Below are positions 1 through 64,000 of a stretch of DNA of 64,000 nucleotides, one piece after another. How positions within the stretch are numbered: position 1 is the stretch's first letter; the number at the start of each line of letters is the position of its first letter. Where the stretch lies: positions 53,278 to 117,277 of IMG/VR virus record IMGVR_UViG_3300025759_000062. The stretch is one strand, 5' to 3'. Source of the DNA: a virus. The position numbers and the translations under genes were made by a program. Under the pieces are notes generated by a model. The model had not been told where the DNA came from. It ran no database searches and saw nothing but the letters and a program-made list of their open reading frames with translations.

Positions 1-1
1 T

Positions 2-2959
2 AAGTCTTATCAAGAATATCAGGATTACATAAATAGTTTACCATACGATCAAAGACCAGGTTATATACAACCTACAATATCAGAGTATGTTCCACCAAGC
101 ACGGGAGAATGGTTGTGGGATAAAATTAGTAATCCAATGACTAGTTTGGGTTATGTTGTGAGGGGTCAAACGGATATTATGCCAGATAGACTAGGAAACA
201 GTCCAGATAGAAACATTATTGATTATGCCGTTGATGTTATTAATCCTGCGTCATATGCTAATACAGTTGTTGATATGGGTGAAAAGATAGGTGAAGGTGA
301 TATTGTAGGAGCTGGTCTTGATGCTATTACCCTTACACCTATAGTACCTACAGCTGCAAAGCAAGGAACAAAATTATTTAAAAGATCTGTTCAAGTAGGA
401 AATAAGTATGTAACCCCTCTTAGTCATAAGAGACTTTATCAATTTAATCCTCTTGCTAATCAACAGCCTCCGTTTACCACAGTAGTTAGAACTCAAATGC
501 CTGGGCAAACAGGAAAACTAGTTATGGGTCAATACTATGATGACTTAGCAAATCAAGGAAAAAAGTTAAACTGGAGACAAAATTTAGATAGGAATTCTTC
601 TAGAAGATATGGATGGGGTAGAGGATTTTCATCTGATCCTGCTGATATATCAAATTATAGTAATCCTTCATTTACTTCTTGGAGAGGCTATGACCCTAAT
701 TTAATAAATCCTGAATTGCTAATTCAAAGATTACCTACTAGTTATTTAGATGACTTTAAGGTTGCTAATTTAAGTTCTGATGCACGGAAGGCTTATGGTA
801 GTGGTAAAAGTGATGTAGAATTTATATTACCTATAGACGATGTTATAAGTGCAGAAAGCAGATCACTTTCAAAAGAAGCATATGATGAAATAAGAAAGAT
901 CCGTAGTGCTGAATTAACACCACATTGGTGGAAAGGTTTTCAAGAAGTTAAACAAGATGGTGGTGAAGCTTCTAAAATTGCTGCACAACAAGCAACTGGA
1001 TATAGACCACAAGCTACTATATCACAATATGAAGAACCAGCATGGTATGAAAAGGCAGCTGACTATTTAGCAAGTCCTATGACTGCACTTAGTTACATAG
1101 TTCAGGGAAAAGATTTGCCTGATAGAATTCCAATTAATGCAGAAAATAGGAATACTTATGATATGGCTTTTGATATGATTAATCCTGCTGCATGGGCAGC
1201 ATATGCAGAATCAGCAGATAAAAATCTTAAAGAAGGTAATTATACAGCCGCAGCATTTGATGCATTGGGTGCAATACCTGTAATACCTTCTTCTGTATCA
1301 CAAGGTAGAAATGTTGTCAAGGTGGGAGCAAAGTCATTACCTAAGTATGTAAAAAATGTTCCTGTAGGTAATAGTGATCTTTTAATGACTCATGCCATGC
1401 CTGGATTAGTTCCAGGAATAAAAGGTACAAAAGATGGTGTGTTAATAGCACAGGCTGCTGGACCAAGAAATAATCATATGACCTTAAAAAAGTTTTTAGA
1501 TGCTACCACTGGTCAAGATTATTATTCATTTACAGAAAGTTTTATTGATAATCCTATGTTAGCGGGCAGGGCTTTAAAAATGGCAGAAGACTTAGTTCCT
1601 AAAGGATCTATATTAAAACAAGCACCTGGTGGTACTTTAAGTCAAGATTCTTTTAATTTGATGACTAGAAGATTGGGTGATACTAGAAGATTTAGAGATC
1701 TTACCAACTATGATGCTGATTATATTAATTTGAATGAGTTTGCCAAAGGAAGAAATAGACTTGGACGAGATGCATTTACTTTTTCACAAAGTGATTTTAA
1801 TGCATTAAATGCTCAGTACATGGACGTATTTAATAACTTAGGTATATCTGAATTTAGAGGGTTAGGTTCTAGACAAGTACCTGTTTTAAATCTTGGAAAT
1901 AAAGGATACAATATATTTGAGATACCTGGACTCCAGAGTATAAGAGATCCAAGAGCTTTGGAAAAATATTATAATGTTAGTGTTCCTAATATTACTTTAC
2001 AGAAACTATATCAAAAGGGTGGTGAAAAGACATCATGGCTTGATTATGCTAATCCTTTTAATTGGGGTGTCTACACATATGATGATGCTGGAACATTTGG
2101 TGAAGCATTTGCAAAAGCTAGAGAAGAAGATCAAGATCAATTTATGTACTATGGTGACAGATATACAACAGAATTAGCACCAACTCCTGAAGTTAAAGAA
2201 GAACCAAAAGAAGATAAGTTATTCTATAACAAAGATATTTTAAAAGGATTATCAGAAGAACAAGTAGCAAGAAGACAGTCTTTGTTAAATGCAGCTAATA
2301 CAGTAGCATCTGCACAAGGAGATGATGATAACCTTAGAAAACTTCTTGTGATGAGTGCTGTAATGGAAAATACATTAGGTGCTGATCCAAAAGCATATGG
2401 TAGAGATTATACTAGAAGTCCAATGTCTATTGATGATGTAGCGTATGATGATCTATTTAACTTAAGAGAAGGTGCTAAAGGTTATACAGCTCAACAGAAA
2501 AAAAATGCAGAATGGTTAGAAGGTTTAGGTATTAATACCTCTGATGTTGATTCTTTATTAAGAGCTGATGACCCCATGGCTTCTATGGCAGTGGCAAGAC
2601 TTATATATGGTAGAGCACCGGAAGCTTTACCATCAGGAGATGATCCAGATGCTTTGTACAACTACTATTTAAAATACTACAACAAAGGTGGTGTAGATAA
2701 ATACGGAGGTGCAGAAGCTCACCGTAAGAAGTTTAATGATTATTATAATCAAATTTATAGAGAATTTGGTGGTGAAACAGATCAGCTTAAAATATACAAA
2801 GACTACGTGTATGGAGTATATGATGGAACTGAAATGCAAAGCAAAGCAGAAAAGATATATGATAAACTTAATAGAGTTTATTATAAAGAAGCAAAACAAT
2901 CAGGTACAACTGTACCAAATTATATATTAACTAAGGTTATGAAACAATCTGATAATTAG
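2..2959 (+). CDS. Large virion-type protein with an internal repeat and a lysozyme-like C-terminal region (5' end cut by window)
   Basis: The frame is open from base 2 to the TAG at 2957-2959, so the true start lies left of the window. The protein contains two copies of a roughly 95-residue module (about 59-340 and 998-1294) with matching landmarks: PTISEY/ATISQY, NPMTSLGYVV/SPMTALSYIV, and VINPAS/MINPAA. The C-terminal part (from about nt 2340) has VMENTLGADP, AYGRDYTRSPMSID and ASMAVARLIYGR. This pattern resembles transglycosylase/lysozyme-like domains of phage virions, with the Glu of MENTLG as a possible catalytic residue; this is inference. YQKGGEK and YNKGGVD occur in the C-terminal third. 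It heads a rightward run of giant genes ending in the RNA polymerase gene, so a packaged, ejected role is likely but not shown by sequence alone. Confidence 0.75.
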   Translation, partial: KSYQEYQDYINSLPYDQRPGYIQPTISEYVPPSTGEWLWDKISNPMTSLGYVVRGQTDIMPDRLGNSPDRNIIDYAVDVINPASYANTVVDMGEKIGEGDIVGAGLDAITLTPIVPTAAKQGTKLFKRSVQVGNKYVTPLSHKRLYQFNPLANQQPPFTTVVRTQMPGQTGKLVMGQYYDDLANQGKKLNWRQNLDRNSSRRYGWGRGFSSDPADISNYSNPSFTSWRGYDPNLINPELLIQRLPTSYLDDFKVANLSSDARKAYGSGKSDVEFILPIDDVISAESRSLSKEAYDEIRKIRSAELTPHWWKGFQEVKQDGGEASKIAAQQATGYRPQATISQYEEPAWYEKAADYLASPMTALSYIVQGKDLPDRIPINAENRNTYDMAFDMINPAAWAAYAESADKNLKEGNYTAAAFDALGAIPVIPSSVSQGRNVVKVGAKSLPKYVKNVPVGNSDLLMTHAMPGLVPGIKGTKDGVLIAQAAGPRNNHMTLKKFLDATTGQDYYSFTESFIDNPMLAGRALKMAEDLVPKGSILKQAPGGTLSQDSFNLMTRRLGDTRRFRDLTNYDADYINLNEFAKGRNRLGRDAFTFSQSDFNALNAQYMDVFNNLGISEFRGLGSRQVPVLNLGNKGYNIFEIPGLQSIRDPRALEKYYNVSVPNITLQKLYQKGGEKTSWLDYANPFNWGVYTYDDAGTFGEAFAKAREEDQDQFMYYGDRYTTELAPTPEVKEEPKEDKLFYNKDILKGLSEEQVARRQSLLNAANTVASAQGDDDNLRKLLVMSAVMENTLGADPKAYGRDYTRSPMSIDDVAYDDLFNLREGAKGYTAQQKKNAEWLEGLGINTSDVDSLLRADDPMASMAVARLIYGRAPEALPSGDDPDALYNYYLKYYNKGGVDKYGGAEAHRKKFNDYYNQIYREFGGETDQLKIYKDYVYGVYDGTEMQSKAEKIYDKLNRVYYKEAKQSGTTVPNYILTKVMKQSDN

Positions 2960-2987
2960 GGATTCTCCTTAATTATTTGTATATTAT
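2956..2987 (+). promoter_or_regulatory. Putative Bacteroidota-type promoter
   Basis: TTTG is followed directly by TATATTAT (2980-2987), 9 nt before the ATG at 2997. The same 12-mer TTTGTATATTAT occurs in front of three other transcription units. The -33 box is weak here (TTAG, about 20 nt upstream) and overlaps the stop codon of the preceding gene. Confidence 0.45.
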
Positions 2988-2996
2988 TAATGTAAT

Positions 2997-4850
2997 ATGG
3001 CTACCAAGAATTTAAATAAAAAAGGTTTATATCAGGAAGGGGGAATGGTTCCTAAAGATTCTCTTAACCCTGCTATTGATGAACTTGCAAAAGTTGTAAG
3101 AGCAAGAGTAGAACAGGGAGAACCTGCAGAACAAGTATTATATTCTTTTCTTCAAGAAGGGATTCCTCAAGAACAACTTGCATTAGCCTTTGAGACAATA
3201 GGTTATGATCCAAGTTCTTTTGGTAGTTTAATGCAGAGTGTTGAGACAATGGTAAATCAACAACAACAATCCGCTCAAGATCCACAGATGGCTCAACAGC
3301 AATTAATGGAAGAGCTTAATAAAGTTGAAGAAGATGTACCAGAAGCTCAATATGGTTTTGAAACCACATCATATGCTACCGGTAGACCAACTCCTTTATA
3401 CTTACCACCTATTCCTAAAAGAGGAAATATATTAGGTGCTGGTCTTTTATTTGCAGATGCACTTCAACAATTTACCAGCAAAGAAGATAGAGATGGTGAT
3501 GGATTGATGGATGGTACCTTTAGAGATATGGGTGCTAAAAGAGCTAGATATAAAGGAATGCAGAATCTTAATAAAACATTTGATGTTGATTATGGAGATT
3601 TAGATCCTTCTAACTATGTGGTTAACTTTAATGATTTTGCTGAAGGTAGAGTTAGAACTAAAGATCAATATGCAGAAGATGTACAAAAGTATTCTAAAAT
3701 AGACTTTGATGCGGAGAAGAACAAATATACAGGAATGTTAGCTTCTAATAATTTAGAATCTAGAATGATTGGTAACAAACAATTCGGTGATGCTATTAGT
3801 CTACAAAAGTTTACAGAGAATGTTGGTGATTTATCTCAGGATGAAATTGACATGATGATTAATGCAAGAAGAAACTATGATAAAGGAACAGGACTTGGGT
3901 TAGATATGACTAGCTATACAGAAGATGGCAGAACTAAAGAAGAGATAGAAAAGCTTAGAAGTGGTTACAGGGACATTATGCTTGGTAATCAAAAAATGAC
4001 ATCTGCTCCATTTGTTTTTACACCTACAACATCTTTTCCATTAGGAAAGAAACAATTAGGTGGTCAAGCATTTAGTGATTTATCTGACTTTTTATTTGAA
4101 GATCAATTAAAGGATCCTATGGGTTTTCAAAATATGATAATGGATCAAGCAACTACAGACTATGCTAGAGATACACAAATAGTGAGAGATGCTCAACTTA
4201 AAAAAGAAAATCCTGGATTAGGACCCACACCTTTTGAGCAGCAAAATGAAAATTTACTATCAACAACATCTACATTTGATGAGAATGCATTGGACGGATT
4301 AGATTCTACATTAACTGAACCAACTGTAAAAAGAAAAAGAGAACTTAAGAATGTACCTAAGCAAATTAAAACTTTTATAGAAAGTGATCCTACGGTGCAA
4401 GCGTTTGCTGATGTTTCAAACTTTGCAGTAATGGGTGCTAATCTTGCAAATGAATATTTTCAAGAAAAAGAGTTTAGAGATTATAAAAATAAATTAAGAA
4501 ATACTACAGTAGCAGATAAAATATATACAACTGTAGAAGATCCATCAAACAAAAGAGGAACATTTGATATAAATACAGGACTTGCTGAGCCAGATAATCT
4601 TGTTGATTACTATGCTCAAGCAATGTATGGTAGAGAAATGTATAAAAAAGGTGGTGAGTTTGAACCACACATGATGTTTGATCCTAAAACTGGCAAAGGT
4701 TATGAAGCTAGAGTACCAGCTGACCATGAAAGAATGGCTAAGATGGGATACTTACATAAGGATGAAATGAGTTATGGTGGTGAATTAGAAGTAGATAATG
4801 ACACTCTTGCTGCATTAATAGCTGCTGGAGCAGATATAGAAATGTTATAA
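2997..4850 (+). CDS. Virion-associated protein of unknown function with an EF-hand-like loop
   Basis: This is a 617-residue acidic protein without a recognisable enzymatic domain. Near residues 163-172 it carries DRDGDGLMDG, which matches the calcium-binding loop of EF-hand, dockerin or thrombospondin-3 type repeats. A helical, Gln-rich segment (about residues 85-105) follows an N-terminal YQEGGMV; YKKGGEF lies near the C-terminus and the protein ends in an acidic, Ala-rich tail. The ATG at 2997 is preceded by a promoter-like element. It lies between large virion-type genes with 2 nt to the next gene, so a structural or cargo role is inferred from context only. Confidence 0.7.
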   Translation: MATKNLNKKGLYQEGGMVPKDSLNPAIDELAKVVRARVEQGEPAEQVLYSFLQEGIPQEQLALAFETIGYDPSSFGSLMQSVETMVNQQQQSAQDPQMAQQQLMEELNKVEEDVPEAQYGFETTSYATGRPTPLYLPPIPKRGNILGAGLLFADALQQFTSKEDRDGDGLMDGTFRDMGAKRARYKGMQNLNKTFDVDYGDLDPSNYVVNFNDFAEGRVRTKDQYAEDVQKYSKIDFDAEKNKYTGMLASNNLESRMIGNKQFGDAISLQKFTENVGDLSQDEIDMMINARRNYDKGTGLGLDMTSYTEDGRTKEEIEKLRSGYRDIMLGNQKMTSAPFVFTPTTSFPLGKKQLGGQAFSDLSDFLFEDQLKDPMGFQNMIMDQATTDYARDTQIVRDAQLKKENPGLGPTPFEQQNENLLSTTSTFDENALDGLDSTLTEPTVKRKRELKNVPKQIKTFIESDPTVQAFADVSNFAVMGANLANEYFQEKEFRDYKNKLRNTTVADKIYTTVEDPSNKRGTFDINTGLAEPDNLVDYYAQAMYGREMYKKGGEFEPHMMFDPKTGKGYEARVPADHERMAKMGYLHKDEMSYGGELEVDNDTLAALIAAGADIEML

Positions 4851-4852
4851 TT

Positions 4853-7387
4853 ATGGCAAAGATTAGATTAAAAAAATTACCTGATGGCTTTGAAGTCAGA
4901 GATGGTAAAGTTGTAAAGAAGATGCAGCAGGGTGGTATGATGACTGGTGATCAGTTTAACTATGGCCTTATTACATCTCCATATAATTTAGGCAATGATC
5001 AATTTAATAATAGCAGTGATAAAAGCGTAAGATACTCATTGTCATCTGTACCAAAAGAAGTTGCTAATATAGAAGCAGAGGGTGGAGAGACCGTCCTAAC
5101 TGATTTAAATAATGATGGCCAATTTGGTCTATATAATATTACTGGTCCAAGACATAGCCAAGGTGGTGTACCTATGTACTTACCAGAACAGTCATTTGTA
5201 TTTTCTGATACAGGCAAGATGAAGTTTAACAGACAAGAACTTGCAGAGTTTGGTATTGAATCAAGAAAGAAAATGACTCCAGCACAAGTATCTAAGAAGT
5301 ATCAACTAAATGAATTTATTGGTGCTATGCAAAATCAAGATGCTGATCTTATTAAAGTTAAGAGTGCAGAACTTATGTTAGATAAAAACCTTATGGGATT
5401 ATCTAAACTTGCTTTTGGTCAAGAACAAAAGAAAAACTTTGCTGACGGTGTGCCTTTAGCTTCACACCCATACCTTGTATCAATGGGTATTAATCCTGTT
5501 GAATTTACACAGAAGGTAGAAAACATTACAGCACAACAAGCTGCTCAAAGAATGTTTGAAACATTACCACCCAATCAACAAGCTCAGGTAATGGCTTTAA
5601 GACAGATGATGGAACAAGCTGGTCAAATGCCACAACAACCTATGGCTGCTTATGGTAAAGAATTACCAAAGGCGCAGTTTGGTTTAGGTTTGCTTAATCC
5701 TGAAGATGATTCAGATGGGGATGGTGTAATAAATAGATTTGACTCTGCACCATTAAATTCAAGAATAGGTGGTTTAAATGCACAACCATTACCAGCAGAA
5801 GATCCAAATATATATGAAAATAATACAAATAAATCTTTTACTTCTTCAAATGTAACTCCTTCATCTACTTCTCCTTCAAGAGGACGTGGTGGTAGAACAC
5901 TTGATGTTTCCGGTATTGAAGGTGGTAGATCTTTAGGTGATAATTATAAACAATATCAGGAACTAGAAAGATTGTTTACTTCTGGTGATGATATCTGGAA
6001 TAAAACTATTGATAGAGCATATGAAGCTTTTGCAGCTAATGCCAAAGCTCAAGGTGTTACTAGTATTCCTAGTAGAGATGATATGCTTAATAAATTCTTA
6101 GCATATCAGAAAAACAACTATATGATTGCAGATCTAATGCCAGATGATTTTAGATATGCAAAAGAACTGGATAGAGGTAGTGGAGATAGAAAGAATAAAA
6201 ATACTCAAGCATTATTTGATAAAGCAAGAGAATTATATCCTGACATTTATGAAGGTTACACTATTGATGATAGTGATACAAAATTAAATCAGTTATTCTT
6301 CCAAGCTGTTACTATAGCAGATAAGGATAATGCTGAACCTTATTTATCATATACAGCTACCGGACCTGATCAAAAAACAAACTGGGCTGACAACAGAACT
6401 GTTTCTAAAGCAGAAGGATTTTACGGTAATAACACACTGAATCAATTCTTACAGGTTAAAGAACCAATTAAACCTGAACCACCAGAAGAAACACCAGGTC
6501 CTAAACCACCACCTACACCTCCTCCATATACACCTGAAGATGGTAAATTTTGGATACAAGATATGTTAAAGATGGGTGCTCTTGCAATGAGAGACAGAGA
6601 TATGTTTTTACCATATCAACCTGCTGTTGAGATTCCTCAATCAGGTTATGTGCTTGAAGAACCTACAAGACAACTTGCTGATGTTAATGAGCAGTTTAAT
6701 ATTGCAGCTCAAGCTTTAGGTTCATTTACTGGTCCTCAGTCTTTGAGTGCTAGAATGGCTAAAGCACAAGGTGATAGCCTTAGAGCTAATGCAAATACCT
6801 TTGCTCAAGTACATGGTAGAAATATTGGTACAGTGAACAGAGGTAAACTGGTGGATGCACAGCTTAGATCAGGAGCTCAGAAAGAACAAAGAGATAGAAA
6901 GGTTAAGTTATATGATGATACTCAACTAACTCTTCAAAACTATATGGATGAGAAGAACTTAGATAGAGAGCAAATGGCTGATTTACAAGCCAATGCATAT
7001 ACTAACATGGCTAATACTTACAACTTAAATACATTGTATCCATATTTTAACATTGATCCTACTACTGGTGGTATGATTGGTTTAAGTGGTGATTTACCAG
7101 CATTAGTTGCAAACAAACAGGCAGCTAATCAATTAAGTCAAATGGAGCAAATGGAACAAGCAGCTCTTGAAATGCAAGGTAGAGGTCTTGATGCTTCTAA
7201 TATAAATAAAATATTAGATTTGCAATATGGATCTAAGGCAGGGCCTGTATCAACACAAGGTCTTGATCCTTATTCAGATGTACTAAGGATGATTAGAGAA
7301 TCTGGTATGCCAACGGGATATGGTAAAAAAGGTAAAGAGATCAAGAAGTATATTGTTCCCTTCTATACGGGAAAGGTTGGTTCTTAA
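4853..7387 (+). CDS. Large virion-associated protein of unknown function
   Basis: An 844-residue protein. The N-terminus has MQQGGMM, then about residues 75-125 a Gly-rich, beta-type segment with AEGGETVLTDLNNDGQFG, GPRHSQGG and LPEQSFVFSD. A segment with this look recurs in large proteins of Bacteroidota phages, but I cannot name a family. DSDGDGVINRFDSAP (about residues 286-300) is an EF-hand/thrombospondin-3-like calcium loop, the second such loop in two adjacent genes. A proline-rich linker (PEPPEETPGPKPPPTPPP) near residue 545 separates it from a helical C-terminal half rich in Gln and Ala. Position before the RNA polymerase gene suggests ejected cargo. Confidence 0.7.
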   Translation: MAKIRLKKLPDGFEVRDGKVVKKMQQGGMMTGDQFNYGLITSPYNLGNDQFNNSSDKSVRYSLSSVPKEVANIEAEGGETVLTDLNNDGQFGLYNITGPRHSQGGVPMYLPEQSFVFSDTGKMKFNRQELAEFGIESRKKMTPAQVSKKYQLNEFIGAMQNQDADLIKVKSAELMLDKNLMGLSKLAFGQEQKKNFADGVPLASHPYLVSMGINPVEFTQKVENITAQQAAQRMFETLPPNQQAQVMALRQMMEQAGQMPQQPMAAYGKELPKAQFGLGLLNPEDDSDGDGVINRFDSAPLNSRIGGLNAQPLPAEDPNIYENNTNKSFTSSNVTPSSTSPSRGRGGRTLDVSGIEGGRSLGDNYKQYQELERLFTSGDDIWNKTIDRAYEAFAANAKAQGVTSIPSRDDMLNKFLAYQKNNYMIADLMPDDFRYAKELDRGSGDRKNKNTQALFDKARELYPDIYEGYTIDDSDTKLNQLFFQAVTIADKDNAEPYLSYTATGPDQKTNWADNRTVSKAEGFYGNNTLNQFLQVKEPIKPEPPEETPGPKPPPTPPPYTPEDGKFWIQDMLKMGALAMRDRDMFLPYQPAVEIPQSGYVLEEPTRQLADVNEQFNIAAQALGSFTGPQSLSARMAKAQGDSLRANANTFAQVHGRNIGTVNRGKLVDAQLRSGAQKEQRDRKVKLYDDTQLTLQNYMDEKNLDREQMADLQANAYTNMANTYNLNTLYPYFNIDPTTGGMIGLSGDLPALVANKQAANQLSQMEQMEQAALEMQGRGLDASNINKILDLQYGSKAGPVSTQGLDPYSDVLRMIRESGMPTGYGKKGKEIKKYIVPFYTGKVGS

Positions 7388-7445
7388 ACTAAATAAGTGT
7401 ATAGAAAAAGTTTTTAAAACTTAAAAAATTTTAGTAAATTAGATT

Positions 7446-10400
7446 ATGGCAACTTACGTACCAGGAAGTCAAATATACGCAAGGGAAACCCAACCTTTTA
7501 CACCGGATTATAAATTCTTATCCAATGTATTAGATGTTAGGCAAGACCGTTATGATACAAATTATAAACAATTAAGTGATTTGTATGGTAGAGTTGTATA
7601 TGCAGACTTATCAAGACAAGATACCACTGAGATGAGAGATCAGTATGCAAACCAACTTGCTCCAAAAATTCAACAAATTTCTGGTATGGACCTTTCCTTG
7701 CGTCAAAATGTTGATGCTGCACAAGGTCTATTTAAACCATTCTATGAAGATGATCTTATTGTAAAAGATCTTGTTTACACAAAACAGTTTAAGAAGAATG
7801 TACAATTGGCACAGGTTTATAAAGACTCAGATAATTTAGATCAAAGAAAGAAATACTGGGGTACAGGTATGCAGTATTTAAATTATCAAATGGAAGACTT
7901 TAAAACTGCTGATAGAGATGGAGCTTTAAAACAAGCACTACCCACTTATGTAGAGAATGTAGATCTTATGGCCATGTCAACAAAGCTTCTTGAAGAAGCG
8001 GGTTTTGAGGATGTAAAGATTGATATTCCTTCTGATGATGGGGCTTGGATTATTACTGAAAAGAATGGCCAGCAGCAAGTGCCTGGTGCATATAACTATT
8101 TACAGAAAACCCTTTTGGAAGATCCAAGAGTGATTGATGCATATAGAGCTAGTGGTTACGTACAATCAAGAAGTTTTGCTGAAGCTGGTGTAGAATCAGG
8201 ACAATATGCAAATATATCAGAAGGTCAGAATGCTTGGGCACGTCAAACACTACAAGACTTAGCACAAAGAAATGCTACAGCAAATGAAATTCTTAAACGT
8301 CAGTTTGAAGATGCTTTAGATACAAAAGAAAACTGGGAGGCTTATGAGAAAGAAGAAGGTATAGTACCAGGCAGTGATGAAGCTAAAGCAATGATGGATG
8401 CACTAGAACACTATGATAAGTTAAATGGCGCATTACAAAGAAATGAAGAGGATATGCAAAGATTAGATAATACATCTTTGGATGATGATCTTTTATCAAA
8501 GGCATATAATCTTCTTATGAGTTACAATATTAGTAGTGATATACTTGGTGCTGCTCAAGCATATAGTATGCGTGATTATGAAAGAACTCTAGAAGCTAAC
8601 CCATATAAGAAGATGGAGATTGAGCACATATATGATATGGCAGAAATCAATCAACGTCATCTTAATAAAATGAAAGAGATTGAGCATAAAGCTAAGATAG
8701 ATCCATCAACTAAAGAAGGTGCTATTGCTAATTTAGTTGATATGATTTGGGGAGGAAATGCTCCATTAGATGCTCAGTCAACTCAGTTTGAGGAAGCAGA
8801 AGATCCAATAGCAAGAAATGCAGAAGATGCTGCAAACTTTGCAAATAAAACTCTGGAAGAGCAAGTTGCTTTTATCACAGAGATGGATAAATTATCTAAG
8901 ACAGGTAAGAGTATCCAAGATGTTGATCTTAATAGAATGACTATAAAGCTTGCAGATGGTACAGACTATACTGGGAGTTATGATCAAATTAGATCAAAGT
9001 TATTAGAAAAAGATGAAAGTGGTACTCTTGTTAATAGTCCTGCTATTTCAACATTATATAAAGATTCTAAACTAAAACTAGAAACATTACCAGAAACTAA
9101 TCCTAAAGCAAGTGAGCTTCCAGCATATGTAGCTCTTACAGGTGCTCAAGAAAATATTAGAGCGCGTGAAAGCATGTCTCTTGATTATGAAGAAACTTAT
9201 AGTCAAGTTCTTTTTGATAATATGAAAAGAATAAGGACAACAGATAAGGGTAAAGAAATTAATAGTCAACTTAATAATGGTGTTCCTTCAATTATTACAG
9301 CAGATCCTAAAGCTGTTCTTTTAGGACAAGTTGATGCGGTTTCTGGAGCTGGTGGATCAGAATTTAAACCTAGATTATTAAGTAAAACAGAGTTTCAAGA
9401 TATTTATGTAAGTAGAGTTAGAAATAAAGCAATCAGAGGCATAGATGATGATGCTTACATGGTAAGAGAAAGAAGATATGATGCAAGTACAAGCATGCGT
9501 AAGGGTGCTGGTGGTGACTTTACACATAACTATACATATGTTACATATTTTGATGAAGATGCTGCAAGACGAGAGGCAGATAAACTATATGATGATCAAT
9601 ATGCTGCATTAGGTGGCTCTTTAAATGAAGCCGTTAATACATCTCTTGGTGGAGCAAGAGTAACACAACCTTTTTCTGCTGATGCATATTTTAGAGGTGT
9701 TCCTTTAGATCAAATGAATGCATCTGAGTTGTATACTTATAGAGGTTATCAAGAAACATTTAATGTAGAAAATTTAAATAATCCTGATGCGGTTAGTATG
9801 TTGATGAACTTAGTTAAACAACATAATGAAACAGCTAACAAAATTATTGTAGCTACAGGAGCTTCTACTGCTGAAGAAGTAGAAGCAGAAAATGATCCAA
9901 CTGCAGCTTACATTTTTGAGAAAACTTTGTTAGATACAAAAAGAGCAATGCTAACACCTGATAAAGCAAGTTCAAAAAATTTACTTTATGATATTACATA
10001 TAATCCCGTTAAGACTGTTGATGGTGAATCATATGCTTCTTACACCTTAAAATTAACCAGAGATCAGATACAACAATTTGCAGATACTCCTGATAAACAA
10101 AATAAAATTACTAAAGAAATTAGCACAAGTGATATTGTTAAATATTCTGAAATAACAATGCTTGTACCTATGGATCAAGACATGAATCCAAGAGCAGCTG
10201 GTAATTATAATTTCTCTGCTATAGATTTTCAAATAAATATGAGTGATGAAAAGGTTTATAATTATAATCTTTTATCAAATAAAGCAGGTTCTTTTAAAAT
10301 ATTTAATGATGGTGGTTTATATTACGTAGCTATGGAAATGATGAAAGTAAATCCTGAAACAGGTTTATTTGAAACCGCTGGTATACAGAGTCCTACTATA

Positions 10401-10544
10401 ATTGTAAATGATGAAGGGCAGCCCGTCACTAAAGCAAATATTGATAGATATGCTGCACACTATAGAAGAACTATGGAGGAAATATATAAACAGAATATAG
10501 AGCAGCAGAAAGCTTGGAAGAAAAAAAACGGTATTAAAAAATGA
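7446..10544 (+). CDS. Large helical virion-associated protein, function unknown
   Basis: A 1032-residue protein, mostly charged and predicted helical by eye, with no signal peptide, transmembrane segment or enzymatic motif I recognise. The first 60 residues (PGSQIYARETQPFTPDYKF onward) resemble the N-termini of internal virion proteins but give no family. It ends KKKNGIKK and its stop overlaps the next start by 4 nt (ATGA at 10541-10544), so translation is probably coupled to the RNA polymerase gene and the two products may be made in linked amounts. The only gap upstream is 58 nt of A/T-rich sequence. Confidence 0.7.
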   Translation: MATYVPGSQIYARETQPFTPDYKFLSNVLDVRQDRYDTNYKQLSDLYGRVVYADLSRQDTTEMRDQYANQLAPKIQQISGMDLSLRQNVDAAQGLFKPFYEDDLIVKDLVYTKQFKKNVQLAQVYKDSDNLDQRKKYWGTGMQYLNYQMEDFKTADRDGALKQALPTYVENVDLMAMSTKLLEEAGFEDVKIDIPSDDGAWIITEKNGQQQVPGAYNYLQKTLLEDPRVIDAYRASGYVQSRSFAEAGVESGQYANISEGQNAWARQTLQDLAQRNATANEILKRQFEDALDTKENWEAYEKEEGIVPGSDEAKAMMDALEHYDKLNGALQRNEEDMQRLDNTSLDDDLLSKAYNLLMSYNISSDILGAAQAYSMRDYERTLEANPYKKMEIEHIYDMAEINQRHLNKMKEIEHKAKIDPSTKEGAIANLVDMIWGGNAPLDAQSTQFEEAEDPIARNAEDAANFANKTLEEQVAFITEMDKLSKTGKSIQDVDLNRMTIKLADGTDYTGSYDQIRSKLLEKDESGTLVNSPAISTLYKDSKLKLETLPETNPKASELPAYVALTGAQENIRARESMSLDYEETYSQVLFDNMKRIRTTDKGKEINSQLNNGVPSIITADPKAVLLGQVDAVSGAGGSEFKPRLLSKTEFQDIYVSRVRNKAIRGIDDDAYMVRERRYDASTSMRKGAGGDFTHNYTYVTYFDEDAARREADKLYDDQYAALGGSLNEAVNTSLGGARVTQPFSADAYFRGVPLDQMNASELYTYRGYQETFNVENLNNPDAVSMLMNLVKQHNETANKIIVATGASTAEEVEAENDPTAAYIFEKTLLDTKRAMLTPDKASSKNLLYDITYNPVKTVDGESYASYTLKLTRDQIQQFADTPDKQNKITKEISTSDIVKYSEITMLVPMDQDMNPRAAGNYNFSAIDFQINMSDEKVYNYNLLSNKAGSFKIFNDGGLYYVAMEMMKVNPETGLFETAGIQSPTIIVNDEGQPVTKANIDRYAAHYRRTMEEIYKQNIEQQKAWKKKNGIKK

Positions 10545-13500
10545 GCATTGACAAAAAAGTAGCCAACACTCCAGAGTCAAACATACAAACTGAACCATTT
10601 TACAATCCAAACGGTTTTGAGTTTACACCGGTAGAAGAAATGTTTGATAAAGACTTTGACGTAGAAAGCGTTCAAGGTATGGATGAGTACATGAAAGAAT
10701 TGAATGCCATTGCACCTGTTGTCAATGATATTACTAAGTCTTTGTATTTAGCAAATGTTCCAAACAATATGCCTCAAAACTCAACTAAAAATTTTAGTTC
10801 TTTTGAGGGTTTTTCAAAAGTATTTAATAGTCCTAATCCTTTTCTATCAGGACAATCAGAAAATATTCAAATACAAGATCCAATCATATCTGGTTCTAGA
10901 TCATCCGGCTATGATAGAATAGCATTACATCCTGACTTTAATAAATTAGGGTGGAATCCTGCTAGAGATAATGAAGCATATTATAATGCTAATACATCAG
11001 GATGGTCAGATTTTCAAAGAGCTTGGGGTCCTTGGGCAGATAGTGTAGGTACTGGTTTTATGTCTGGATATAGAGCTATTGCAGATTTGTTTAGTGATGA
11101 TAGTTATTTTAAAACTGGTGATTATCAATCTGCAATGGAGTTTGCAGAGGCAAATAGATTAGGTTCAAGTACAAGAGGTGGTTTATCAGGATTTGGAACT
11201 AATCTTTTTCTTCAGTCTGGTTATACGGTTGGTATTATTGGTAGTATTGCTGCTGAAGAACTTGCACTAGCAGCAGCTACTGCAGCTACTGGCGGAGGAA
11301 CTGGTGTTGGTTTTCTAGGACGAACTCTTTACAATTTTGGTAGAGGTATGAAAGCTCTGGGTAATATGTTTGACGTTAGAAGAGCACTTAAAACTACTTC
11401 ATCAATTCTTGATGGACTAAGAACTGCTGATAAAGCAAAAGATTTTTGGACTGCGGCTAGAGCTGCCGGTATAGGTACGGTAAGATTTGCTGGAGATATT
11501 TTTACACCAGAGTTAAGAGCAACATTAAAAGCTTTTAAAACAGGTGAAAATACAATTCAAGGTTTAGAAGTATTAGCTAAAGGTGCTACATATGGTGCTT
11601 TCTATAGAGATCTTAGAGCTATTAACTTAGCCATGAGTGAAGCTAAAATGGAAGGTGGTTTAGTTTATTCTGACGTATACGCTGAACATCTTGCTAAAAA
11701 TAATGGTCAGTTAGCTACAATTGAAGAGCTAGAAGAAATTAATAAAGCTGCGTTAGATGCTGCTGCAACTACAATTTTATTAAATGCACCATTTATTTAT
11801 GCAACAAATAAACTTGTTCTTGGTACAGCACTATCTGGTTTTTCTCCCACATTAAGAAGAATCTTTAATAAGAGTTTACCCGGATTTGCAAAGAACTTTA
11901 TAAAAAGTAAACCAGTTAGAGATGCAGCAACAGGTAAAGCAGCTAGAAATTTATTTAAGAATGTTGGTGCTAAATCAGTATTAGGTAAACTTTTCGGATT
12001 CAAAAAACTTAGAGCTATAGGTATTGGTAAAGGAACAGCTCATAACTTATTGAGATATTCTGCTGCTTCTTTAGGTGAAGGTGTGCAAGAAGTTTACCAA
12101 GAAGGTGTTGCTGTAGGTGTGGTAAATTACTATACTAAGTTATTAGATAATCCTCAAGCTAATCAAACAGATCTTATGTATGAGTCCATTAGAAGTGGAC
12201 TAAAGAGTCAGATGTCTGCACAAGGAGCAGAAGTATTTATGTCTGGTTTCTTAATGGGTGGTTTAGTACAAGGACCACAAAAAGTTTTGTTTGAAACTAT
12301 TCCTGAAGTATATCAGAGAAAAAGAAATCCTGAAGCTTATAAGAAGTATCAGGAAAACATGGAAAAGTTTGAGGCAAGAGTAAATGAAGTTGGTAATGAT
12401 ATTCAAGATAATCCTTTTGATTATTTTAATGACAAAAGACTACACTTATTCTTTCAGAAAGATACTCAAGAAGATGCAGAAAGAAATCTATTTGAAGCAG
12501 ATCCTATGGGATTTTATGATGCAAAAGATGCTTCTGCATTTATGAATAGATACTTTATGATGTCTTCTGGTACTGAAAGTTTATATTTAGAACAGCTTGA
12601 AGATATAAGTAAACTAAGCAAAGAGGAGCTCAAAGAAATGTTTCCTCAGTTTGAGGATATCATTGAACCAGGCAAAGGTCAAGAATATATTCAAAGATCT
12701 ATTGATGACCTTAAGAAGTTTACTAAAGAATATCAAGCATCATATGATAAGATTGTAAATCCTTACAACTTTAAACAATATAAGAAAGGTAGTAGAGAGT
12801 ATAATCAAACAAGACAAAAACATTTAGCTGTAGAACATGCTAGATTGTTATACTTGTTTGCAGGTGATTCATTTGCACAAGCATTAAACCGTAGAGATAA
12901 GCTTAATAATTATCTTAAGACTTCTGGTGTAATGGGTGATCAGTTAGATACTGATGATCTTACTGTTCTTTTATCAACGGATTCTATTGATGCAGAAAAC
13001 AAACTGTTATTGCAAGAGGTTCAAGTATTAAATCAAGCTGAAGAAAAAGATGAGAAGCTTATAAAAGAAAAAGAGGATAAGTTAATTGCTCTTGCCGGAT
13101 ATAGAGCTGCTCTTGAGAATATATATGATGAAGAGTCTGGTGTATATGATAGAGAAAAACTTGAAGCTTTAAGAAAACCCTTAGTTCAATACTTAGAAAA
13201 GTTAGCAGAGAACAAAGGTGGTTTTGTTAAAGAAGATTTAATTGATGAAGTACTTTATGCTCTTGTTGATCATAATAACTTAGACAAGAGAGCTCAGTTA
13301 TATAGCAGAACGGTTTCTCTATTTAGTAATCCAGATAAGGTAACAGATATTATTGATAGAATTGGTGATCATCTTAAAGTAGTATTTGATAACAACAAAG
13401 CTCAGTTTGAAAAGAATGTAAAAGGAGCTGTTGAAGATGCAGAAGCTAATCAGGTTGTATCACAGTTTAAAGAACTTGGTGTTTACCCAGATGCTGCACA

Positions 13501-16500
13501 AGTATTAGAATTCCTTAAAACCAAAGATGTATCAAAGTTAAAAGACTTTTATACAGAAAACGGTAAAGTATTTCCACAAGCTGATCCTGAGTTATGGAGT
13601 AAGATTCAAGCTATCTTGAATAATTACACTCAAACAAAAGAGGATTTAGCAAAAGCAAAACAAGAAAAGGCAGAAGCTAAAAAAGACACAGCTACGCCAG
13701 AAGAAGCTTTTGATGAAATAGATTCACAAGAAATACCTGATGACTTACAAGCTGAAATGGATGAAGCACCAGATGCTAACCTTTTGGTAGAAGATCAGTC
13801 TCCATTTGCCCAAGAAATCTTATTAAACCTCTATGCCAAATACAAGTTAGATCAGTTTAGTAAAGGTGAGGAATACTTACCACTAGATGAATGGGTTAAC
13901 AGTAGAGAAGGTAGAGGTGCTGTAAAAGCATTAGAGAAGTTAAAGAAGATGTGGTATGTTTCTTTAACTAAATCTAATCTTACTGAAGAACAGATTGAGA
14001 AAGCATATAAAGAAGATGATGGATTCCAATCATGGTTGATGTCACAAAAAGAAGATCCTCTTGTATCAAGAGCATTGATGCTTGGTGGTATTAGATTTAG
14101 TGATGTTGAGATGGACACAACTGGTGTTGGTCTTGATTCTGTAGTAGAAGATGATCCTAACAAAAGATGGATTCAAAAAGGTCCGGGTATTAATATCTTA
14201 GAAAGAAGAGTTGGTGATCCTACATCTGAAGAAGATCAACAGATTATGTATACCCTTACAGATAATAATGGTGTGCAGCTATCACAACAAGAACTGGATA
14301 GAGCAGGTGTTAGCAAAGCAAATGAGATATCATTAGATAAAGCTGTTGAATCTTACAAAAAGCTTTTACAAAACAGACCAGAAGATTCTACTTATGAATT
14401 TGATGGTATAGAATTAAAATATTTAGATGAAGTAGAAGATGCTCAGGGTAATAAGTTTATTGTACTTGGAACATCTGTGTCTACAGATAAAGGGGCTAAG
14501 CTTAAACTATTACGTTTTGAAGACAGAGAACTTCAAGGTCAAGAAAGAGAAGCTGCATCATTCTTTGCAGAAGAGACTAGTTTTTCTGATCTATATAGTA
14601 AAGTAGAGCAGTCTTTTAAAGGTGTTACGTTTACTGAGAATATGAGTAAGCTAGATCCTAAAGATATGTCTGCCTTATATGGTAGAAGATTTGAAGGAGA
14701 TACTGAAAAAGGTATTAACCCAAATGAGAGATTGGCTAGAGCTTTAAGTGTATTATCTGAAGAAGACTTAGCAAAAGCCACTATTGTTATTATTAGAAAT
14801 GACAGAAGAGAGCCTATTAAATTACAGATTGGTATAACTCCTGAAAATGCTTTTGTAAATGATAATGGAGATAAATATCATATTGAAATTGTATTGGAGC
14901 AAGATGCTGCTAACAAAGTACAACAAGCTTTAGAAGATAGTATCTATGCATATCCAGAAGATTTTGGAGGTAGTATTGGTTTTATTGCCAATGACCAGTA
15001 TTCTTTTACTGGGGTTAAAGGTAAAGAAATAAATATCTCAGCTATTGAAGATAGCAAGATTGAGAGATATATAACACCTGAAGGCGTTAGTGCTGCTGAT
15101 CTTAAAAATGCAGCAGCTCAACAAGCTTACTTTATTGGTAAGGTTGATGAGTTAATGAAAGACAGCAATAACAAAGCCTTTAAGATGGCTGAGTTTAGAG
15201 AAGCTACTGACTTTGACATTGTTCTTACTAATGGTAAGTTTGAGCAAGGTAAAGAACCTGTTTCTTTAGAAGAACTTGATCATAACACGTTTGATGGTAA
15301 TATGATCATTATGATTAACACCAAACAAAAAGGTGGAGGTTTGGGTCTTTCATATGTTACAAATCTAGAAGATGATGCTGAGTTTATTAATGGTGTAGAA
15401 GCTCAGTTAAAAGCACAAAGTGTATCTGGTGGTCAGTCTAATATGTTTAATGAAGCAAGGACTCTAGGTAGATATGTTGCTATTATTAAATCACCAAATG
15501 GTGCTATTACCTTAGCTCAATTAAAACAAGCACCATATTCACAAGAAGAAAGAGTTACTCTTTACAAAGAACTTATAGAAAAAGCTCAAGAAGTTAAAGA
15601 TGGTAAAGTAGAGAAAAAAGATTTATATGCTTGGAATGATAGCTTTAATGCTAAGTTTTATATTCCAATCAATCCTAATCTTTCTCCTGCTTTCTTAGAT
15701 TTAAAAGTTGATCTAAAAGGAAACATTGTATTACGCATTAAAGTTGGAAAGAGTGCACCTACTGCATTTATATCACAGGTTAAGATTACACCTCAGCAGT
15801 TAGATGAGTATGCTAAAGATCCAGCTACCTTAGCTTCTTTATTTACTAAATTAAGTAATAATCCTGCAGTAAAACAATTTAATGAAAGCAGTCCTTATAA
15901 GCTCAACTTTACGGAAGAGTCATTGCTGCAAGTATTCCCAATTGATGCTGCTATTGATGAGATTGTAGGTAAAACAAAAACAGATCTTGATAGACGTGTA
16001 AGATTTGGACAAAAGGTTTACATGACAACAAGTGCTGATTTAAGCAGTGCAGAAAAGATAGTAAACAATTCTGTAGAAGATACTACTTCTGATGAGTATG
16101 CTGAATTTGTTAATACAGGAAACGTATCACAAGAAACTTTAGAAAGAATTGCTGATTTAATTCAAAAGGGTGATCAATTAAGTGATGAAAAAGATATTGC
16201 AATCTTTAATGCTAAAACAGCTGAGATTAATAAAATATTAGAAGAAAGAAAAAGAGTTGAAGATCTAAAAGAAAATACAGATCTTCAAACAATGGATGAT
16301 GCATTGTATGAAGAATTCAAAAAGAATGACTTCCAAGATATATCATCTGATATAACAAGAGGTATTGCAGCCAAGGTTGTAAGTGAAGGTAGAGATAGCC
16401 TTACTGATAGAGAAGCAGAGGTTCTTAAGAGCAGAGAAGATATAGAAGCTCTTATAGCAATGGCCAGTATGCAGAGCTCTACTCCAACAGAAGAGTCTAC

Positions 16501-19500
16501 ATTAGATAAACAAATTGAAGAAGCTGAGCAAGAGTTAGAAAAAGAAAAGGCTCTTATTGAAGCTGAGTGGGCTAAGACTAAGAAGAACAGAAGAGTTCTT
16601 AAGAGAGAGTCTGAGTCATATCAAGCAGCTCTAAATAAACTTAGAGCATTAGAAAAGAAACGTAATGATCTTAATGCATTTAAAGTATTAGATCCTACAG
16701 AGTCTTTTGGAGAAGAGTATACATTAGAAAGCTTCCTTGTATGGGCAAAAGAAAACTTACCAGAGTTTATTCAGGTAAGAGATCTTGATGAATTACATAC
16801 AAGACTTACTGAACGTGGTATCCAAGTGGGTCAGTTTACAATGTATTTAAAACGTCTTGCTGGTAATCTTGATATAGAAGGTACTATATACACAGGTGTG
16901 GGTAATTCATACAGATACCATGAAGCATTTCACGCTGTTTATAGATTACTACTTACAGATGAGGAGCAAGCTAAATTAAGAAGACTTGCAAAAGATGAAG
17001 TAAGAAAGAAATTTAAAACAAGAGAGGCTTACTTAAATGAGTTAAGTAGATTCAAAAACTTGCATCCTAAGTATAGAGCTATGTCTTCTAAAGATCTAGA
17101 GAATGAGTACTTAGAAGAATACATGGCGGATGAGTTTGAGAAGTTCAAAACTAATCCTAGAGATACTAAAACTAATTCTGCAATCAAGTCATTCTTTAAC
17201 AGACTTCTTCAGTGGATTAGATCTGTATTAAAAGGTTATAGAGGTAATGAACTTACAAATCTTTTTGAAGCAATTGATTCACGTAAGTTTAAGAATGCAG
17301 CTATACAAGATAACATCTATACAAGAGGATTACAGAATGATGTTATTGTAGATACCTTTAAGATTATTCCTTATGAAGTTATTTCTGGTGATAAGATGAC
17401 TTCAGCAAAATACTTAGATCCTTCTACGGCTAATCTTCTTATTAGAATGATTGGTAATACTTATGTAGAAAGAAGACAAGATACTAAATATGGAGAACTT
17501 AATGATAAAGATCTTCTTGGAACAATCATAGATAAGTACGGAGAATTATATAATCCAGAACAAGAGAAATATAATAGTTTATCAGAAAAAGATTTTGATA
17601 AACTAGAAAACATATATGATGCTCTTATAATGAATGAGGGTGAAGCGGTTGCAGATGCTGTAGAACAACACCTAGATATTGTAAACATTAAGATAGAGGA
17701 GCAGGAAGATGAAGTAGACCAACTTGAAGATGAGTTTGGTCCAAGACGTGTTGGTGACTACAATAAAGATGCTAACCAATTTGGTGGGTATGCATCAGCA
17801 AGTAAAAATATTAGAATGTTTATTGCTAGTGTTGCAATAGACTCCAAAGATATGTTTGGTAACGTAGAGTTATTAGACGGTCAAAAGATTAAGGTTCCCG
17901 TTGATCACATTGATGTCTACAATGGTTTGATGTTAGCTGCAATGAATAAGACAAATACAGCTGACATACTAAAAGCAATGTATATTTTCTCACGTAGAAA
18001 TGAGCATTCAGGTGCAGTTGTAGATGAGTTCTTTAGAAGAACCGGCATTGATGCTGAAACATTAATGGAGAGTAATGAACTACCAAAGAAAATTAAAAAA
18101 TCTAAACTCTTTAATGAATTTGTAACAACATTTACAAACTCAAGAGTAGATTATATTTTCCATTTTGAGCAAGAAGATAATGCAAGTAATGTTGCAATCT
18201 TCTCAGCATCAAATAGAGATGCAGCTAATAGTCAAATTGATTACTGGAAGAAAGGTTTTAATGATAAGTTTGAGTTGTTTAGAACAAATAGACAAAAACT
18301 TAATGAAGCAATCTCTGTAGTTAATGCTTTAGATAAGCTTTTAAACAAGAAGACTATAACTAATAAACTTTTGTCAAGTGAATCCAATAGATTATCTAAG
18401 GAGATCTTTGATAAACTTGGTATTAAGTTAAGTCCTTTGTATTTAGAGATAAGCATTGCTTCATCTTTGAGTGGTGTTAGAACTAAATATCAAGAACAAT
18501 TAGTTCAACTTGGATCAGATAAAAGATTGATGACATCTGAAGACTCAAACATCTTAGTTAATATGCTAAGTGCTGAGGAGATTATTGTTAATGGTAAGAA
18601 GAAGACTAATATTCCAAAACCTCAGAATTTATTTATTGATGATCAAGGTGCTGGTATGAGTAGTAGATTAAAGTCTATTGCTCTTGGTAATGCTTTGTTT
18701 GATGAGAGTGTTGGTAATACTGTGTTTGAAGATCCTAATGGTAACTTAGTATATGCACATCAAAATCAAACATATCATCTTAAAAGAATAAATGAGTTAA
18801 ATGAGGCTGATACTATATCAGATTTATCTGAGCAATTTGAGCTAAACTCATTACTTAATAATCCAATTTTTAGACAGATGTCTAAAGATAACCAACTTGG
18901 TATTATCAGAGTTGCTGGTTTAAATGCTGGTAAAATAAAGACTAATGAAGAGGACAATACTTTAGAAGATTACACACCGTCCATGGGTCAAACTTATGGA
19001 GACTTTAAATCTGTTGACTTCATTAGAGTATTAATCAACCTATACGTTGCTGATTATAACACTAAGAGTGGTAAAAATAATATTATTGAAGCAGAAGGTC
19101 AATCTGCTGCTACAGCTCCTGTTCTTATTAGAATACTAGAGTCTGCAAATACTAATGATATGATATCATTGCCGGTTAACACTACAATACAAGATGGTAA
19201 GATAACAGAGAGTACTATAGATGTATTTACTGACATCATAGAAAAAGAGTACAATATTATTAGAGATAACTTTGAAGCTGGTTTAGGTGCAATTAAAAAT
19301 TACAATGACACAGATCAGGGTAATGGTTTTAAATTCTTTAAAGCAGATAACTTAATCTCACTAGAAACTAAAGCTGATTTAATTGCAAAAGCTAAAAAAG
19401 GTGTTCAATGGAAAGATATAAGCAGAGATGATATTGCTAAAGAAGTTGGACAAGTTCTTGAAGCTACAGCACAAGACTTTGTTAATTTAGTTAAAGCCAG

Positions 19501-22500
19501 TGGTATTAATGTTTCAAGTTTAATTCAAGGAAACTTTGCACAAACAGATTCTACTGAGAAAGCAATGGCTGAATTAAACTTAGTTAGAAATAATGTAGAG
19601 CAAAATCTAAAGCAAATTTTCTTAAACAACTGGATGAATACTCTTGCTATCAATGAATTAATTCTTGGTGAAGAGGCAAGACTATTTAAAGATGCTGTTG
19701 TTGATCCAATTAAGCGTGCTAAAATGCAGAATGCAGCACATGATAGTGTAGCATTTGATGTAATACCAGAAGAAGAGGTAGGTATTGAGCATACATTAGG
19801 AGATGAATCAATTGCTTTGATGACTATAACAGATCCTGCATTTGAACAGCGTTATACAAATGGTGCAGTACCTGGTAACAGAAAAGGTGATAAAGCAGAT
19901 GCTCAGACATATGTTACTGCAAAAGGGGCAAGATACTTTGCATATGGTCTTGGTCAATTAAATGAGGAGTTTGCAGAAATGTTAGATAAGATTGAGAGAG
20001 GTGAAGAAATTACTTCTGAAGATTGGTTTGGTAAATATCAACCAGCAAATGCTTATCTGAATTCTAAGAAGTATGTATATGGAGATGGTCAGACTTTCTT
20101 AAAGATGTCTACTGTTGTTTTAACTAAAGAAGAAACTTCTATAGAAGTTGACGGTGTACTTAGACCAAGACCCGGAATGGAAGAGCTTCACTACATGCGT
20201 GAAAACATGGAAGCTTTTGAAGCAGAAAATCAAGGTAAGGTTGCTATTGTGGCTCCAACAAGTGCAGTAAAAATGTTGAAGCAAAATATATTACCTGTTG
20301 AAACATTATCTGGTTCTAGAAATGTAATTACTCAAGATGAAGTTACTCTTTTAAATGCAAGAGATTTTGGTAGACAAATGATCAATCCATCTAACAAACT
20401 TGAGATAACTATACCAACTCAGATTAAGTCTTTAATTACATCTGAACAATATCAAGGAGAAGACTTTAAAGTTAGAATAGCTGGGGAAGACCTAAGCATG
20501 AATGATGTGAGAGAAGAGTATCATAGACTTGTAGCTGCTGGTGTAAGATTTGACTATGCACAAAAAAGAAACTTGATATTTGATCTATTACCACACATTG
20601 ATGGTAACATTGTAAATGAACTAGAGAGATCAGGGAGCATTGAACCAAACTTAGCTACGTTTATTAGAACTGCACAAGCCAATCTTAAAGCTTCTGCTGC
20701 AGGTAGTAATATGATTGAGTTCTTTGCTGATGAAAATGGTCAGGCTAAATATGAATTAAACAATACGCTTACAATTCCTAAGTTTGAGCAATTCTTCTTA
20801 GCATACTTTAGTAAGAAAGTTCTTGCACAAAAAACACCAGGTATGTCACTTGCACTTAAGTCTGACTTTGGTAAAGGTGTTATTAGAAAAGTATACTCTT
20901 TAGATGCTGAGGGTAATATAGATAAGCAAGAAGTTATAAGAAGAAAGAACTTTGATAAGTCTGGTCAATCCGTAACCATTGATATAAGAACAGAAGAGGG
21001 TATGCAAGAGCTTAGAGATGCTTTAGCTAATAACCCTGGTCAATCTGTTACTGTAATAGATAGGTTAAGAATTAACTTACCAGAGTATGATAAGGTTACT
21101 GAAGACCCTAGTACTTGGGTTAAAACAAATGTTAGATATGCTGAGGCTATTATACCAGCGCACTATAAAGAAGTAATGGATTTAATTGAGAACAAAAATG
21201 TTCCTATTCCAGATGTTATTGCTAAGATGTTTGCTGTACGTATTCCTTCACAAGATAAGCATTCTGCAATGGCTGTACGTCTTGTAGACTTTGATCCTGT
21301 GTACAATGGTTCTACTGGTGTATTCCCAGAAGAACTTATTGAGATTTCAGGTGCTGACTTTGATATTGATAAAGTATACACTGCAATCAAAGAGTGGTAT
21401 GTTAAAGAAGGTAAGTTTATTGAGTATGGTTCAAGAACTGGTCAAGAAGGTTTTGAGGACTATGTAAACTACACTAATAAGAAAGTTGCCAAGAAAGGCT
21501 CATACTTATATGATGCAGCTTTAAAGTATGATCAAGGTGGTCTAGTATCTATAGATAAATCATTTGAAAAAAGTGAAGAAATAGAGTTAGAAAATCTAGG
21601 TTACTCAGAGGATGCAATACATGCTCTGTATGTATTAAATCTTCCTAAAACATTAGCAGAGTATAATAAGTATGTTAAAGATTCTGGTCTAGAACCTTAT
21701 AGAGCTCCTATGATTAACAGAATTTTGGATATGAACTTTGCATTGCAAGGGAATACAAAACTTACTGAATCAGAGACTGGAGTTCCTATTTCATATCAAC
21801 CTGCGGATGTTGAAGCACTCAAAGAAGAATGGAATACATTAAGTGAACAATTCCCATTCTTAAAAGCTCTAACGCTAGAAGAAGGTATTTCTATTGATAA
21901 CTTAATTGGTCAATACTTTACACACAAGAATGTAAAAGAAAATGCAAATTTGATTGGTGCTGTTGTACCACCTAATGTAATCTTTAACTTCTTGAAAGAA
22001 CAAGGTGTATCTCTTAGAAAAGAATTTGGTGCATTTAACATTAATGGAAAGCCATACAACAAGCTTGTAGATAATGAAGAAGGACTAAAAGAACTTAGAA
22101 GATCTCAATACATTATATCTAACTTGATTTCTGCAGCAACAGATGATGCTAAAGAAAGATTGTTAAGTAAGCTTGGTTATGTTAAGAAAGCAATTAAAAC
22201 AGTTGAAACAATGGTAGCATACGGTGTGCCATTACATACAGCTACAATGCTTATTAATACGGACAGCATAAGAAAAATAATTAGTGAAGACACTTACGCT
22301 GGTGAATTAAAGCTTGCAATTGCTGAACTAGTTAATAAGGGAATTGAACCAGTGGCGGTAACAACTAAGAGTATTGAAAAAGCTATGGTTGCTGGAGAAG
22401 CATCAGAAGCTGAGTTGTTAGGTATATATTACTTAATGAATAAAGTAAATACTGTAGTTTCTTTTGCTGATGAAATGATTTCTATCTTTAGACTAAACAA

Positions 22501-23665
22501 TGGTTTTGGTAAAGACTTCTCAGCACTAAGAGACCGTCAGCAAAATATTGATGCTCTTGGTTTATATGTAAAAGGTGATGTATTTAAAGAAATGAGATAC
22601 AGAGGTGCTCCTATGCCAATGGATCTTAGAAAGGCATTTGGTATAAACACACCAATGAATGAACCTACATCACATTTTATAGGTGAGTATTTGAGAATTA
22701 ATAAAGAATTTACTGAGTCTATTTTACCTCAGATATTCTTAACTCAAACTCCAGAGTTTAAAGAAATGTATGAGTCTGTAATGAGCTACACATACGCTCA
22801 GTTAAATGCTAGAGGAAGTAAACTCAAAACAAAAATATATAAAGATATTCTAGCTTACATTACTCTTAAAGCTTACATGAAACAAGTCTTTGAGACAGAA
22901 GCTGGAGCTGTAATAGGTGCTTCTTTAAGCAATGAATTTATATATCCGGGTGAGTCTAGCTTTAATATAAATAAAGTTATTACAGATCTAAGAGCTAAGT
23001 ATCAAGATAGAGATAATTACTTCCTTGATTACTTCTTATATAATAGACCATTTGATTCTGCCGATAACAAAACAGGTATGAATACTATTGTCACTAATAG
23101 TTTTGGTAAGCTCAGTGACAATGAAAAAGTGAGAATTCAAAATGGATTCCAATCTCTATATGGAGAAAGAGAAACTAGAGCTGATGCAATGCACATCTTA
23201 CATTACATTATGATTAAGGATGGTCTTCAATATGACTTTGGTTCTGTGTTAGATGCTATTACACCATTTGGTTTAGAAAAATATTTACAAGCATCAAAGA
23301 ATGCATTTGCTGCATTTAAAGGTGATAAATCCTTTGAAGATGTGTTTGGTATGTCATTCATTGAATTGTCTAATGAACTTGCATCTAATTATGGTGAGTC
23401 TACTTCACACGCAAGAAATATAGCTGCGGTTAGTGAAAAATCTTTAGCACAAAACAAGCACTCAATAACAAAAATTGATAAAGGAGCTTCTATTGTAATT
23501 CAAAGACAGCAGCGTAGTGATGCACCTAAACTAGGATTCCCTAGATTTATGCAAATAAAAGATTTTGTTACTGGTGGTTCTACATATTATAGACTTACTC
23601 AAGCTGGAGATGTAAACGGCAAGAAACTACAAGTATTGATATTAATAGTACATCAGGAAGAGTGA
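10541..23665 (+). CDS. Giant virion RNA polymerase of crAss-like phage type, with zincin motif
   Basis: A 4374-residue protein. GADFDIDKVY places Asp3606, Asp3608 and Asp3610 in the DxDxD signature that coordinates catalytic Mg2+ in the beta-prime-like barrel of single-polypeptide RNA polymerases of crAss-like phages (gp66 of phage phi14:2 is the characterised member). Other regions: a hydrophobic Ala/Gly-rich segment (about 217-275), charged coiled-coil-like stretches (about 1085-1130 and 1985-2055), and a metallopeptidase motif HEAFH (His2127, Glu2128, His2131) followed by an acidic helix with EEYMADEF as a possible third ligand. Such enzymes are packaged and transcribe early genes after ejection. 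The last 14 residues (LQVLILIVHQEE end) look out of frame; the natural continuation is in the next ORF, one base back. Confidence 0.85.
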   Translation: MSIDKKVANTPESNIQTEPFYNPNGFEFTPVEEMFDKDFDVESVQGMDEYMKELNAIAPVVNDITKSLYLANVPNNMPQNSTKNFSSFEGFSKVFNSPNPFLSGQSENIQIQDPIISGSRSSGYDRIALHPDFNKLGWNPARDNEAYYNANTSGWSDFQRAWGPWADSVGTGFMSGYRAIADLFSDDSYFKTGDYQSAMEFAEANRLGSSTRGGLSGFGTNLFLQSGYTVGIIGSIAAEELALAAATAATGGGTGVGFLGRTLYNFGRGMKALGNMFDVRRALKTTSSILDGLRTADKAKDFWTAARAAGIGTVRFAGDIFTPELRATLKAFKTGENTIQGLEVLAKGATYGAFYRDLRAINLAMSEAKMEGGLVYSDVYAEHLAKNNGQLATIEELEEINKAALDAAATTILLNAPFIYATNKLVLGTALSGFSPTLRRIFNKSLPGFAKNFIKSKPVRDAATGKAARNLFKNVGAKSVLGKLFGFKKLRAIGIGKGTAHNLLRYSAASLGEGVQEVYQEGVAVGVVNYYTKLLDNPQANQTDLMYESIRSGLKSQMSAQGAEVFMSGFLMGGLVQGPQKVLFETIPEVYQRKRNPEAYKKYQENMEKFEARVNEVGNDIQDNPFDYFNDKRLHLFFQKDTQEDAERNLFEADPMGFYDAKDASAFMNRYFMMSSGTESLYLEQLEDISKLSKEELKEMFPQFEDIIEPGKGQEYIQRSIDDLKKFTKEYQASYDKIVNPYNFKQYKKGSREYNQTRQKHLAVEHARLLYLFAGDSFAQALNRRDKLNNYLKTSGVMGDQLDTDDLTVLLSTDSIDAENKLLLQEVQVLNQAEEKDEKLIKEKEDKLIALAGYRAALENIYDEESGVYDREKLEALRKPLVQYLEKLAENKGGFVKEDLIDEVLYALVDHNNLDKRAQLYSRTVSLFSNPDKVTDIIDRIGDHLKVVFDNNKAQFEKNVKGAVEDAEANQVVSQFKELGVYPDAAQVLEFLKTKDVSKLKDFYTENGKVFPQADPELWSKIQAILNNYTQTKEDLAKAKQEKAEAKKDTATPEEAFDEIDSQEIPDDLQAEMDEAPDANLLVEDQSPFAQEILLNLYAKYKLDQFSKGEEYLPLDEWVNSREGRGAVKALEKLKKMWYVSLTKSNLTEEQIEKAYKEDDGFQSWLMSQKEDPLVSRALMLGGIRFSDVEMDTTGVGLDSVVEDDPNKRWIQKGPGINILERRVGDPTSEEDQQIMYTLTDNNGVQLSQQELDRAGVSKANEISLDKAVESYKKLLQNRPEDSTYEFDGIELKYLDEVEDAQGNKFIVLGTSVSTDKGAKLKLLRFEDRELQGQEREAASFFAEETSFSDLYSKVEQSFKGVTFTENMSKLDPKDMSALYGRRFEGDTEKGINPNERLARALSVLSEEDLAKATIVIIRNDRREPIKLQIGITPENAFVNDNGDKYHIEIVLEQDAANKVQQALEDSIYAYPEDFGGSIGFIANDQYSFTGVKGKEINISAIEDSKIERYITPEGVSAADLKNAAAQQAYFIGKVDELMKDSNNKAFKMAEFREATDFDIVLTNGKFEQGKEPVSLEELDHNTFDGNMIIMINTKQKGGGLGLSYVTNLEDDAEFINGVEAQLKAQSVSGGQSNMFNEARTLGRYVAIIKSPNGAITLAQLKQAPYSQEERVTLYKELIEKAQEVKDGKVEKKDLYAWNDSFNAKFYIPINPNLSPAFLDLKVDLKGNIVLRIKVGKSAPTAFISQVKITPQQLDEYAKDPATLASLFTKLSNNPAVKQFNESSPYKLNFTEESLLQVFPIDAAIDEIVGKTKTDLDRRVRFGQKVYMTTSADLSSAEKIVNNSVEDTTSDEYAEFVNTGNVSQETLERIADLIQKGDQLSDEKDIAIFNAKTAEINKILEERKRVEDLKENTDLQTMDDALYEEFKKNDFQDISSDITRGIAAKVVSEGRDSLTDREAEVLKSREDIEALIAMASMQSSTPTEESTLDKQIEEAEQELEKEKALIEAEWAKTKKNRRVLKRESESYQAALNKLRALEKKRNDLNAFKVLDPTESFGEEYTLESFLVWAKENLPEFIQVRDLDELHTRLTERGIQVGQFTMYLKRLAGNLDIEGTIYTGVGNSYRYHEAFHAVYRLLLTDEEQAKLRRLAKDEVRKKFKTREAYLNELSRFKNLHPKYRAMSSKDLENEYLEEYMADEFEKFKTNPRDTKTNSAIKSFFNRLLQWIRSVLKGYRGNELTNLFEAIDSRKFKNAAIQDNIYTRGLQNDVIVDTFKIIPYEVISGDKMTSAKYLDPSTANLLIRMIGNTYVERRQDTKYGELNDKDLLGTIIDKYGELYNPEQEKYNSLSEKDFDKLENIYDALIMNEGEAVADAVEQHLDIVNIKIEEQEDEVDQLEDEFGPRRVGDYNKDANQFGGYASASKNIRMFIASVAIDSKDMFGNVELLDGQKIKVPVDHIDVYNGLMLAAMNKTNTADILKAMYIFSRRNEHSGAVVDEFFRRTGIDAETLMESNELPKKIKKSKLFNEFVTTFTNSRVDYIFHFEQEDNASNVAIFSASNRDAANSQIDYWKKGFNDKFELFRTNRQKLNEAISVVNALDKLLNKKTITNKLLSSESNRLSKEIFDKLGIKLSPLYLEISIASSLSGVRTKYQEQLVQLGSDKRLMTSEDSNILVNMLSAEEIIVNGKKKTNIPKPQNLFIDDQGAGMSSRLKSIALGNALFDESVGNTVFEDPNGNLVYAHQNQTYHLKRINELNEADTISDLSEQFELNSLLNNPIFRQMSKDNQLGIIRVAGLNAGKIKTNEEDNTLEDYTPSMGQTYGDFKSVDFIRVLINLYVADYNTKSGKNNIIEAEGQSAATAPVLIRILESANTNDMISLPVNTTIQDGKITESTIDVFTDIIEKEYNIIRDNFEAGLGAIKNYNDTDQGNGFKFFKADNLISLETKADLIAKAKKGVQWKDISRDDIAKEVGQVLEATAQDFVNLVKASGINVSSLIQGNFAQTDSTEKAMAELNLVRNNVEQNLKQIFLNNWMNTLAINELILGEEARLFKDAVVDPIKRAKMQNAAHDSVAFDVIPEEEVGIEHTLGDESIALMTITDPAFEQRYTNGAVPGNRKGDKADAQTYVTAKGARYFAYGLGQLNEEFAEMLDKIERGEEITSEDWFGKYQPANAYLNSKKYVYGDGQTFLKMSTVVLTKEETSIEVDGVLRPRPGMEELHYMRENMEAFEAENQGKVAIVAPTSAVKMLKQNILPVETLSGSRNVITQDEVTLLNARDFGRQMINPSNKLEITIPTQIKSLITSEQYQGEDFKVRIAGEDLSMNDVREEYHRLVAAGVRFDYAQKRNLIFDLLPHIDGNIVNELERSGSIEPNLATFIRTAQANLKASAAGSNMIEFFADENGQAKYELNNTLTIPKFEQFFLAYFSKKVLAQKTPGMSLALKSDFGKGVIRKVYSLDAEGNIDKQEVIRRKNFDKSGQSVTIDIRTEEGMQELRDALANNPGQSVTVIDRLRINLPEYDKVTEDPSTWVKTNVRYAEAIIPAHYKEVMDLIENKNVPIPDVIAKMFAVRIPSQDKHSAMAVRLVDFDPVYNGSTGVFPEELIEISGADFDIDKVYTAIKEWYVKEGKFIEYGSRTGQEGFEDYVNYTNKKVAKKGSYLYDAALKYDQGGLVSIDKSFEKSEEIELENLGYSEDAIHALYVLNLPKTLAEYNKYVKDSGLEPYRAPMINRILDMNFALQGNTKLTESETGVPISYQPADVEALKEEWNTLSEQFPFLKALTLEEGISIDNLIGQYFTHKNVKENANLIGAVVPPNVIFNFLKEQGVSLRKEFGAFNINGKPYNKLVDNEEGLKELRRSQYIISNLISAATDDAKERLLSKLGYVKKAIKTVETMVAYGVPLHTATMLINTDSIRKIISEDTYAGELKLAIAELVNKGIEPVAVTTKSIEKAMVAGEASEAELLGIYYLMNKVNTVVSFADEMISIFRLNNGFGKDFSALRDRQQNIDALGLYVKGDVFKEMRYRGAPMPMDLRKAFGINTPMNEPTSHFIGEYLRINKEFTESILPQIFLTQTPEFKEMYESVMSYTYAQLNARGSKLKTKIYKDILAYITLKAYMKQVFETEAGAVIGASLSNEFIYPGESSFNINKVITDLRAKYQDRDNYFLDYFLYNRPFDSADNKTGMNTIVTNSFGKLSDNEKVRIQNGFQSLYGERETRADAMHILHYIMIKDGLQYDFGSVLDAITPFGLEKYLQASKNAFAAFKGDKSFEDVFGMSFIELSNELASNYGESTSHARNIAAVSEKSLAQNKHSITKIDKGASIVIQRQQRSDAPKLGFPRFMQIKDFVTGGSTYYRLTQAGDVNGKKLQVLILIVHQEE

Positions 23666-24276
23666 TTGCAGATAAAGTAACTTATGAAAGATTTGTACCT
23701 AAAGGTTCTTTCAAGCAATCTGCAATAGGGTTTATGTTTGATAATGAAAACTTCTCAAGACCAACTTTAGATAAGCTACAGGTAGGTGAAAATAGAGAAA
23801 TGTTTGAGGATCCATTTGGTGGTATTGATCCAATGGATGTTGATGATTTTGCTGCTCTTGAAGACTTTGCTTATGATCAGAATACATTGGCAAAACTTGA
23901 AGCATTTAACCAAGGTGATAGAACAGCAACAGAAAAAGGTATTGAGATTGATGGTGTTAATATTGCAGATGCAAAAGCACCAGCAGGTATTGAAGATGCA
24001 ACTTCTAAGTTAGAAGCATTTATACAACAAGAAAAACAAGTAGAAGATCCTATCCAAGAAATAGAAGAAGGTGAACAATTAGAATTAAATTTAGATGTTG
24101 ATCCTCTTCAGGAGTTTTATGAAATTATTAAAACACAGGATGTAGATGTAGAAGCATTACAAGATGCTGGCATTAGTATTAACAGCTTAGAAAGCTTTAG
24201 AAAGTCTTTTGAAAGTAGTAAATTTACAAATGAAGAAGAATTCACTGAGCATATTAAGAAGTGTTATCTTAAATAA
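23662..24276 (+). CDS. Probable frameshifted C-terminal end of the RNA polymerase protein
   Basis: The ORF begins with GTG at 23662 and codes for 204 residues, but its frame is open back to 23593. Read through, that frame gives SIDINSTSGRVIADKVTYER, which looks like ordinary protein, while the overlapping end of the upstream gene does not. Joining the two frames at the AAGAAAC stretch (23621-23627) by moving one base back would give NGKK followed by TTSIDINSTSG. This fits one A missing from the A run, or a -1 ribosomal shift. The C-terminal half is acidic (EEGEQLELNLDVDPLQ). It sits 6 nt before the next giant gene. Whether the product is made separately cannot be decided from sequence. Confidence 0.6.
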   Translation: MIADKVTYERFVPKGSFKQSAIGFMFDNENFSRPTLDKLQVGENREMFEDPFGGIDPMDVDDFAALEDFAYDQNTLAKLEAFNQGDRTATEKGIEIDGVNIADAKAPAGIEDATSKLEAFIQQEKQVEDPIQEIEEGEQLELNLDVDPLQEFYEIIKTQDVDVEALQDAGISINSLESFRKSFESSKFTNEEEFTEHIKKCYLK

Positions 24277-24282
24277 TATAAA

Positions 24283-27200
24283 ATGAGCAAGTGTTATAAT
24301 AAAAATTTAAATGAGTATCAGAATCTTAAACAGGAGTTTAAGAAAGATATTATTGTTGATAGCATTATTAGCAACTGGCAGGCGTTTAATAAGTCTGAAG
24401 AATACCCCACGGTAGAAGAAGCTAAGCAGTATGTTAAAGATGCAGAGACTGCTTTTTCACTAAAGACAAAAGACTTTGGTGAAGCTGTTTTATCTAATCT
24501 ATCACGTAATAATCTTATAAGCTGGTCCAATAAGTACCAGAGATACTTTGTAAATAACACTAGAGAAAATGAATATGTAGGCTCAGAAGAAAGCTTAAAA
24601 GCAAACCGTAAGGCTATATATAAATACTTAGATCATAATAATATTCCTAGAGAAGCTGTTAAACTAGAAAGAACCAATAAGTCTTTTATTATAACTGTTG
24701 ATGATACTGTCTTTACACCAAAAGATATTCTACCAAAATCTAGAGCAGCAGCATCATCACACACAGTTGATGTATTAAGACATTTAAAAAGAGTCTTTCC
24801 ACAGATTAATATTAATATAGTTACTGTTGCTGAAGCACAAGCTTTTTATAATAGTTTACCAAGCTGGCAAAAGGCAAAGGTTCCTTTTGATTCAGTAAAA
24901 AGTTTTTTTGTTGATGGTCAAGCTATCCTTATTAAAGGTAGAGTTACTAATGATACAGCAATAGAAGAAATACTTCACCCTTTTGTTGATGCTCTTTATT
25001 TAGACAATAGAGAATTATTTGATTCTTTACTAGCAGAAGCAAAAAAGAACTTCCCGGTATTAGCTCAAGAAATAGAAGATGCATATAATACTAAGTATAG
25101 AAAGTTTACAGAGGAGCAAAGAGATTTAGAGCTTGTTACCCAAGCATTAACTAGACATTTTGCAAGAGAGTATGAGAATGAACCAACAAGATCTTTCAAG
25201 TCTAAGATTAAAAGTTTCTTAGACTGGTTTATGAATATCATAAAAGATCTGTATAGTTATATTACAGAAGGAGGTTTAGAACTTAAAGTACAAAATATTA
25301 AAGAAGGTACCTCATTATCTGATATAGCTAAGCTATTGAATACCAGTGACTTAGCGTTTACTCTTGAAAGAATAGATAGAAAAGTAAAGTATGCTTTATC
25401 TGAAGATAGAGAAAAGTCTTTGAATGCAATTAAGTCAAGAGGTAATGATTTACAAAAACAACTGATTGATAAACTACTACATGTTGCTAGAAGTAAAGAA
25501 CAAGAAGTTTCAGGCTTTCCAGCTAGTAGAGAAGATATATCATTGGGTGATGAGATTGTAATCCTTAATGAAAAGGATCACACTTACTATAACTTAAATG
25601 ATTTAACCAAGAAGTATGTATCTACAACAACGGCTATTGATGGTAAGATGAAAAATGAAGAAGACGTTGCACTTAACCTTGCCGTGGGTAATGACTTTGA
25701 TAAAATAGCAGAAGGCATAGCTTTATATAAGACATTTGATGAACTAAAAGATCAAATGGAAAAGCTTGATGAAGCTCAAGCAAGAAGAGCATATGATAAC
25801 TTAAATGGTTATATAACTGCAATTAGAAGTAGAGGTGACTTAGTTATCCCTCAAGTTGTAGTGCATTACACTGCACCAGATGGATCTAACATTGCAGGAA
25901 CTATTGATTTACTTCTTATATCTCCTCAAGGAAAACTAAAGATTATTGATCTTAAAACAAGCAAGAATAGATATTCTACAAGTGAAGATGGTAAGTACAA
26001 TGCTCAGTGGGATATTAAAGATGATTCTCTGCTAAAAGCATTTGGTGTTAAGACACTATCTACTAAGCAAAAACATAATCTTCAAGTAAATCTATATAGA
26101 AGAATGCTTGAGAACATGGGTTATCAGTTTGATAATTCAGATCAAGCAGTTAGTACATATCATATTTGGGTTGATATAGAAGGAAAAAGAAAAGATCAAA
26201 AGTTCAATGGAAACTTTGAACTTGAGGATGCTGTGTTTCATCCAGTAGGTCAAAATAAACCATACGTTGATGCACTAGTACCAAGAGACGTAAATAAAGT
26301 TTCTGAAGATCAAATTAAAAAAGCTATTAGAAATAGTGATGCTGGTGCTGTATTAGAAGATCAAGACTATAGAGATGCACAAGAAGCACAAAGACAAGCT
26401 GAAGGTCAAGATGCTACGGAATTTGGTGGTGTTGAAATGGATGTATACTATAATGCAATTAAAAAGTATAGAGAAGATCTTGTTACCAGAAGAGATGTAA
26501 TACAGACTGTAAAGAGTACTGTGTTTATGGATAGATCTAAAGATGATGCTATTGAAAGAATTAGTACAAGCATTGCACTAGCAACAATTGCTTTATCTTC
26601 TGACACAGCAGAAACAAGAAGAATTTTTACGGAACTGCTTACAGATGCAAAGAATGAATTACTTCAGTATGAAAAGTATCTCTTAGATAAAGAGAATGCT
26701 AAGAACTCGGATTATATCACAAGAGCAAGAAACTATGAAAACTTTGCCAGAACATTTGAAGGTCTATATAAATTAGATGATGTTGTATCATTAAACAATT
26801 CTCAAAAGAATCTAATATTACAAATACAGAATACTCTTAATAGACTTAGTTCAAGTACAAAAGATAAACTAAGTGTTGTAGATGAAGCAATCTTTAATCA
26901 CGTTAAAGCAATAGTTAAAGAAACATCCACTAGAGATTTTACTCCATACACTGACCCTATAACAGGAGAAGAGGTTGACCCATTTGAACAACTATTTAAA
27001 GAAGCTGTGGATATTTCTGGTAAAGATTACTTGACTAGAGATACTAATACATCTCCTGATACACTATTAGCTATTATGAAAAAGCTATGGCATCAGGAAA
27101 GACAAAGAGTATTAGATAGAATTAAAGCAAGAGAAGATGATATTGCTATGCTTGGATCTAGACTTTCTAGACTCACACCAGGGAAAACAATGAAAGACAG

Positions 27201-30024
27201 ATTCTCTTATATGATTGAACTTGATGAAGATGGTAATCATACAGGTAGATTGGTTCAGCGTGTTGGTAAAGAATACACTGATAAATTATATGAGCTTAGA
27301 TCTCAACTTACAGATGAGCAAGGAGACTGGTTGCAGTATAGACCTATAGATGATATTAGTAAAGCTAAACCAGAAGATATCAAATTCAATAAAGATTTAT
27401 ATGCTAAGAAAAAAGCATACTCTGATTTTTTAAGAGCGGAAACAATAGGTGCCGATAAACAACCAACAGGTGGAGAGTTTCATGAGTACACAGAAGAGTG
27501 GTATGATATCAGAAATAGATATCAAGATTTTATTGCAGCTGGAGAAGACGGAATGTGGGTTGATAAGGCTGGTTTAAGTCAAACAGAGAAAGAAGCTTTC
27601 TATGCAAAACACTTTAATGCGGTTGAAATTAATAGTCCTATATTCAAAGATGGTGTATTTACTGGAAGAACCATCAAGAAGATTGCACACTTCCCACTAA
27701 AAAAATATAGAGTAGTTAGAGATATAACTGCATCTGGTAAAGATCAAAGAAGTGAAAAATATAAAGCAATAATGGATGCTTCTGCAACAGATGAATTAGC
27801 TGTTGCAAGAAGAACATTCTATTTAGCTTACATGAGACACTTTAAAGAATCTCTTGATAAGTTACCACAGAATGTAGCAGATAGTATGCTTGGGTTAACT
27901 CCAAGAATTGCAGGTAATCTTGCTTCAGAAATTAAGTTAAACGGACAGGGTGCACAACAACTATGGGCTAGAACTGTAAGAGGTGTAAAAGACTTTACAA
28001 AACAAACTACAAGACTGACAAGAGTTAATGTAGATGAAAATGGAAATATTGTTAGTAGTATTCCAATCATGTATACTGGTAATCTTAGAAGTGAAGAAGC
28101 AATTGAAAAATTAGAAAAAGAGCTTGAAGAAATAAAAGAAGCATATGCAAAAGCTCCTAGAGCTAACTCTGAAACATACAATAGTAAAGTTGCAGAGCTT
28201 GAATCTAAGATTGCTGCTATAAGATCTAAACCTACAGCACAAGAGTTAAGTTTTGATATGGTATCAAGTCTACTTAAGTTTAGTGCTATGGCAGAAAATT
28301 ATGAAATCATGACTGCTGTAGAAGATACAATGATTGCTTTCCAAACAGTTATTGAAAAGAGACAATACAAAGAAAACTCTTCTAAGATTAAAAGAATTGC
28401 AAGAAGTGTAAGTGGCAAGAAAGATCAAGATGTATACATGAAGAAAAGAGCTAATGTTCAAAATGCTGCAGAGAAATTCATGGAGATGGTATTCTATGAT
28501 GAAGAAGATGTAACAAAAGGTATGTTAGAGAAGGCGGTTGATAAACTACTATCTTATACTTCATTATCATATGTAGCATTTAACGTCTTTGGTAACTTTA
28601 ATAACTATGTATTAGGTAGACTTAACAACGGTATTGAGGTTATGGGACAAAGGTTCTTCTCCAGAAATGCTTATATAAGAGCAACAAAAGAATTTAATGG
28701 TAGAGCTATATCTGATATAATTCAAAGAGCATCTTACAGTGCTATGAAAGTAAGAACAGGTGCTGCATTTGATCCTTATAAGCCACAAAGTAAATATGAA
28801 GCTTTTGTTGATCTATTTAGAATGATGGATAACAAAGGTGATATCCGAGAGCAAGCTGGTATAACGGACACAACAGGAAAATCATACTGGGAAAGATTTA
28901 AAGAATTTGGTTATTCTTTCCAGGATGCTGCAGAATATAATGTACAGACTAAAGTAGGTATGGCTATTCTGATGGATACATATATTTTAAATCCAACTAC
29001 AGGAGAAATACTAAGTCTATATGATGCTTTTGAGTTTAATGGAGATCAAGAATTAGATATGAAAGAAGGTTTTACAACAATAGTAAAACCTAAGAAAAAT
29101 ATTCCTACGTTTAGACAAGCACTTAAAGGAAGCAATATAAAAAGAGATGAGAAGGGCAACATGCTATACACTGTAGAAGGTGAATACAATGATACCTTTA
29201 GATATAACTTGCGTATGAAAATCCGTGAGGTTAATAAACAGATTCATGGTAACTATGCAAGAGAAGATAGAATGGTTTTACAAACCTATACTCTTGGTAA
29301 ATTATTAGCACAGTTCCATAAATGGGTGGCACCTGCAATTAGAGCAAGATGGCAAGCAGAATACTTTGATGAAAACCTTGGTTGGTTGGAAGGTAGATAC
29401 ATATCATATGCTCAGTTTATAAGATATGTATTGAAGAACGCATCTAATGTTTTAACCGGTAAAGAAAATTCTATTAAAGGTTTCATGGAGTCTCTTGGAT
29501 TCCAAGATGATGGTTCACAAGCTGATGACCGTATTATGAATAAAGTATATAATATTCATAGAGTTAATGGTGAACTTGCAACTATCATGATGATTTATAT
29601 GACCATTGGTTTGTTAAGAGGTATGTGGGCAGATGATGATGACGGTGATACAATTAAAAGACTTAAGAACATTGCACGCTATCAAGCAGATAGAGCTAGA
29701 GATGAAATGATTCTATTTACACCATCCCTTGGTGGATATCAACAAGTCCTACAATTTTTTGAAAGTCCATTTGCTGCAACTAGAACATTAGGTGAATTTG
29801 GTGGAGCATTAGATGCTACATTCAGTTATGCTAAAAATGGAGCAGTCTATTTAGCTACAGGTGATCCAGAAGACTGGTTCTACAACAAAGATGTATATTA
29901 TACAAGGGGTAGAAGAGCCGGACAATTAAAAGTAAATAAAGAGTGGTCTGACGTAATACCTATTTTATATGAGGTAAAGAAATGGAATGACTACATTCAG
30001 TTTAATAACTTCTTTATTAAATAA
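24283..30024 (+). CDS. Giant virion protein with degenerate zincin-like segment and PD-(D/E)XK nuclease motif
   Basis: A 1913-residue protein downstream of the RNA polymerase gene. Residues about 225-330 parallel the zincin region of that protein: AIEEILHPFV stands where HEAFH would be and a helix plus KIKSFLDWFMNIIKDLY follows, as in SAIKSFFNRLLQWIRSVL. The first His is Glu here, so peptidase activity is unlikely. Residues about 425-620 have the layout of a PD-(D/E)XK nuclease: Asp542 in GTIDLLLI, Asp556 and Lys558 in IIDLKTSK, then NLQVNLYRRML as the Q/Y motif. The remaining two thirds are mostly helical, with VAFNVFGNFNNYVLGRLNNG and an amphipathic MMIYMTIGLLRGMW near the end. Packaging and ejection with the polymerase is inferred. 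Confidence 0.75.
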   Translation: MSKCYNKNLNEYQNLKQEFKKDIIVDSIISNWQAFNKSEEYPTVEEAKQYVKDAETAFSLKTKDFGEAVLSNLSRNNLISWSNKYQRYFVNNTRENEYVGSEESLKANRKAIYKYLDHNNIPREAVKLERTNKSFIITVDDTVFTPKDILPKSRAAASSHTVDVLRHLKRVFPQININIVTVAEAQAFYNSLPSWQKAKVPFDSVKSFFVDGQAILIKGRVTNDTAIEEILHPFVDALYLDNRELFDSLLAEAKKNFPVLAQEIEDAYNTKYRKFTEEQRDLELVTQALTRHFAREYENEPTRSFKSKIKSFLDWFMNIIKDLYSYITEGGLELKVQNIKEGTSLSDIAKLLNTSDLAFTLERIDRKVKYALSEDREKSLNAIKSRGNDLQKQLIDKLLHVARSKEQEVSGFPASREDISLGDEIVILNEKDHTYYNLNDLTKKYVSTTTAIDGKMKNEEDVALNLAVGNDFDKIAEGIALYKTFDELKDQMEKLDEAQARRAYDNLNGYITAIRSRGDLVIPQVVVHYTAPDGSNIAGTIDLLLISPQGKLKIIDLKTSKNRYSTSEDGKYNAQWDIKDDSLLKAFGVKTLSTKQKHNLQVNLYRRMLENMGYQFDNSDQAVSTYHIWVDIEGKRKDQKFNGNFELEDAVFHPVGQNKPYVDALVPRDVNKVSEDQIKKAIRNSDAGAVLEDQDYRDAQEAQRQAEGQDATEFGGVEMDVYYNAIKKYREDLVTRRDVIQTVKSTVFMDRSKDDAIERISTSIALATIALSSDTAETRRIFTELLTDAKNELLQYEKYLLDKENAKNSDYITRARNYENFARTFEGLYKLDDVVSLNNSQKNLILQIQNTLNRLSSSTKDKLSVVDEAIFNHVKAIVKETSTRDFTPYTDPITGEEVDPFEQLFKEAVDISGKDYLTRDTNTSPDTLLAIMKKLWHQERQRVLDRIKAREDDIAMLGSRLSRLTPGKTMKDRFSYMIELDEDGNHTGRLVQRVGKEYTDKLYELRSQLTDEQGDWLQYRPIDDISKAKPEDIKFNKDLYAKKKAYSDFLRAETIGADKQPTGGEFHEYTEEWYDIRNRYQDFIAAGEDGMWVDKAGLSQTEKEAFYAKHFNAVEINSPIFKDGVFTGRTIKKIAHFPLKKYRVVRDITASGKDQRSEKYKAIMDASATDELAVARRTFYLAYMRHFKESLDKLPQNVADSMLGLTPRIAGNLASEIKLNGQGAQQLWARTVRGVKDFTKQTTRLTRVNVDENGNIVSSIPIMYTGNLRSEEAIEKLEKELEEIKEAYAKAPRANSETYNSKVAELESKIAAIRSKPTAQELSFDMVSSLLKFSAMAENYEIMTAVEDTMIAFQTVIEKRQYKENSSKIKRIARSVSGKKDQDVYMKKRANVQNAAEKFMEMVFYDEEDVTKGMLEKAVDKLLSYTSLSYVAFNVFGNFNNYVLGRLNNGIEVMGQRFFSRNAYIRATKEFNGRAISDIIQRASYSAMKVRTGAAFDPYKPQSKYEAFVDLFRMMDNKGDIREQAGITDTTGKSYWERFKEFGYSFQDAAEYNVQTKVGMAILMDTYILNPTTGEILSLYDAFEFNGDQELDMKEGFTTIVKPKKNIPTFRQALKGSNIKRDEKGNMLYTVEGEYNDTFRYNLRMKIREVNKQIHGNYAREDRMVLQTYTLGKLLAQFHKWVAPAIRARWQAEYFDENLGWLEGRYISYAQFIRYVLKNASNVLTGKENSIKGFMESLGFQDDGSQADDRIMNKVYNIHRVNGELATIMMIYMTIGLLRGMWADDDDGDTIKRLKNIARYQADRARDEMILFTPSLGGYQQVLQFFESPFAATRTLGEFGGALDATFSYAKNGAVYLATGDPEDWFYNKDVYYTRGRRAGQLKVNKEWSDVIPILYEVKKWNDYIQFNNFFIK

Positions 30025-30048
30025 TTACCTATAGATGGTAATTTGTTT
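30025..30048 (+). terminator. Weak terminator-like hairpin after the giant-gene operon
   Basis: TTACC (30025-30029) pairs with GGTAA (30037-30041) around a 7-nt loop, followed by TTTGTTT. The stem has only five pairs, so it is a weak Rho-independent terminator at best. Confidence 0.35.
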
Positions 30049-30053
30049 GAGCT

Positions 30054-30109
30054 AGGTTGTAGAGGGAGTGATAAGCCAAGTGGGTTGAAGCCCCAACCTC
30101 TAGCAGCCT
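30054..30109. other. Structured element between convergent operons
   Basis: AGGTTGTAGAGG (30054-30065) can pair with CCTCTAGCAGCCT (30097-30109), giving twelve pairs with one bulged base and one G-T pair. The enclosed 31 nt contain a smaller TGGG/CCCA hairpin (30081-30084 with 30092-30095). It fills most of the 90-nt gap between converging genes. It may act as a bidirectional terminator or RNA-end structure; a tRNA was considered and rejected. Confidence 0.45.
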
Positions 30110-30114
30110 GGCCG

Positions 30115-30720
30115 TTACTTTCCAATCTTCCAATAAAGTCTTCCAGATAATACAGGCTGTAGATTTTGATCTATGCCTACACCTAATCCATAGATTTGTT
30201 TCTTTCTATTTCTATAGATAAGTCCTCCACCCACATAGTTTAATTGATCAGCTGTACCATTTATATCTAGACCCCAGTATAGCTCTCTATTATTTAGGTA
30301 GATTTCTTTAGTAATTGTTGTGGTGGGATAAATAAGATCATACTCTATACTGCGTGCAAAGATCTTATTCTGTGAGATAGAGTCTATAATAGTTAAGTTA
30401 AGGCTATCAAGCTCTTGTCTATCTTGATATACATATGTAGCAAAGTAATCTTTTAGTATTGCTACTGTATCAATAGGTTGTGTTTTAATTATAGTGTCTA
30501 TCCTGGTCTCTATTTTCTGTACGTATTTAGGTACGTAAACAGGTACTTCTTTTGTGATAGTATCATATCTTGTCTCAATCTTAGTAATAATTTTAGGCTC
30601 TACTGGCTGCTTATTACCAGAGCAAGATCTCATTAATAGTATAACAATAATAAGAACAATGATTAAAAGTGTCTTTAAATCTTTGATGTAATCAAATATA
30701 TTTTTAGAATTGACTTGCAT
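30115..30720 (-). CDS. Membrane-anchored protein with extracytoplasmic beta-rich domain
   Basis: A 201-residue protein. After a short cytoplasmic N-terminus, residues about 17-33 (LLIIVLIIVILLMRSC) form a single transmembrane helix; the rest would face the periplasm. Tandem motifs TKIETRYDTITKEVPVYVPK and QKIETRIDTIIK suggest a repeated beta-type stalk, and the C-terminal part (LYWGLDINGT, YVGGGLIYR, GRLYWKIGK) looks like amphipathic beta strands. Similar small anchored proteins occur in Bacteroidota phages without known function; a spanin-like lysis role or a role in altering the envelope are both possible. Its start overlaps the end of the upstream thioredoxin-like gene by 17 nt, indicating one operon. 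Confidence 0.7.
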   Translation of the reverse strand: MQVNSKNIFDYIKDLKTLLIIVLIIVILLMRSCSGNKQPVEPKIITKIETRYDTITKEVPVYVPKYVQKIETRIDTIIKTQPIDTVAILKDYFATYVYQDRQELDSLNLTIIDSISQNKIFARSIEYDLIYPTTTITKEIYLNNRELYWGLDINGTADQLNYVGGGLIYRNRKKQIYGLGVGIDQNLQPVLSGRLYWKIGK

Positions 30721-31114
30721 TTTTTATTTCTATAATTTTCTCATTTAATTCATTTAAATCTACAGGACATTCTAAGTCTAAACCAGCTCTAAATGATTCT
30801 TCTAATATACCATCCTTAAAGATTAATATAGTTGGGGCCATTCTAATTCTATACTTCTTTTTTAATTCTGGATTTATAGATAAATCACATCTGTAGTAAT
30901 GTGTAATTTCTTTTACTTTATTATATTCTTTGAATGCGTTTTGATCATTAAACTTGGCCCAAAATTCTATTACTACAATAGAAGTTTTATCATCACCAAA
31001 TGGAGATTTTTCATGTATTCTTTCATCATAGTTGTTATCACTAACCCAATCTATTGATTGAGCTTGTAGAGTCACTACAAAAAAGAAACTTATAAATAAT
31101 AAAATATATTTCAT
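30704..31114 (-). CDS. Exported thioredoxin-like protein lacking the CxxC motif
   Basis: A 136-residue protein with a clear signal peptide (MKYILLFISFFFVVTLQAQS, cleavage probably after LQAQ). The mature part has a thioredoxin layout: VVIEFWAKF at the strand before the active site, a helix with NAFKEYNKV, and IRMAPTILIFKDG containing the conserved cis-Pro loop. The usual WCGPC is replaced by WAKFNDQ, so dithiol redox chemistry is not expected; a binding or chaperone role is more likely. It lies in an envelope-directed operon between a membrane protein and an anchored protein, with 1 nt separation from the upstream gene. Confidence 0.75.
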   Translation of the reverse strand: MKYILLFISFFFVVTLQAQSIDWVSDNNYDERIHEKSPFGDDKTSIVVIEFWAKFNDQNAFKEYNKVKEITHYYRCDLSINPELKKKYRIRMAPTILIFKDGILEESFRAGLDLECPVDLNELNEKIIEIKNASQF

Positions 31115-31115
31115 T

Positions 31116-31400
31116 TTATCTTATTTTTTGTAACTCATATAAACGTTGATCTATTTTTTCTAGATCCTCTAAAATTTTATCTACATCATCTTGAGTATCC
31201 ATAATAGTCTGGCGGATTAATTCATCCTTAAGATCATATTCTGTTCTATCAATTACAGGTTCTGGTTTTTCCATAGCTTCTTGTATATCCGCTTGTAGTG
31301 TAAACCACATACCGATTACAGTTGCTACAAAGAATAAGAGAATACCTATTGTTTTTAAATCTAAAGTTACTTTAGTTCCTTCATCTATTTGTTGTGCCAT
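31116..31400 (-). CDS. Small membrane protein with coiled-coil tail
   Basis: A 94-residue protein with one transmembrane helix at about residues 16-34 (IGILLFFVATVIGMWFTL) and a highly charged C-terminal helix (DDVDKILEDLEKIDQRLYEL) that probably forms a coiled coil. This topology occurs among phage holins, spanins and small scaffolding membrane proteins, and I cannot choose between them. It follows the signal-peptide protein gene by 8 nt and precedes the thioredoxin-like gene by 1 nt. Confidence 0.65.
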   Translation of the reverse strand: MAQQIDEGTKVTLDLKTIGILLFFVATVIGMWFTLQADIQEAMEKPEPVIDRTEYDLKDELIRQTIMDTQDDVDKILEDLEKIDQRLYELQKIR

Positions 31401-31408
31401 TCTATCTC

Positions 31409-32596
31409 TTATTTAAATGTATAATTTAATCCAAATGTAGATTGATATAATCTGCTATCCCACATTTTACTATATTCTCCTTCTACAAATATTCCTAATC
31501 TCTTTCCAACTTTCCAACCTAGATTAGCACCAAAAGAATAATCACTCCATTGATCACCCATACCTAACTCATGTTGTTGATTATGACCCTGCATATCCCA
31601 ACCATTTCTATGTAAATAAGAAAAGTCTTCATCACCCATTACATAATGATGATAAGGCAAAATCCAATTGGCATATGCATGTAACCAAAAGTTAGATTTG
31701 TAATGATAAAAATCAAAACCAAGTATAGGAGCAATTTCACCAAATCTGTCTAGCTCAGCCCAACGCTCTTCATTAAATCTATTCATTAATGAAGGGAACA
31801 CATTTTCTCTAAACGCTAGATCTGAATGAGCAACTTCATTGCCATCTGCATCTACCCAAAACCAATCAGAAGTAGTGTCACCTAGTTCATTTGTTTGTGT
31901 ATAAAATATATCATTATATCCATACTCATACCCAAGAGTCCACCAAGGATTTACAGCATAACCATCTTCATCTTTTTCATTTAACCAAATTGCAATTGGA
32001 TTATATCCATAAGCACGATCATGAGTTCTAAAGATTGCACCACCTGAAATAGAGAATTTTTTACCAATAGGTAGTCTAGCTCTTGCTTCAGCTGATTGAT
32101 ACTTTAAATTAATTCTACCTACTTCTCTAGACTCTGCTTTTACAATATGATACTTACCGGTGTGTTTTAAAAAGTATCTATTATTGTCAAATTCTCTACC
32201 CATCCATCTTTCCCATTCTCTATGGAATTGATATTCAAGACCTTGTATTGCAGAAGATGGAGCTGTAAATACTAATTGATCTTCAGTACCATCATAGTAA
32301 TTTCTAGGTTTTCTTTCATAATCAAATCTTGCAAGTTTTCTAATACCAAAACCAATTCTATAATCCATAGGATATTCTACCGTATTATCTACTACTACTG
32401 GTATTGAATAAATATTACCGTTATCATTAGTTCTTACAAAGTAAGTTGGATGTGGGGCTTCAACAGAATTTCTTATTTCTCCTGCGCCATACACAGTTCC
32501 ATATTTTAAAAAGTCTTTGTATAACTCACTAATAAAACTTTGAGAGTATGCCTGTGTTGTTGTCAATAATAACAGAAGTGCTAATAATTTTTTCAT
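31409..32596 (-). CDS. Exported beta-rich protein, probable outer-membrane barrel
   Basis: A 395-residue protein with a typical Bacteroidota signal peptide (MKKLLALLLLLTTTQAYSQS). The mature part is rich in alternating aromatic/polar strands (SFGANLGWKVGKRLGIFVEG, STFGLNYTF) and ends in F-K, consistent with an outer-membrane beta barrel. No enzymatic motif is visible. It has its own promoter-like element just upstream (32641-32671). A phage protein sent to the host outer membrane could block superinfection or alter the cell surface; this is inference. The downstream genes (membrane, thioredoxin-like and anchored proteins) seem co-transcribed. Confidence 0.75.
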   Translation of the reverse strand: MKKLLALLLLLTTTQAYSQSFISELYKDFLKYGTVYGAGEIRNSVEAPHPTYFVRTNDNGNIYSIPVVVDNTVEYPMDYRIGFGIRKLARFDYERKPRNYYDGTEDQLVFTAPSSAIQGLEYQFHREWERWMGREFDNNRYFLKHTGKYHIVKAESREVGRINLKYQSAEARARLPIGKKFSISGGAIFRTHDRAYGYNPIAIWLNEKDEDGYAVNPWWTLGYEYGYNDIFYTQTNELGDTTSDWFWVDADGNEVAHSDLAFRENVFPSLMNRFNEERWAELDRFGEIAPILGFDFYHYKSNFWLHAYANWILPYHHYVMGDEDFSYLHRNGWDMQGHNQQHELGMGDQWSDYSFGANLGWKVGKRLGIFVEGEYSKMWDSRLYQSTFGLNYTFK

Positions 32597-32640
32597 TTAA
32601 TCTAATTTAGGTTTACATCTATGTTAGATTGGTTTATATT

Positions 32641-32671
32641 ATAATATACAAATTTTACAGGTGTAAACAAA
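32641..32671 (-). promoter_or_regulatory. Bacteroidota-type promoter for the exported-protein operon
   Basis: On the minus strand TTTG (32671-32668), a 19-nt spacer and TATATTAT (32648-32641), about 45 nt before the start at 32596. This fits the Bacteroidota consensus TTTG-N19-TAnnTTTG apart from the last two bases. The -33 box overlaps the T run of the preceding terminator. Confidence 0.55.
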
Positions 32672-32701
32672 AAAAGAACCGGCCATTTCTAACCGGTTCT
32701 T
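32668..32701 (-). terminator. Rho-independent terminator after nrdA
   Basis: On the minus strand AAGAACCGG (32701-32693) pairs with CCGGTTCTT (32682-32674) and is followed by a run of T residues, just after the nrdA stop. Confidence 0.8.
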
Positions 32702-32722
32702 ATCTGTTAAGTATTAATTTTA

Positions 32723-34363
32723 TTAGCCTTCACAACTTGCACACTCTAGAATGTTTCTAGAAAATGCTTGAGCTGAACTTTGACTAAACTGATAGTATAA
32801 AGTCTTCACACCTTCTTCATGAGCATAGAGATATAATTGGTTTATATCCTTAGCAGAAACACTAGGGTGAATCATCAAGTTTAAAGACTGTGATTGATCA
32901 ATATGCTTTTGTCTTTGTGCAGCTTGTAATACAAGTTCTTTGGGACTAATCTCAATAAAAGATTTAAACACACCTTTTGTTGGAAAGTCTAAGTGTTGGA
33001 CAGATCCATCTTTCTTTAATATGCTTTCCCAGGTATCTTCATTATTCATACCATATTTCTCTAACTCTTCTTCAAGGAAAGGATTCTTGTAGATGGTTTT
33101 ACTTTTAGCCAGATCCTTAATAAAATAATTAGATTTAATAGGCTCAATACCCATTGATACAGCACCATGAATGAAACTACTAGATTTGGTTGGTGCAATA
33201 GCTATCAATGTTGTATTAGCAAATCCTTCTCTTAGAGAGGTATAACCTTTGTACTCATGTAACCATTTAGATGTTGCATCACTTTTTTCTTTTATCTTTC
33301 TAAAAATTCTGCTATTCCACATTTTTGCTTCCAAAGATTCAAATTCTATAAGCTTGGATTGTAAGAAAGAATGATATCCCAAAGCACCCAAACCTATGGC
33401 TCTGTGTTGATTAGCAAACCTATGGGCTCTTTTTAGACCAGGTAGAGTAGAAGATTTAGTAATGAATTCATCCATCACTGCATTTAAGAACATTACATAA
33501 GTCTCAACCGCATCAGTTTGTTCTATTTCTTCCCAATGTAATAAGTTCATAGAACCAAGACAGCATACAAAAGAATTATAGCTATCTGTAGGTAGTTGAA
33601 TTTCAGAACATAAATTAGATGCAGTAATTTCTAAACCTAACTCTTTATATGGAGAATTATTATTAGAGTTATCTTTAAACATTATGTATGGATATCCAAA
33701 TTCATTTCTTCTCTGAATTACTTTGGCCCATACTTTACGTTTATCAGGATCACCTTCTTTCATTTCCTCTAACCAAGCATCTGTTACTGTAACACCATAT
33801 TGTAAGTTTTGAATAGGATTACCTTCACTACCAATATCTAAGAACTCTAAGATATCTGAATGTTCTACAGGTAACCAAGCAGCACAAGCACCACGTCTTG
33901 CTTCTGATTGTTTACATACATCAACAACAGTATCATAAATCCTAGCATAATGAACTGGTCCATCTGCAGTACCACCGGTTGATATAGTAGCACCACGCTC
34001 TCTAATATTACCTAGATAAACACTAGTGCCCCCACCATACTTAGACATCATACCTATTTCACGTCCAGCATTAAGAATACTATCTAATGTATCATCAATG
34101 TTAGATCCGTAACAACTAATAGGTAATCCTTTTTGTTTTCCAAAGTTAATCCATACAGGAGTAGACAAGGAGTAAAAACCCCTTGCCATATAATCCTCAA
34201 ACTTTTGTGCAAATCCTTCTATCTTAAGATACTTTTCTGCTGTGTTAGCTATATCTTTTATTCTTTGTTCAGGACTTTCACTTATATATCCTCTTGATAA
34301 AAATGTGCGGCTATCTTCATTCAGCCAATAATACTTCTTATAATCCATTTTAGAATAGGTCAT
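32723..34363 (-). CDS. nrdA: Class I ribonucleotide reductase large subunit (short form)
   Basis: Reduces ribonucleoside diphosphates to deoxyribonucleotides together with the NrdB protein. Catalytic landmarks are present in order: PISCYGSNIDD (redox Cys), ASNLCSEIQL (Asn, thiyl-radical Cys, Glu), CCLGSMNL (second redox Cys), KTLYYQFSQ (paired Tyr of the radical pathway) and a C-terminal CASCEG Cys pair for re-reduction. At 546 residues it is much shorter than the about 760 of E. coli NrdA: it starts near WLNEDSRTFLSRGY, so the N-terminal ATP-cone is absent and dATP inhibition is not expected. It overlaps nrdB by 14 nt; a start at 34348 (MDYKKYY) would avoid the overlap. A strong terminator follows. 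Confidence 0.95.
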   Translation of the reverse strand: MTYSKMDYKKYYWLNEDSRTFLSRGYISESPEQRIKDIANTAEKYLKIEGFAQKFEDYMARGFYSLSTPVWINFGKQKGLPISCYGSNIDDTLDSILNAGREIGMMSKYGGGTSVYLGNIRERGATISTGGTADGPVHYARIYDTVVDVCKQSEARRGACAAWLPVEHSDILEFLDIGSEGNPIQNLQYGVTVTDAWLEEMKEGDPDKRKVWAKVIQRRNEFGYPYIMFKDNSNNNSPYKELGLEITASNLCSEIQLPTDSYNSFVCCLGSMNLLHWEEIEQTDAVETYVMFLNAVMDEFITKSSTLPGLKRAHRFANQHRAIGLGALGYHSFLQSKLIEFESLEAKMWNSRIFRKIKEKSDATSKWLHEYKGYTSLREGFANTTLIAIAPTKSSSFIHGAVSMGIEPIKSNYFIKDLAKSKTIYKNPFLEEELEKYGMNNEDTWESILKKDGSVQHLDFPTKGVFKSFIEISPKELVLQAAQRQKHIDQSQSLNLMIHPSVSAKDINQLYLYAHEEGVKTLYYQFSQSSAQAFSRNILECASCEG

Positions 34364-35330
34364 CTACTGTTATACTCTTACTCTTTTTATTGTAATCTAT
34401 TTGTTTCTTATAGAAAAAGTCACCTTCTTTAGTTGCAGTAATTTCTACTTCAAACCATTTGGTCTGTCTTAATAATTCATCATTTACTTCAAAGAGGGGT
34501 TGCATTCCAATCTTCTTCAATGAATTATTAAATCTATTTTTTATAAAGTGATATATGGTTTGCTTTGGTAGAAAATCTAATTCACCTTCTTCAAAGATCC
34601 AATCTAAAATACCACACTCAGCTCTGTATGCTTTTCTACATGCAGAATATATAAGTTCTTCAAACTCAGCATCAAACCAATCAGGGTTTTCTTGTTTAAT
34701 AATATTAATAATCTCAGCTCCAAAGTTACCATGGATATCTTCCTCTTTGGATGTAGCCTCAACAACATTAGAAATACCCTTAAATATATTTCTTTCTTTA
34801 TTGAATGACATCATAATCAAGAACTGACTAAACAAACTTACATGCTCAATGAATAAAGAGAATAATAATACAGACTTGGTGTACATCTTATTATCTCTAC
34901 TGCGTGAGCCATCTAAGTACTTCTTAAGATATTTAATTCTATTTTTAATTGCAGGTATCTCAACTACATTTTTAAACTCTTCTTCAAGACCTAAGATTCT
35001 AAGAAGTTTTGCGTAAGCATCTTTATGCCTTACTTCAGATTCTGCAAACGTCATACCCACATCACCAATTTCTGTGATAGGCATACGCTTATATAAATCA
35101 GCCCAGAAAGTTTTTACTTTAACTTCAATTTGAGCAATGGCTAACATAGTTCTTTTAATTACTTCACGTTCTTCTTCAGACACATTAATCTTAAAATCAT
35201 TTATGTCAGTTGTAAAGTTATATTCACTGTCAATCCAGTAAGAGTGTCTAATTGCATCCTTGTAATCTAGTAAGCTTGGATATTCATATGGAAGAATATT
35301 CTCCCGTGGCATAAAAATGTTTTTTGTCAT
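34350..35330 (-). CDS. nrdB: Class I ribonucleotide reductase small (radical) subunit
   Basis: A 326-residue ferritin-like protein that generates the tyrosyl radical used by NrdA. Metal ligands are visible: Glu in IAQIEVKVKTFW, Glu and His in FAESEVRH, Glu in LFIEHVSLF, and Glu and His in KEEDIHGNFG. The Tyr in RHKDAYAKLL is seven residues after the ligand Glu, the spacing of the radical Tyr in E. coli NrdB, so this looks like an ordinary Tyr-radical enzyme rather than a Phe (class Ic) form. The C-terminus (SITVDDLF) is the acidic-hydrophobic tail that docks in the large subunit. A terminator-like hairpin lies 28 nt upstream of the start. Confidence 0.93.
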   Translation of the reverse strand: MTKNIFMPRENILPYEYPSLLDYKDAIRHSYWIDSEYNFTTDINDFKINVSEEEREVIKRTMLAIAQIEVKVKTFWADLYKRMPITEIGDVGMTFAESEVRHKDAYAKLLRILGLEEEFKNVVEIPAIKNRIKYLKKYLDGSRSRDNKMYTKSVLLFSLFIEHVSLFSQFLIMMSFNKERNIFKGISNVVEATSKEEDIHGNFGAEIINIIKQENPDWFDAEFEELIYSACRKAYRAECGILDWIFEEGELDFLPKQTIYHFIKNRFNNSLKKIGMQPLFEVNDELLRQTKWFEVEITATKEGDFFYKKQIDYNKKSKSITVDDLF

Positions 35331-35357
35331 AATGTGTTCATTTAAAATCTGTTATAG

Positions 35358-35402
35358 AAAAAAAGAGCTATAAAGCCAACAGATCTTGCTGGCAGTATAG
35401 CT
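35358..35402 (-). terminator. Hairpin plus T run in front of nrdB (terminator or attenuator)
   Basis: On the minus strand AGCTATA (35402-35396) pairs with TATAGCT (35372-35366), with an inner GCCA/TGGC stem, followed by CTTTTTTTCT and then, 28 nt later, the nrdB ATG. It ends transcripts from the 63-residue gene, or, if transcription starts at the promoter-like TTTGTAAATTGA near 35431-35419, it sits in the nrd leader. Confidence 0.6.
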
Positions 35403-35458
35403 GTTTAGTGTATAATCAATTTACAAAAAATTGATCAGTCTTCCTAAAGGAAAGTGGT

Positions 35459-35650
35459 TTAATTCCACTTCATGTTAGAATAACTTAATGTAAAAAATAA
35501 GAAACCAAACTCAATACTAAATACTGGTCTGAATTCATCATCAGCACATAGAACTTCCGTGTTGTGAACATTGATGCCTAATAAAGGCTCAGATGGTAAT
35601 AAACTAACATGGAATCTATGGTTGAAAGTGTTTTCTGTAACGTTTGACAT
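35459..35650 (-). CDS. Small protein of unknown function
   Basis: A 63-residue protein starting at ATG 35650 and ending at TAA in a short hairpin (AAGTGG/CCACTT, 35452-35470). Composition is mixed, with a hydrophobic beta-like C-terminal half (FSIEFGFLFFTLSYS). I do not recognise it. It lies alone between divergent promoters on its left end and the nrdAB unit downstream; being the only ORF of sensible composition in this gap supports it only moderately. Confidence 0.45.
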   Translation of the reverse strand: MSNVTENTFNHRFHVSLLPSEPLLGINVHNTEVLCADDEFRPVFSIEFGFLFFTLSYSNMKWN

Positions 35651-35680
35651 AATTAAAATTTAAAGTTAATAGATTTAAAA

Positions 35681-35712
35681 TTTCAAAATCCCAGAGAGAT
35701 TTTGTATATTAT
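35681..35712 (+). promoter_or_regulatory. Putative Bacteroidota-type promoter
   Basis: TTTG (35701-35704) directly followed by TATATTAT (35705-35712), with TTTC about 20 nt upstream as a weak -33 box. It drives rightward transcription towards the start at 35779. Confidence 0.5.
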
Positions 35713-35778
35713 ATATAGATAGTGTGTAAAGATAAGTTTTTTATACCAACTATCCTTTTTGTTTATAATTTATTTAAA

Positions 35779-36087
35779 ATGGATTTCACACAGATATTGA
35801 TAACGGTCATCACAGTTGCAGGGTCAACTGGGATATGGCAATTTATATCTACAAGATATAAAGAGAATAAAGCAAAAGAGAAATTTGAAACATTAAACAG
35901 TGACGGTGTGCAATATAGAGATGACCTAAAAAGTAGAGTAAGAAATCTTGAGTCTTTATTAGCTCAGTCTTCTGAAGAAAAAGATGAAATGAGAGAACAA
36001 GTACTTCAGCTTACTGCAGAAGTCCATGCTCTAAGAGTTAAGGTGGAATTTCTTGAAAAAGAAAATGAGAGATTAAAGAACACCTAA
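35779..36087 (+). CDS. Membrane-anchored coiled-coil protein
   Basis: The start is placed at ATG 35779 rather than at 35722, because the upstream extension reads through the promoter region and has unlike composition. The 102-residue product begins MDFTQILITVITVAGSTGIW, a single transmembrane helix, followed by a charged heptad-like helix (LESLLAQSSEEKDEMREQ, LRVKVEFLEKENERLK). This is the arrangement of small phage membrane proteins next to holin or spanin genes; function unknown. It opens a rightward series of small genes leading to the tail proteins. Confidence 0.65.
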   Translation: MDFTQILITVITVAGSTGIWQFISTRYKENKAKEKFETLNSDGVQYRDDLKSRVRNLESLLAQSSEEKDEMREQVLQLTAEVHALRVKVEFLEKENERLKNT

Positions 36088-36096
36088 GTTTACTGT

Positions 36097-36127
36097 TTTG
36101 AAAAGATTTAAACTTTTTGTATATTAT
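36097..36127 (+). promoter_or_regulatory. Bacteroidota-type promoter
   Basis: TTTG (36097-36100), 19-nt spacer, TATATTAT (36120-36127), 25 nt before the ATG at 36153. One of the best matches in the window, with the same spacing as the element at 32641. Confidence 0.6.
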
Positions 36128-36152
36128 TAGAGTAAACGTAAATATTAAAACA

Positions 36153-36404
36153 ATGATTAAGAAGGTATTACAAAAAATCTGGAATTTTTCACTCAAGCAA
36201 GGTTGGGACTGGATTTGGTCTAAGACTACCGTTGATGAAAAGGCAATTGAAGTAGTTAAAGAAACTAAACGTAGAGCCAAAAGAGTTAAAGAAGAACTCC
36301 AAGATGTTAAAGAAGAGATCAAAGATGTAGTAGAACAATCTAAAGATGTTGTTGCTGCAGCTAAGGGTACAAAACGTAGAGGTAGACCAAAGAAAAAACA
36401 GTAA
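36153..36404 (+). CDS. Small basic helical protein with AT-hook-like tail
   Basis: Start set at ATG 36153, since the open frame upstream covers the promoter. The product has 83 residues: an amphipathic N-terminus with Trp residues (MIKKVLQKIWNFSLKQGWDW), a long charged helix of VKEE/KDVVEQ type that could be a coiled coil, and a C-terminal KRRGRPKKKQ that matches the AT-hook core RGRP flanked by basic residues. It may bind AT-rich DNA; no homologue recognised. Its stop overlaps the next start (TAATGA). Confidence 0.65.
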   Translation: MIKKVLQKIWNFSLKQGWDWIWSKTTVDEKAIEVVKETKRRAKRVKEELQDVKEEIKDVVEQSKDVVAAAKGTKRRGRPKKKQ

Positions 36405-36646
36405 TGAAAAAGATTGTAGCTTGGCTTGGGGGATTATTAAAAGATGAGAAAGGAACTCCTTCTTCTAAAAGATTTATTGGCATTCTTGCTGGTATCTCTT
36501 TATGTATAACCCTATATGTAAATCAAGCCACAGACGAACAAATTGCACCCTCTCCTTCATTAGTGAATGCTGTTGCAGCAATCTGTATTGGAGGACTAGG
36601 TCTTGCTTCAGTTGATAAAATTTGGGGTAAAAGAGATAACGAATAA
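36404..36646 (+). CDS. Small two-helix membrane protein, possible holin
   Basis: An 80-residue protein with two hydrophobic helices (FIGILAGISLCITLYVN and LVNAVAAICIGGLGLASV) separated by a short polar loop, and charged ends. Size and topology fit phage holins of the two-helix class, but these are too divergent for assignment by eye. No endolysin is adjacent, although small membrane and lipoprotein genes lie nearby. The start overlaps the preceding stop. Confidence 0.6.
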   Translation: MKKIVAWLGGLLKDEKGTPSSKRFIGILAGISLCITLYVNQATDEQIAPSPSLVNAVAAICIGGLGLASVDKIWGKRDNE

Positions 36647-36780
36647 TGGCAAAATTAAACCTTCAAGTGTATGTAAAGCCTGCTAAAAGAAAAAGACCAG
36701 GTGTTCATGCAAAGAGTAAAAGTTCAAACTTGCAATCAAGTAAGAACTATAAAAAGAAATATAGAGGACAAGGAAGATGA
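36646..36780 (+). CDS. Tiny basic protein (44 residues)
   Basis: The ATG at 36646 overlaps the preceding TAA by one base (TAATG). The 44-residue product is strongly basic, with KRKRPGVHAKSKSSNLQSSK and a KKYRGQGR end. Proteins with the same RPGVHAK...YKKxYRGQGR layout are, to my knowledge, common in phages of aquatic bacteria, always of unknown function. Basic composition suggests nucleic-acid binding or a minor virion role. Confidence 0.7.
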   Translation: MAKLNLQVYVKPAKRKRPGVHAKSKSSNLQSSKNYKKKYRGQGR

Positions 36781-36863
36781 GACAACTATGCTTATTTATT
36801 CAGTGGATATCACGTGGTAAAATCTGCATGGGTTATTGCCGTCAAAGCAAAAGTAAGATATAA
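36777..36863 (+). CDS. Possible tiny peptide (28 residues)
   Basis: The ATG at 36777 overlaps the preceding TGA (ATGA) and its TAA overlaps the next ATG (TAATG). The peptide begins MRQLCLFIQWISRGKICMGY. Perfect stop/start coupling on both sides is the only support; it may be a spacer ORF. Confidence 0.4.
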   Translation: MRQLCLFIQWISRGKICMGYCRQSKSKI

Positions 36864-37009
36864 TGAATTGGCAATTAGAAATAGCATTTCACTGGCCTCA
36901 TAATAGATTAGCTCTTGGTTGGGACTGGATAGATCCAACAGAAGAGTTTAATTATACAACAATTAAGTTGTATTTATTTATAATGACATTAACATTAGAT
37001 ATAGATTAA
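36863..37009 (+). CDS. Tiny Trp-rich protein (48 residues)
   Basis: The product begins MNWQLEIAFHWPHNRLALGW and ends IKLYLFIMTLTLDID, containing WDWIDPTEEFNY. Small proteins with this mix of aromatic residues and a LFIMTLTLD-like end recur in Bacteroidota phages in my recollection, with unknown function. It is coupled to the upstream ORF (TAATG) and lies 2 nt before the next gene. Confidence 0.6.
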   Translation: MNWQLEIAFHWPHNRLALGWDWIDPTEEFNYTTIKLYLFIMTLTLDID

Positions 37010-37011
37010 TA

Positions 37012-37260
37012 ATGGGAAATAGTAAAAAAGCAGGTGCACAAGCATTGTTTGATGCACTTAAAGCAAAAGGATACAAACAAATGGGTGGTGAAAAACTACT
37101 TATGCAAGCTGGTGGTATGGTTGACTTTGCAGAAATGGCTGCAGAGAAAATGAGATACGGTAAAGAATATGCTGGTTATGGCAAAGAAATGAAAATGGGT
37201 GGTACATCTGGTAGAAGCACATACTCAGGACCTAAAAAGAAAAAAGCAAAAAAGAAGTAA
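37012..37260 (+). CDS. Small basic protein with GG motifs, possible virion component
   Basis: An 82-residue protein with KQMGGEK and MQAGGMV in the first half and a Lys-rich C-terminus (GPKKKKAKKK). The GG heptapeptides are like those in the large putative virion proteins at the left of the window (YQEGGMV, MQQGGMM, YKKGGEF), which suggests a shared processing or docking signal. It directly precedes the first of three tail proteins. Confidence 0.65.
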   Translation: MGNSKKAGAQALFDALKAKGYKQMGGEKLLMQAGGMVDFAEMAAEKMRYGKEYAGYGKEMKMGGTSGRSTYSGPKKKKAKKK

Positions 37261-37845
37261 ATGCAAATACTTACTGATATATTAAGTCTCTTTAAGAGAA
37301 AGCAAATTGTTACGGAACCAACTCCAGAAGATCTTATTGTAGTTGGTAGACACGAAGAGCCTGATATGTTAGGTGTTGCTTCTCCTATTCCATATAAGAG
37401 TGCTAAGCTGGTTAAGGTAAAAGATCTCTTTCCAGAGAATACCTGCGGATACACAAATCTTAATAATGGAACAGGAACCAAACCGGTTGGAGTATATATT
37501 AATAAAACAAGTAATCCTTGTTCTATTAACTTGAGAAGCATTAGTACTACAGGAAACAATATTCAAGTAGTACAAAATGCTAATGAGATAGAAATATCTA
37601 CAACAGGGGAACCTAATACAGCTAGTAATATAGGTAGTGGAGCTCAAGTATTTGAATCTAAGGTTGGTGAAGATTTAAAATTCAGAACCTTAGTATCAGG
37701 AAATCAAACAATAGGTATAGAACAAAATGCTGATGAAGTTGATCTAAGTTTAAAACGTGTTTTACTAGAGTCACCTAATGGAACTCAATGGGAAATTACA
37801 GTGGATAATAATGGTAATCTTTCAGCAACTAATTTAAGTGTATAA
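37261..37845 (+). CDS. Tail/fibre protein with shared N-terminal module
   Basis: A 194-residue protein. Its first about 60 residues (MQILTDILSLFKRKQ, then VVGRHEEP, PIPYKSAKLVKVKDL) match the same region in the next gene and in the 1032-residue fibre downstream: a hydrophobic heptad, RK, a GR, Pro-rich turn and a DL. The rest is beta-rich and low in charge (GNNIQVVQNANEIEISTTG), typical of fibre shafts. It probably attaches through the common N-terminus to the same site on the tail as its paralogues. Confidence 0.7.
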   Translation: MQILTDILSLFKRKQIVTEPTPEDLIVVGRHEEPDMLGVASPIPYKSAKLVKVKDLFPENTCGYTNLNNGTGTKPVGVYINKTSNPCSINLRSISTTGNNIQVVQNANEIEISTTGEPNTASNIGSGAQVFESKVGEDLKFRTLVSGNQTIGIEQNADEVDLSLKRVLLESPNGTQWEITVDNNGNLSATNLSV

Positions 37846-37847
37846 CA

Positions 37848-38456
37848 ATGAACTTACTACAAGACATATTAGCATTAGTAACAAGAAAAAAAGAAGTGAA
37901 GCCGGTTGATACTGATGTATTGCCAATTGGTAGATATAAAACTTCTAGAGAAATATTAAAACCAAAACCAGAAATGAAAACAAATCTGGTTACTTTAAAA
38001 GATTTAAAAGCTTACATAAGTCTTGATCCAACAAGTGATAATCAAACACTTAGTTTAGAAAACAACATTCTTACTATTGAAAATGGTAACTCTGTTGATT
38101 TAAGTTCTATACAATCTACATTAATTCCACATATATTAATTGGTGAATCTGGCGGTGTAACAGATTATGCTGTTGAAGATCTACCATCTAATATGGTTTT
38201 ATTGAGGTGGGGTCAAGAAGGTGTGAATGGTCATCATTCTGTATATCTACCACCTATTGATGGTAACGTGTTTAGATCAATAAGATTTATTACAGACTCC
38301 ACTGTAGATGCAAATGAACAAATATGGATTTATCCTCAAGCCGGAGCCACTATTGATGGTGGTGTTGGTCCTTTGCAGATAGATAGATTTTATGAAGGTC
38401 TTTCTATTTGGAATGATGGTATTGAATGGTATGTAATTCAAGCTAAAGCACATTAA
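37848..38456 (+). CDS. Tail/fibre protein with shared N-terminal module, second copy
   Basis: A 202-residue protein beginning MNLLQDILALVTRKKE, with LPIGRYKTS and TLKDLK, the same N-terminal module as the genes before and after it. A short beta-type shaft (NNILTIENGNSVDLSSIQS) carries the VDLSS motif repeated in the long fibre. The C-terminal domain (ILIGESGGVTDYAVEDL, QIWIYPQAGATIDGG) has no charge clusters and could be a small beta-sandwich head. It starts 2 nt after the preceding stop. Confidence 0.7.
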   Translation: MNLLQDILALVTRKKEVKPVDTDVLPIGRYKTSREILKPKPEMKTNLVTLKDLKAYISLDPTSDNQTLSLENNILTIENGNSVDLSSIQSTLIPHILIGESGGVTDYAVEDLPSNMVLLRWGQEGVNGHHSVYLPPIDGNVFRSIRFITDSTVDANEQIWIYPQAGATIDGGVGPLQIDRFYEGLSIWNDGIEWYVIQAKAH

Positions 38457-38458
38457 TT

Positions 38459-38665
38459 ATGGCATTAAAAAAGAAGGCAACAAAGAAAAAAAGTACTGTT
38501 AACGCATCTGGGAATTATACAAAACCTGGAATGCGTAAAGCTTTGTTTGAAAAAATTAAAGCTGGTAGTAAAGGTGGGCGCGCTGGTCAGTGGTCAGCAC
38601 GTAAAGCCCAAATGCTTGCTAAACAGTACAAAGCAAAAGGTGGTGGTTATAAAACTAAAAAGTAA
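38459..38665 (+). CDS. Small basic phage protein
   Basis: A 68-residue protein, about a third Lys/Arg. The core KPGMRKALFEKIKAGSKGG followed by GQWSARKAQMLAKQYK belongs to a small family seen in many phages of aquatic bacteria; function unknown, probably nucleic-acid binding or structural. It lies between tail genes and its stop overlaps the next start (TAATGG). Confidence 0.7.
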   Translation: MALKKKATKKKSTVNASGNYTKPGMRKALFEKIKAGSKGGRAGQWSARKAQMLAKQYKAKGGGYKTKK

Positions 38666-38907
38666 TGGCCAAAACCAAGAGACAAAAAAGTTTAGATAGA
38701 TGGACAAAACAGAAATGGAGAACACCATCTGGTAAAAAGTCATCAGAAACAGGTGAAGTATATGCTCCATCAAGAACTATATCTAAACTTAAGAGTACTA
38801 AAAAAGGTAGAGCAAAACTAGCTGCAGCTAATAAGAAAAAAAGAGATGCAACTAAAAAAGGTAAACAACATGCTAGTCATGGTTTACATAAAAATAAAAA
38901 AAGATAA
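38665..38907 (+). CDS. Small basic phage protein (DUF5872-like)
   Basis: An 80-residue very basic protein: KSLDRWTKQKWRTPSGKKSS, GEVYAPSRTISKL, then KKKRDATKKGKQHASHGL. This layout resembles DUF5872, a short family common in phages and giant viruses; the name is from memory. It probably binds nucleic acid. It overlaps the previous gene by one base and precedes the long fibre gene. Confidence 0.7.
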   Translation: MAKTKRQKSLDRWTKQKWRTPSGKKSSETGEVYAPSRTISKLKSTKKGRAKLAAANKKKRDATKKGKQHASHGLHKNKKR

Positions 38908-38925
38908 AATTAAAACTAGATAATT

Positions 38926-41900
38926 ATGAACCTTATACAAGAAATCTTGAATATCCTTGAAAGAAAGGAGCACAAGAAAACGCTAGAACTCAAAAAAGAC
39001 TGGTTTGAGTTTGGTAGAACAAGAAAAAGTAGTGTAGGTAATCCACTTTACACACCTAAAATGACACCTCATGCTATTAGATTTGATGACTTAAAATGTC
39101 AGATCATTTCTGGTTTAGTAGAAGGTACTGGTACTGAGCACACATTACCAATGTGGTCTACAGTAAATAAAGATAATTGTAATGTACAAACTATTGTTGA
39201 TTCTATCTTCAGTCAAGATCCAGGAGCAACAGAAGGTTTAGTTAGTGGTGACTTTAGAGTTACCGGTAATACTGTATTAGAAGGAGACCTTTTAGTATTG
39301 GGTACACAAACAATTGTTGAATCAACTATTGTAGAAGTAGCAGATAACATTATGCGTATTAACTCTGGTGGTGCTGGAGTTGATGCTGGTATTGAAGTGA
39401 TTCAACCCAGTGGTACTAAGACTTGGGCGTGGGATGTAGCTCAAGGTTTATGGTCAACGTTTGGTGATAATATCCGTACAGAAGATATCTTTATTAATGG
39501 AGCAATTCATCAAGATGGTGAAAGCTTAGTTAATGTAGTTAATGAAGCTGAAGGTTTAGCTTCTCAAGATAATGATAACTCATTAGCAACTGTAGCAGCT
39601 ATTATTGACTGGTCTGATCAAATGGACCTAGATGTTGTTGCTGATTCAGGTGCTCCTTTAGATATTCTTTTAAATTCTGAAGCTCTACATATTGTGGGAG
39701 GTTCAAATATTAATACAGATACTGATGGGCAAGAAAAAGTTATAATTAACTTAGATGATGATATTGATGTTAATAGTGTAACAACAAATTTCTTGACATT
39801 AAAAGGTGTCCCTGGTCCTTATCAAGTTACATCTATTGTTAATGATATTGCTAATGTTGTTGATTTTGATGAAACCTTATTAACTGCAAGAGCGATCAGT
39901 CAATATGTTGATGATCAAAGAGACTATGTACAAACTGTAGCTTTAAATGGAACATCACTAGATTTTAATGGTGTAGGTAATGGATTTGGTGGTAGTGTTG
40001 ATCTTTCAAGTATTGCTGGAGGTGGTGCTGCTTTAACGGGTGGTGATGTAATTACTGTATCAAATGGTGTTATTAATCATGATGCAGTTAATCGCAATAT
40101 ACATAACCCTTCAACTATAACAATGGGTTACGGACAGAATTTACCACGTAAACTTGTAGGTTCTAATATTACATTTGATGCTTTTGGTCATATAACTAAT
40201 TACTGGGCAGAGCAATTAAGAATGCCTGATTGGTTAGGTCTCACTAATGTTTCATTAAATGGAACTAATCTTTCATTTACAAGTACAGCTGGTTCATTTG
40301 GTGGCTTTAGTGGTTCTGTTGATTTAAGTTCTTTAGGTTTATCAGAAACTCTCACAACTTTAACTTATGTTGGAGATAGTGTTAGTGGTACAGATGAATT
40401 AACATATACAGATGAAAATGGTAATGTTCATGTTATAAGTGGATTAGGACTACAAGTCCTTGATTTACAAGGTTCAGATCTTTCTATTGTTGGAGCAGAT
40501 GGTGTAACAACAAATACAGTTGATTTATCTTCTCTTTCTGGTGGTACTAGTGCTCCTGTTATGTCAGCAAGTGTAACAGGTACTGGTAAATTATTTAGTG
40601 ATGTAGTTCAACCTACACCTGCAAATCCTGTTACTGATACAGCAGACAGAACATATGGTGTACAGTTTAATGCTCAGCAACAATTAGTAGTAAATGTGCC
40701 ATGGACTGTTGGTGCAGGTGCTGACGGTAATGATTTTGTTTCTAATGTAACATTTGATAGTAACACAAGTGTTCTTGACTTTACAGGAACTGGTGGTGCA
40801 TTTAATGGTAGTATTAACCTTGCTGCTTTAGCAAGTACAGAAACACTCACATCATTACAATTTAGTGGAGGTAATCTTATTTATATAGATGAAAATAACA
40901 ATGGTACTGGCATTGCTGCATTAGATATTGCTCCTGTACAACAAGTACTAGGAGACGGACAGGCTCTTAGCTCATCATATGATACGCAAACAGGTATTAC
41001 AACAATTTCACCTATTCTAAATAATCAGCCTTCACAAAACAGTCAGGCTTTGGTTAATAGTGGTGGTATTTGGGCTTATATTGATGCACTTACTTTCCCT
41101 AATGATATTGATTATGTAAGTGCAGTTGTGCTTAACGGAACAGATCTTGAATTTACTTCTGTTGGAAATGGATTTAATGGATCAGTTAGTCTTGCAACAT
41201 TATTAGATGATACAAATACTACTTATGATTTAGGATCTAATCAAGACGCAGCTGATGTTAATATTAGATTGACTGGCTCAGATGCTACTTCAGATAATAT
41301 TAAATTTGTTGCAGGTACTAATATTACATTAACTGATAATGGTGCTAATGAAATTACAATTGATGCTGCCAGTGGTAGTAGTAGTTTTACATTTGGTACT
41401 TACTTAACTGAAACAGGTGGTACTGTAAATCATGATGCTACAAATAGAACTGATAATATTTCTGCGGCCTCACCATCACACGGAGATTCATTCACTGTTA
41501 TTGATACCATAACAACTAATGCAACTGGTCACGTTGAAGAAGTTAATACTAAGACAGTAACATTACCAACATCAGATATTGCATGTATTAGTGGTATTGG
41601 TATTCAGTCTGCTCAACAGTTGCAATCACAATGGCAAGTTGTAGGTCAGGCAACTCTAGGATTCCCAATGGGATTCTCAAATAATTCTGGAAAAACAATG
41701 CAATATGCATTAACATGGACTCTTGAACTGACATCTTTAGGTACAACTGGCGTAAAAGGGTTTAATGTAAAAGTTGTTGCAGATTCACAAACTACTCCAA
41801 TTGATTTATGGCAATTTGATGATTCAAATTATTTTGTAAGTGAATTAGCTTCAAGTCATACTTGGACTTATGCTGTAGCTAATTGTGCTCCAGGTCAGAC

Positions 41901-42024
41901 TATTGAAATACAAATACAAGGAGATACAAGTTTAACTATTCAAAACGGTCAATTAACAGTTATTGAATCAGAATGTAGTGGAACTAGTAATGACAGAATT
42001 CAAGTACTTCCTATAAGAAATTAA
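38926..42024 (+). CDS. Long tail fibre / receptor-binding protein
   Basis: A 1032-residue protein. The N-terminus (MNLIQEILNILERKE, EFGRTRKSS, IRFDDLK) is the module shared with the two preceding genes. The shaft contains at least five divergent repeats of about 30 residues, with landmarks LNGTxLxF, a Gly-rich turn and GSVDLSSL (VALNGTSLDFNGVGNGFGG, VSLNGTNLSFTSTAGSFGG, VVLNGTDLEFTSVGNGFNG). The last about 140 residues differ: aromatic and Gln-rich (QQLQSQWQVVGQATLGF, LASSHTWTYAVANC, QIQGDTSLTI) and look like a beta-sandwich head that would contact the receptor. This is probably the main host-range protein. Confidence 0.8.
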   Translation: MNLIQEILNILERKEHKKTLELKKDWFEFGRTRKSSVGNPLYTPKMTPHAIRFDDLKCQIISGLVEGTGTEHTLPMWSTVNKDNCNVQTIVDSIFSQDPGATEGLVSGDFRVTGNTVLEGDLLVLGTQTIVESTIVEVADNIMRINSGGAGVDAGIEVIQPSGTKTWAWDVAQGLWSTFGDNIRTEDIFINGAIHQDGESLVNVVNEAEGLASQDNDNSLATVAAIIDWSDQMDLDVVADSGAPLDILLNSEALHIVGGSNINTDTDGQEKVIINLDDDIDVNSVTTNFLTLKGVPGPYQVTSIVNDIANVVDFDETLLTARAISQYVDDQRDYVQTVALNGTSLDFNGVGNGFGGSVDLSSIAGGGAALTGGDVITVSNGVINHDAVNRNIHNPSTITMGYGQNLPRKLVGSNITFDAFGHITNYWAEQLRMPDWLGLTNVSLNGTNLSFTSTAGSFGGFSGSVDLSSLGLSETLTTLTYVGDSVSGTDELTYTDENGNVHVISGLGLQVLDLQGSDLSIVGADGVTTNTVDLSSLSGGTSAPVMSASVTGTGKLFSDVVQPTPANPVTDTADRTYGVQFNAQQQLVVNVPWTVGAGADGNDFVSNVTFDSNTSVLDFTGTGGAFNGSINLAALASTETLTSLQFSGGNLIYIDENNNGTGIAALDIAPVQQVLGDGQALSSSYDTQTGITTISPILNNQPSQNSQALVNSGGIWAYIDALTFPNDIDYVSAVVLNGTDLEFTSVGNGFNGSVSLATLLDDTNTTYDLGSNQDAADVNIRLTGSDATSDNIKFVAGTNITLTDNGANEITIDAASGSSSFTFGTYLTETGGTVNHDATNRTDNISAASPSHGDSFTVIDTITTNATGHVEEVNTKTVTLPTSDIACISGIGIQSAQQLQSQWQVVGQATLGFPMGFSNNSGKTMQYALTWTLELTSLGTTGVKGFNVKVVADSQTTPIDLWQFDDSNYFVSELASSHTWTYAVANCAPGQTIEIQIQGDTSLTIQNGQLTVIESECSGTSNDRIQVLPIRN

Positions 42025-42027
42025 TAG

Positions 42028-42339
42028 ATGACAACTAAAAAGAAAGATAGTAGATTAACAAGAGCGGGGGTCTCTGGGTATAATAAACCCAAGAGAACTC
42101 CCTCTCATCCTACTAAGTCACATATTGTTGTGGCTAAAGAAGGTGATAAAGTTAAGACTATCCGCTTTGGACAACAGGGTGTTAAAACAAATCAAACTGT
42201 AGGACAACGCAAGGCTTTTAAAAGCAGACATGCTAAGAATATTAAAAGAGGTAAGATGTCTGCTGCTTATTGGGCAGATAAAGTAAAATGGTCTCCTAGC
42301 AAAACAAAGTCTAAGAGTACTAAATGGAAGAAAGGATAA
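42028..42339 (+). CDS. Small basic phage protein
   Basis: A 103-residue basic protein with SHIVVAKEGDKVKTIRFGQQ and KAFKSRHAKNIKRGKMSAAY followed by WADKVKW. This arrangement is familiar from many phages of aquatic bacteria, without known function. It is the last gene of the fibre cluster and is followed 14 nt later by a strong terminator. Confidence 0.75.
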   Translation: MTTKKKDSRLTRAGVSGYNKPKRTPSHPTKSHIVVAKEGDKVKTIRFGQQGVKTNQTVGQRKAFKSRHAKNIKRGKMSAAYWADKVKWSPSKTKSKSTKWKKG

Positions 42340-42353
42340 TTTCTAGTTTTAAA

Positions 42354-42379
42354 GGGGAGTGTAATTACTCCCCTTTTTT
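42354..42379 (+). terminator. Rho-independent terminator after the tail cluster
   Basis: GGGGAGT (42354-42360) pairs with ACTCCCC (42367-42373), loop 6 nt, followed by TTTTTT. The convergent 49-residue gene ends inside it, so it may act on both strands. Confidence 0.85.
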
Positions 42380-42514
42380 ATTCCATATAAAACCCACACC
42401 CCACTTTAACCAAACAAGGTCTATACTAGTATATCCATGCCAGTCAAAGTCATTATAATGTACTAATGCTGGTGTTATATACCAGCGGTCCATGCTGTAG
42501 ATTTCTATTTTCAT
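42365..42514 (-). CDS. Tiny Trp-rich protein (49 residues)
   Basis: The product begins MKIEIYSMDRWYITPALVHY and contains YTSIDLVWLKWGVGFIWNKK. Conserved-looking aromatic composition and a clean ATG-to-TAA frame support a real gene; similar short proteins occur in many phages, to my recollection. Its last codons and stop lie within the terminator of the convergent tail cluster. No function is known. Confidence 0.65.
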   Translation of the reverse strand: MKIEIYSMDRWYITPALVHYNDFDWHGYTSIDLVWLKWGVGFIWNKKGE

Positions 42515-42545
42515 TTTGATTTCTTATTTATTTACCGTACCTTTA
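42515..42545 (+). promoter_or_regulatory. Bacteroidota-type promoter for the lipoprotein gene
   Basis: TTTG (42515-42518), 19-nt spacer and TACCTTTA (42538-42545), 26 nt before the ATG at 42572. It matches TTTG-N19-TAnnTTTG except for the last base and lies back to back with the start of the 49-residue leftward gene. Confidence 0.6.
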
Positions 42546-42571
42546 TAGTATAGTAACATTCATTTAACATT

Positions 42572-42769
42572 ATGAAGAATCTAGTAATAATGGTGATGTT
42601 ATTAACTTTTGCGTCTTGTGGTCCTACACAAGAGTTAATTTCTGAGACACCGAAAACAACAAGAGAAGCTATCATCTATGAAGACAAAGTAGTTATTGTA
42701 ACGAGAACTACAATCTCAAAGGACCACTATGAAAGACTAGTTGCATCTAGAGAGAAATTAAATAACTAA
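42572..42769 (+). CDS. Small phage lipoprotein
   Basis: A 65-residue protein with a signal sequence and lipobox (MKNLVIMVMLLTFASCGPTQ, acylation at Cys16 expected). The mature part is about 50 residues, charged, with KVVIVTRTTISKDHYERL. Small phage lipoproteins serve as outer spanins in lysis or as superinfection-exclusion factors; which applies is open. It has its own promoter, and its TAA (42767-42769) directly abuts the stop of the convergent leftward operon. Confidence 0.75.
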   Translation: MKNLVIMVMLLTFASCGPTQELISETPKTTREAIIYEDKVVIVTRTTISKDHYERLVASREKLNN

Positions 42770-43174
42770 TTACTTTCCCCATTTATTACGGTGAACTAGC
42801 ATAGAGATGATTGAATAGTTAGACAGATCAGTCCACGAATCTTCAAGACTCTCATTGTTGGGCTCAACTTGGTTGTTGACGATATTCAAGATGCGTTGGA
42901 TCTTGTCATTCATTCTAAACCATAATCCCATTAGACTCAACTGACGGTTCTCTGGTTTTTCTGTTCCTTTACCAAGAGTTATATTCTCTGGTCCGTAATC
43001 TAATTGCTTTCTGCAGAATAGCTCATACTGTTCCTGCTGAATCTTTTTAAACTCTGTAGTTGTTACGGGATACTTGCTCTCACAAATAGAAACAGGGCTG
43101 TGTATTCCGTACTCAGCTGCTGGATCTTCTTGTAGGTCACTTAATGGATGACCAAATGGTTCTACTTTACTCAT
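42770..43174 (-). CDS. DUF1599-like (nucleotide-modification associated) protein
   Basis: A 134-residue protein with CRKQLDYGPENITLGKG, LMGLWFRMNDKIQRI and DSWTDLSNYSIISMLV. This matches the pattern of DUF1599 / nucleotide modification associated domain 1: a helical domain related to MazG-type pyrophosphatases, common in phages with roles suggested in nucleotide pools or base modification. It is the last gene of the long leftward operon, with a MazG-like gene in the same module. Exact activity unknown. Confidence 0.65.
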   Translation of the reverse strand: MSKVEPFGHPLSDLQEDPAAEYGIHSPVSICESKYPVTTTEFKKIQQEQYELFCRKQLDYGPENITLGKGTEKPENRQLSLMGLWFRMNDKIQRILNIVNNQVEPNNESLEDSWTDLSNYSIISMLVHRNKWGK

Positions 43175-43175
43175 A

Positions 43176-43493
43176 TTAATATTTATTTATTTGTTTAGAG
43201 AGTTTCTGTAAAAGCTCCTCATCCTGTACATATAGGACCAGCTCTTCAAGTAGTTCTTTCATGAACGTCTTAGACTTTTGCTTTGAGATTTGATAATTAA
43301 CTCTTTCTACCTGGTAAAGATGGTAAGCTTCTTCTGAAGTGTTTTTCAACTTCTCATAATATTTAGTGAGACGTGCGTCAATCTTTCTACTTCTATCTAT
43401 ATTAGTGATAGTGGGAAAAGCTTTATGCAGCTCATCAATCCGGCCCTTTAAATATTGGACCTCCATAAGTTTATGTATTTCCTGTTCTGTCAT
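43176..43493 (-). CDS. Helical protein of unknown function
   Basis: A 105-residue, charged, almost wholly helical protein (KIDARLTKYYEKLKNTSEEA, LLEELVLYVQDEELLQKL) that may form coiled coils. No family recognised. It overlaps the methylglyoxal synthase gene by 4 nt (ATGA) and precedes the DUF1599-like gene by 1 nt, so it belongs to the same operon. Confidence 0.6.
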   Translation of the reverse strand: MTEQEIHKLMEVQYLKGRIDELHKAFPTITNIDRSRKIDARLTKYYEKLKNTSEEAYHLYQVERVNYQISKQKSKTFMKELLEELVLYVQDEELLQKLSKQINKY

Positions 43494-43867
43494 ATTTTAG
43501 TTTTTAAATACTTTACCAGGTAACTGGCCGTTCTATAATTTGTTGCAAGAGGTACATTATATACATCACACAATCTCATTAACATACTAATATCAACATC
43601 ATGCGGGTGTTTATCTAATGGGTCTCTCATAAAGATAACAAGATCAATTTCACCTTCAGTAACTAATGATGCTATTTGTGCATCTCCACCAAGCGGTCCT
43701 GACTCCACACCTCTTACATTGTTTATACCTGCGTGTGTTACATGTCTTCCGGTAGTTCCAGTACAAATGATATTTATACCTTCCCTATTAAAGAAAGAAA
43801 GTCTCTTTGATACAAAAGCAACCATATCTGCTTTTTTGTTATCATGTGCTATTAGTGCTATATTCAT
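43490..43867 (-). CDS. mgsA: Methylglyoxal synthase
   Basis: Expected reaction: glycerone phosphate (DHAP) to methylglyoxal plus phosphate (EC 4.2.3.3), in the cytoplasm. The 125-residue product covers the whole small domain. Family motifs occur in order: IALIAHDNKK (His8, Lys12), CTGTTG (36-40, phosphate loop), SGPLGGDAQI (Asp62, catalytic base), FMRDPLDKHPHDVD (Asp82, His89, Asp92). Spacings between Asp62, Asp82, His89 and Asp92 equal those of Asp71, Asp91, His98 and Asp101 in E. coli MgsA. E. coli MgsA is about 152 residues; the phage form lacks only the end extensions. Related domains occur in PurH and carbamoyl-phosphate synthase, but the TGTTG and GGD motifs favour MgsA. Tightly coupled to its neighbours. 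Confidence 0.9.
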   Translation of the reverse strand: MNIALIAHDNKKADMVAFVSKRLSFFNREGINIICTGTTGRHVTHAGINNVRGVESGPLGGDAQIASLVTEGEIDLVIFMRDPLDKHPHDVDISMLMRLCDVYNVPLATNYRTASYLVKYLKTKI

Positions 43868-43977
43868 TTTTTAATTGGTCTTTTAATTAAACATTTAGGG
43901 CAAACCTTAGTCATTCTTAAACCAGGTGGAATAGGCTCTTTACACATAGTGCATTTATTCCATTTGTCTTTTTCCAT
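43864..43977 (-). CDS. Tiny zinc-ribbon protein (37 residues)
   Basis: The product begins MEKDKWNKCTMCKEPIPPGL and contains KVCPKCLIK, giving two CxxC pairs 15 residues apart, a probable zinc ribbon. Its TGA overlaps the mgsA start (ATGA) and its start lies within the end of the upstream 61-residue ORF, which supports operon coupling. Function unknown; a DNA- or protein-binding role is possible. Confidence 0.65.
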   Translation of the reverse strand: MEKDKWNKCTMCKEPIPPGLRMTKVCPKCLIKRPIKK

Positions 43978-44140
43978 TGATAATTCTATTAAATTGAATG
44001 TTGACGGCCTTCCAATATCTAAGTAGTATTTTAGATTCTATATTTTCTGCAAAATATATTAGCTGTGTTAGATGTTTTTGTCCATCTATAGCTCCATGGT
44101 TATTTAGTATTTCAACTGCTTGTTGTTTTTCTTCTGTCAT
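43955..44140 (-). CDS. Small protein of unknown function
   Basis: A 61-residue protein (MTEEKQQAVEILNNHGAIDG, then a helical YFAENIESKILLRYWKAV). It overlaps the start of the zinc-ribbon ORF by 23 nt in another frame. No family recognised. Support comes from operon position and protein-like composition only. Confidence 0.5.
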   Translation of the reverse strand: MTEEKQQAVEILNNHGAIDGQKHLTQLIYFAENIESKILLRYWKAVNIQFNRIINGKRQME

Positions 44141-44159
44141 AAGTTATTTTTTAAGTAAG

Positions 44160-44211
44160 AGGAAGGGACCACCAGAAAATGCAAGAAACCGGTGGCATTG
44201 GTTCCCTTCCT
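44160..44211 (-). other. Long intergenic hairpin within the leftward operon
   Basis: AGGAAGGGA (44160-44168) pairs with TCCCTTCCT (44203-44211), extended by CCACC (44169-44173, less perfect) with GGTGG (44191-44195). No T run follows on the transcribed strand, so RNA processing or control of the downstream gene is more likely than termination. Confidence 0.5.
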
Positions 44212-44215
44212 TATA

Positions 44216-44302
44216 CTATCTACGTTTACTTCTACCTCCAAATATAGTAATACCTATAATAATCCAGAGTATGGTTAATATCATTTCTAAAAACCAACTC
44301 AT
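44216..44302 (-). CDS. Tiny membrane peptide (28 residues)
   Basis: The product MSWFLEMILTILWIIIGITI continues to a GGRSKRR end: one transmembrane helix with a positive C-terminus. Its ATG overlaps the preceding TGA (ATGA), so it is translationally coupled. Function unknown. Confidence 0.55.
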   Translation of the reverse strand: MSWFLEMILTILWIIIGITIFGGRSKRR

Positions 44303-44655
44303 ATCATAGGTCTCCCATTCTTAACAAATAAAAATGATATAGATGGCGGCCAATCTCTATCATCATCCCAGTCATAATCTGAAATGGATAATAATTCAGC
44401 ACTATATACATCATTATCTTTATAAATCTTTAGAGGAAATACTTCATTAATAAGATCTGTCTGTTCCTGTGACAGGAATGTACGTTGATCTAACTTAATG
44501 TAATGACCTTCTTTGCCATTTATCATAGAAGAACCCAAGTAAGGGATATTAGTATCTGAGAAATCTGCTGTGATACTAATACCCTTTGACTCAAGTTTTT
44601 TCTTTAGAGACTGTAATAAGTTTTTATTGTTATTTCTAAACTCTATAGAGCTCAT
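44299..44655 (-). CDS. Protein of unknown function
   Basis: A 118-residue soluble protein with a basic helical start (LLQSLKKKLESKGISI) and an acidic middle (LLSISDYDWDDDRDWPPSIS). No family recognised. It overlaps the upstream DUF932-like gene by 4 nt and the downstream membrane peptide by 4 nt, so all three are co-translated. Confidence 0.6.
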   Translation of the reverse strand: MSSIEFRNNNKNLLQSLKKKLESKGISITADFSDTNIPYLGSSMINGKEGHYIKLDQRTFLSQEQTDLINEVFPLKIYKDNDVYSAELLSISDYDWDDDRDWPPSISFLFVKNGRPMI

Positions 44656-45512
44656 ATAGTAAAGGTATAATCAGATTCAACAACCTCTACTTCTTTATCA
44701 AATAAGTCTAATTGATTTTCTGGTGTTTCTTCTTCTACCTCTTCTGTATTATCTTTTGTTGCAATACCCATTTGACCGAGCAAGTCTCCTACAATAAACT
44801 CATGAAACTTCTGAGAGTCACTTAACCATGATCTTGGATGTGATTTCTTAAGTGCATGTGTAACATGATTATAAAAAGCCCAAGCGTTCTCCTGATCAGC
44901 CTGATAGTCATAAGAAGGTTTAATCATTTCTTCTTTTACAGTAACAAGTTGTGATACATCAAGGATTTCTTCTTGTGCATATAATCTACCAAGAAGCTCA
45001 GCCTGTTCTTTCATTGTAAGATCAACCTTTCTAAGATTGTCTCTATCATCAATGATTCTTTTATAATACTTTTCAGCATTTTTAATCTGATTAGAAATTT
45101 GCATTCTAATCTCATAATCTGCAGAACCAGTGTGTTTTCTAGCAAATGACATCATATCACCTGCTACCATACCATTATAACAAACCATTACGTATCCACC
45201 AATAGCACACTGAAAACGTGTACTCTTGTCATATGAGTTGGTCCAAGCAAACATCATCCCTAATTCTGATTCTGTTCTAATCTTATCATCAATAGGATTA
45301 CTTGGCGTAATGTGATAAACACCCTGAGCTACATTAGCATTAACGTTAGCTCTATAAAGTTATCTTTGTACTTTAAAACCGCTGGCATTCAGCATGTTAA
45401 GTGTATTTTCTATAACATCTCTGTGTGGAATTACAGTGTATGTATCTCCATGAGACGGTAGTGGAGCATTCTCCAAATAGTGTCTTGTAGACTCTTTAAT
45501 TAACTTTGGCAT
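44652..45512 (-). pseudogene. DUF932-like phage/plasmid protein interrupted by an in-frame TAA
   Basis: From ATG 45512 the frame gives MPKLIKESTRHYLENAPLPS and so on to codon 50, then TAA (45362-45360), then continues without another stop to 44652 (287 codons in all). Both sides read as one protein: GFKVQR before the stop and LYRANVNANVAQGVYHITPS after it, followed by MMFAWTNSYDKSTRFQCAIG, the layout of DUF932 (phage/plasmid-like protein family). A single change from GAA or CAA would create the stop. Restart at ATG 45257 (201 residues) would lose the N-terminal third. A good promoter stands upstream, so it is transcribed. Sequencing error, recent decay or readthrough are all possible. Confidence 0.7.
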
Positions 45513-45530
45513 ATGTAAATTTTATAAGTG

Positions 45531-45562
45531 TAAATATAATTAATCTAACTTAAGAAACCAAA
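45531..45562 (-). promoter_or_regulatory. Bacteroidota-type promoter for the DUF932-like gene
   Basis: On the minus strand TTTG (45562-45559), 20-nt spacer and TATATTTA (45538-45531), 18 nt before the ATG at 45512. A close match to TTTG-N19/20-TAnnTTTG. Confidence 0.6.
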
Positions 45563-46396
45563 TTAAAAGATATATCTGATTGTATTAAGACTAAAATATT
45601 TACTATAAATAGACTTAAATTCAGAAAGTAATCTTGATTTGTGGCTCAAAGGATATCTCATTACACCACTTTTGTTCTTTACTTCTGAACTATATTTCAT
45701 AAGTTCCTGAGCTTCAGCTGATGATCTAACCATTTGAAATCTATGATTAGTGAGTGCAATAACTTCACACTTATTCTCACCGGCTATCTCTTTGACTTGT
45801 TTAAATAGATTATCATATTCTTCTTTCCATCCTGGATAAAAGATCAGAGGACTGTAATTACAATGTACTTCCCAACCCAATGCTTTAAGCCGGTTAATGT
45901 CATGTATTCTGCTTAAGATACTTGACATCTTAGGTTCAAGTACATCAGAATACTTTTGAGGCATAAGGCTTACACGTACTCTAGGTTTCTTATTAAAACT
46001 ACTGACGTCTAACGTTAGTAATCCTGGATACTTAGTAGCCATAGTACTATTAAGTTGGGGGTGATCATCATACCTTTTAAGATAATCTATCAATGGTTCT
46101 GGTAAATGTTTCTGCATTAAGACTAAATCAGTGTTACATGCAATATCTACCATAGTATATATAGGGTCTTGTTGATCTGGTACTTTAACAAAGGTCTTTT
46201 CCCATTCAACAACAGACTGAAATATATCATCTACGTTTGTATTCACGTAAACTCTCTTGTCATTATACCTGGACATATAACAATAAGTGCTAACACATCC
46301 TCCAAAGCAACCATAAATTAGGTTAGGAGCAATGCAGTTAGCACTATTGTTATTGTCTTTAGTTACAAGAGTTTTAGTTCTCTGCTTTTTAATCAT
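45563..46396 (-). CDS. Spore photoproduct lyase-like radical SAM protein
   Basis: A 277-residue protein aligning along its length with spore photoproduct lyase (SplB), which reverses a thymine-dimer lesion using SAM and a 4Fe-4S cluster. Landmarks: GCFGGCVSTYCYMSRY (Cys30, Cys34, Cys39), DIACNTDLVLM (Cys87, at the place of H-donor Cys141 in Bacillus SPL), RVRVSLMPQKYSD, LEPKMSSILSRI, CNYSPLIFYPGWKEEYDNLF and LTNHRF. The cluster motif is CX3CX4C instead of CX3CX2C: two residues are added before the last Cys. SplB is about 340 residues; the N-terminal part is shorter here. The role is probably repair of UV damage in phage DNA, though another radical reaction is possible. It overlaps the preceding small gene by 8 nt. 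Confidence 0.8.
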   Translation of the reverse strand: MIKKQRTKTLVTKDNNNSANCIAPNLIYGCFGGCVSTYCYMSRYNDKRVYVNTNVDDIFQSVVEWEKTFVKVPDQQDPIYTMVDIACNTDLVLMQKHLPEPLIDYLKRYDDHPQLNSTMATKYPGLLTLDVSSFNKKPRVRVSLMPQKYSDVLEPKMSSILSRIHDINRLKALGWEVHCNYSPLIFYPGWKEEYDNLFKQVKEIAGENKCEVIALTNHRFQMVRSSAEAQELMKYSSEVKNKSGVMRYPLSHKSRLLSEFKSIYSKYFSLNTIRYIF

Positions 46397-46589
46397 CTAT
46401 TATTTCTACTTCAGCCCAGGCAACTAAATGCACCACTTGTCCTGCATCTGTTGTACAATAAGAATACATTCCGTCAATGCTTCTAAAGTTTAATTCATCT
46501 CCAGCTTTAATCTCTGGAGCTCCTGGTGGTACTTTAATATCACTAATAACTCTGATTCTTGAGTTTCTAGGTACGTTATATAGTTCCAT
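46389..46589 (-). CDS. Small conserved phage protein
   Basis: A 66-residue protein with VPPGAPEIKAGDELNF, IDGMYSYCTTDAGQVVHLVAW and a C-terminal EVEIIDD. It looks like a small all-beta domain; similar short proteins occur in phages of Bacteroidota in my recollection. Function unknown. It overlaps the photoproduct-lyase-like gene by 8 nt. Confidence 0.6.
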   Translation of the reverse strand: MELYNVPRNSRIRVISDIKVPPGAPEIKAGDELNFRSIDGMYSYCTTDAGQVVHLVAWAEVEIIDD

Positions 46590-46591
46590 TA

Positions 46592-46891
46592 TTAATCTTT
46601 TACAAATTGACCATTAACCATTTTACCTGTACGTTTAGCAATTACATTATAGGCTGATTCAAGACACTCTTCTAATTTGAGTCCTTGCATTTTAGCCTGA
46701 ATGATCAGGGTGACCATAATATCACCCATAGCATCAATGACTTCTTCACGGTCATCTGCGTTGATTGCTGTACATAGTTCTGTACATTCTTCTAAAGTTT
46801 TAAGAGCTTGGGCCATTGGTGTGGCTTTATCCAAGATTCCTTTTTCTTGTGCCCATTCTTCAACGGCACATTCTAATTCAAAATAATCCAT
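46592..46891 (-). CDS. MazG-like nucleoside triphosphate pyrophosphohydrolase
   Basis: Start at ATG 46891, which follows the TAA of the upstream small gene by one base; a TTG at 46948 inside that gene is less likely. The 99-residue product has the MazG signature: TLEECTELCTAI (ExxE pair) and EEVIDAMGDIMVTL (ExxD pair) that bind Mg2+ and NTP. Such enzymes hydrolyse dNTPs or ppGpp; phage MazG proteins are thought to clean or reshape nucleotide pools. It fits with the nrdAB, UDG and DUF1599-like genes in this genome. Confidence 0.8.
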   Translation of the reverse strand: MDYFELECAVEEWAQEKGILDKATPMAQALKTLEECTELCTAINADDREEVIDAMGDIMVTLIIQAKMQGLKLEECLESAYNVIAKRTGKMVNGQFVKD

Positions 46892-46892
46892 G

Positions 46893-47066
46893 TTATCTAC
46901 CTGGTATGTTTTTAATGTTGTCTTGTTTATTGATCCTATGAAGACCAAGTTTTTTATTTAAGGGAAGCACATATTCCTTACAGTAATCCCAATCAGTAAA
47001 AAACCGATGGTTTACCCCATCATCTGTCATATCCTTCCATGCTATTTTTGCTACCCAATTTTGCAT
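46893..47066 (-). CDS. Small protein of unknown function (57 residues)
   Basis: The frame runs from ATG 47066 (MQNWVAKIAWKDMTDDGVNH) to TAA just before the MazG-like start, and begins right after the polymerase stop at 47068. Composition is protein-like, with FFTDWDYCKEYVLPLNKKLG. No family recognised. It fills the whole gap between two firm genes. Confidence 0.65.
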   Translation of the reverse strand: MQNWVAKIAWKDMTDDGVNHRFFTDWDYCKEYVLPLNKKLGLHRINKQDNIKNIPGR

Positions 47067-47067
47067 A

Positions 47068-49059
47068 TTAAAATAGAGTTAGTTGATTGCTGCTAACATT
47101 CATAATATTATCTATCTCTTGTTCTATAGCCTCCAGATAATAAGCTTTATTGATATTATACGTCTCCCATTTTGGTTCAACCTTAAGTGTATTAAACACT
47201 GTTTGTAACCATTGGCCTGACTCTAATTGTATTTCTCTTGCATCTTTCTTATTTACTTTAATAATCTTGACGCCAGATTTAGAAATATAATATCTGTTTA
47301 TCTTCTGAAGATCTTCTTCTACATATTGTTGATCTTTGATATACTTAGCAACTTGCTTCCAATCACCTTTAGATTTACCACCTATGCAATAATCTAATAT
47401 ATTTTTATTCTCTTCAAGATAGTCTTGCGGCATCTTGTCATGGATAAAATAATTAAATATTGCTTTAGGTATAATCAATTTAGACTTGTTCTTATGTAAT
47501 TGTAAGCCATAGAAGTCAAATCTACCTTTTAGTTTTACAGGAGCAAATAAGAACTTATCATTTTCTACTTTAAATTTATAATGAGGATTCTTACTTCTTA
47601 TATCCCGCCAGGTAGTAATATCTACTTGCTTATAATTATTAAGACCTATGTAATTATTACAACCTGCAGATACAAGCTTCTGATACTCATCATGTTCTAA
47701 CTGTAGATTAGTGAGGTCTTCCCATTCTTTACATATAGACATATATTCATCTACATATTCTCTTGGAATCTTAGTTTCTAAACCATCTGTATTATGCATA
47801 ATAGCAATAGCATTTGGTATACGCTCCATGATCATTTCATAAAGCATCATAAGACTAAGCTGACCGTTAATTGTAATTCTCATAGTTAGCTCAGGATCAT
47901 AGAAGAAACTATTTCTATCATTGCTGAGACCGAAAGTTGAATTAAGAATAATCTTATAGACATAGTTCATAGGATTACTCTTTGGTATCTTCTTTCTCTC
48001 TTCAAAGAACCATTCATATTGATCACAGAATTCTTCTGCTGGAAAATGTCCTGGTGCCCACTTGTTTCTAATAACAAGATTAGGATAGAAACTGGTAACA
48101 TCTGATGACATAATAACTGAGTCTTTATCAGAAGTATATATACCATTAACATTAGCACCGTGTACACCACCCACACCAAAGTCTGTCTTCACTCCTTTAT
48201 ACGTAACAGAATACTTGAAAGCACCTTTTAGATTCTCAGGATTCAACTCCACTGCTTTAAATCTATTAAGCAACTGATTAAACTCTGGTGATACAAACTT
48301 TATATATGGAAGTACAATATCATCAAACTTAATTACATTCCTGTGAGTTCTCATTTGTTTAAGGTCTCGTTTTGGAATGTTTAGTTTTTCTGACATATAG
48401 TAAGCAAACAGTTCTTTACTAATACGTGGTTCACTAGCACTGTAGAGATTAATACCATATGTATTTGTAAGTTCTTTCCTTAGAGCAATTAGATCTTTAG
48501 ACCTGTTAAATATTTCTTTGGTTGAACGTACATCATTGATATTATATTCAAGTATAGTATCAATCTCTTCTAGTGTAGTTATTTCTGTATCATGATGTAT
48601 AGGCATGTCAAGCATATTATCCCAATCCATACTATACTGAATCCATTTTAAGCTGGATCTTTTAGCAGGATTATCCCAATGATGCATTTTAAATAGATCA
48701 ATTTGACCTATACACATTTTCCACTGTGGATAATCATGAAACTCTTTAGCATCACTACGGGCAATACATTTAGCAGCATACTGATATATAATGCCAGCTA
48801 TTTCACCAGCACTTAGATTTTCCCAAAGTTCATAATTCTCTATGATATAGTGTGTGATTTGTGCATCAAACGCTAAACCATTATAAGAAATATGCCACTC
48901 CCGGTTATCTGTATTTTGTTTTAAGAAATCTATGAAATCATCAAAGTCATTACGCAGATCATGAACAACAAAGACTTTTGTTTCATTAGTCTTATAATGT
49001 TCAAACACTGCAGTAAAGCAATTCTTTAATGTCTCATAGTCCATTACCCAGTGATTCAT
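47068..49059 (-). CDS. Family B DNA polymerase with 3'-5' exonuclease
   Basis: The replicative polymerase. The start is set at ATG 49059 (MNHWVMDYETL); the TTG at 49083 lies in the upstream terminator. Length 663 residues, compact for PolB. Exonuclease: Exo I MDYE (Asp7, Glu9), Exo II SYNGLAFDAQ, Exo III YNINDVRSTKE. Polymerase: motif A SSDVTSFYPN (about residue 320), motif B KIILNSTFGLSND (about 370), motif C MHNTDGLE (about 425), where the usual YGDTDS is replaced by HNTDG, as in some phage PolB enzymes. No TPR-1/protein-priming insertion is obvious. PolB is one of the polymerase types found in crAss-like phages. Followed downstream by small nucleotide-metabolism genes. Confidence 0.92.
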   Translation of the reverse strand: MNHWVMDYETLKNCFTAVFEHYKTNETKVFVVHDLRNDFDDFIDFLKQNTDNREWHISYNGLAFDAQITHYIIENYELWENLSAGEIAGIIYQYAAKCIARSDAKEFHDYPQWKMCIGQIDLFKMHHWDNPAKRSSLKWIQYSMDWDNMLDMPIHHDTEITTLEEIDTILEYNINDVRSTKEIFNRSKDLIALRKELTNTYGINLYSASEPRISKELFAYYMSEKLNIPKRDLKQMRTHRNVIKFDDIVLPYIKFVSPEFNQLLNRFKAVELNPENLKGAFKYSVTYKGVKTDFGVGGVHGANVNGIYTSDKDSVIMSSDVTSFYPNLVIRNKWAPGHFPAEEFCDQYEWFFEERKKIPKSNPMNYVYKIILNSTFGLSNDRNSFFYDPELTMRITINGQLSLMMLYEMIMERIPNAIAIMHNTDGLETKIPREYVDEYMSICKEWEDLTNLQLEHDEYQKLVSAGCNNYIGLNNYKQVDITTWRDIRSKNPHYKFKVENDKFLFAPVKLKGRFDFYGLQLHKNKSKLIIPKAIFNYFIHDKMPQDYLEENKNILDYCIGGKSKGDWKQVAKYIKDQQYVEEDLQKINRYYISKSGVKIIKVNKKDAREIQLESGQWLQTVFNTLKVEPKWETYNINKAYYLEAIEQEIDNIMNVSSNQLTLF

Positions 49060-49081
49060 ACTTGCATTTTTTAATAGTGCC

Positions 49082-49103
49082 AAAAAAAGCCCACAAGGGG
49101 CTT
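49082..49103 (-). terminator. Rho-independent terminator upstream of the polymerase gene
   Basis: On the minus strand AAGCCC (49103-49098) pairs with GGGCTT (49092-49087), loop CTTGT, followed by seven T residues ending at 49082. It separates the 140-residue gene from the polymerase gene 23 nt further on, and would set a lower level of polymerase transcript. Confidence 0.8.
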
Positions 49104-49126
49104 AATTTGTTGGGGTGAGTGTAAGC

Positions 49127-49549
49127 TTACTGACCCGGCATTATAATATTAGAAGTTTTCGTTTCTTGAATGTCTACTTCTAGGAACTCTTTATAATCAA
49201 ATGATGTAGCATTAATTGCAAAGAGCTCAATAAAGGTCTCAATATCTGCTTTATCATTAATGTAGTACTCTTGGAATGTGTTTAATGTGACACGTTGTTC
49301 CTTTACAGTCTTACCTGTAGTATTGTTTGGTACTTTTAATCTTTGTGGTTGCCCGCTATCATCTAGCCTTGGCATCATGTGAAAAGATTCTTTTCTTTCT
49401 TTTCCAATAATTGCTAAAATGCTTGAACTTGGATCAAACATAGCTTCTACATAAGGTGAGTCATTACTCACTGGAATTAAACTAAATGATCTTGCTCCTC
49501 TAAATACAGAGTTTACAAGCATCATATTATTTCCTAAACTATTTGCCAT
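49127..49549 (-). CDS. Conserved protein of unknown function in the replication module
   Basis: A 140-residue protein (MANSLGNNMMLVNSVFRGAR) with beta-type first half (FSLIPVSNDSPYVEAMFDPS) and an acidic C-terminal half (EEFL-like helix, YINDKADIETFIELFAINAT). No motif recognised. It precedes the polymerase gene and is followed by a terminator, so it may be made in larger amounts than the polymerase. Confidence 0.65.
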   Translation of the reverse strand: MANSLGNNMMLVNSVFRGARSFSLIPVSNDSPYVEAMFDPSSSILAIIGKERKESFHMMPRLDDSGQPQRLKVPNNTTGKTVKEQRVTLNTFQEYYINDKADIETFIELFAINATSFDYKEFLEVDIQETKTSNIIMPGQ

Positions 49550-49554
49550 TGATT

Positions 49555-50136
49555 TTAATATTTATCCAAAGATATAGAATTGTTTTTAAATATCATTACC
49601 TCTTGTGGAACTTTTTCATACACGGTCTCCTTTTTAATATCCGGTGGGGAACATAATTCATGCACCTGTTTTATAAGTTTTATATCTACACCTAAAGCTT
49701 CAGAATAATCCTCATGATACTCCTCTGGTTCTAGAAAACTTAATACATAATCTGATATCCTACCTACACTTCCAAAGAAGTCTTTGATTATATCTTTTGT
49801 CTTTAGACTAAACTTAGAATACTTACCTTGAACAAAGGCTTTGTAATCATATTTATAATCTATAAAGTCAAAGATATATAGATGTTTGTCATCATCTAAT
49901 TGAAAATAAGATTCTAATAAAGGATGAGACTTTAAATAGAGTTGTTCAAACCTATCATACTTATCTGTACGCTTTGCATTATATAGGCACATAAACTTAA
50001 TATCTTCAGTAGAATAAAGTTTGTCCCAAGCAATATATGTTTGCTCAGGAACAAAGTCTATACCCTTCTTAAGTTTAAGAAGTGGGTAAAGAAAAACTTT
50101 ACTCTTCTGAAAATATTGTGTGTATATACCTCCCAT
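49555..50136 (-). CDS. Protein of unknown function in the replication module
   Basis: A 193-residue protein beginning MGGIYTQYFQKSKVFLYPLL, with aromatic-rich stretches (HLYIFDFIDYKYDYKAFVQG) and a C-terminal KVPQEVMIFKNNSISLDKY. No family recognised. It starts 1 nt after the nuclease gene and ends 5 nt before the next, so it is co-transcribed with DNA-processing genes. Confidence 0.6.
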   Translation of the reverse strand: MGGIYTQYFQKSKVFLYPLLKLKKGIDFVPEQTYIAWDKLYSTEDIKFMCLYNAKRTDKYDRFEQLYLKSHPLLESYFQLDDDKHLYIFDFIDYKYDYKAFVQGKYSKFSLKTKDIIKDFFGSVGRISDYVLSFLEPEEYHEDYSEALGVDIKLIKQVHELCSPPDIKKETVYEKVPQEVMIFKNNSISLDKY

Positions 50137-50137
50137 A

Positions 50138-51115
50138 TTATAAGATAACCTTTTCTACTAAAAATTCATAAGGCAAGGTATAATCTCTCTTATTATAGTG
50201 GTATTCTGCAATCTTTAATGTCTCTTCTAAACCCTGCGTCCAGATTGATAAAGTCTCAGGTGATACATCAAAGACATAGACCTGCTTGTATTTATCAATT
50301 ACTACAAATTTATAAATAAAATTGTAATCCTGCTGTGATTCATCAAGATTTTCAAAGACCAGTTTGCAATATATAACAGCCTGCAACCAGTAGTTATAGT
50401 AATCTATGGTTTCCTTAAAGTCTGATATAGATTTACCAGTTGTCTTAAGGTCAACTATTGTAACTAACTTTTCATCATCATCAACTTTATAAAAGTCTAT
50501 GATTCCTTTTAGTCCAAATGGTTTATCCTTTAATTCACATTCTAAAGGTTGTTCTGCATATGTTTGAACTGGGTCCAAATCAAAGTCTGTTGATACAGTA
50601 GCAAAGAGATCCATAACATCCTTATTAGATTTTATAATCTCAGCATAGTCTGTACAAGTACTAAGAGTATCTTGATCTACAACATCTACATTAGGATTTG
50701 CTATAAACTCCCAATAGATTTTAGTCTCTGGTGTTTTAACTTTAGCCAACCTTGCTTCATCTTCCTTCAAGCTTTGATATAGATTCTCTTCTTTAAGGGT
50801 ATCAAGTATTACATCATCCGCAGACATTATATCTATACTATTATCCTTAGCATAGACTTTATGTAAGATCTTTCTAATACTATCTGTTGGTGTTTTATCA
50901 GGGACAAGCTTAAACTTTTCAGTTAAGTTCTCTGGTTCAAATACTAAACAGTGTACAAGCTTACCTTCTATAAGATATTTGTCTGTCTTTAGTTCTCTAT
51001 CTTTCAATATATAGTCCTTGTAAAACAAGGATGGTGAAAACAATAACTTGTTTAGTGATGAGTAACTAAACTGAAATGTTTCATTATAAAAACTATCTAG
51101 TGCGTTTTTGTCCAT
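50138..51115 (-). CDS. PD-(D/E)XK exonuclease (RecE/Cas4/RecB-like)
   Basis: A 325-residue protein. FSYSSLNKLLFSPSLFYKDY and EGKLVHCLVF form the N-terminal helix and His motif; PFGLKGIIDFYKVDD supplies the Asp and VTIVDLKTTGKSI the D-x-K; YYNYWLQAVIYCKLV supplies the Q motif. This is the layout of the exonuclease VIII / PDDEXK_1 type families, which resect double-stranded DNA ends for recombination or degrade host DNA. It lies with resolvase, ATPase and SSB-like genes, pointing to phage recombination. A terminator with a UUCG loop precedes it. Confidence 0.85.
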   Translation of the reverse strand: MDKNALDSFYNETFQFSYSSLNKLLFSPSLFYKDYILKDRELKTDKYLIEGKLVHCLVFEPENLTEKFKLVPDKTPTDSIRKILHKVYAKDNSIDIMSADDVILDTLKEENLYQSLKEDEARLAKVKTPETKIYWEFIANPNVDVVDQDTLSTCTDYAEIIKSNKDVMDLFATVSTDFDLDPVQTYAEQPLECELKDKPFGLKGIIDFYKVDDDEKLVTIVDLKTTGKSISDFKETIDYYNYWLQAVIYCKLVFENLDESQQDYNFIYKFVVIDKYKQVYVFDVSPETLSIWTQGLEETLKIAEYHYNKRDYTLPYEFLVEKVIL

Positions 51116-51137
51116 TTATTAATACATTAAATAAGGA

Positions 51138-51158
51138 GGGGGACTCCGAAGAGCCCCC
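51138..51158 (-). terminator. GC-rich hairpin with UUCG loop
   Basis: On the minus strand GGGGGCTC (51158-51151) pairs with GAG(T)CCCCC (51146-51138) around a TTCG loop, one bulge. It follows the 371-residue gene. No clear T run, so it may act as a transcript end stabiliser as much as a terminator. Confidence 0.6.
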
Positions 51159-51178
51159 ACAATTATGGCTAATTCTCC

Positions 51179-52294
51179 TTAAAATTTCATAACAGCATTT
51201 TCTACATCAGTGAGAAAGAAGTCATGTTCACTTTTTAATTTGTCAAGATACTTTGGATTAATTTGGATTGCATCTATATCAATCTTAAATACAGAATTAT
51301 CATCCATACCCATATGTCTCTTAACAACATTATGAAATACATATCTTGCACATTCTTTAAAAGCAAACTCAGTAAGCTGATCTGCTTTTACTAACTGTTG
51401 TAAATAGTTATTATAATAATGACCGTATGCCATATTACTCATTGGGTTGAAATTAGAAAGAGCATTTCTTAATGTCTTTACATTTACATTATTCCAATTC
51501 TTAGCATCTTTCATATAATCATAATAAAAATAGTATAACATAGATACATAATCAAAGGACTTATTAAGATTACAGTTAGCCAGCATTTCTAAAGCTAATG
51601 CTCTGTTTTCTATATCATTTGATTTAAGCATATTTCTGCAATTGTTATACTCTTCTTTTGTTAATACATGAAGGTCCTCATAAATAACATCATTAATACA
51701 TGTATCACTAACAAGATTATTGCTATTTACTATATCATTATATGTCTGAATTTCTTCAGCTTTTAAGTAATAATAGTTATGATAGGCTGCATCTTTTGTT
51801 TCATTTATTCTTTTTCCTTTATTACTCCAATAATGACTACTATTTAATTCAACAAGATCATCATCATTAGCATCTTTTAACTTATCTTTTACTATATCTA
51901 ATGTATCTATAGTAAATTGATTTTGCTCTTTATTAATCCAATCTAATGTATCTTCTACAGTATATAAATTAGACCATGATATATCACATAAAGTATTAAT
52001 ATACTTTTCAGAGATAATTTTATAATCTGCTTTGTCCTCTGCTCTTGTAACAGATATATTGAATTTCTCTTTTAGGATATCTACTTTAGCTCTTGGCAGA
52101 GTTAATTTAGGATATCTATAAAAAGATGCATCTTTAATCATGGAGCCATCAATATTATTGAGTGTAATCCCTTTCATTAAATTTGCTTCACTAGCATAAC
52201 TAGATATAAACTTCCTAACATCTATTAGTGAAGCTTCATTATACTGATTTAAACTATCATCCCAGTCTAATCTTATTCTATATACGTCTTTCAT
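51179..52294 (-). CDS. Protein of unknown function, paralogue of the adjacent upstream gene
   Basis: A 371-residue, Asn/Asp/Tyr-rich protein. YRYPKLTLPRAKVDILKEKF followed by NISVTRAEDKADYKII parallels LLPKSPVSLDRVKAACKEYK followed by ITLTNDYELADVII in the adjacent gene, and both carry a later helical block of similar layout (ALEMLANCNLNKSFDYVSML against AAMILPTIDYTKNHHLLWQF). The two genes seem to be a diverged tandem pair; their coding regions overlap by 4 nt. The motif resembles a BRCT-like or nucleotide-binding strand-helix unit, but no family can be named. They directly follow the MoxR-VWA genes. Confidence 0.6.
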   Translation of the reverse strand: MKDVYRIRLDWDDSLNQYNEASLIDVRKFISSYASEANLMKGITLNNIDGSMIKDASFYRYPKLTLPRAKVDILKEKFNISVTRAEDKADYKIISEKYINTLCDISWSNLYTVEDTLDWINKEQNQFTIDTLDIVKDKLKDANDDDLVELNSSHYWSNKGKRINETKDAAYHNYYYLKAEEIQTYNDIVNSNNLVSDTCINDVIYEDLHVLTKEEYNNCRNMLKSNDIENRALALEMLANCNLNKSFDYVSMLYYFYYDYMKDAKNWNNVNVKTLRNALSNFNPMSNMAYGHYYNNYLQQLVKADQLTEFAFKECARYVFHNVVKRHMGMDDNSVFKIDIDAIQINPKYLDKLKSEHDFFLTDVENAVMKF

Positions 52295-53340
52295 TGTTTT
52301 ACTTTTTTTAAATATTTTCTGTATTCTGGTTTAACTTCAACTTTAAATACATATAGGTCTCTATTATAGATGGTAATTTCTTTTCTTACAATAGGTTCTA
52401 AGTATCTAAAGTTTTCAGAGCTAAGTAACTCCTCTCTCTCAAGCCATTGTATCATAGATTGAGCATTCATATTATGCATCTTCATAAAATTAGAAGCACC
52501 TAACCAATACTGGACGTCTTTGTTCCTGTTGAAATTATACATCTTATGACCACATTCTTGAGCAAATTGCCAAAGTAAGTGATGATTCTTAGTATAATCA
52601 ATTGTAGGAAGAATCATAGCAGCCATTGATTGATCTTCTTCATTATATGAATTAACCTGAGTAATTAAAGTTCTCATTAGATCATCAGTCAACTCTTGTT
52701 TATTTGCAGATTCTGATACCACAGTATCTACATCAATACTATCAAGCTCACCTAAATCTATTTTATGTGCTAAATCAAGAGCCATACCTGTAATCATCCA
52801 AGAATCATATAAAGATTCACCATTACTACAACCATATCTACGTATATGATCTTCAGACTTTGTATCAATTAAAATTTCATAGCCTGTTGTTTCAACATAC
52901 GTATCTACAAAATTTTTTGAAGGATTTCCACTATCAACTGCAGTATGATAGTTCCAAAATTTACCCATCATAACTGTTGATTTTATAGTTTCACCATGCT
53001 CAAACCTTTGTGAAAAAGCATCATGTGTAATAATCACATCAGCTAACTCATAATCATTAGTCAATGTAATTTTGTACTCCTTGCATGCAGCTTTTACTCT
53101 GTCTAGAGATACAGGGCTCTTAGGCAGTAAGAAAGCTTTTTTCTTATTTTTAAAGCTAGTACCATTTAAGGTATTAGTTTTAAGAAGATTTTTAACCTTA
53201 TCATATGTTGTTTCTGAATCTGTAAACAATACTGTGTCTACACCACTGGATGAGACAACCCCATAGTATGAGGCTGTCTCTAATCCAAAGTGATCTAGTG
53301 CATCAGTATTATATTTTTGATATACTGATTTACTTGCCAT
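52291..53340 (-). CDS. Protein of unknown function, paralogue of the adjacent downstream gene
   Basis: A 349-residue protein (MASKSVYQKYNTDALDHFGL). The N-terminal half has an alternating strand-helix pattern (VDTVLFTDSETTYDKVKNLL, ADVIITHDAFSQRF) similar to the next gene, and the C-terminal half is helical and ends basic (KPEYRKYLKKVKQ). It overlaps the MoxR ATPase gene by one base and the paralogue by 4 nt. A partner of the MoxR-VWA pair, such as substrate or adaptor, is plausible from position alone. Confidence 0.6.
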   Translation of the reverse strand: MASKSVYQKYNTDALDHFGLETASYYGVVSSSGVDTVLFTDSETTYDKVKNLLKTNTLNGTSFKNKKKAFLLPKSPVSLDRVKAACKEYKITLTNDYELADVIITHDAFSQRFEHGETIKSTVMMGKFWNYHTAVDSGNPSKNFVDTYVETTGYEILIDTKSEDHIRRYGCSNGESLYDSWMITGMALDLAHKIDLGELDSIDVDTVVSESANKQELTDDLMRTLITQVNSYNEEDQSMAAMILPTIDYTKNHHLLWQFAQECGHKMYNFNRNKDVQYWLGASNFMKMHNMNAQSMIQWLEREELLSSENFRYLEPIVRKEITIYNRDLYVFKVEVKPEYRKYLKKVKQ

Positions 53341-54605
53341 TACTTCATTGTCATTTTGATAATTTCTGGATTCATCATCATTTTGTTAAACTTCTGCTTG
53401 TTACCATTAAAGATGGTACGTACAATCAAATACTTAAGATCATTAGTAAAGTAATCTTTTGTACATAATGAAATCAAACGGTCTGTAATCTTCTGTGTAA
53501 TTGTATTCTCTTTAGAGTATACAACTGCATAGTTACCTAAACGTGTTGCAAGAGTTGATGCAATATCTGCACGGTATGCATCATCTTTACCAATACAACC
53601 TCTAAGCTCACCTAATATGTATGATTCATTTTCATGAGTCAACAAATCTTTAGGAGTGACAAGCTTGTCAAGTTTGTTATTAATAAATGTAGTAAACATA
53701 CTAGCAAATGCATCACCAACTGAACCTTCACCAATCATTTGTACCATACTCAAGTTATCTTCAAAAGATTCAAAGCTTGAGATAGCATTAAAGAATGTGG
53801 TGATAGATCTTGCATTAGTCTCTTGAGTTACAAGCTCTGGATGGAGTAGCAAGAAGTTAATACAACGTGTATCAATACCTGCTTCTTCTGCCCAACGCCC
53901 CCAGACATTAACATCAAACTTAAGATTTGCAGTAATGTAACGGGTTTTCTGTGCGCTGTCAATGCTATTAACCATATAGTCACCGTTATCTGGGTTAGCA
54001 GTTAGAATGATGTGCCAGTCTTTTGGTAGAGACCAAGAGATGTATGTCTGACGATCAATCAACTCCATCACAGCTTGTATAAAACGCACATCAGCACGGT
54101 TCCAGTCATCAAGAAGAAGAATACCTCCTTCTTTTTTGTCTGCAATCCATTCTGGCGCTGCATATGACATTCTATTCTTACCGGTCATCTTGTAACCATT
54201 CTTTAGATATTCACTTACTGCAAGTTCATCAACCCATTGACCAACTTTCTTTGTTACAGTGCCAGTCATTTTAGCTAAGTCACCAGCAGCTGCAGTTCTT
54301 TGTGCAGTAGTGTAATTAAGATCATCTACTTTCTTAATTGTTTTCTCTTTGTACATCTGGAATTGACGTACAGGGAAACCAACCAAGTCACCAAGCTCTT
54401 CTATCTGAGCAAGGTTAAGCTTAACAAAATTTAAATTGTTTTCTTTTGCAAGTTCTACAACTGTAGATGTTTTACCAATACCTGATTCACCAACAACTTC
54501 AATTGCTACTGGTGGTTTTCCTTGCTCTTGCAAGAATCTGTTGTTTGTAATTACGTGATTTACAAAACCTTTCAGATCATCAATGTTTAAATTTACTTGT
54601 GCCAT
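53340..54605 (-). CDS. MoxR-family AAA+ ATPase
   Basis: A 421-residue AAA+ protein. Walker A EVVGESGIGKTSTV (about residues 37-50), Walker B GGILLLDDWNRADVRF, sensor 1 WHIILTANPDNGDY. The order and the QAVMELIDRQ helix fit the MoxR class, which remodel or load metals into partner proteins and usually work with a VWA-domain protein encoded next door. Here that partner is the gene just upstream (54614-55777), 8 nt away. Function in phage infection unknown; assembly of a replication or virion complex is possible. Confidence 0.88.
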   Translation of the reverse strand: MAQVNLNIDDLKGFVNHVITNNRFLQEQGKPPVAIEVVGESGIGKTSTVVELAKENNLNFVKLNLAQIEELGDLVGFPVRQFQMYKEKTIKKVDDLNYTTAQRTAAAGDLAKMTGTVTKKVGQWVDELAVSEYLKNGYKMTGKNRMSYAAPEWIADKKEGGILLLDDWNRADVRFIQAVMELIDRQTYISWSLPKDWHIILTANPDNGDYMVNSIDSAQKTRYITANLKFDVNVWGRWAEEAGIDTRCINFLLLHPELVTQETNARSITTFFNAISSFESFEDNLSMVQMIGEGSVGDAFASMFTTFINNKLDKLVTPKDLLTHENESYILGELRGCIGKDDAYRADIASTLATRLGNYAVVYSKENTITQKITDRLISLCTKDYFTNDLKYLIVRTIFNGNKQKFNKMMMNPEIIKMTMK

Positions 54606-54613
54606 AATTGTTT

Positions 54614-55777
54614 TTAATTTAATTGTATTACTTTTCCTGGTAAATCATTATTCATCTGAGATTTGCTGCTAAGTACCCATAGAGTATTCTTAGGACAGTT
54701 CTCAGGATTCCAAGCCTCACCATCTGTTAAATATATTAGGGCTGTATATGTACCCTTCTTTTCATTAAAGTGATCAATAACCGGTTGAAATGATGTACCA
54801 CCTCTACCTTTAATTTCTAAATCCTTTTTAGGATTAAACTCTGCAACTGAGTTAAGTTGTGTATCACACTGAGCTATAGTAATCTTATGCCCGGTCTTAT
54901 GCATATGCACAAGTTCATTCATAAATTCCTTTAGTTCATCTCTTGATACAGAACCAGATGTGTCTATACCAACAAGTATATTATTTTTGAACTTAATCTT
55001 AAGGCCAGGATTCTCAATGTAACGTTTGTTGTATTTTCTTCTAAGCTTCTTTGTATAAACAATAGAAGAGTTTCCAACAAACCTTCTCAAATATCCTTTC
55101 CAATCAAATTTAGCTGGTTCAACATGTCTAAGTCTTGAAATAAGATCAGCTAACTCACCTGGTATATTACCATGTCTTTTCTCAGTCTGATCAGCAACTT
55201 CTTTAAGCTGATGTTCTATCTGCTTTTGTATAAGTTTTTTATCAGCTTCACTTAGTTCATCAATCTCTTCCCATGTCTTATGATCATATTGACTATCACC
55301 ATCCATTTGATTTAATAAAGAATCAAGAGACGGAGATGTACCATCTTTCTGTGCTTTCTCCAATATCTCATAATACACTTTAGTACCTGCTTTAACTGGA
55401 AGATTCAGTTCAGGAAAAGAATCTAATTTAAGTCCGCCCTCTGGTAAATAATCATTATTTATGTATTGATTAATTTCCAAATCTGCAGCAATATTAAATA
55501 GTTTCTTGTTGCTGTATAAGTCCCTAACCAACAAGTGTCCAAAACTAATATGAAGTAACTCATGTTTCAGCAATCCTATTCTATGTTCAAGGGATAAACC
55601 TTCAAAGAATTCTGGATTAACTGCCAACTGTACTCCAATGCCATGTTTACTTACACCTGCTGTTGGGATATCTTTTCTAAATGTTTTGTTTAGACCAACT
55701 AAAAAGAGCCCGTAAAAGGGCTCCTCTAGTATTAGTGTCTTACTTGCCTTAGCAAGTTGATCTGATATATTTACCAT
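54614..55777 (-). CDS. VWA-domain protein with N-terminal metallopeptidase-like domain (DUF2201 type)
   Basis: A 387-residue protein with two domains. Residues about 60-120: IGLLKHELLHISFGHLLVRD gives the zinc motif HELLH plus a downstream His, and LFNIAADLEINQYI follows as in DUF2201-type putative metallopeptidases. Residues about 265-385: VGIDTSGSVSRDEL (MIDAS DxSxS), GRGGTSFQPVIDHF (MIDAS Thr) and ALIYLTDGEAW (MIDAS Asp) give a VWA fold. Its gene pairs with MoxR, as in bacterial MoxR-VWA modules. An odd terminator-like hairpin lies inside its first 25 codons. Confidence 0.85.
   Translation of the reverse strand: MVNISDQLAKASKTLILEEPFYGLFLVGLNKTFRKDIPTAGVSKHGIGVQLAVNPEFFEGLSLEHRIGLLKHELLHISFGHLLVRDLYSNKKLFNIAADLEINQYINNDYLPEGGLKLDSFPELNLPVKAGTKVYYEILEKAQKDGTSPSLDSLLNQMDGDSQYDHKTWEEIDELSEADKKLIQKQIEHQLKEVADQTEKRHGNIPGELADLISRLRHVEPAKFDWKGYLRRFVGNSSIVYTKKLRRKYNKRYIENPGLKIKFKNNILVGIDTSGSVSRDELKEFMNELVHMHKTGHKITIAQCDTQLNSVAEFNPKKDLEIKGRGGTSFQPVIDHFNEKKGTYTALIYLTDGEAWNPENCPKNTLWVLSSKSQMNNDLPGKVIQLN
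55701..55723 (-). promoter_or_regulatory. Terminator-like hairpin inside the VWA gene
   Basis: On the minus strand GAGCCC (55723-55718) pairs with GGGCTC (55711-55706), loop TTTTAC, followed by TTTTTA. It lies within codons for PFYGLFLVGL near the N-terminus, so it could attenuate transcription into the VWA, MoxR and downstream genes when translation is slow. Confidence 0.45.
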
Positions 55778-56211
55778 TTAACTTTAATATTAATAGTATC
55801 CAGAAAAGAATAATCAATTACTTCTTTAACTGCAACTTGAACTTCAGCAGTAAACATTGTATTAAAAATCTTTTTAGCATTTTCATCATCATTATAATAA
55901 CTTGTAATAGTATTATAAAGATTTTCCCAACTAACATTTACAACTTGAGTATTGTTACCCCAATATCTACTCACTTCTTTTTTAAAGTTTGTAAACTTAG
56001 GATCACAGAAAATATAACTATCAAACTTTTCAAGAACCTTATTTCTTATATGTACATTACACTGTTTAACTAACAGTAAAATATACAAAGGATCAAGTTC
56101 TAGATTCTTTATATTTTCTATACCCACATTATTGTCTTCCTCCATTTCAGAGTTAAGCATTTTTTTTAATGCTATAAATTCTGGTAACTTAATTATATTT
56201 AACACTTCCAT
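55771..56211 (-). CDS. Protein of unknown function
   Basis: Start chosen at ATG 56211, which overlaps the upstream TAA (TAATG); an ATG at 56244 would overlap that gene by 34 nt. The 146-residue product is helical (LPEFIALKKMLNSEMEEDNN, PLYILLLVKQCNVHIRNKVL), with VNVSWENLYNTITSYYNDDE. No family recognised. It overlaps the VWA gene start by 7 nt, suggesting operon coupling. Confidence 0.6.
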   Translation of the reverse strand: MEVLNIIKLPEFIALKKMLNSEMEEDNNVGIENIKNLELDPLYILLLVKQCNVHIRNKVLEKFDSYIFCDPKFTNFKKEVSRYWGNNTQVVNVSWENLYNTITSYYNDDENAKKIFNTMFTAEVQVAVKEVIDYSFLDTINIKVKW

Positions 56212-56558
56212 TAATCTTCTATCTTTAACGTTTTTATCATCCACTTAGGTTTGTTCTCTTTATTCATATGAACTAACCATTCCTTTGCTGTAGGTATATA
56301 ACCATTGCAATCCTCTTTTACATGTTGTTCTCCAACATATCTTGTATATATAGTTTTACCATCTGAATTAGTAAAACTTTTACCATATCTTTCTTCTACT
56401 TCAAAGATACCTTCAGAGTGATGACGGAACATTCTATGTATACTATGACCAGCCCATGCTTTAGTAGCATCAAACCATTCATGAATATGCATATAATCTT
56501 CTACTTTACCACCCCATTTTTTCACTGAACTTTTAGCATGAACTATTGGGTGTGCCAT
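56211..56558 (-). CDS. Conserved phage/bacterial protein (DUF6915-like)
   Basis: A 115-residue His-rich protein: MAHPIVHAKSSVKKWGGKVE, HEWFDATKAWAGHSIHRMFR, HHSEGIFEVEERYG, then RYVGEQHVKEDCNGYIPTAK. This layout is that of a small conserved family (DUF6915, from memory) found in phages and bacteria; the ordered His and Glu residues suggest metal binding but no activity is known. Start and stop are each fused to neighbours by TAATG. Confidence 0.7.
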   Translation of the reverse strand: MAHPIVHAKSSVKKWGGKVEDYMHIHEWFDATKAWAGHSIHRMFRHHSEGIFEVEERYGKSFTNSDGKTIYTRYVGEQHVKEDCNGYIPTAKEWLVHMNKENKPKWMIKTLKIED

Positions 56559-56932
56559 TATATGAATAATTGAGCGTCAGACCAATCATAATCTTCTGTA
56601 GTTCTTTGTGAATAATTAAGTGTATAATGATTGGTTTCAGTATTGATTTCAATATTACCAAAACCACCTTCATTATTAACCCAATCTCCTACGGTATTTA
56701 CTTTTGAACATATGATATCATATGCAAAGTCTTTAAGAACATTCTCATCAGATTCTTTTATTTTAATAGCTGAAGATATTTCTTCATCACCTTGATAATA
56801 TTCTATATCATCAATATCACCACTGTCTCCAGATCCAGAAAAATTAATATTTATTCTATTTACTCCTTGATCTTTTACTTTCATTAGAGTTAGAATCCGT
56901 CTCAGATTTCCTAGTTGTTTTTCTTCTTCCAT
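56558..56932 (-). CDS. Protein of unknown function
   Basis: A 124-residue acidic protein with ININFSGSGDSGDIDDIEYY, VGDWVNNEGGFGNIEIN and a C-terminal TTEDYDWSDAQLF. The GSGDSGDI and NNEGG pattern recalls a small family (DUF6878-like) in phages and bacteria, unproven here. It overlaps the resolvase-like gene by 77 nt; an ATG at 56884 (MKVKDQGVNR) would shorten the overlap, but would remove an N-terminal helix. Confidence 0.6.
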   Translation of the reverse strand: MEEEKQLGNLRRILTLMKVKDQGVNRININFSGSGDSGDIDDIEYYQGDEEISSAIKIKESDENVLKDFAYDIICSKVNTVGDWVNNEGGFGNIEINTETNHYTLNYSQRTTEDYDWSDAQLFI

Positions 56933-57311
56933 CTTTTAAACTGTTTTCTTTTAATATTTCTATGTATACACCAGGATTTGTTTTGTCATACTGATAATCA
57001 TAAAACACAGGTATTATGTTTTCAGCATTGTCATCAACAATCCATTCATGTTTAACCATATCATCTTGCACTGTTTGTGCTGGATTTATATAATCAAACT
57101 TATGACGGGTCCCCCTAATAAATGTAAATCCAATTTTGACAGGAAGTTTATACTTCTTAAGTTCTTTTTTGAACTCAGGAGCATATTTCTGATAATACTC
57201 TTTTGTATTCTTACGGTAGTTTACAACAGTTTTACTTGCTATAAAATACTTACCTGTCCATCTACGCCCATTTTTTGAGCTTGGTACATTACCGGGTATA
57301 AACCACTTCAT
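56856..57311 (-). CDS. RusA-like Holliday junction resolvase
   Basis: A 151-residue protein starting MKWFIPGNVPSSKNGRRWTG, the characteristic N-terminus of RusA-type endonucleases, followed by PVKIGFTFIRGTRHKFDYIN, VQDDMVKHEWIVDDNAENII and NPGVYIEI. The Asp residues in FDYIN, QDDMV and VDDNA occupy the places of the catalytic Asp triad (Asp70, Asp72, Asp91 of E. coli RusA). It would resolve branched DNA before packaging. The Ser/Arg-rich end (ESKRSRSK) extends past the domain into the overlapped next gene. Confidence 0.85.
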   Translation of the reverse strand: MKWFIPGNVPSSKNGRRWTGKYFIASKTVVNYRKNTKEYYQKYAPEFKKELKKYKLPVKIGFTFIRGTRHKFDYINPAQTVQDDMVKHEWIVDDNAENIIPVFYDYQYDKTNPGVYIEILKENSLKDGRRKTTRKSETDSNSNESKRSRSK

Positions 57312-57312
57312 A

Positions 57313-58290
57313 TTATTTATTTAAAGTTTCCTTTAGTAAAGGTTTTAGTTCCTTATGCACTGCATCAAAACCATGAGTCTGTACAGCATCTGATATGTCT
57401 TTACATATAGATAGTGCACATCCTTGAATATTATATGCATTAGCATACTTTTCAATGGCATTGTTACCTGCTTCATCATTGTCAAAGAGAGTAATAATCT
57501 TTTTATACTTCTTCTTTAGGTTCTCAATAATGTAAGGTTTAATTAATGTATTCTCACTGTTAGGTGCAATAACTTCTATATTGTAGCCGAAACCTTTAAG
57601 ACACATAGCATCTTTAAGTGAAGAACAAATCACAAGATAAGGTTGATTATACAAGAGCTGATCATAACCTTGTATATAGTCAGTAATATTATAGAACTTG
57701 TGCTTATCATCTTTTGGTTGATATAATTTAATTACATCACCATCCTTATTGAAATAAGCATATGTCATTGGCTTTCTAAACTTGGCCTTTTCAATCTTAC
57801 CTTCCTGTTCTCTTATCATGGTAAAGTATTCTACCGGCTTCACATTATATGTATTTAACATATCAGAACCTATCCTAAATGATAACCAAAATTGTGCATC
57901 AACATTGGTCCATCCTCTTGCTTGAACATGATCCATTTTCCATTTAGCACTTGGTTTCAGAGTAATTAATTCAAACTCTCCATTTTTTACATAATCATTG
58001 TAGTCCTGGACAATCTTATTAACTGCTTGAGTAAAATTCAGATTAAATATTTTTTGAACTAAATCTGATTTACTACCTGCTACTCCTGTAGAAAAATCTT
58101 TGAACTTATATTGATTACTCTTGGTATCAACATAGATAACAAAGCTAGGGGTTCTTTCTGATGGATTGAATATAGATTTAATCTTTACATCTTGCCCAGT
58201 AAGTTTTTCCGGTAGGTCTAAATAGTATTGAAATACCCAATAGCTAGGTACATCCTTTATCTCTATTACAAAATTTTTAGTACTGAACAT
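57313..58290 (-). CDS. DNA primase with TOPRIM domain
   Basis: A 325-residue protein. The N-terminal domain (FNPSERTPSFVIYVDTKS, YKFKDFSTGVAGSKSDLVQK) resembles the post-zinc-finger part of phage DnaG-like primases, without the CHC2 zinc ligands. The TOPRIM domain starts near YLVICSSLKDAMCLKGFGYN and contains ITLFDNDEAGNNAIEKY (DxD motif). The TOPRIM Glu, normally in an EG or EK turn before the helix, is Ser here (CSSLKDAM), so the active site is altered or shifted. It lies between SSB and resolvase genes; a strong terminator just upstream separates it from the SSB-like gene. Confidence 0.85.
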   Translation of the reverse strand: MFSTKNFVIEIKDVPSYWVFQYYLDLPEKLTGQDVKIKSIFNPSERTPSFVIYVDTKSNQYKFKDFSTGVAGSKSDLVQKIFNLNFTQAVNKIVQDYNDYVKNGEFELITLKPSAKWKMDHVQARGWTNVDAQFWLSFRIGSDMLNTYNVKPVEYFTMIREQEGKIEKAKFRKPMTYAYFNKDGDVIKLYQPKDDKHKFYNITDYIQGYDQLLYNQPYLVICSSLKDAMCLKGFGYNIEVIAPNSENTLIKPYIIENLKKKYKKIITLFDNDEAGNNAIEKYANAYNIQGCALSICKDISDAVQTHGFDAVHKELKPLLKETLNK

Positions 58291-58293
58291 AAT

Positions 58294-58320
58294 AAAAAAA
58301 GGAAGGGCCGAAGCCCCTCC
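58294..58320 (-). terminator. Rho-independent terminator with UUCG loop
   Basis: On the minus strand GGAGGGGC (58320-58313) pairs with GCCCTTCC (58308-58301) around TTCG, followed by seven T residues. It lies between the SSB-like gene and the primase gene, allowing more SSB than primase transcript. Confidence 0.88.
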
Positions 58321-58331
58321 TATTTTAATGA

Positions 58332-59015
58332 TTAAAGATCAAAGTCATCACCAGAAACTGTTCCAGCTACTGGTTCAAAACTTCCATTGTTACTTGCAAC
58401 ACTTGCAGTTTTATTTCTTACAGGGATAATATGCTCATCTCTGTTGAATGTTACCATTCTTGAATTAGTTACATCAACTCTCTCAAATGGTACACCTGCT
58501 GAAGTTCTCTTTGGTAAGAAGAACTGTAGGTTAATATAACCTTCTTTGTTCTCCCATTCTCTACCAGCAATACAGAAGTTGTAATAAGTATCACCACTCA
58601 AGATATTACTTGCAGCTGTTACAAACTCTTCAATAGTTTGTGCTTCAATAGAGTCCAATTCTGAACGTTTGTCTTGCTGTTCTGCTAAGAAGATAAGTGA
58701 CTTCATAATCTCAGCATCTCTGTTAATCTCTCTACCACTTGGTAGTGTAGTATCAGCATAAGCATAGCGTTGGAAACTAACTCTACCAACTTGACCTTGA
58801 TATCTTGATCCGTTTGGATTATTTACATCATGAAGAAAACCTTCAAACTCACCACCTACTGGTGCAGATTCTACATTTAGTTGTAGATCATATGCATTTT
58901 GATCATACGGTGGAGTGTGTAATGTGATTGAATTAATTTTCAATTCTTGATTACCAGCATCAATTACTGGTTTTGCTTTGCCGCTACCGGCTGACATGTC
59001 TTTAGTACTTAACAT
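58332..59015 (-). CDS. Putative single-stranded DNA-binding protein
   Basis: A 227-residue protein starting MLSTKDMSAGSGKAKPVIDA, with a beta-rich middle (YDLQLNVESAPVGGEFEGFL, EGYINLQFFLPKRT) and an acidic tail ending SGDDFDL. A disordered acidic C-terminus of this type is what SSB proteins use to bind partners. It lies in the replication operon and is followed by a strong terminator, which fits a protein needed in large amount. Fold assignment by eye is uncertain. Three genes of this operon share the N-terminal M-x-STK pattern. Confidence 0.6.
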   Translation of the reverse strand: MLSTKDMSAGSGKAKPVIDAGNQELKINSITLHTPPYDQNAYDLQLNVESAPVGGEFEGFLHDVNNPNGSRYQGQVGRVSFQRYAYADTTLPSGREINRDAEIMKSLIFLAEQQDKRSELDSIEAQTIEEFVTAASNILSGDTYYNFCIAGREWENKEGYINLQFFLPKRTSAGVPFERVDVTNSRMVTFNRDEHIIPVRNKTASVASNNGSFEPVAGTVSGDDFDL

Positions 59016-59044
59016 TTCTTGTTGATTTAAAATTTAACTTTTGA

Positions 59045-59731
59045 TTATTCATTTTCATATGCATAGATTGCATCCTTGACATATTGCAGATCATTTGGAA
59101 TAAATTCACTGTCAAACATGTCCATTGGTGATTTACAGGTATTCTCACCATTGTTTTGTGTTTCAAAACCATAGTGTAGACTACCATCATCTTCTTTACG
59201 GACTTTGCCAAACAATACAATAGAGAATAAACCCTCTAGTGTAAGAGCATTGTCAATCATTTTACCCACAGTCTTAGCTTTTACCTTACGGTGGCCATTA
59301 ATATCTGTTGATTCTTCTGAGTGTGTTAAGAAGAACACATACAGATCATCTCTCAGATCTTTAGGAAGCTTGGCAACTTGTGCAAGATTAGCCGCAATCT
59401 GGGTAAACTTGTCATAGCCTTTCTCAGTAGCTTTATCAAAGTACTCAAAGCTTGACATATATTGCCAGTCATCAACAACTAAGTTTTTGATGTGAGGCAT
59501 CTTCTCACTTACATGTTGCATGGCTTTATAAACTCCTGGTCCACTTGATACACTGATCAAATTACCATCTGGATTTGCTTTATCCAAAGGAGTGTATTTG
59601 CTTCTCCATCCCTTGAAAGGTAATGGTTTATTAGCAATGTTAATAATAACTGTCTCTTTAGGATCCAGTTTTCTAATTGAGGTTGATTTACCTGAGCCTG
59701 ACTCAGCAATTACTAAAACACTTTGTGCCAT
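59045..59731 (-). CDS. Sak4-like RecA-type ATPase
   Basis: A 228-residue protein with Walker A VIAESGSGKSTSI (about residues 6-18), Walker B IKNLVVDDWQYM, and VFFLTHSEESTDING (sensor-like). This layout matches phage Sak4-type single-strand annealing ATPases (AAA_24), which are minimal RecA relatives. Such proteins often stand next to an SSB, as here (59045 against 58332-59015). It would act in recombination-dependent replication. Confidence 0.8.
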   Translation of the reverse strand: MAQSVLVIAESGSGKSTSIRKLDPKETVIINIANKPLPFKGWRSKYTPLDKANPDGNLISVSSGPGVYKAMQHVSEKMPHIKNLVVDDWQYMSSFEYFDKATEKGYDKFTQIAANLAQVAKLPKDLRDDLYVFFLTHSEESTDINGHRKVKAKTVGKMIDNALTLEGLFSIVLFGKVRKEDDGSLHYGFETQNNGENTCKSPMDMFDSEFIPNDLQYVKDAIYAYENE

Positions 59732-60271
59732 CTATTTTAATTTATTTTCTATTCTGATTAATGTATCTGCTATTTTATTAAGTGCTTCTACTATACCTCT
59801 TGGTGAATAGGTTTCATCCGGATTAGGTAAGTTACCAATATCATCAAGACTTTCAAATATATTATTTTTTCCTGTCTTAGATACAGCATCACTAACAACT
59901 TTTAGTTCTGATACGGGAACAAGATGTCTTTGAAATCCACTATTACTTTCTACCAGTTCATACTCTTCTTTCCAATGAGGATTATATTTATATAAATACA
60001 ATGTTCTCTTTGGGTCTTCTGAGTCATAGTCAATACTTACAAACTCTGTGTAAATATCTTTATTTCTCTCAAGTTCACTGGGAAAGAAACTAATGTGTAA
60101 GTCATCTTTACTTGGTGGCCTGTAAGCCATCTTTGGAATATAGGCAGGATTACTTAGTTCATTGGAATTAAAGTAACTCTCATGCTGTACTTTTAATTCT
60201 GCTACTTTCTTTTTTCTTTCTTCTGGAGTCATTTTTAATGTTTTAACTGCATAATTTTTTGTTGAAATCAT
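59732..60271 (-). CDS. Protein of unknown function in the replication operon
   Basis: A 179-residue protein starting MISTKNYAVKTLKMTPEERK, with AYRPPSKDDLHISFFPSELE, a beta-type middle (RTLYLYKYNPHWKEEYELVE) and a helical C-terminus (ALNKIADTLIRIENKLK). No family recognised. It abuts the Sak4-like gene and overlaps the helicase gene by 4 nt, so it is probably a replication accessory factor. Confidence 0.6.
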   Translation of the reverse strand: MISTKNYAVKTLKMTPEERKKKVAELKVQHESYFNSNELSNPAYIPKMAYRPPSKDDLHISFFPSELERNKDIYTEFVSIDYDSEDPKRTLYLYKYNPHWKEEYELVESNSGFQRHLVPVSELKVVSDAVSKTGKNNIFESLDDIGNLPNPDETYSPRGIVEALNKIADTLIRIENKLK

Positions 60272-61224
60272 CTTCTTTCTTCTTGTGGTGGAGTTGGCAT
60301 TTCAGCAATCTCCATTTTTTCAAACATAGCTTTAAAGAAACTCATTCTAGTGTCACCATTACGTGCTTTAAGAAAGTGTAGCACTAATGTTCTATCATCT
60401 TCTATGATATATCTGTCTGGACCATATAGTCTAATCTTCTGCTTTGCTGGTCTGTTAATACCTATTAGGGTATCAGCATGTTGAAGCATTGCATCTGATC
60501 CAAATATATCTGATTCAAGAATATAGTTACCATACTTTCCTTGTTGAGCACGGTCAGGGTTATCAATATTTCTGTTAAGCTGTGACAATGCTATAAACAT
60601 ACAGGGATATTCACGTTTTGTCTGTGTAAAGAACTCACCTAATTCAAATAGCATATCTAAACTACTATTCTGATATGGTGCTCTCTTAACAAGCATTGTG
60701 TGGTCCAGTGTAATAATTGTCTTCTTACCTTTATGTTGATTCATATACATATCAATCTGTTCTCTCATCTGATTAACAGTCATAGGTCTTGATACAATAT
60801 CAACTGGATACTTTACACGCTCTTTAGCATATTGATGACATTTATTCAATACATCAGTGGTAAGTGTACTACCTGCACTACATAACTCTTTATAAGTTTT
60901 ACCTGTAATAGATGAAAACTCACGTAGTGCTGAGGTTCTACCAACCATCTCAAATTGAAACTCTAATACTCTGAAATCATCTTCAGGGTTTAAAGCAAAT
61001 GATTCTCTTACAATCTGATCCTTTATCAATGTTTTACCTGAGCCAGGTCTTCCACCAATAACGGTAAGTGTATTCCATTCTAAACCATCAGTAGTAGCAT
61101 CATTAAACTTTGGCCATGGTGTGTAAATAGATTTCTCTTCACCATTGGCACGTTTATACATGTATTTAAGGGCATCATTAAAGGCAGCATACTGCCCAAC
61201 CCATGCTTCTTCTGGTTTACTCAT
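60268..61224 (-). CDS. DnaB-like replicative helicase
   Basis: A 318-residue protein covering the RecA-like domain of DnaB. Walker A TVIGGRPGSGKTLIK (about residues 54-68), FRVLEFQFEMVGRTSALREF, Walker B TIITLDHTMLVKRA, MFIALSQLNRNID (motif H3), and SDAMLQHADTLIGINRP towards the C-terminus. The N-terminal primase-interaction domain of bacterial DnaB is absent (total about 470 residues there). It would unwind the fork as a hexamer, with the TOPRIM primase and PolB encoded nearby. Starts are coupled by ATGA overlaps on both sides. Confidence 0.9.
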   Translation of the reverse strand: MSKPEEAWVGQYAAFNDALKYMYKRANGEEKSIYTPWPKFNDATTDGLEWNTLTVIGGRPGSGKTLIKDQIVRESFALNPEDDFRVLEFQFEMVGRTSALREFSSITGKTYKELCSAGSTLTTDVLNKCHQYAKERVKYPVDIVSRPMTVNQMREQIDMYMNQHKGKKTIITLDHTMLVKRAPYQNSSLDMLFELGEFFTQTKREYPCMFIALSQLNRNIDNPDRAQQGKYGNYILESDIFGSDAMLQHADTLIGINRPAKQKIRLYGPDRYIIEDDRTLVLHFLKARNGDTRMSFFKAMFEKMEIAEMPTPPQEERR

Positions 61225-61814
61225 ACAACTTTTTCTTTAAAATGATGAACTTCTGTTTGAACTCCATCTTTTATCATATCACAGTAATCAGCAAGTGCAC
61301 TGTGTTTAACTCTATGTTTATCTTGCTTTGATACAAAGTATTGACTTGTCATCATATACAAGTAATCTGTGGCTCTATACTCATTTACATACATTTTGGT
61401 AGCTTTCATTATTATCTCCCAATCATGATCATAAGTTTCAAAGAACCATCTAAAAGATTCACCAAGAGCTCTCACATTTTGTCTTGCTGGTTTACCTGAT
61501 GGTAGTTTACCGGCAGGAAACACATTTCTATAGTCTTCAATCATTTTATTATAATCCTTACCCATCAATTGAATGTTGGTTTTTTTCTTGGCCTTAATAA
61601 AATAATTATCCAACTTAGTAATAAGCTTCTTTGCCTTATCTGTTATTTTATATACAGAATCTTCTTCTATTACAAAATCATTCTCTATTAAACCTGGCAA
61701 TTCATCCTTAGACTTCAGCAATGATGCTTGAGTCTTTTCTTTCATGCTGTATAATAGATACATCTGATTCGGAGTTATTTTCTCCTGTACTATTTTCTGA
61801 AATATTTCCCACAT
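61221..61814 (-). CDS. Winged-helix protein, probable helicase loader or replisome organiser
   Basis: A 197-residue protein. The N-terminal half (ITPNQMYLLYSMKEKTQASL through VYKITDKAKKLITKLDNYF) looks like a winged helix; the C-terminal half (PSGKPARQNVRALGESFRWF, DHDWEIIMKATKMYVNEYRA) resembles DnaD-like or phage helicase-loader domains. The gene immediately precedes the helicase gene with a 4-nt overlap, the usual place of a loader. It overlaps the upstream DnaA-IV-like gene by 107 nt in another frame. Exact function is inferred. Confidence 0.65.
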   Translation of the reverse strand: MWEIFQKIVQEKITPNQMYLLYSMKEKTQASLLKSKDELPGLIENDFVIEEDSVYKITDKAKKLITKLDNYFIKAKKKTNIQLMGKDYNKMIEDYRNVFPAGKLPSGKPARQNVRALGESFRWFFETYDHDWEIIMKATKMYVNEYRATDYLYMMTSQYFVSKQDKHRVKHSALADYCDMIKDGVQTEVHHFKEKVV

Positions 61815-62229
61815 ATTTTTTTAGTCCATATTTTACACTCATCATACAATCTGTGAACTCTCTATGATTTTGAAACATATAGTTTTCACACACTTTAATA
61901 GAGTGTATTACTGTAGCATGGTTCCTAAGCAAGTATCTTCCTGTTTCTGTTAAACCATAACCATATTCTTTTACTGCTATATAACAAAAGATTTGTCTTA
62001 GCATTACATAGTAATGGGTTCTTAACCTCTTGGAAATAGTATGAACATTTTCTAGTAAAGGAAACTTTGAATTAAATACTCTAACACAACAAGCTTCTAT
62101 TGCTTCTAAAGATAATTGTTCAGTATCTTTTTTTACAAAGACATTTATATCTAAACCATATTTATTGTTCATTTTAAATTTGAACTTCTTAACTTCTTTT
62201 AAAATGTTAACGCGTTGATTATCAGTCAT
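61708..62229 (-). CDS. DnaA domain IV-like origin-binding protein
   Basis: A 173-residue protein. Residues about 75-115 (VMLRQIFCYIAVKEYGYGLT, then ETGRYLLRNHATVIHSIKVC) match the helix-turn-helix of DnaA domain IV, including the arginine-rich helix start and the HATVIHSIK signature (HsTVlhai in DnaA). There is no AAA+ domain, so it may mark the phage origin or act as a transcription factor. The last 35 residues are Ser/Asn/Glu-rich and overlap the start of the next gene. Position at the head of the replication operon, directly downstream of UDG, supports a role in initiation. Confidence 0.7.
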   Translation of the reverse strand: MTDNQRVNILKEVKKFKFKMNNKYGLDINVFVKKDTEQLSLEAIEACCVRVFNSKFPLLENVHTISKRLRTHYYVMLRQIFCYIAVKEYGYGLTETGRYLLRNHATVIHSIKVCENYMFQNHREFTDCMMSVKYGLKKYVGNISENSTGENNSESDVSIIQHERKDSSIIAEV

Positions 62230-62266
62230 TTATTGTAGTTTTGGGAGTAACAAAATTAATAAATAT

Positions 62267-62968
62267 TTACCATTCCACCAAGGATTTTCCTTGTTGTTTT
62301 AGTATATCATTGATTTTAATGAACAAATCTTGATCATTCCATATACCACCTTTATAGGCAGCAGCAGCTGGATGTTCTACTTCAATAATTATTTGATTAT
62401 TAAGAAGTTTTCTCCATTCTTGTGCTTTCTTACCAAGTAACACAACAACTAACTGTGAATTGTTTTTGTTAATACCGTTTAATAAGCCTGTGGTAAATGT
62501 ATGCCATAGTGAATAATGGGATCCAATCTTGTTTATTTCCACAGTTAGTGCAGTATTAAGCATAAGAACACCTTGTTCTGCCCATCTGCTTAGGTCTGGA
62601 TTACGTTCATATCCTGGATACTGTTTCTCTAATGAATTAAAGATATGTCTAAGAGATGGTTGTTCCTTCATTGTATTACTACAACTAAATGAAATACCAT
62701 CAGCAACATCTAGTTGTGGGTATGGATCCTGACCAATAAATATAACTTTCATGTTATTATAGTGGCAGATCTCAAAAGATCTAAACCAATTTTTCATCTT
62801 AGGTGTAAATCTGGTGCCATTCTGCACCATAGTTACCAATTTGGTAAGTGTGTTATAAAAACTTTCTGAGTCTAAATAAGGGTACAGTATATATTCCCAA
62901 CCGGTATCTTTTAGTTTTGCTTTTAATCTTGTTATCTTTTGAGGCAAATCAATTGTAATTTGATTCAT
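62267..62968 (-). CDS. ung: Uracil-DNA glycosylase
   Basis: A 233-residue family 1 UDG that cuts uracil from DNA. KVIFIGQDPYPQLDVADGIS holds the water-activating Asp (GQDPY), ISFSCSNTMKEQPSLRHIF matches the uracil pocket region, VLMLNTALTVE the Asn region, VVVLLGKKAQEW the next strand, and EHPAAAAYKGG the DNA intercalation loop, where the usual HPSPLS has become HPAAAA. Length is normal for the family (about 225). The gene opens the leftward replication operon and starts 33 nt from the divergent helical-protein gene. UDG is a frequent crAss-like phage gene. Confidence 0.93.
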   Translation of the reverse strand: MNQITIDLPQKITRLKAKLKDTGWEYILYPYLDSESFYNTLTKLVTMVQNGTRFTPKMKNWFRSFEICHYNNMKVIFIGQDPYPQLDVADGISFSCSNTMKEQPSLRHIFNSLEKQYPGYERNPDLSRWAEQGVLMLNTALTVEINKIGSHYSLWHTFTTGLLNGINKNNSQLVVVLLGKKAQEWRKLLNNQIIIEVEHPAAAAYKGGIWNDQDLFIKINDILKQQGKSLVEW

Positions 62969-62983
62969 AAATTCTTATATTTG
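62952..62983 (+). promoter_or_regulatory. Putative Bacteroidota-type promoter (rightward)
   Basis: ATTG (62952-62955), a 20-nt spacer and TATATTTG (62976-62983), an exact TAnnTTTG box, 18 nt before the ATG at 63002. The -33 box lies inside the divergent UDG gene. The leftward promoter for ung must overlap this region or lie in the rightward gene; none is obvious. Confidence 0.5.
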
Positions 62984-63001
62984 TTTATTAAACAATAAGT
63001 T

Positions 63002-63436
63002 ATGGCAGATAAATACAAGTCTCTACAGTTTGATATTACTAAGAATATCAAGGATTTAGAAATCAATGCTGGATTTATCCACGGTCTTGATGATGTTTTA
63101 TTATACTTTATGGGTAATGTTATAGATGATCCATCAACAATACCAGCCACTTTTGAAAAGTTTAAATTACTTCTTGAAGCTGCTAATGCTGATGAGGATC
63201 AGGAAAAGCTTAAAGAAATAAAATTTGATATGAAGGAAAGAATGTTATATACAATCTTTGCCATCCATCAATTACTTAAAGCAAAAGCATTAGAACAAAA
63301 CCTTGCTGTTGAGAAAGAAACTAATATTTCTCCAGAAGATATGCAGAAATATATGGCTGCACTTCTTGAAGAAGAAGGTTCACCTTCTGAGAAACTTAAG
63401 AAAGTAATGAGTCTTGTAGATAAGAAGTTATCTTAA
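63002..63436 (+). CDS. Helical protein of unknown function
   Basis: A 144-residue, mostly helical, acidic protein (MADKYKSLQFDITKNIKDLE, LKEIKFDMKERMLYTIFAIH, KKVMSLVDKKLS). No family recognised. It is the only rightward gene here, transcribed away from the replication operon, and its end overlaps the convergent next gene by 9 nt. In crAss-like genomes the divergent side usually leads towards virion genes, so it may be a head-related protein; this is inference. Confidence 0.6.
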   Translation: MADKYKSLQFDITKNIKDLEINAGFIHGLDDVLLYFMGNVIDDPSTIPATFEKFKLLLEAANADEDQEKLKEIKFDMKERMLYTIFAIHQLLKAKALEQNLAVEKETNISPEDMQKYMAALLEEEGSPSEKLKKVMSLVDKKLS

Positions 63437-63814
63437 GTTCATATTACTAAAGTCTCCTATTTCTATTGCTGCTTGAATAGCAAGATTTAACTCTGCCCTG
63501 TCACACTGAGCAAAAGACTTGCAGTACTCTGAATTATTTTTCATAAAACAGAGACCTGCTTGTCTTTTGATTTGTAACTTTACTTCTTCAAAGGTATAAC
63601 CCAACTCATTAGCAATCTCTCTACACATTGCATGTATTCTTGCCAGTTGTGCATTACTACCTTTCTTTTCATCTGAAACGCTTATAAACATCTCAACTTT
63701 TGCTCCTTCTGGAGCATTGGCTAGGAAGTTATTTAATCTGGATTCATTAGCTTTTATAGGATAAGTAATCTTACCATCTTTTATTTCAGCGTTTAGATGT
63801 ATATGATTTTTCAT
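63428..63814 (-). CDS. Phage protein, weakly NinB-like
   Basis: A 128-residue protein. The first 45 residues are beta-type (IHLNAEIKDGKITYPI); then DEKKGSNAQLARIHAMCREI and FEEVKLQIKRQAGLC, with YCKSFAQCDRAELNLAIQAA, resemble the helical part of NinB/Orf-type recombination proteins of phages in order and length. No diagnostic residue can be cited, so the call is tentative. It ends a leftward operon of tiny genes and converges with the previous gene. Confidence 0.5.
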   Translation of the reverse strand: MKNHIHLNAEIKDGKITYPIKANESRLNNFLANAPEGAKVEMFISVSDEKKGSNAQLARIHAMCREIANELGYTFEEVKLQIKRQAGLCFMKNNSEYCKSFAQCDRAELNLAIQAAIEIGDFSNMNLR

Positions 63815-63823
63815 ATAAATACT

Positions 63824-63928
63824 TTATTGATCTTTACTGTCTTTCCACATTAAAAATAGTCCTGTCAATATTAATGTCAAAACTATAGATAAAACTGCAT
63901 AATTAATCATTTTCAATTCCGTTTTCAT
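63824..63928 (-). CDS. Tiny single-helix membrane protein
   Basis: From ATG 63928 the frame codes for 34 residues (MKTELKMINYAVLSIVLTLI onward, ending FLMWKDSKDQ); an internal ATG at 63910 would give 28. One transmembrane helix with charged ends. It overlaps the 20-residue ORF and precedes the 128-residue gene by 9 nt. Function unknown. Confidence 0.5.
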   Translation of the reverse strand: MKTELKMINYAVLSIVLTLILTGLFLMWKDSKDQ

Positions 63929-63965
63929 CCAGATCTCTCTGGCATAGTGTTATTACTCCTTTCAT
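63903..63965 (-). CDS. Possible 20-residue peptide
   Basis: MKGVITLCQRDLDENGIEND, ATG overlapping the TGA of the upstream frame (ATGA) and TAA near the next start. Overlap spacing is the only support. Confidence 0.3.
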   Translation of the reverse strand: MKGVITLCQRDLDENGIEND

Positions 63966-64000
63966 CTCTCTTTGGTGTTAAAGGTTTCTATTTCTTTCTT
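63962..64000 (-). CDS. 3' end of a leftward gene cut by the window edge
   Basis: The frame is open from the right edge and gives KKEIETFNTKER before a TGA that overlaps the next ATG. Only 12 residues are visible; the gene cannot be identified. Confidence 0.35.
   Translation of the reverse strand, partial: KKEIETFNTKER

What the first reader, a model, noticed from the sequence alone, without database searches (positions are those of the whole stretch)
43490..43867. Phage-encoded methylglyoxal synthase with all catalytic residues
Asp62, Asp82, His89 and Asp92 have exactly the spacing of Asp71, Asp91, His98 and Asp101 in E. coli MgsA, with TGTTG and SGPxGGD intact. I know of no established role for MgsA in phages. 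It could bypass lower glycolysis to free phosphate, produce a toxic metabolite that alters host growth, or act on another phosphorylated substrate such as a nucleotide-pathway intermediate.
Basis: partly seen in the sequence, partly recalled or inferred. Interest (0 to 1): 0.7.

Follow-up and report, generated by a model that had tools for sequence, protein, structure and literature searches.

The report
Phage methylglyoxal synthase on crAss-like phage
A crAss-like virus of bacteria carries an intact-looking copy of the metabolic enzyme methylglyoxal synthase, which belongs to a widespread family passed mainly among T4-like phages and probably drains sugar phosphate and frees phosphate in the infected cell.

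Summary
The 125-residue protein at 43490-43867 (minus strand) is a standard methylglyoxal synthase (MgsA) by NCBIfam model, PDB sequence match, predicted fold and residues; all fifteen checked active-site and phosphate-binding residues are present. It is not a PurH or CarB domain. It is also not a one-off: at least 310 IMG/VR contigs encode relatives. Of 56 viral sequence clusters, 54 form one mainly phage-borne branch, next to the short MgsA of Bacteroidota, and the catalytic residues are invariant in all 165 viral rows examined. Close pairs show dN/dS of 0.03-0.09. At least 24 of 66 mgsA-bearing viral records tested carry a T4-type capsid gene. The window's virus (117 kb, crAss-like) is the only crAss-like carrier found. 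Its near-syntenic relatives lack mgsA and hold other small genes in the same slot, so it is recently gained cargo. Most likely it makes methylglyoxal and phosphate from DHAP during infection. The benefit (phosphate release and triose-phosphate drain to feed nucleotide synthesis) is inference. Two virome surveys mention viral mgsA in one line each; I found no study of it. Interest is moderate: a known enzyme, but a little-noticed, apparently old phage lineage with a testable metabolic role.

The parts
43490..43867 (-). mgsA: methylglyoxal synthase, 125 aa
   Evidence: NF003559 155.5 bits; PDB MgsA 7e-32; model pLDDT 89.4, TM 0.89-0.92 to the closest MgsA structures; active-site residues invariant in 165 viral rows
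43176..43493 (-). Downstream 105-aa gene of unknown function, overlapping mgsA by 4 bases (ATGA). Also in crAss-like relatives without mgsA and in a T4-like record, so not a dedicated partner
42770..43174 (-). 134-aa protein, weak DUF1599 (nucleotide modification associated domain 1) match, phrog_1485; same direction
43868..43986 (-). Small zinc-ribbon-like ORF directly upstream (reads MEKDKWNKCTMCKEPIPPGLRMTKVCPKCLIKRPIKK; approximate bounds). Also in L208 and L209, where a small membrane-peptide-like ORF follows it in place of mgsA
   Evidence: sequence read
46592..49083 (-). MazG-like pyrophosphohydrolase (46592-46948) and DNA polymerase (47068-49083) of the same-direction replication region

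Best explanation
The gene encodes a genuine methylglyoxal synthase that converts DHAP to methylglyoxal plus inorganic phosphate. Shown here by computation: family, fold, active site, strong purifying selection among related phage copies, viral residence, and gain by this crAss-like lineage as cargo. Inferred: the enzyme is active and is made with the replication genes, because it lies in the same-direction array as DNA polymerase and MazG and shares a 4-base overlap with the next gene. Inferred and least certain: it drains triose phosphate and returns phosphate while the phage makes DNA, so glycolysis and nucleotide synthesis do not stall for lack of free phosphate; the methylglyoxal is left to host detoxification.
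For: NF003559 over cut-off; PDB and Foldseek matches to MgsA; fifteen active-site and phosphate-contact residues invariant in 165 viral rows, some contigs counted twice; dN/dS 0.03-0.09 in the five closest pairs of the set with dS 0.3-1.5, median 0.13; 54 of 56 viral clusters in one mainly viral branch even when bacterial MgsA was used as bait; neighbours in various phages include IMPDH-domain and thymidylate synthase genes; MgsA removes phosphate from DHAP (PMC11852113).
Against: No activity or expression data. No conserved partner gene across phages: neighbours differ between lineages, so the role is not fixed by context. PhoH was found in only 7 of 21 records, which neither supports nor excludes a phosphate role. 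About half of Bacteroidota genomes sampled already have mgsA (98 of 198). Methylglyoxal is toxic, and no glyoxalase was found in 21 phage records.
Confidence: 0.5

Rival explanations
1. Active MgsA whose useful product is methylglyoxal itself: a toxic aldehyde that slows host growth or translation, or hinders competing phages.
For: No glyoxalase in 21 phage records, so the aldehyde is not removed by a recognisable phage enzyme. Active site intact.
Against: Methylglyoxal also damages DNA and protein the phage needs (general knowledge). Absence of glyoxalase fits the metabolic reading equally well, with the host clearing it.
Confidence: 0.2
2. Carbon-flow valve: with host biosynthesis shut off, MgsA routes DHAP past lower glycolysis to lactate and pyruvate or to propanediol, regardless of phosphate.
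For: The reaction bypasses lower glycolysis (general knowledge); about half of sampled Bacteroidota lack mgsA, so the phage could add a branch.
Against: No other central-carbon gene was found beside mgsA in the neighbour clusters annotated; not searched for systematically.
Confidence: 0.2
3. The phage lineage has shifted to another phosphorylated substrate or altered regulation.
For: Lineage-specific residues: K21, R22, L23, F25, F26, N27, D90, V91, Y111; D90 and V91 lie between catalytic H89 and D92.
Against: All catalytic and phosphate-binding residues are kept in 165 rows; full-length match to MgsA model and fold. The short C-terminus without E. coli R150 is shared with short bacterial MgsA, so it is not special.
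Confidence: 0.08
4. Host DNA mis-assembled into a viral contig.
For: At least one hit in the phage collection is of that kind: MT835478 around its mgsA holds MinD and RodA-like genes.
Against: Here mgsA lies inside a continuous crAss-like gene array syntenic with relatives; its nearest relatives are other viral contigs at up to 83 percent against at most 66 percent in bacteria.
Confidence: 0.01

Closest known systems
Bacterial MgsA (E. coli 1b93, B. subtilis 6f2c, Thermus 1wo8 and 2x8w)
   Same: Fold, length of core, all active-site residues
   Different: 40 percent identity to E. coli, 50 percent to B. subtilis; no E. coli-like C-terminal tail; lineage-specific residues around positions 21-27, 90-91 and 111
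Short MgsA of Bacteroidota (Saprospiraceae, Flavobacteriales and others)
   Same: Closest bacterial group, 53-62 percent identity; same short form
   Different: Outside the viral branch in both trees; two bacterial rows, L085 and L088, do lie inside it
Viral mgsA reported as an auxiliary metabolic gene (PMC8066274 Lake Baikal; PMC11252502 brine pool)
   Same: mgsA on viral scaffolds; the Baikal scaffold was assigned to the virotype Caulobacter phage Cr30
   Different: One-line mentions; in the passages read, no lineage, structure or role and no crAss-like carrier
MGS-like domains of carbamoyl phosphate synthetase and PurH
   Same: Same superfamily fold
   Different: TM about 0.6-0.7 and 0.56 against 0.9 for the closest MgsA, 15-22 percent identity

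Membership tests
Methylglyoxal synthase (EC 4.2.3.3) | Score over curated family cut-off | tested here: met
   NF003559 155.5 against 84; TIGR00160 146.4 against 146.9, half a bit short
Methylglyoxal synthase (EC 4.2.3.3) | Catalytic and phosphate-binding residues H19, D20, K23, T45, T47, T48, S65, G66, D71, D91, H98, D101 | tested here: met
   All present; invariant in 165 viral rows
Methylglyoxal synthase (EC 4.2.3.3) | MgsA fold over full length | tested here: met
   TM 0.89-0.92 to 6f2c and 1wo8
Methylglyoxal synthase (EC 4.2.3.3) | DHAP to methylglyoxal plus phosphate activity | not testable with these tools
   Needs protein
Methylglyoxal synthase (EC 4.2.3.3) | Hexamer and inhibition by phosphate | not testable with these tools
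   Single chain modelled; E. coli R107 kept, R150 absent as in short bacterial MgsA
PurH or CarB MGS-like domain | Closer in sequence and fold to those than to MgsA | tested here: not met
crAss-like phage (order Crassvirales) for the carrier | Matching terminase, portal, capsid | tested here: met
   phrog_6681, phrog_6547, phrog_11589; capsid matches phage csAssE-Sib, Cellulophaga phi4:1 and phi17:2, Leptolyngbya phage Lbo-JY46
Phage auxiliary metabolic gene | Host-type metabolic gene held by viruses under selection | tested here: met
Phage auxiliary metabolic gene | Effect on infection | not testable with these tools
   No infection data

The most novel reading that the evidence does not exclude
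An old phage-borne lineage of methylglyoxal synthase, distinct from its bacterial relatives by fixed residues beside the active site, is adapted for infection (for example less held back by phosphate, or with shifted substrate) and moves between unrelated phage groups.
Probability: 0.15. Interest if true: 0.7.

Novelty: new member of a known kind. Interest (0 to 1): 0.45.

Why it matters
Phage genes that redirect host metabolism are best known from photosynthesis, nucleotide and phosphate pathways (general knowledge). A widespread phage methylglyoxal synthase would place DHAP and a toxic aldehyde among the control points of infection in Bacteroidota-type hosts, and it can be tested with a simple enzyme assay. 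The apparent exchange between T4-like and crAss-like phages also shows metabolic cargo crossing very different virus groups.

Tried and rejected
PurH or CarB domain: rejected by model, fold and tree. Host contamination: rejected for the window; accepted for MT835478 in the phage collection and suspected for the rest of the hits (unannotated records). Dedicated operon partner: the 105-aa neighbour occurs without mgsA in relatives and the neighbours differ between phage lineages. Phage-encoded detoxification: no glyoxalase in 21 records. Phosphate-gene company: PhoH in 7 of 21, not informative. Loss of the C-terminal R150 as a phage adaptation: also absent in short bacterial MgsA. Separate captures of the long MgsA type: one Bacteroidota long-type query found none in IMG/VR, but that search is narrow. 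The first tree was biased because viral rows were recruited by similarity to the window; it was repeated with bacterial bait.

Full report
What is there. The ORF at 43490..43867 on the minus strand encodes 125 residues. NCBIfam's methylglyoxal synthase equivalog NF003559 scores 155.5 bits against a cut-off of 84; the stricter TIGR00160 scores 146.4 against 146.9. The best solved-structure matches are all MgsA, to 7e-32. The E. coli sequence used for numbering is identical to PDB 1b93. A predicted model (mean pLDDT 89.4) matches the closest MgsA structures at TM 0.89-0.92, carbamoyl phosphate synthetase MGS domains at about 0.6-0.7 and PurH at 0.56.

The carrier. The window is bases 53278-117277 of a 117,277-base viral record. 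Outside the window it has terminase, portal and capsid genes of crAss-like type; the capsid matches phage csAssE-Sib, Cellulophaga phages phi4:1 and phi17:2 and Leptolyngbya phage Lbo-JY46. mgsA lies in a minus-strand array with DNA polymerase, MazG, a spore photoproduct lyase-like gene and DUF932, and overlaps the next gene by four bases.

Spread. IMG/VR holds at least 310 contigs encoding relatives; the best 80 are 66-83 percent identical. The curated phage collection gave only 22 matches under 50 percent, all in unannotated records; the one inspected, MT835478, is bacterial around its mgsA, with MinD and RodA-like genes. No PHROG family matched. So I found no annotated phage isolate with this gene.

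Lineage. A first tree with 49 viral rows and 112 bacterial rows put all viral rows in one branch, support 99/99, with only two bacterial rows, L085 and L088, inside. That set had been recruited by likeness to the window, so I searched again with bacterial MgsA as bait. In the second tree 54 of 56 viral clusters still fall in one mainly viral branch (96/75; 50 of them in a starred branch, 100/92), again with L085 and L088 inside; two viral clusters, L254 and L284, fall elsewhere and may be separate gains. With about 126 columns, deep forks are poorly resolved. L085 lies beside ruvX- and deformylase-like genes in a bacterial contig (my reading of the translations), so a bacterial donor or recipient exists.

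Selection. Fifteen active-site and phosphate-contact residues are invariant in 165 viral rows, with some contigs counted under two locus ids. dN/dS is 0.03-0.09 for the five least divergent pairs and 0.13 at the median of pairs with dS 0.3-1.5. The gene is kept as a working protein.

Which phages. The T4 capsid family Gp23 is over cut-off in 10 of 20 mgsA-bearing records and 14 of 50 records in a second set; over both sets that is 24 of 66 distinct mgsA-bearing records besides the window, and many of the others are fragments. The crAss-like portal was found only in the window's record and in that of L209, which has no mgsA. One T4-like capsid is 69 percent identical to that of Flavobacterium phage immuto, which fits Bacteroidota hosts.

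Gain by the crAss-like phage. Relatives L208, L209 and L211 keep most of the flanking genes at roughly 65-98 percent identity, with a few more divergent, but have no mgsA in the slot, nor elsewhere in their records, including the 117,829-base record of L209. In L208 and L209 a small zinc-ribbon-like ORF is followed by a small membrane-peptide-like ORF and then the 105-aa gene; in the window mgsA stands in place of that small ORF. The simplest reading is acquisition from a T4-like phage, since T4-like L003 is in the window's own sub-branch in the first tree. Loss in the three relatives is the alternative.

How it probably works. MgsA removes phosphate from DHAP to give methylglyoxal (PMC11852113). 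From general knowledge, bacterial MgsA acts when sugar phosphates pile up and free phosphate is low. Rapid phage DNA synthesis could create that state. Neighbours in several phages are nucleotide genes (IMPDH domain, thymidylate synthase), which is suggestive only, because phage genomes are rich in such genes. No glyoxalase was found in 21 records, so the aldehyde would be left to the host. Enzyme identity I hold at about 0.9; the specific benefit at well under 0.5; the stated confidence covers both.

What is new. Two virome papers list viral mgsA in one line each, and the search for methylglyoxal with phage infection listed nothing on the subject. The parts I did not find described are the size of the family, the mainly phage-borne branch, its T4-like home and the presence in a crAss-like phage. 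The enzyme and the idea of phage metabolic genes are known.

Noticed in passing
window about 44165-44225, minus strand: Bulged hairpin upstream of the mgsA slot, present in L208, L209 and L211, with a conserved AACCAA bulge and some paired changes in the outer helix; the inner helix pairs by eye in each sequence but was misregistered in the four-sequence alignment. No Rfam match.
   Followed up: partly
window 45563-46396: Spore photoproduct lyase-like gene (PF20903, E 1.7e-17) kept at 85-90 percent in crAss-like relatives; unexpected in a phage.
   Followed up: no
L085:1824-2198 and L088:6001-6363: Phage-type MgsA in contigs binned as bacteria (L085 beside ruvX- and deformylase-like genes): possible donor or phage-to-bacterium transfer.
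   Followed up: partly
window 43176-43493; L165:11677-11991; L212:10001-10315: 105-aa gene of unknown function shared by crAss-like phages and phages of other types, in T4-like L165 and in L212 within about 1.5-2.5 kb of mgsA.
   Followed up: partly
L219 (MT835478.1 in the phage collection): Record filed as Bacteriophage sp. appears to be bacterial chromosome around its mgsA (MinD, MinE, RodA-like genes), a collection contaminant.
   Followed up: partly
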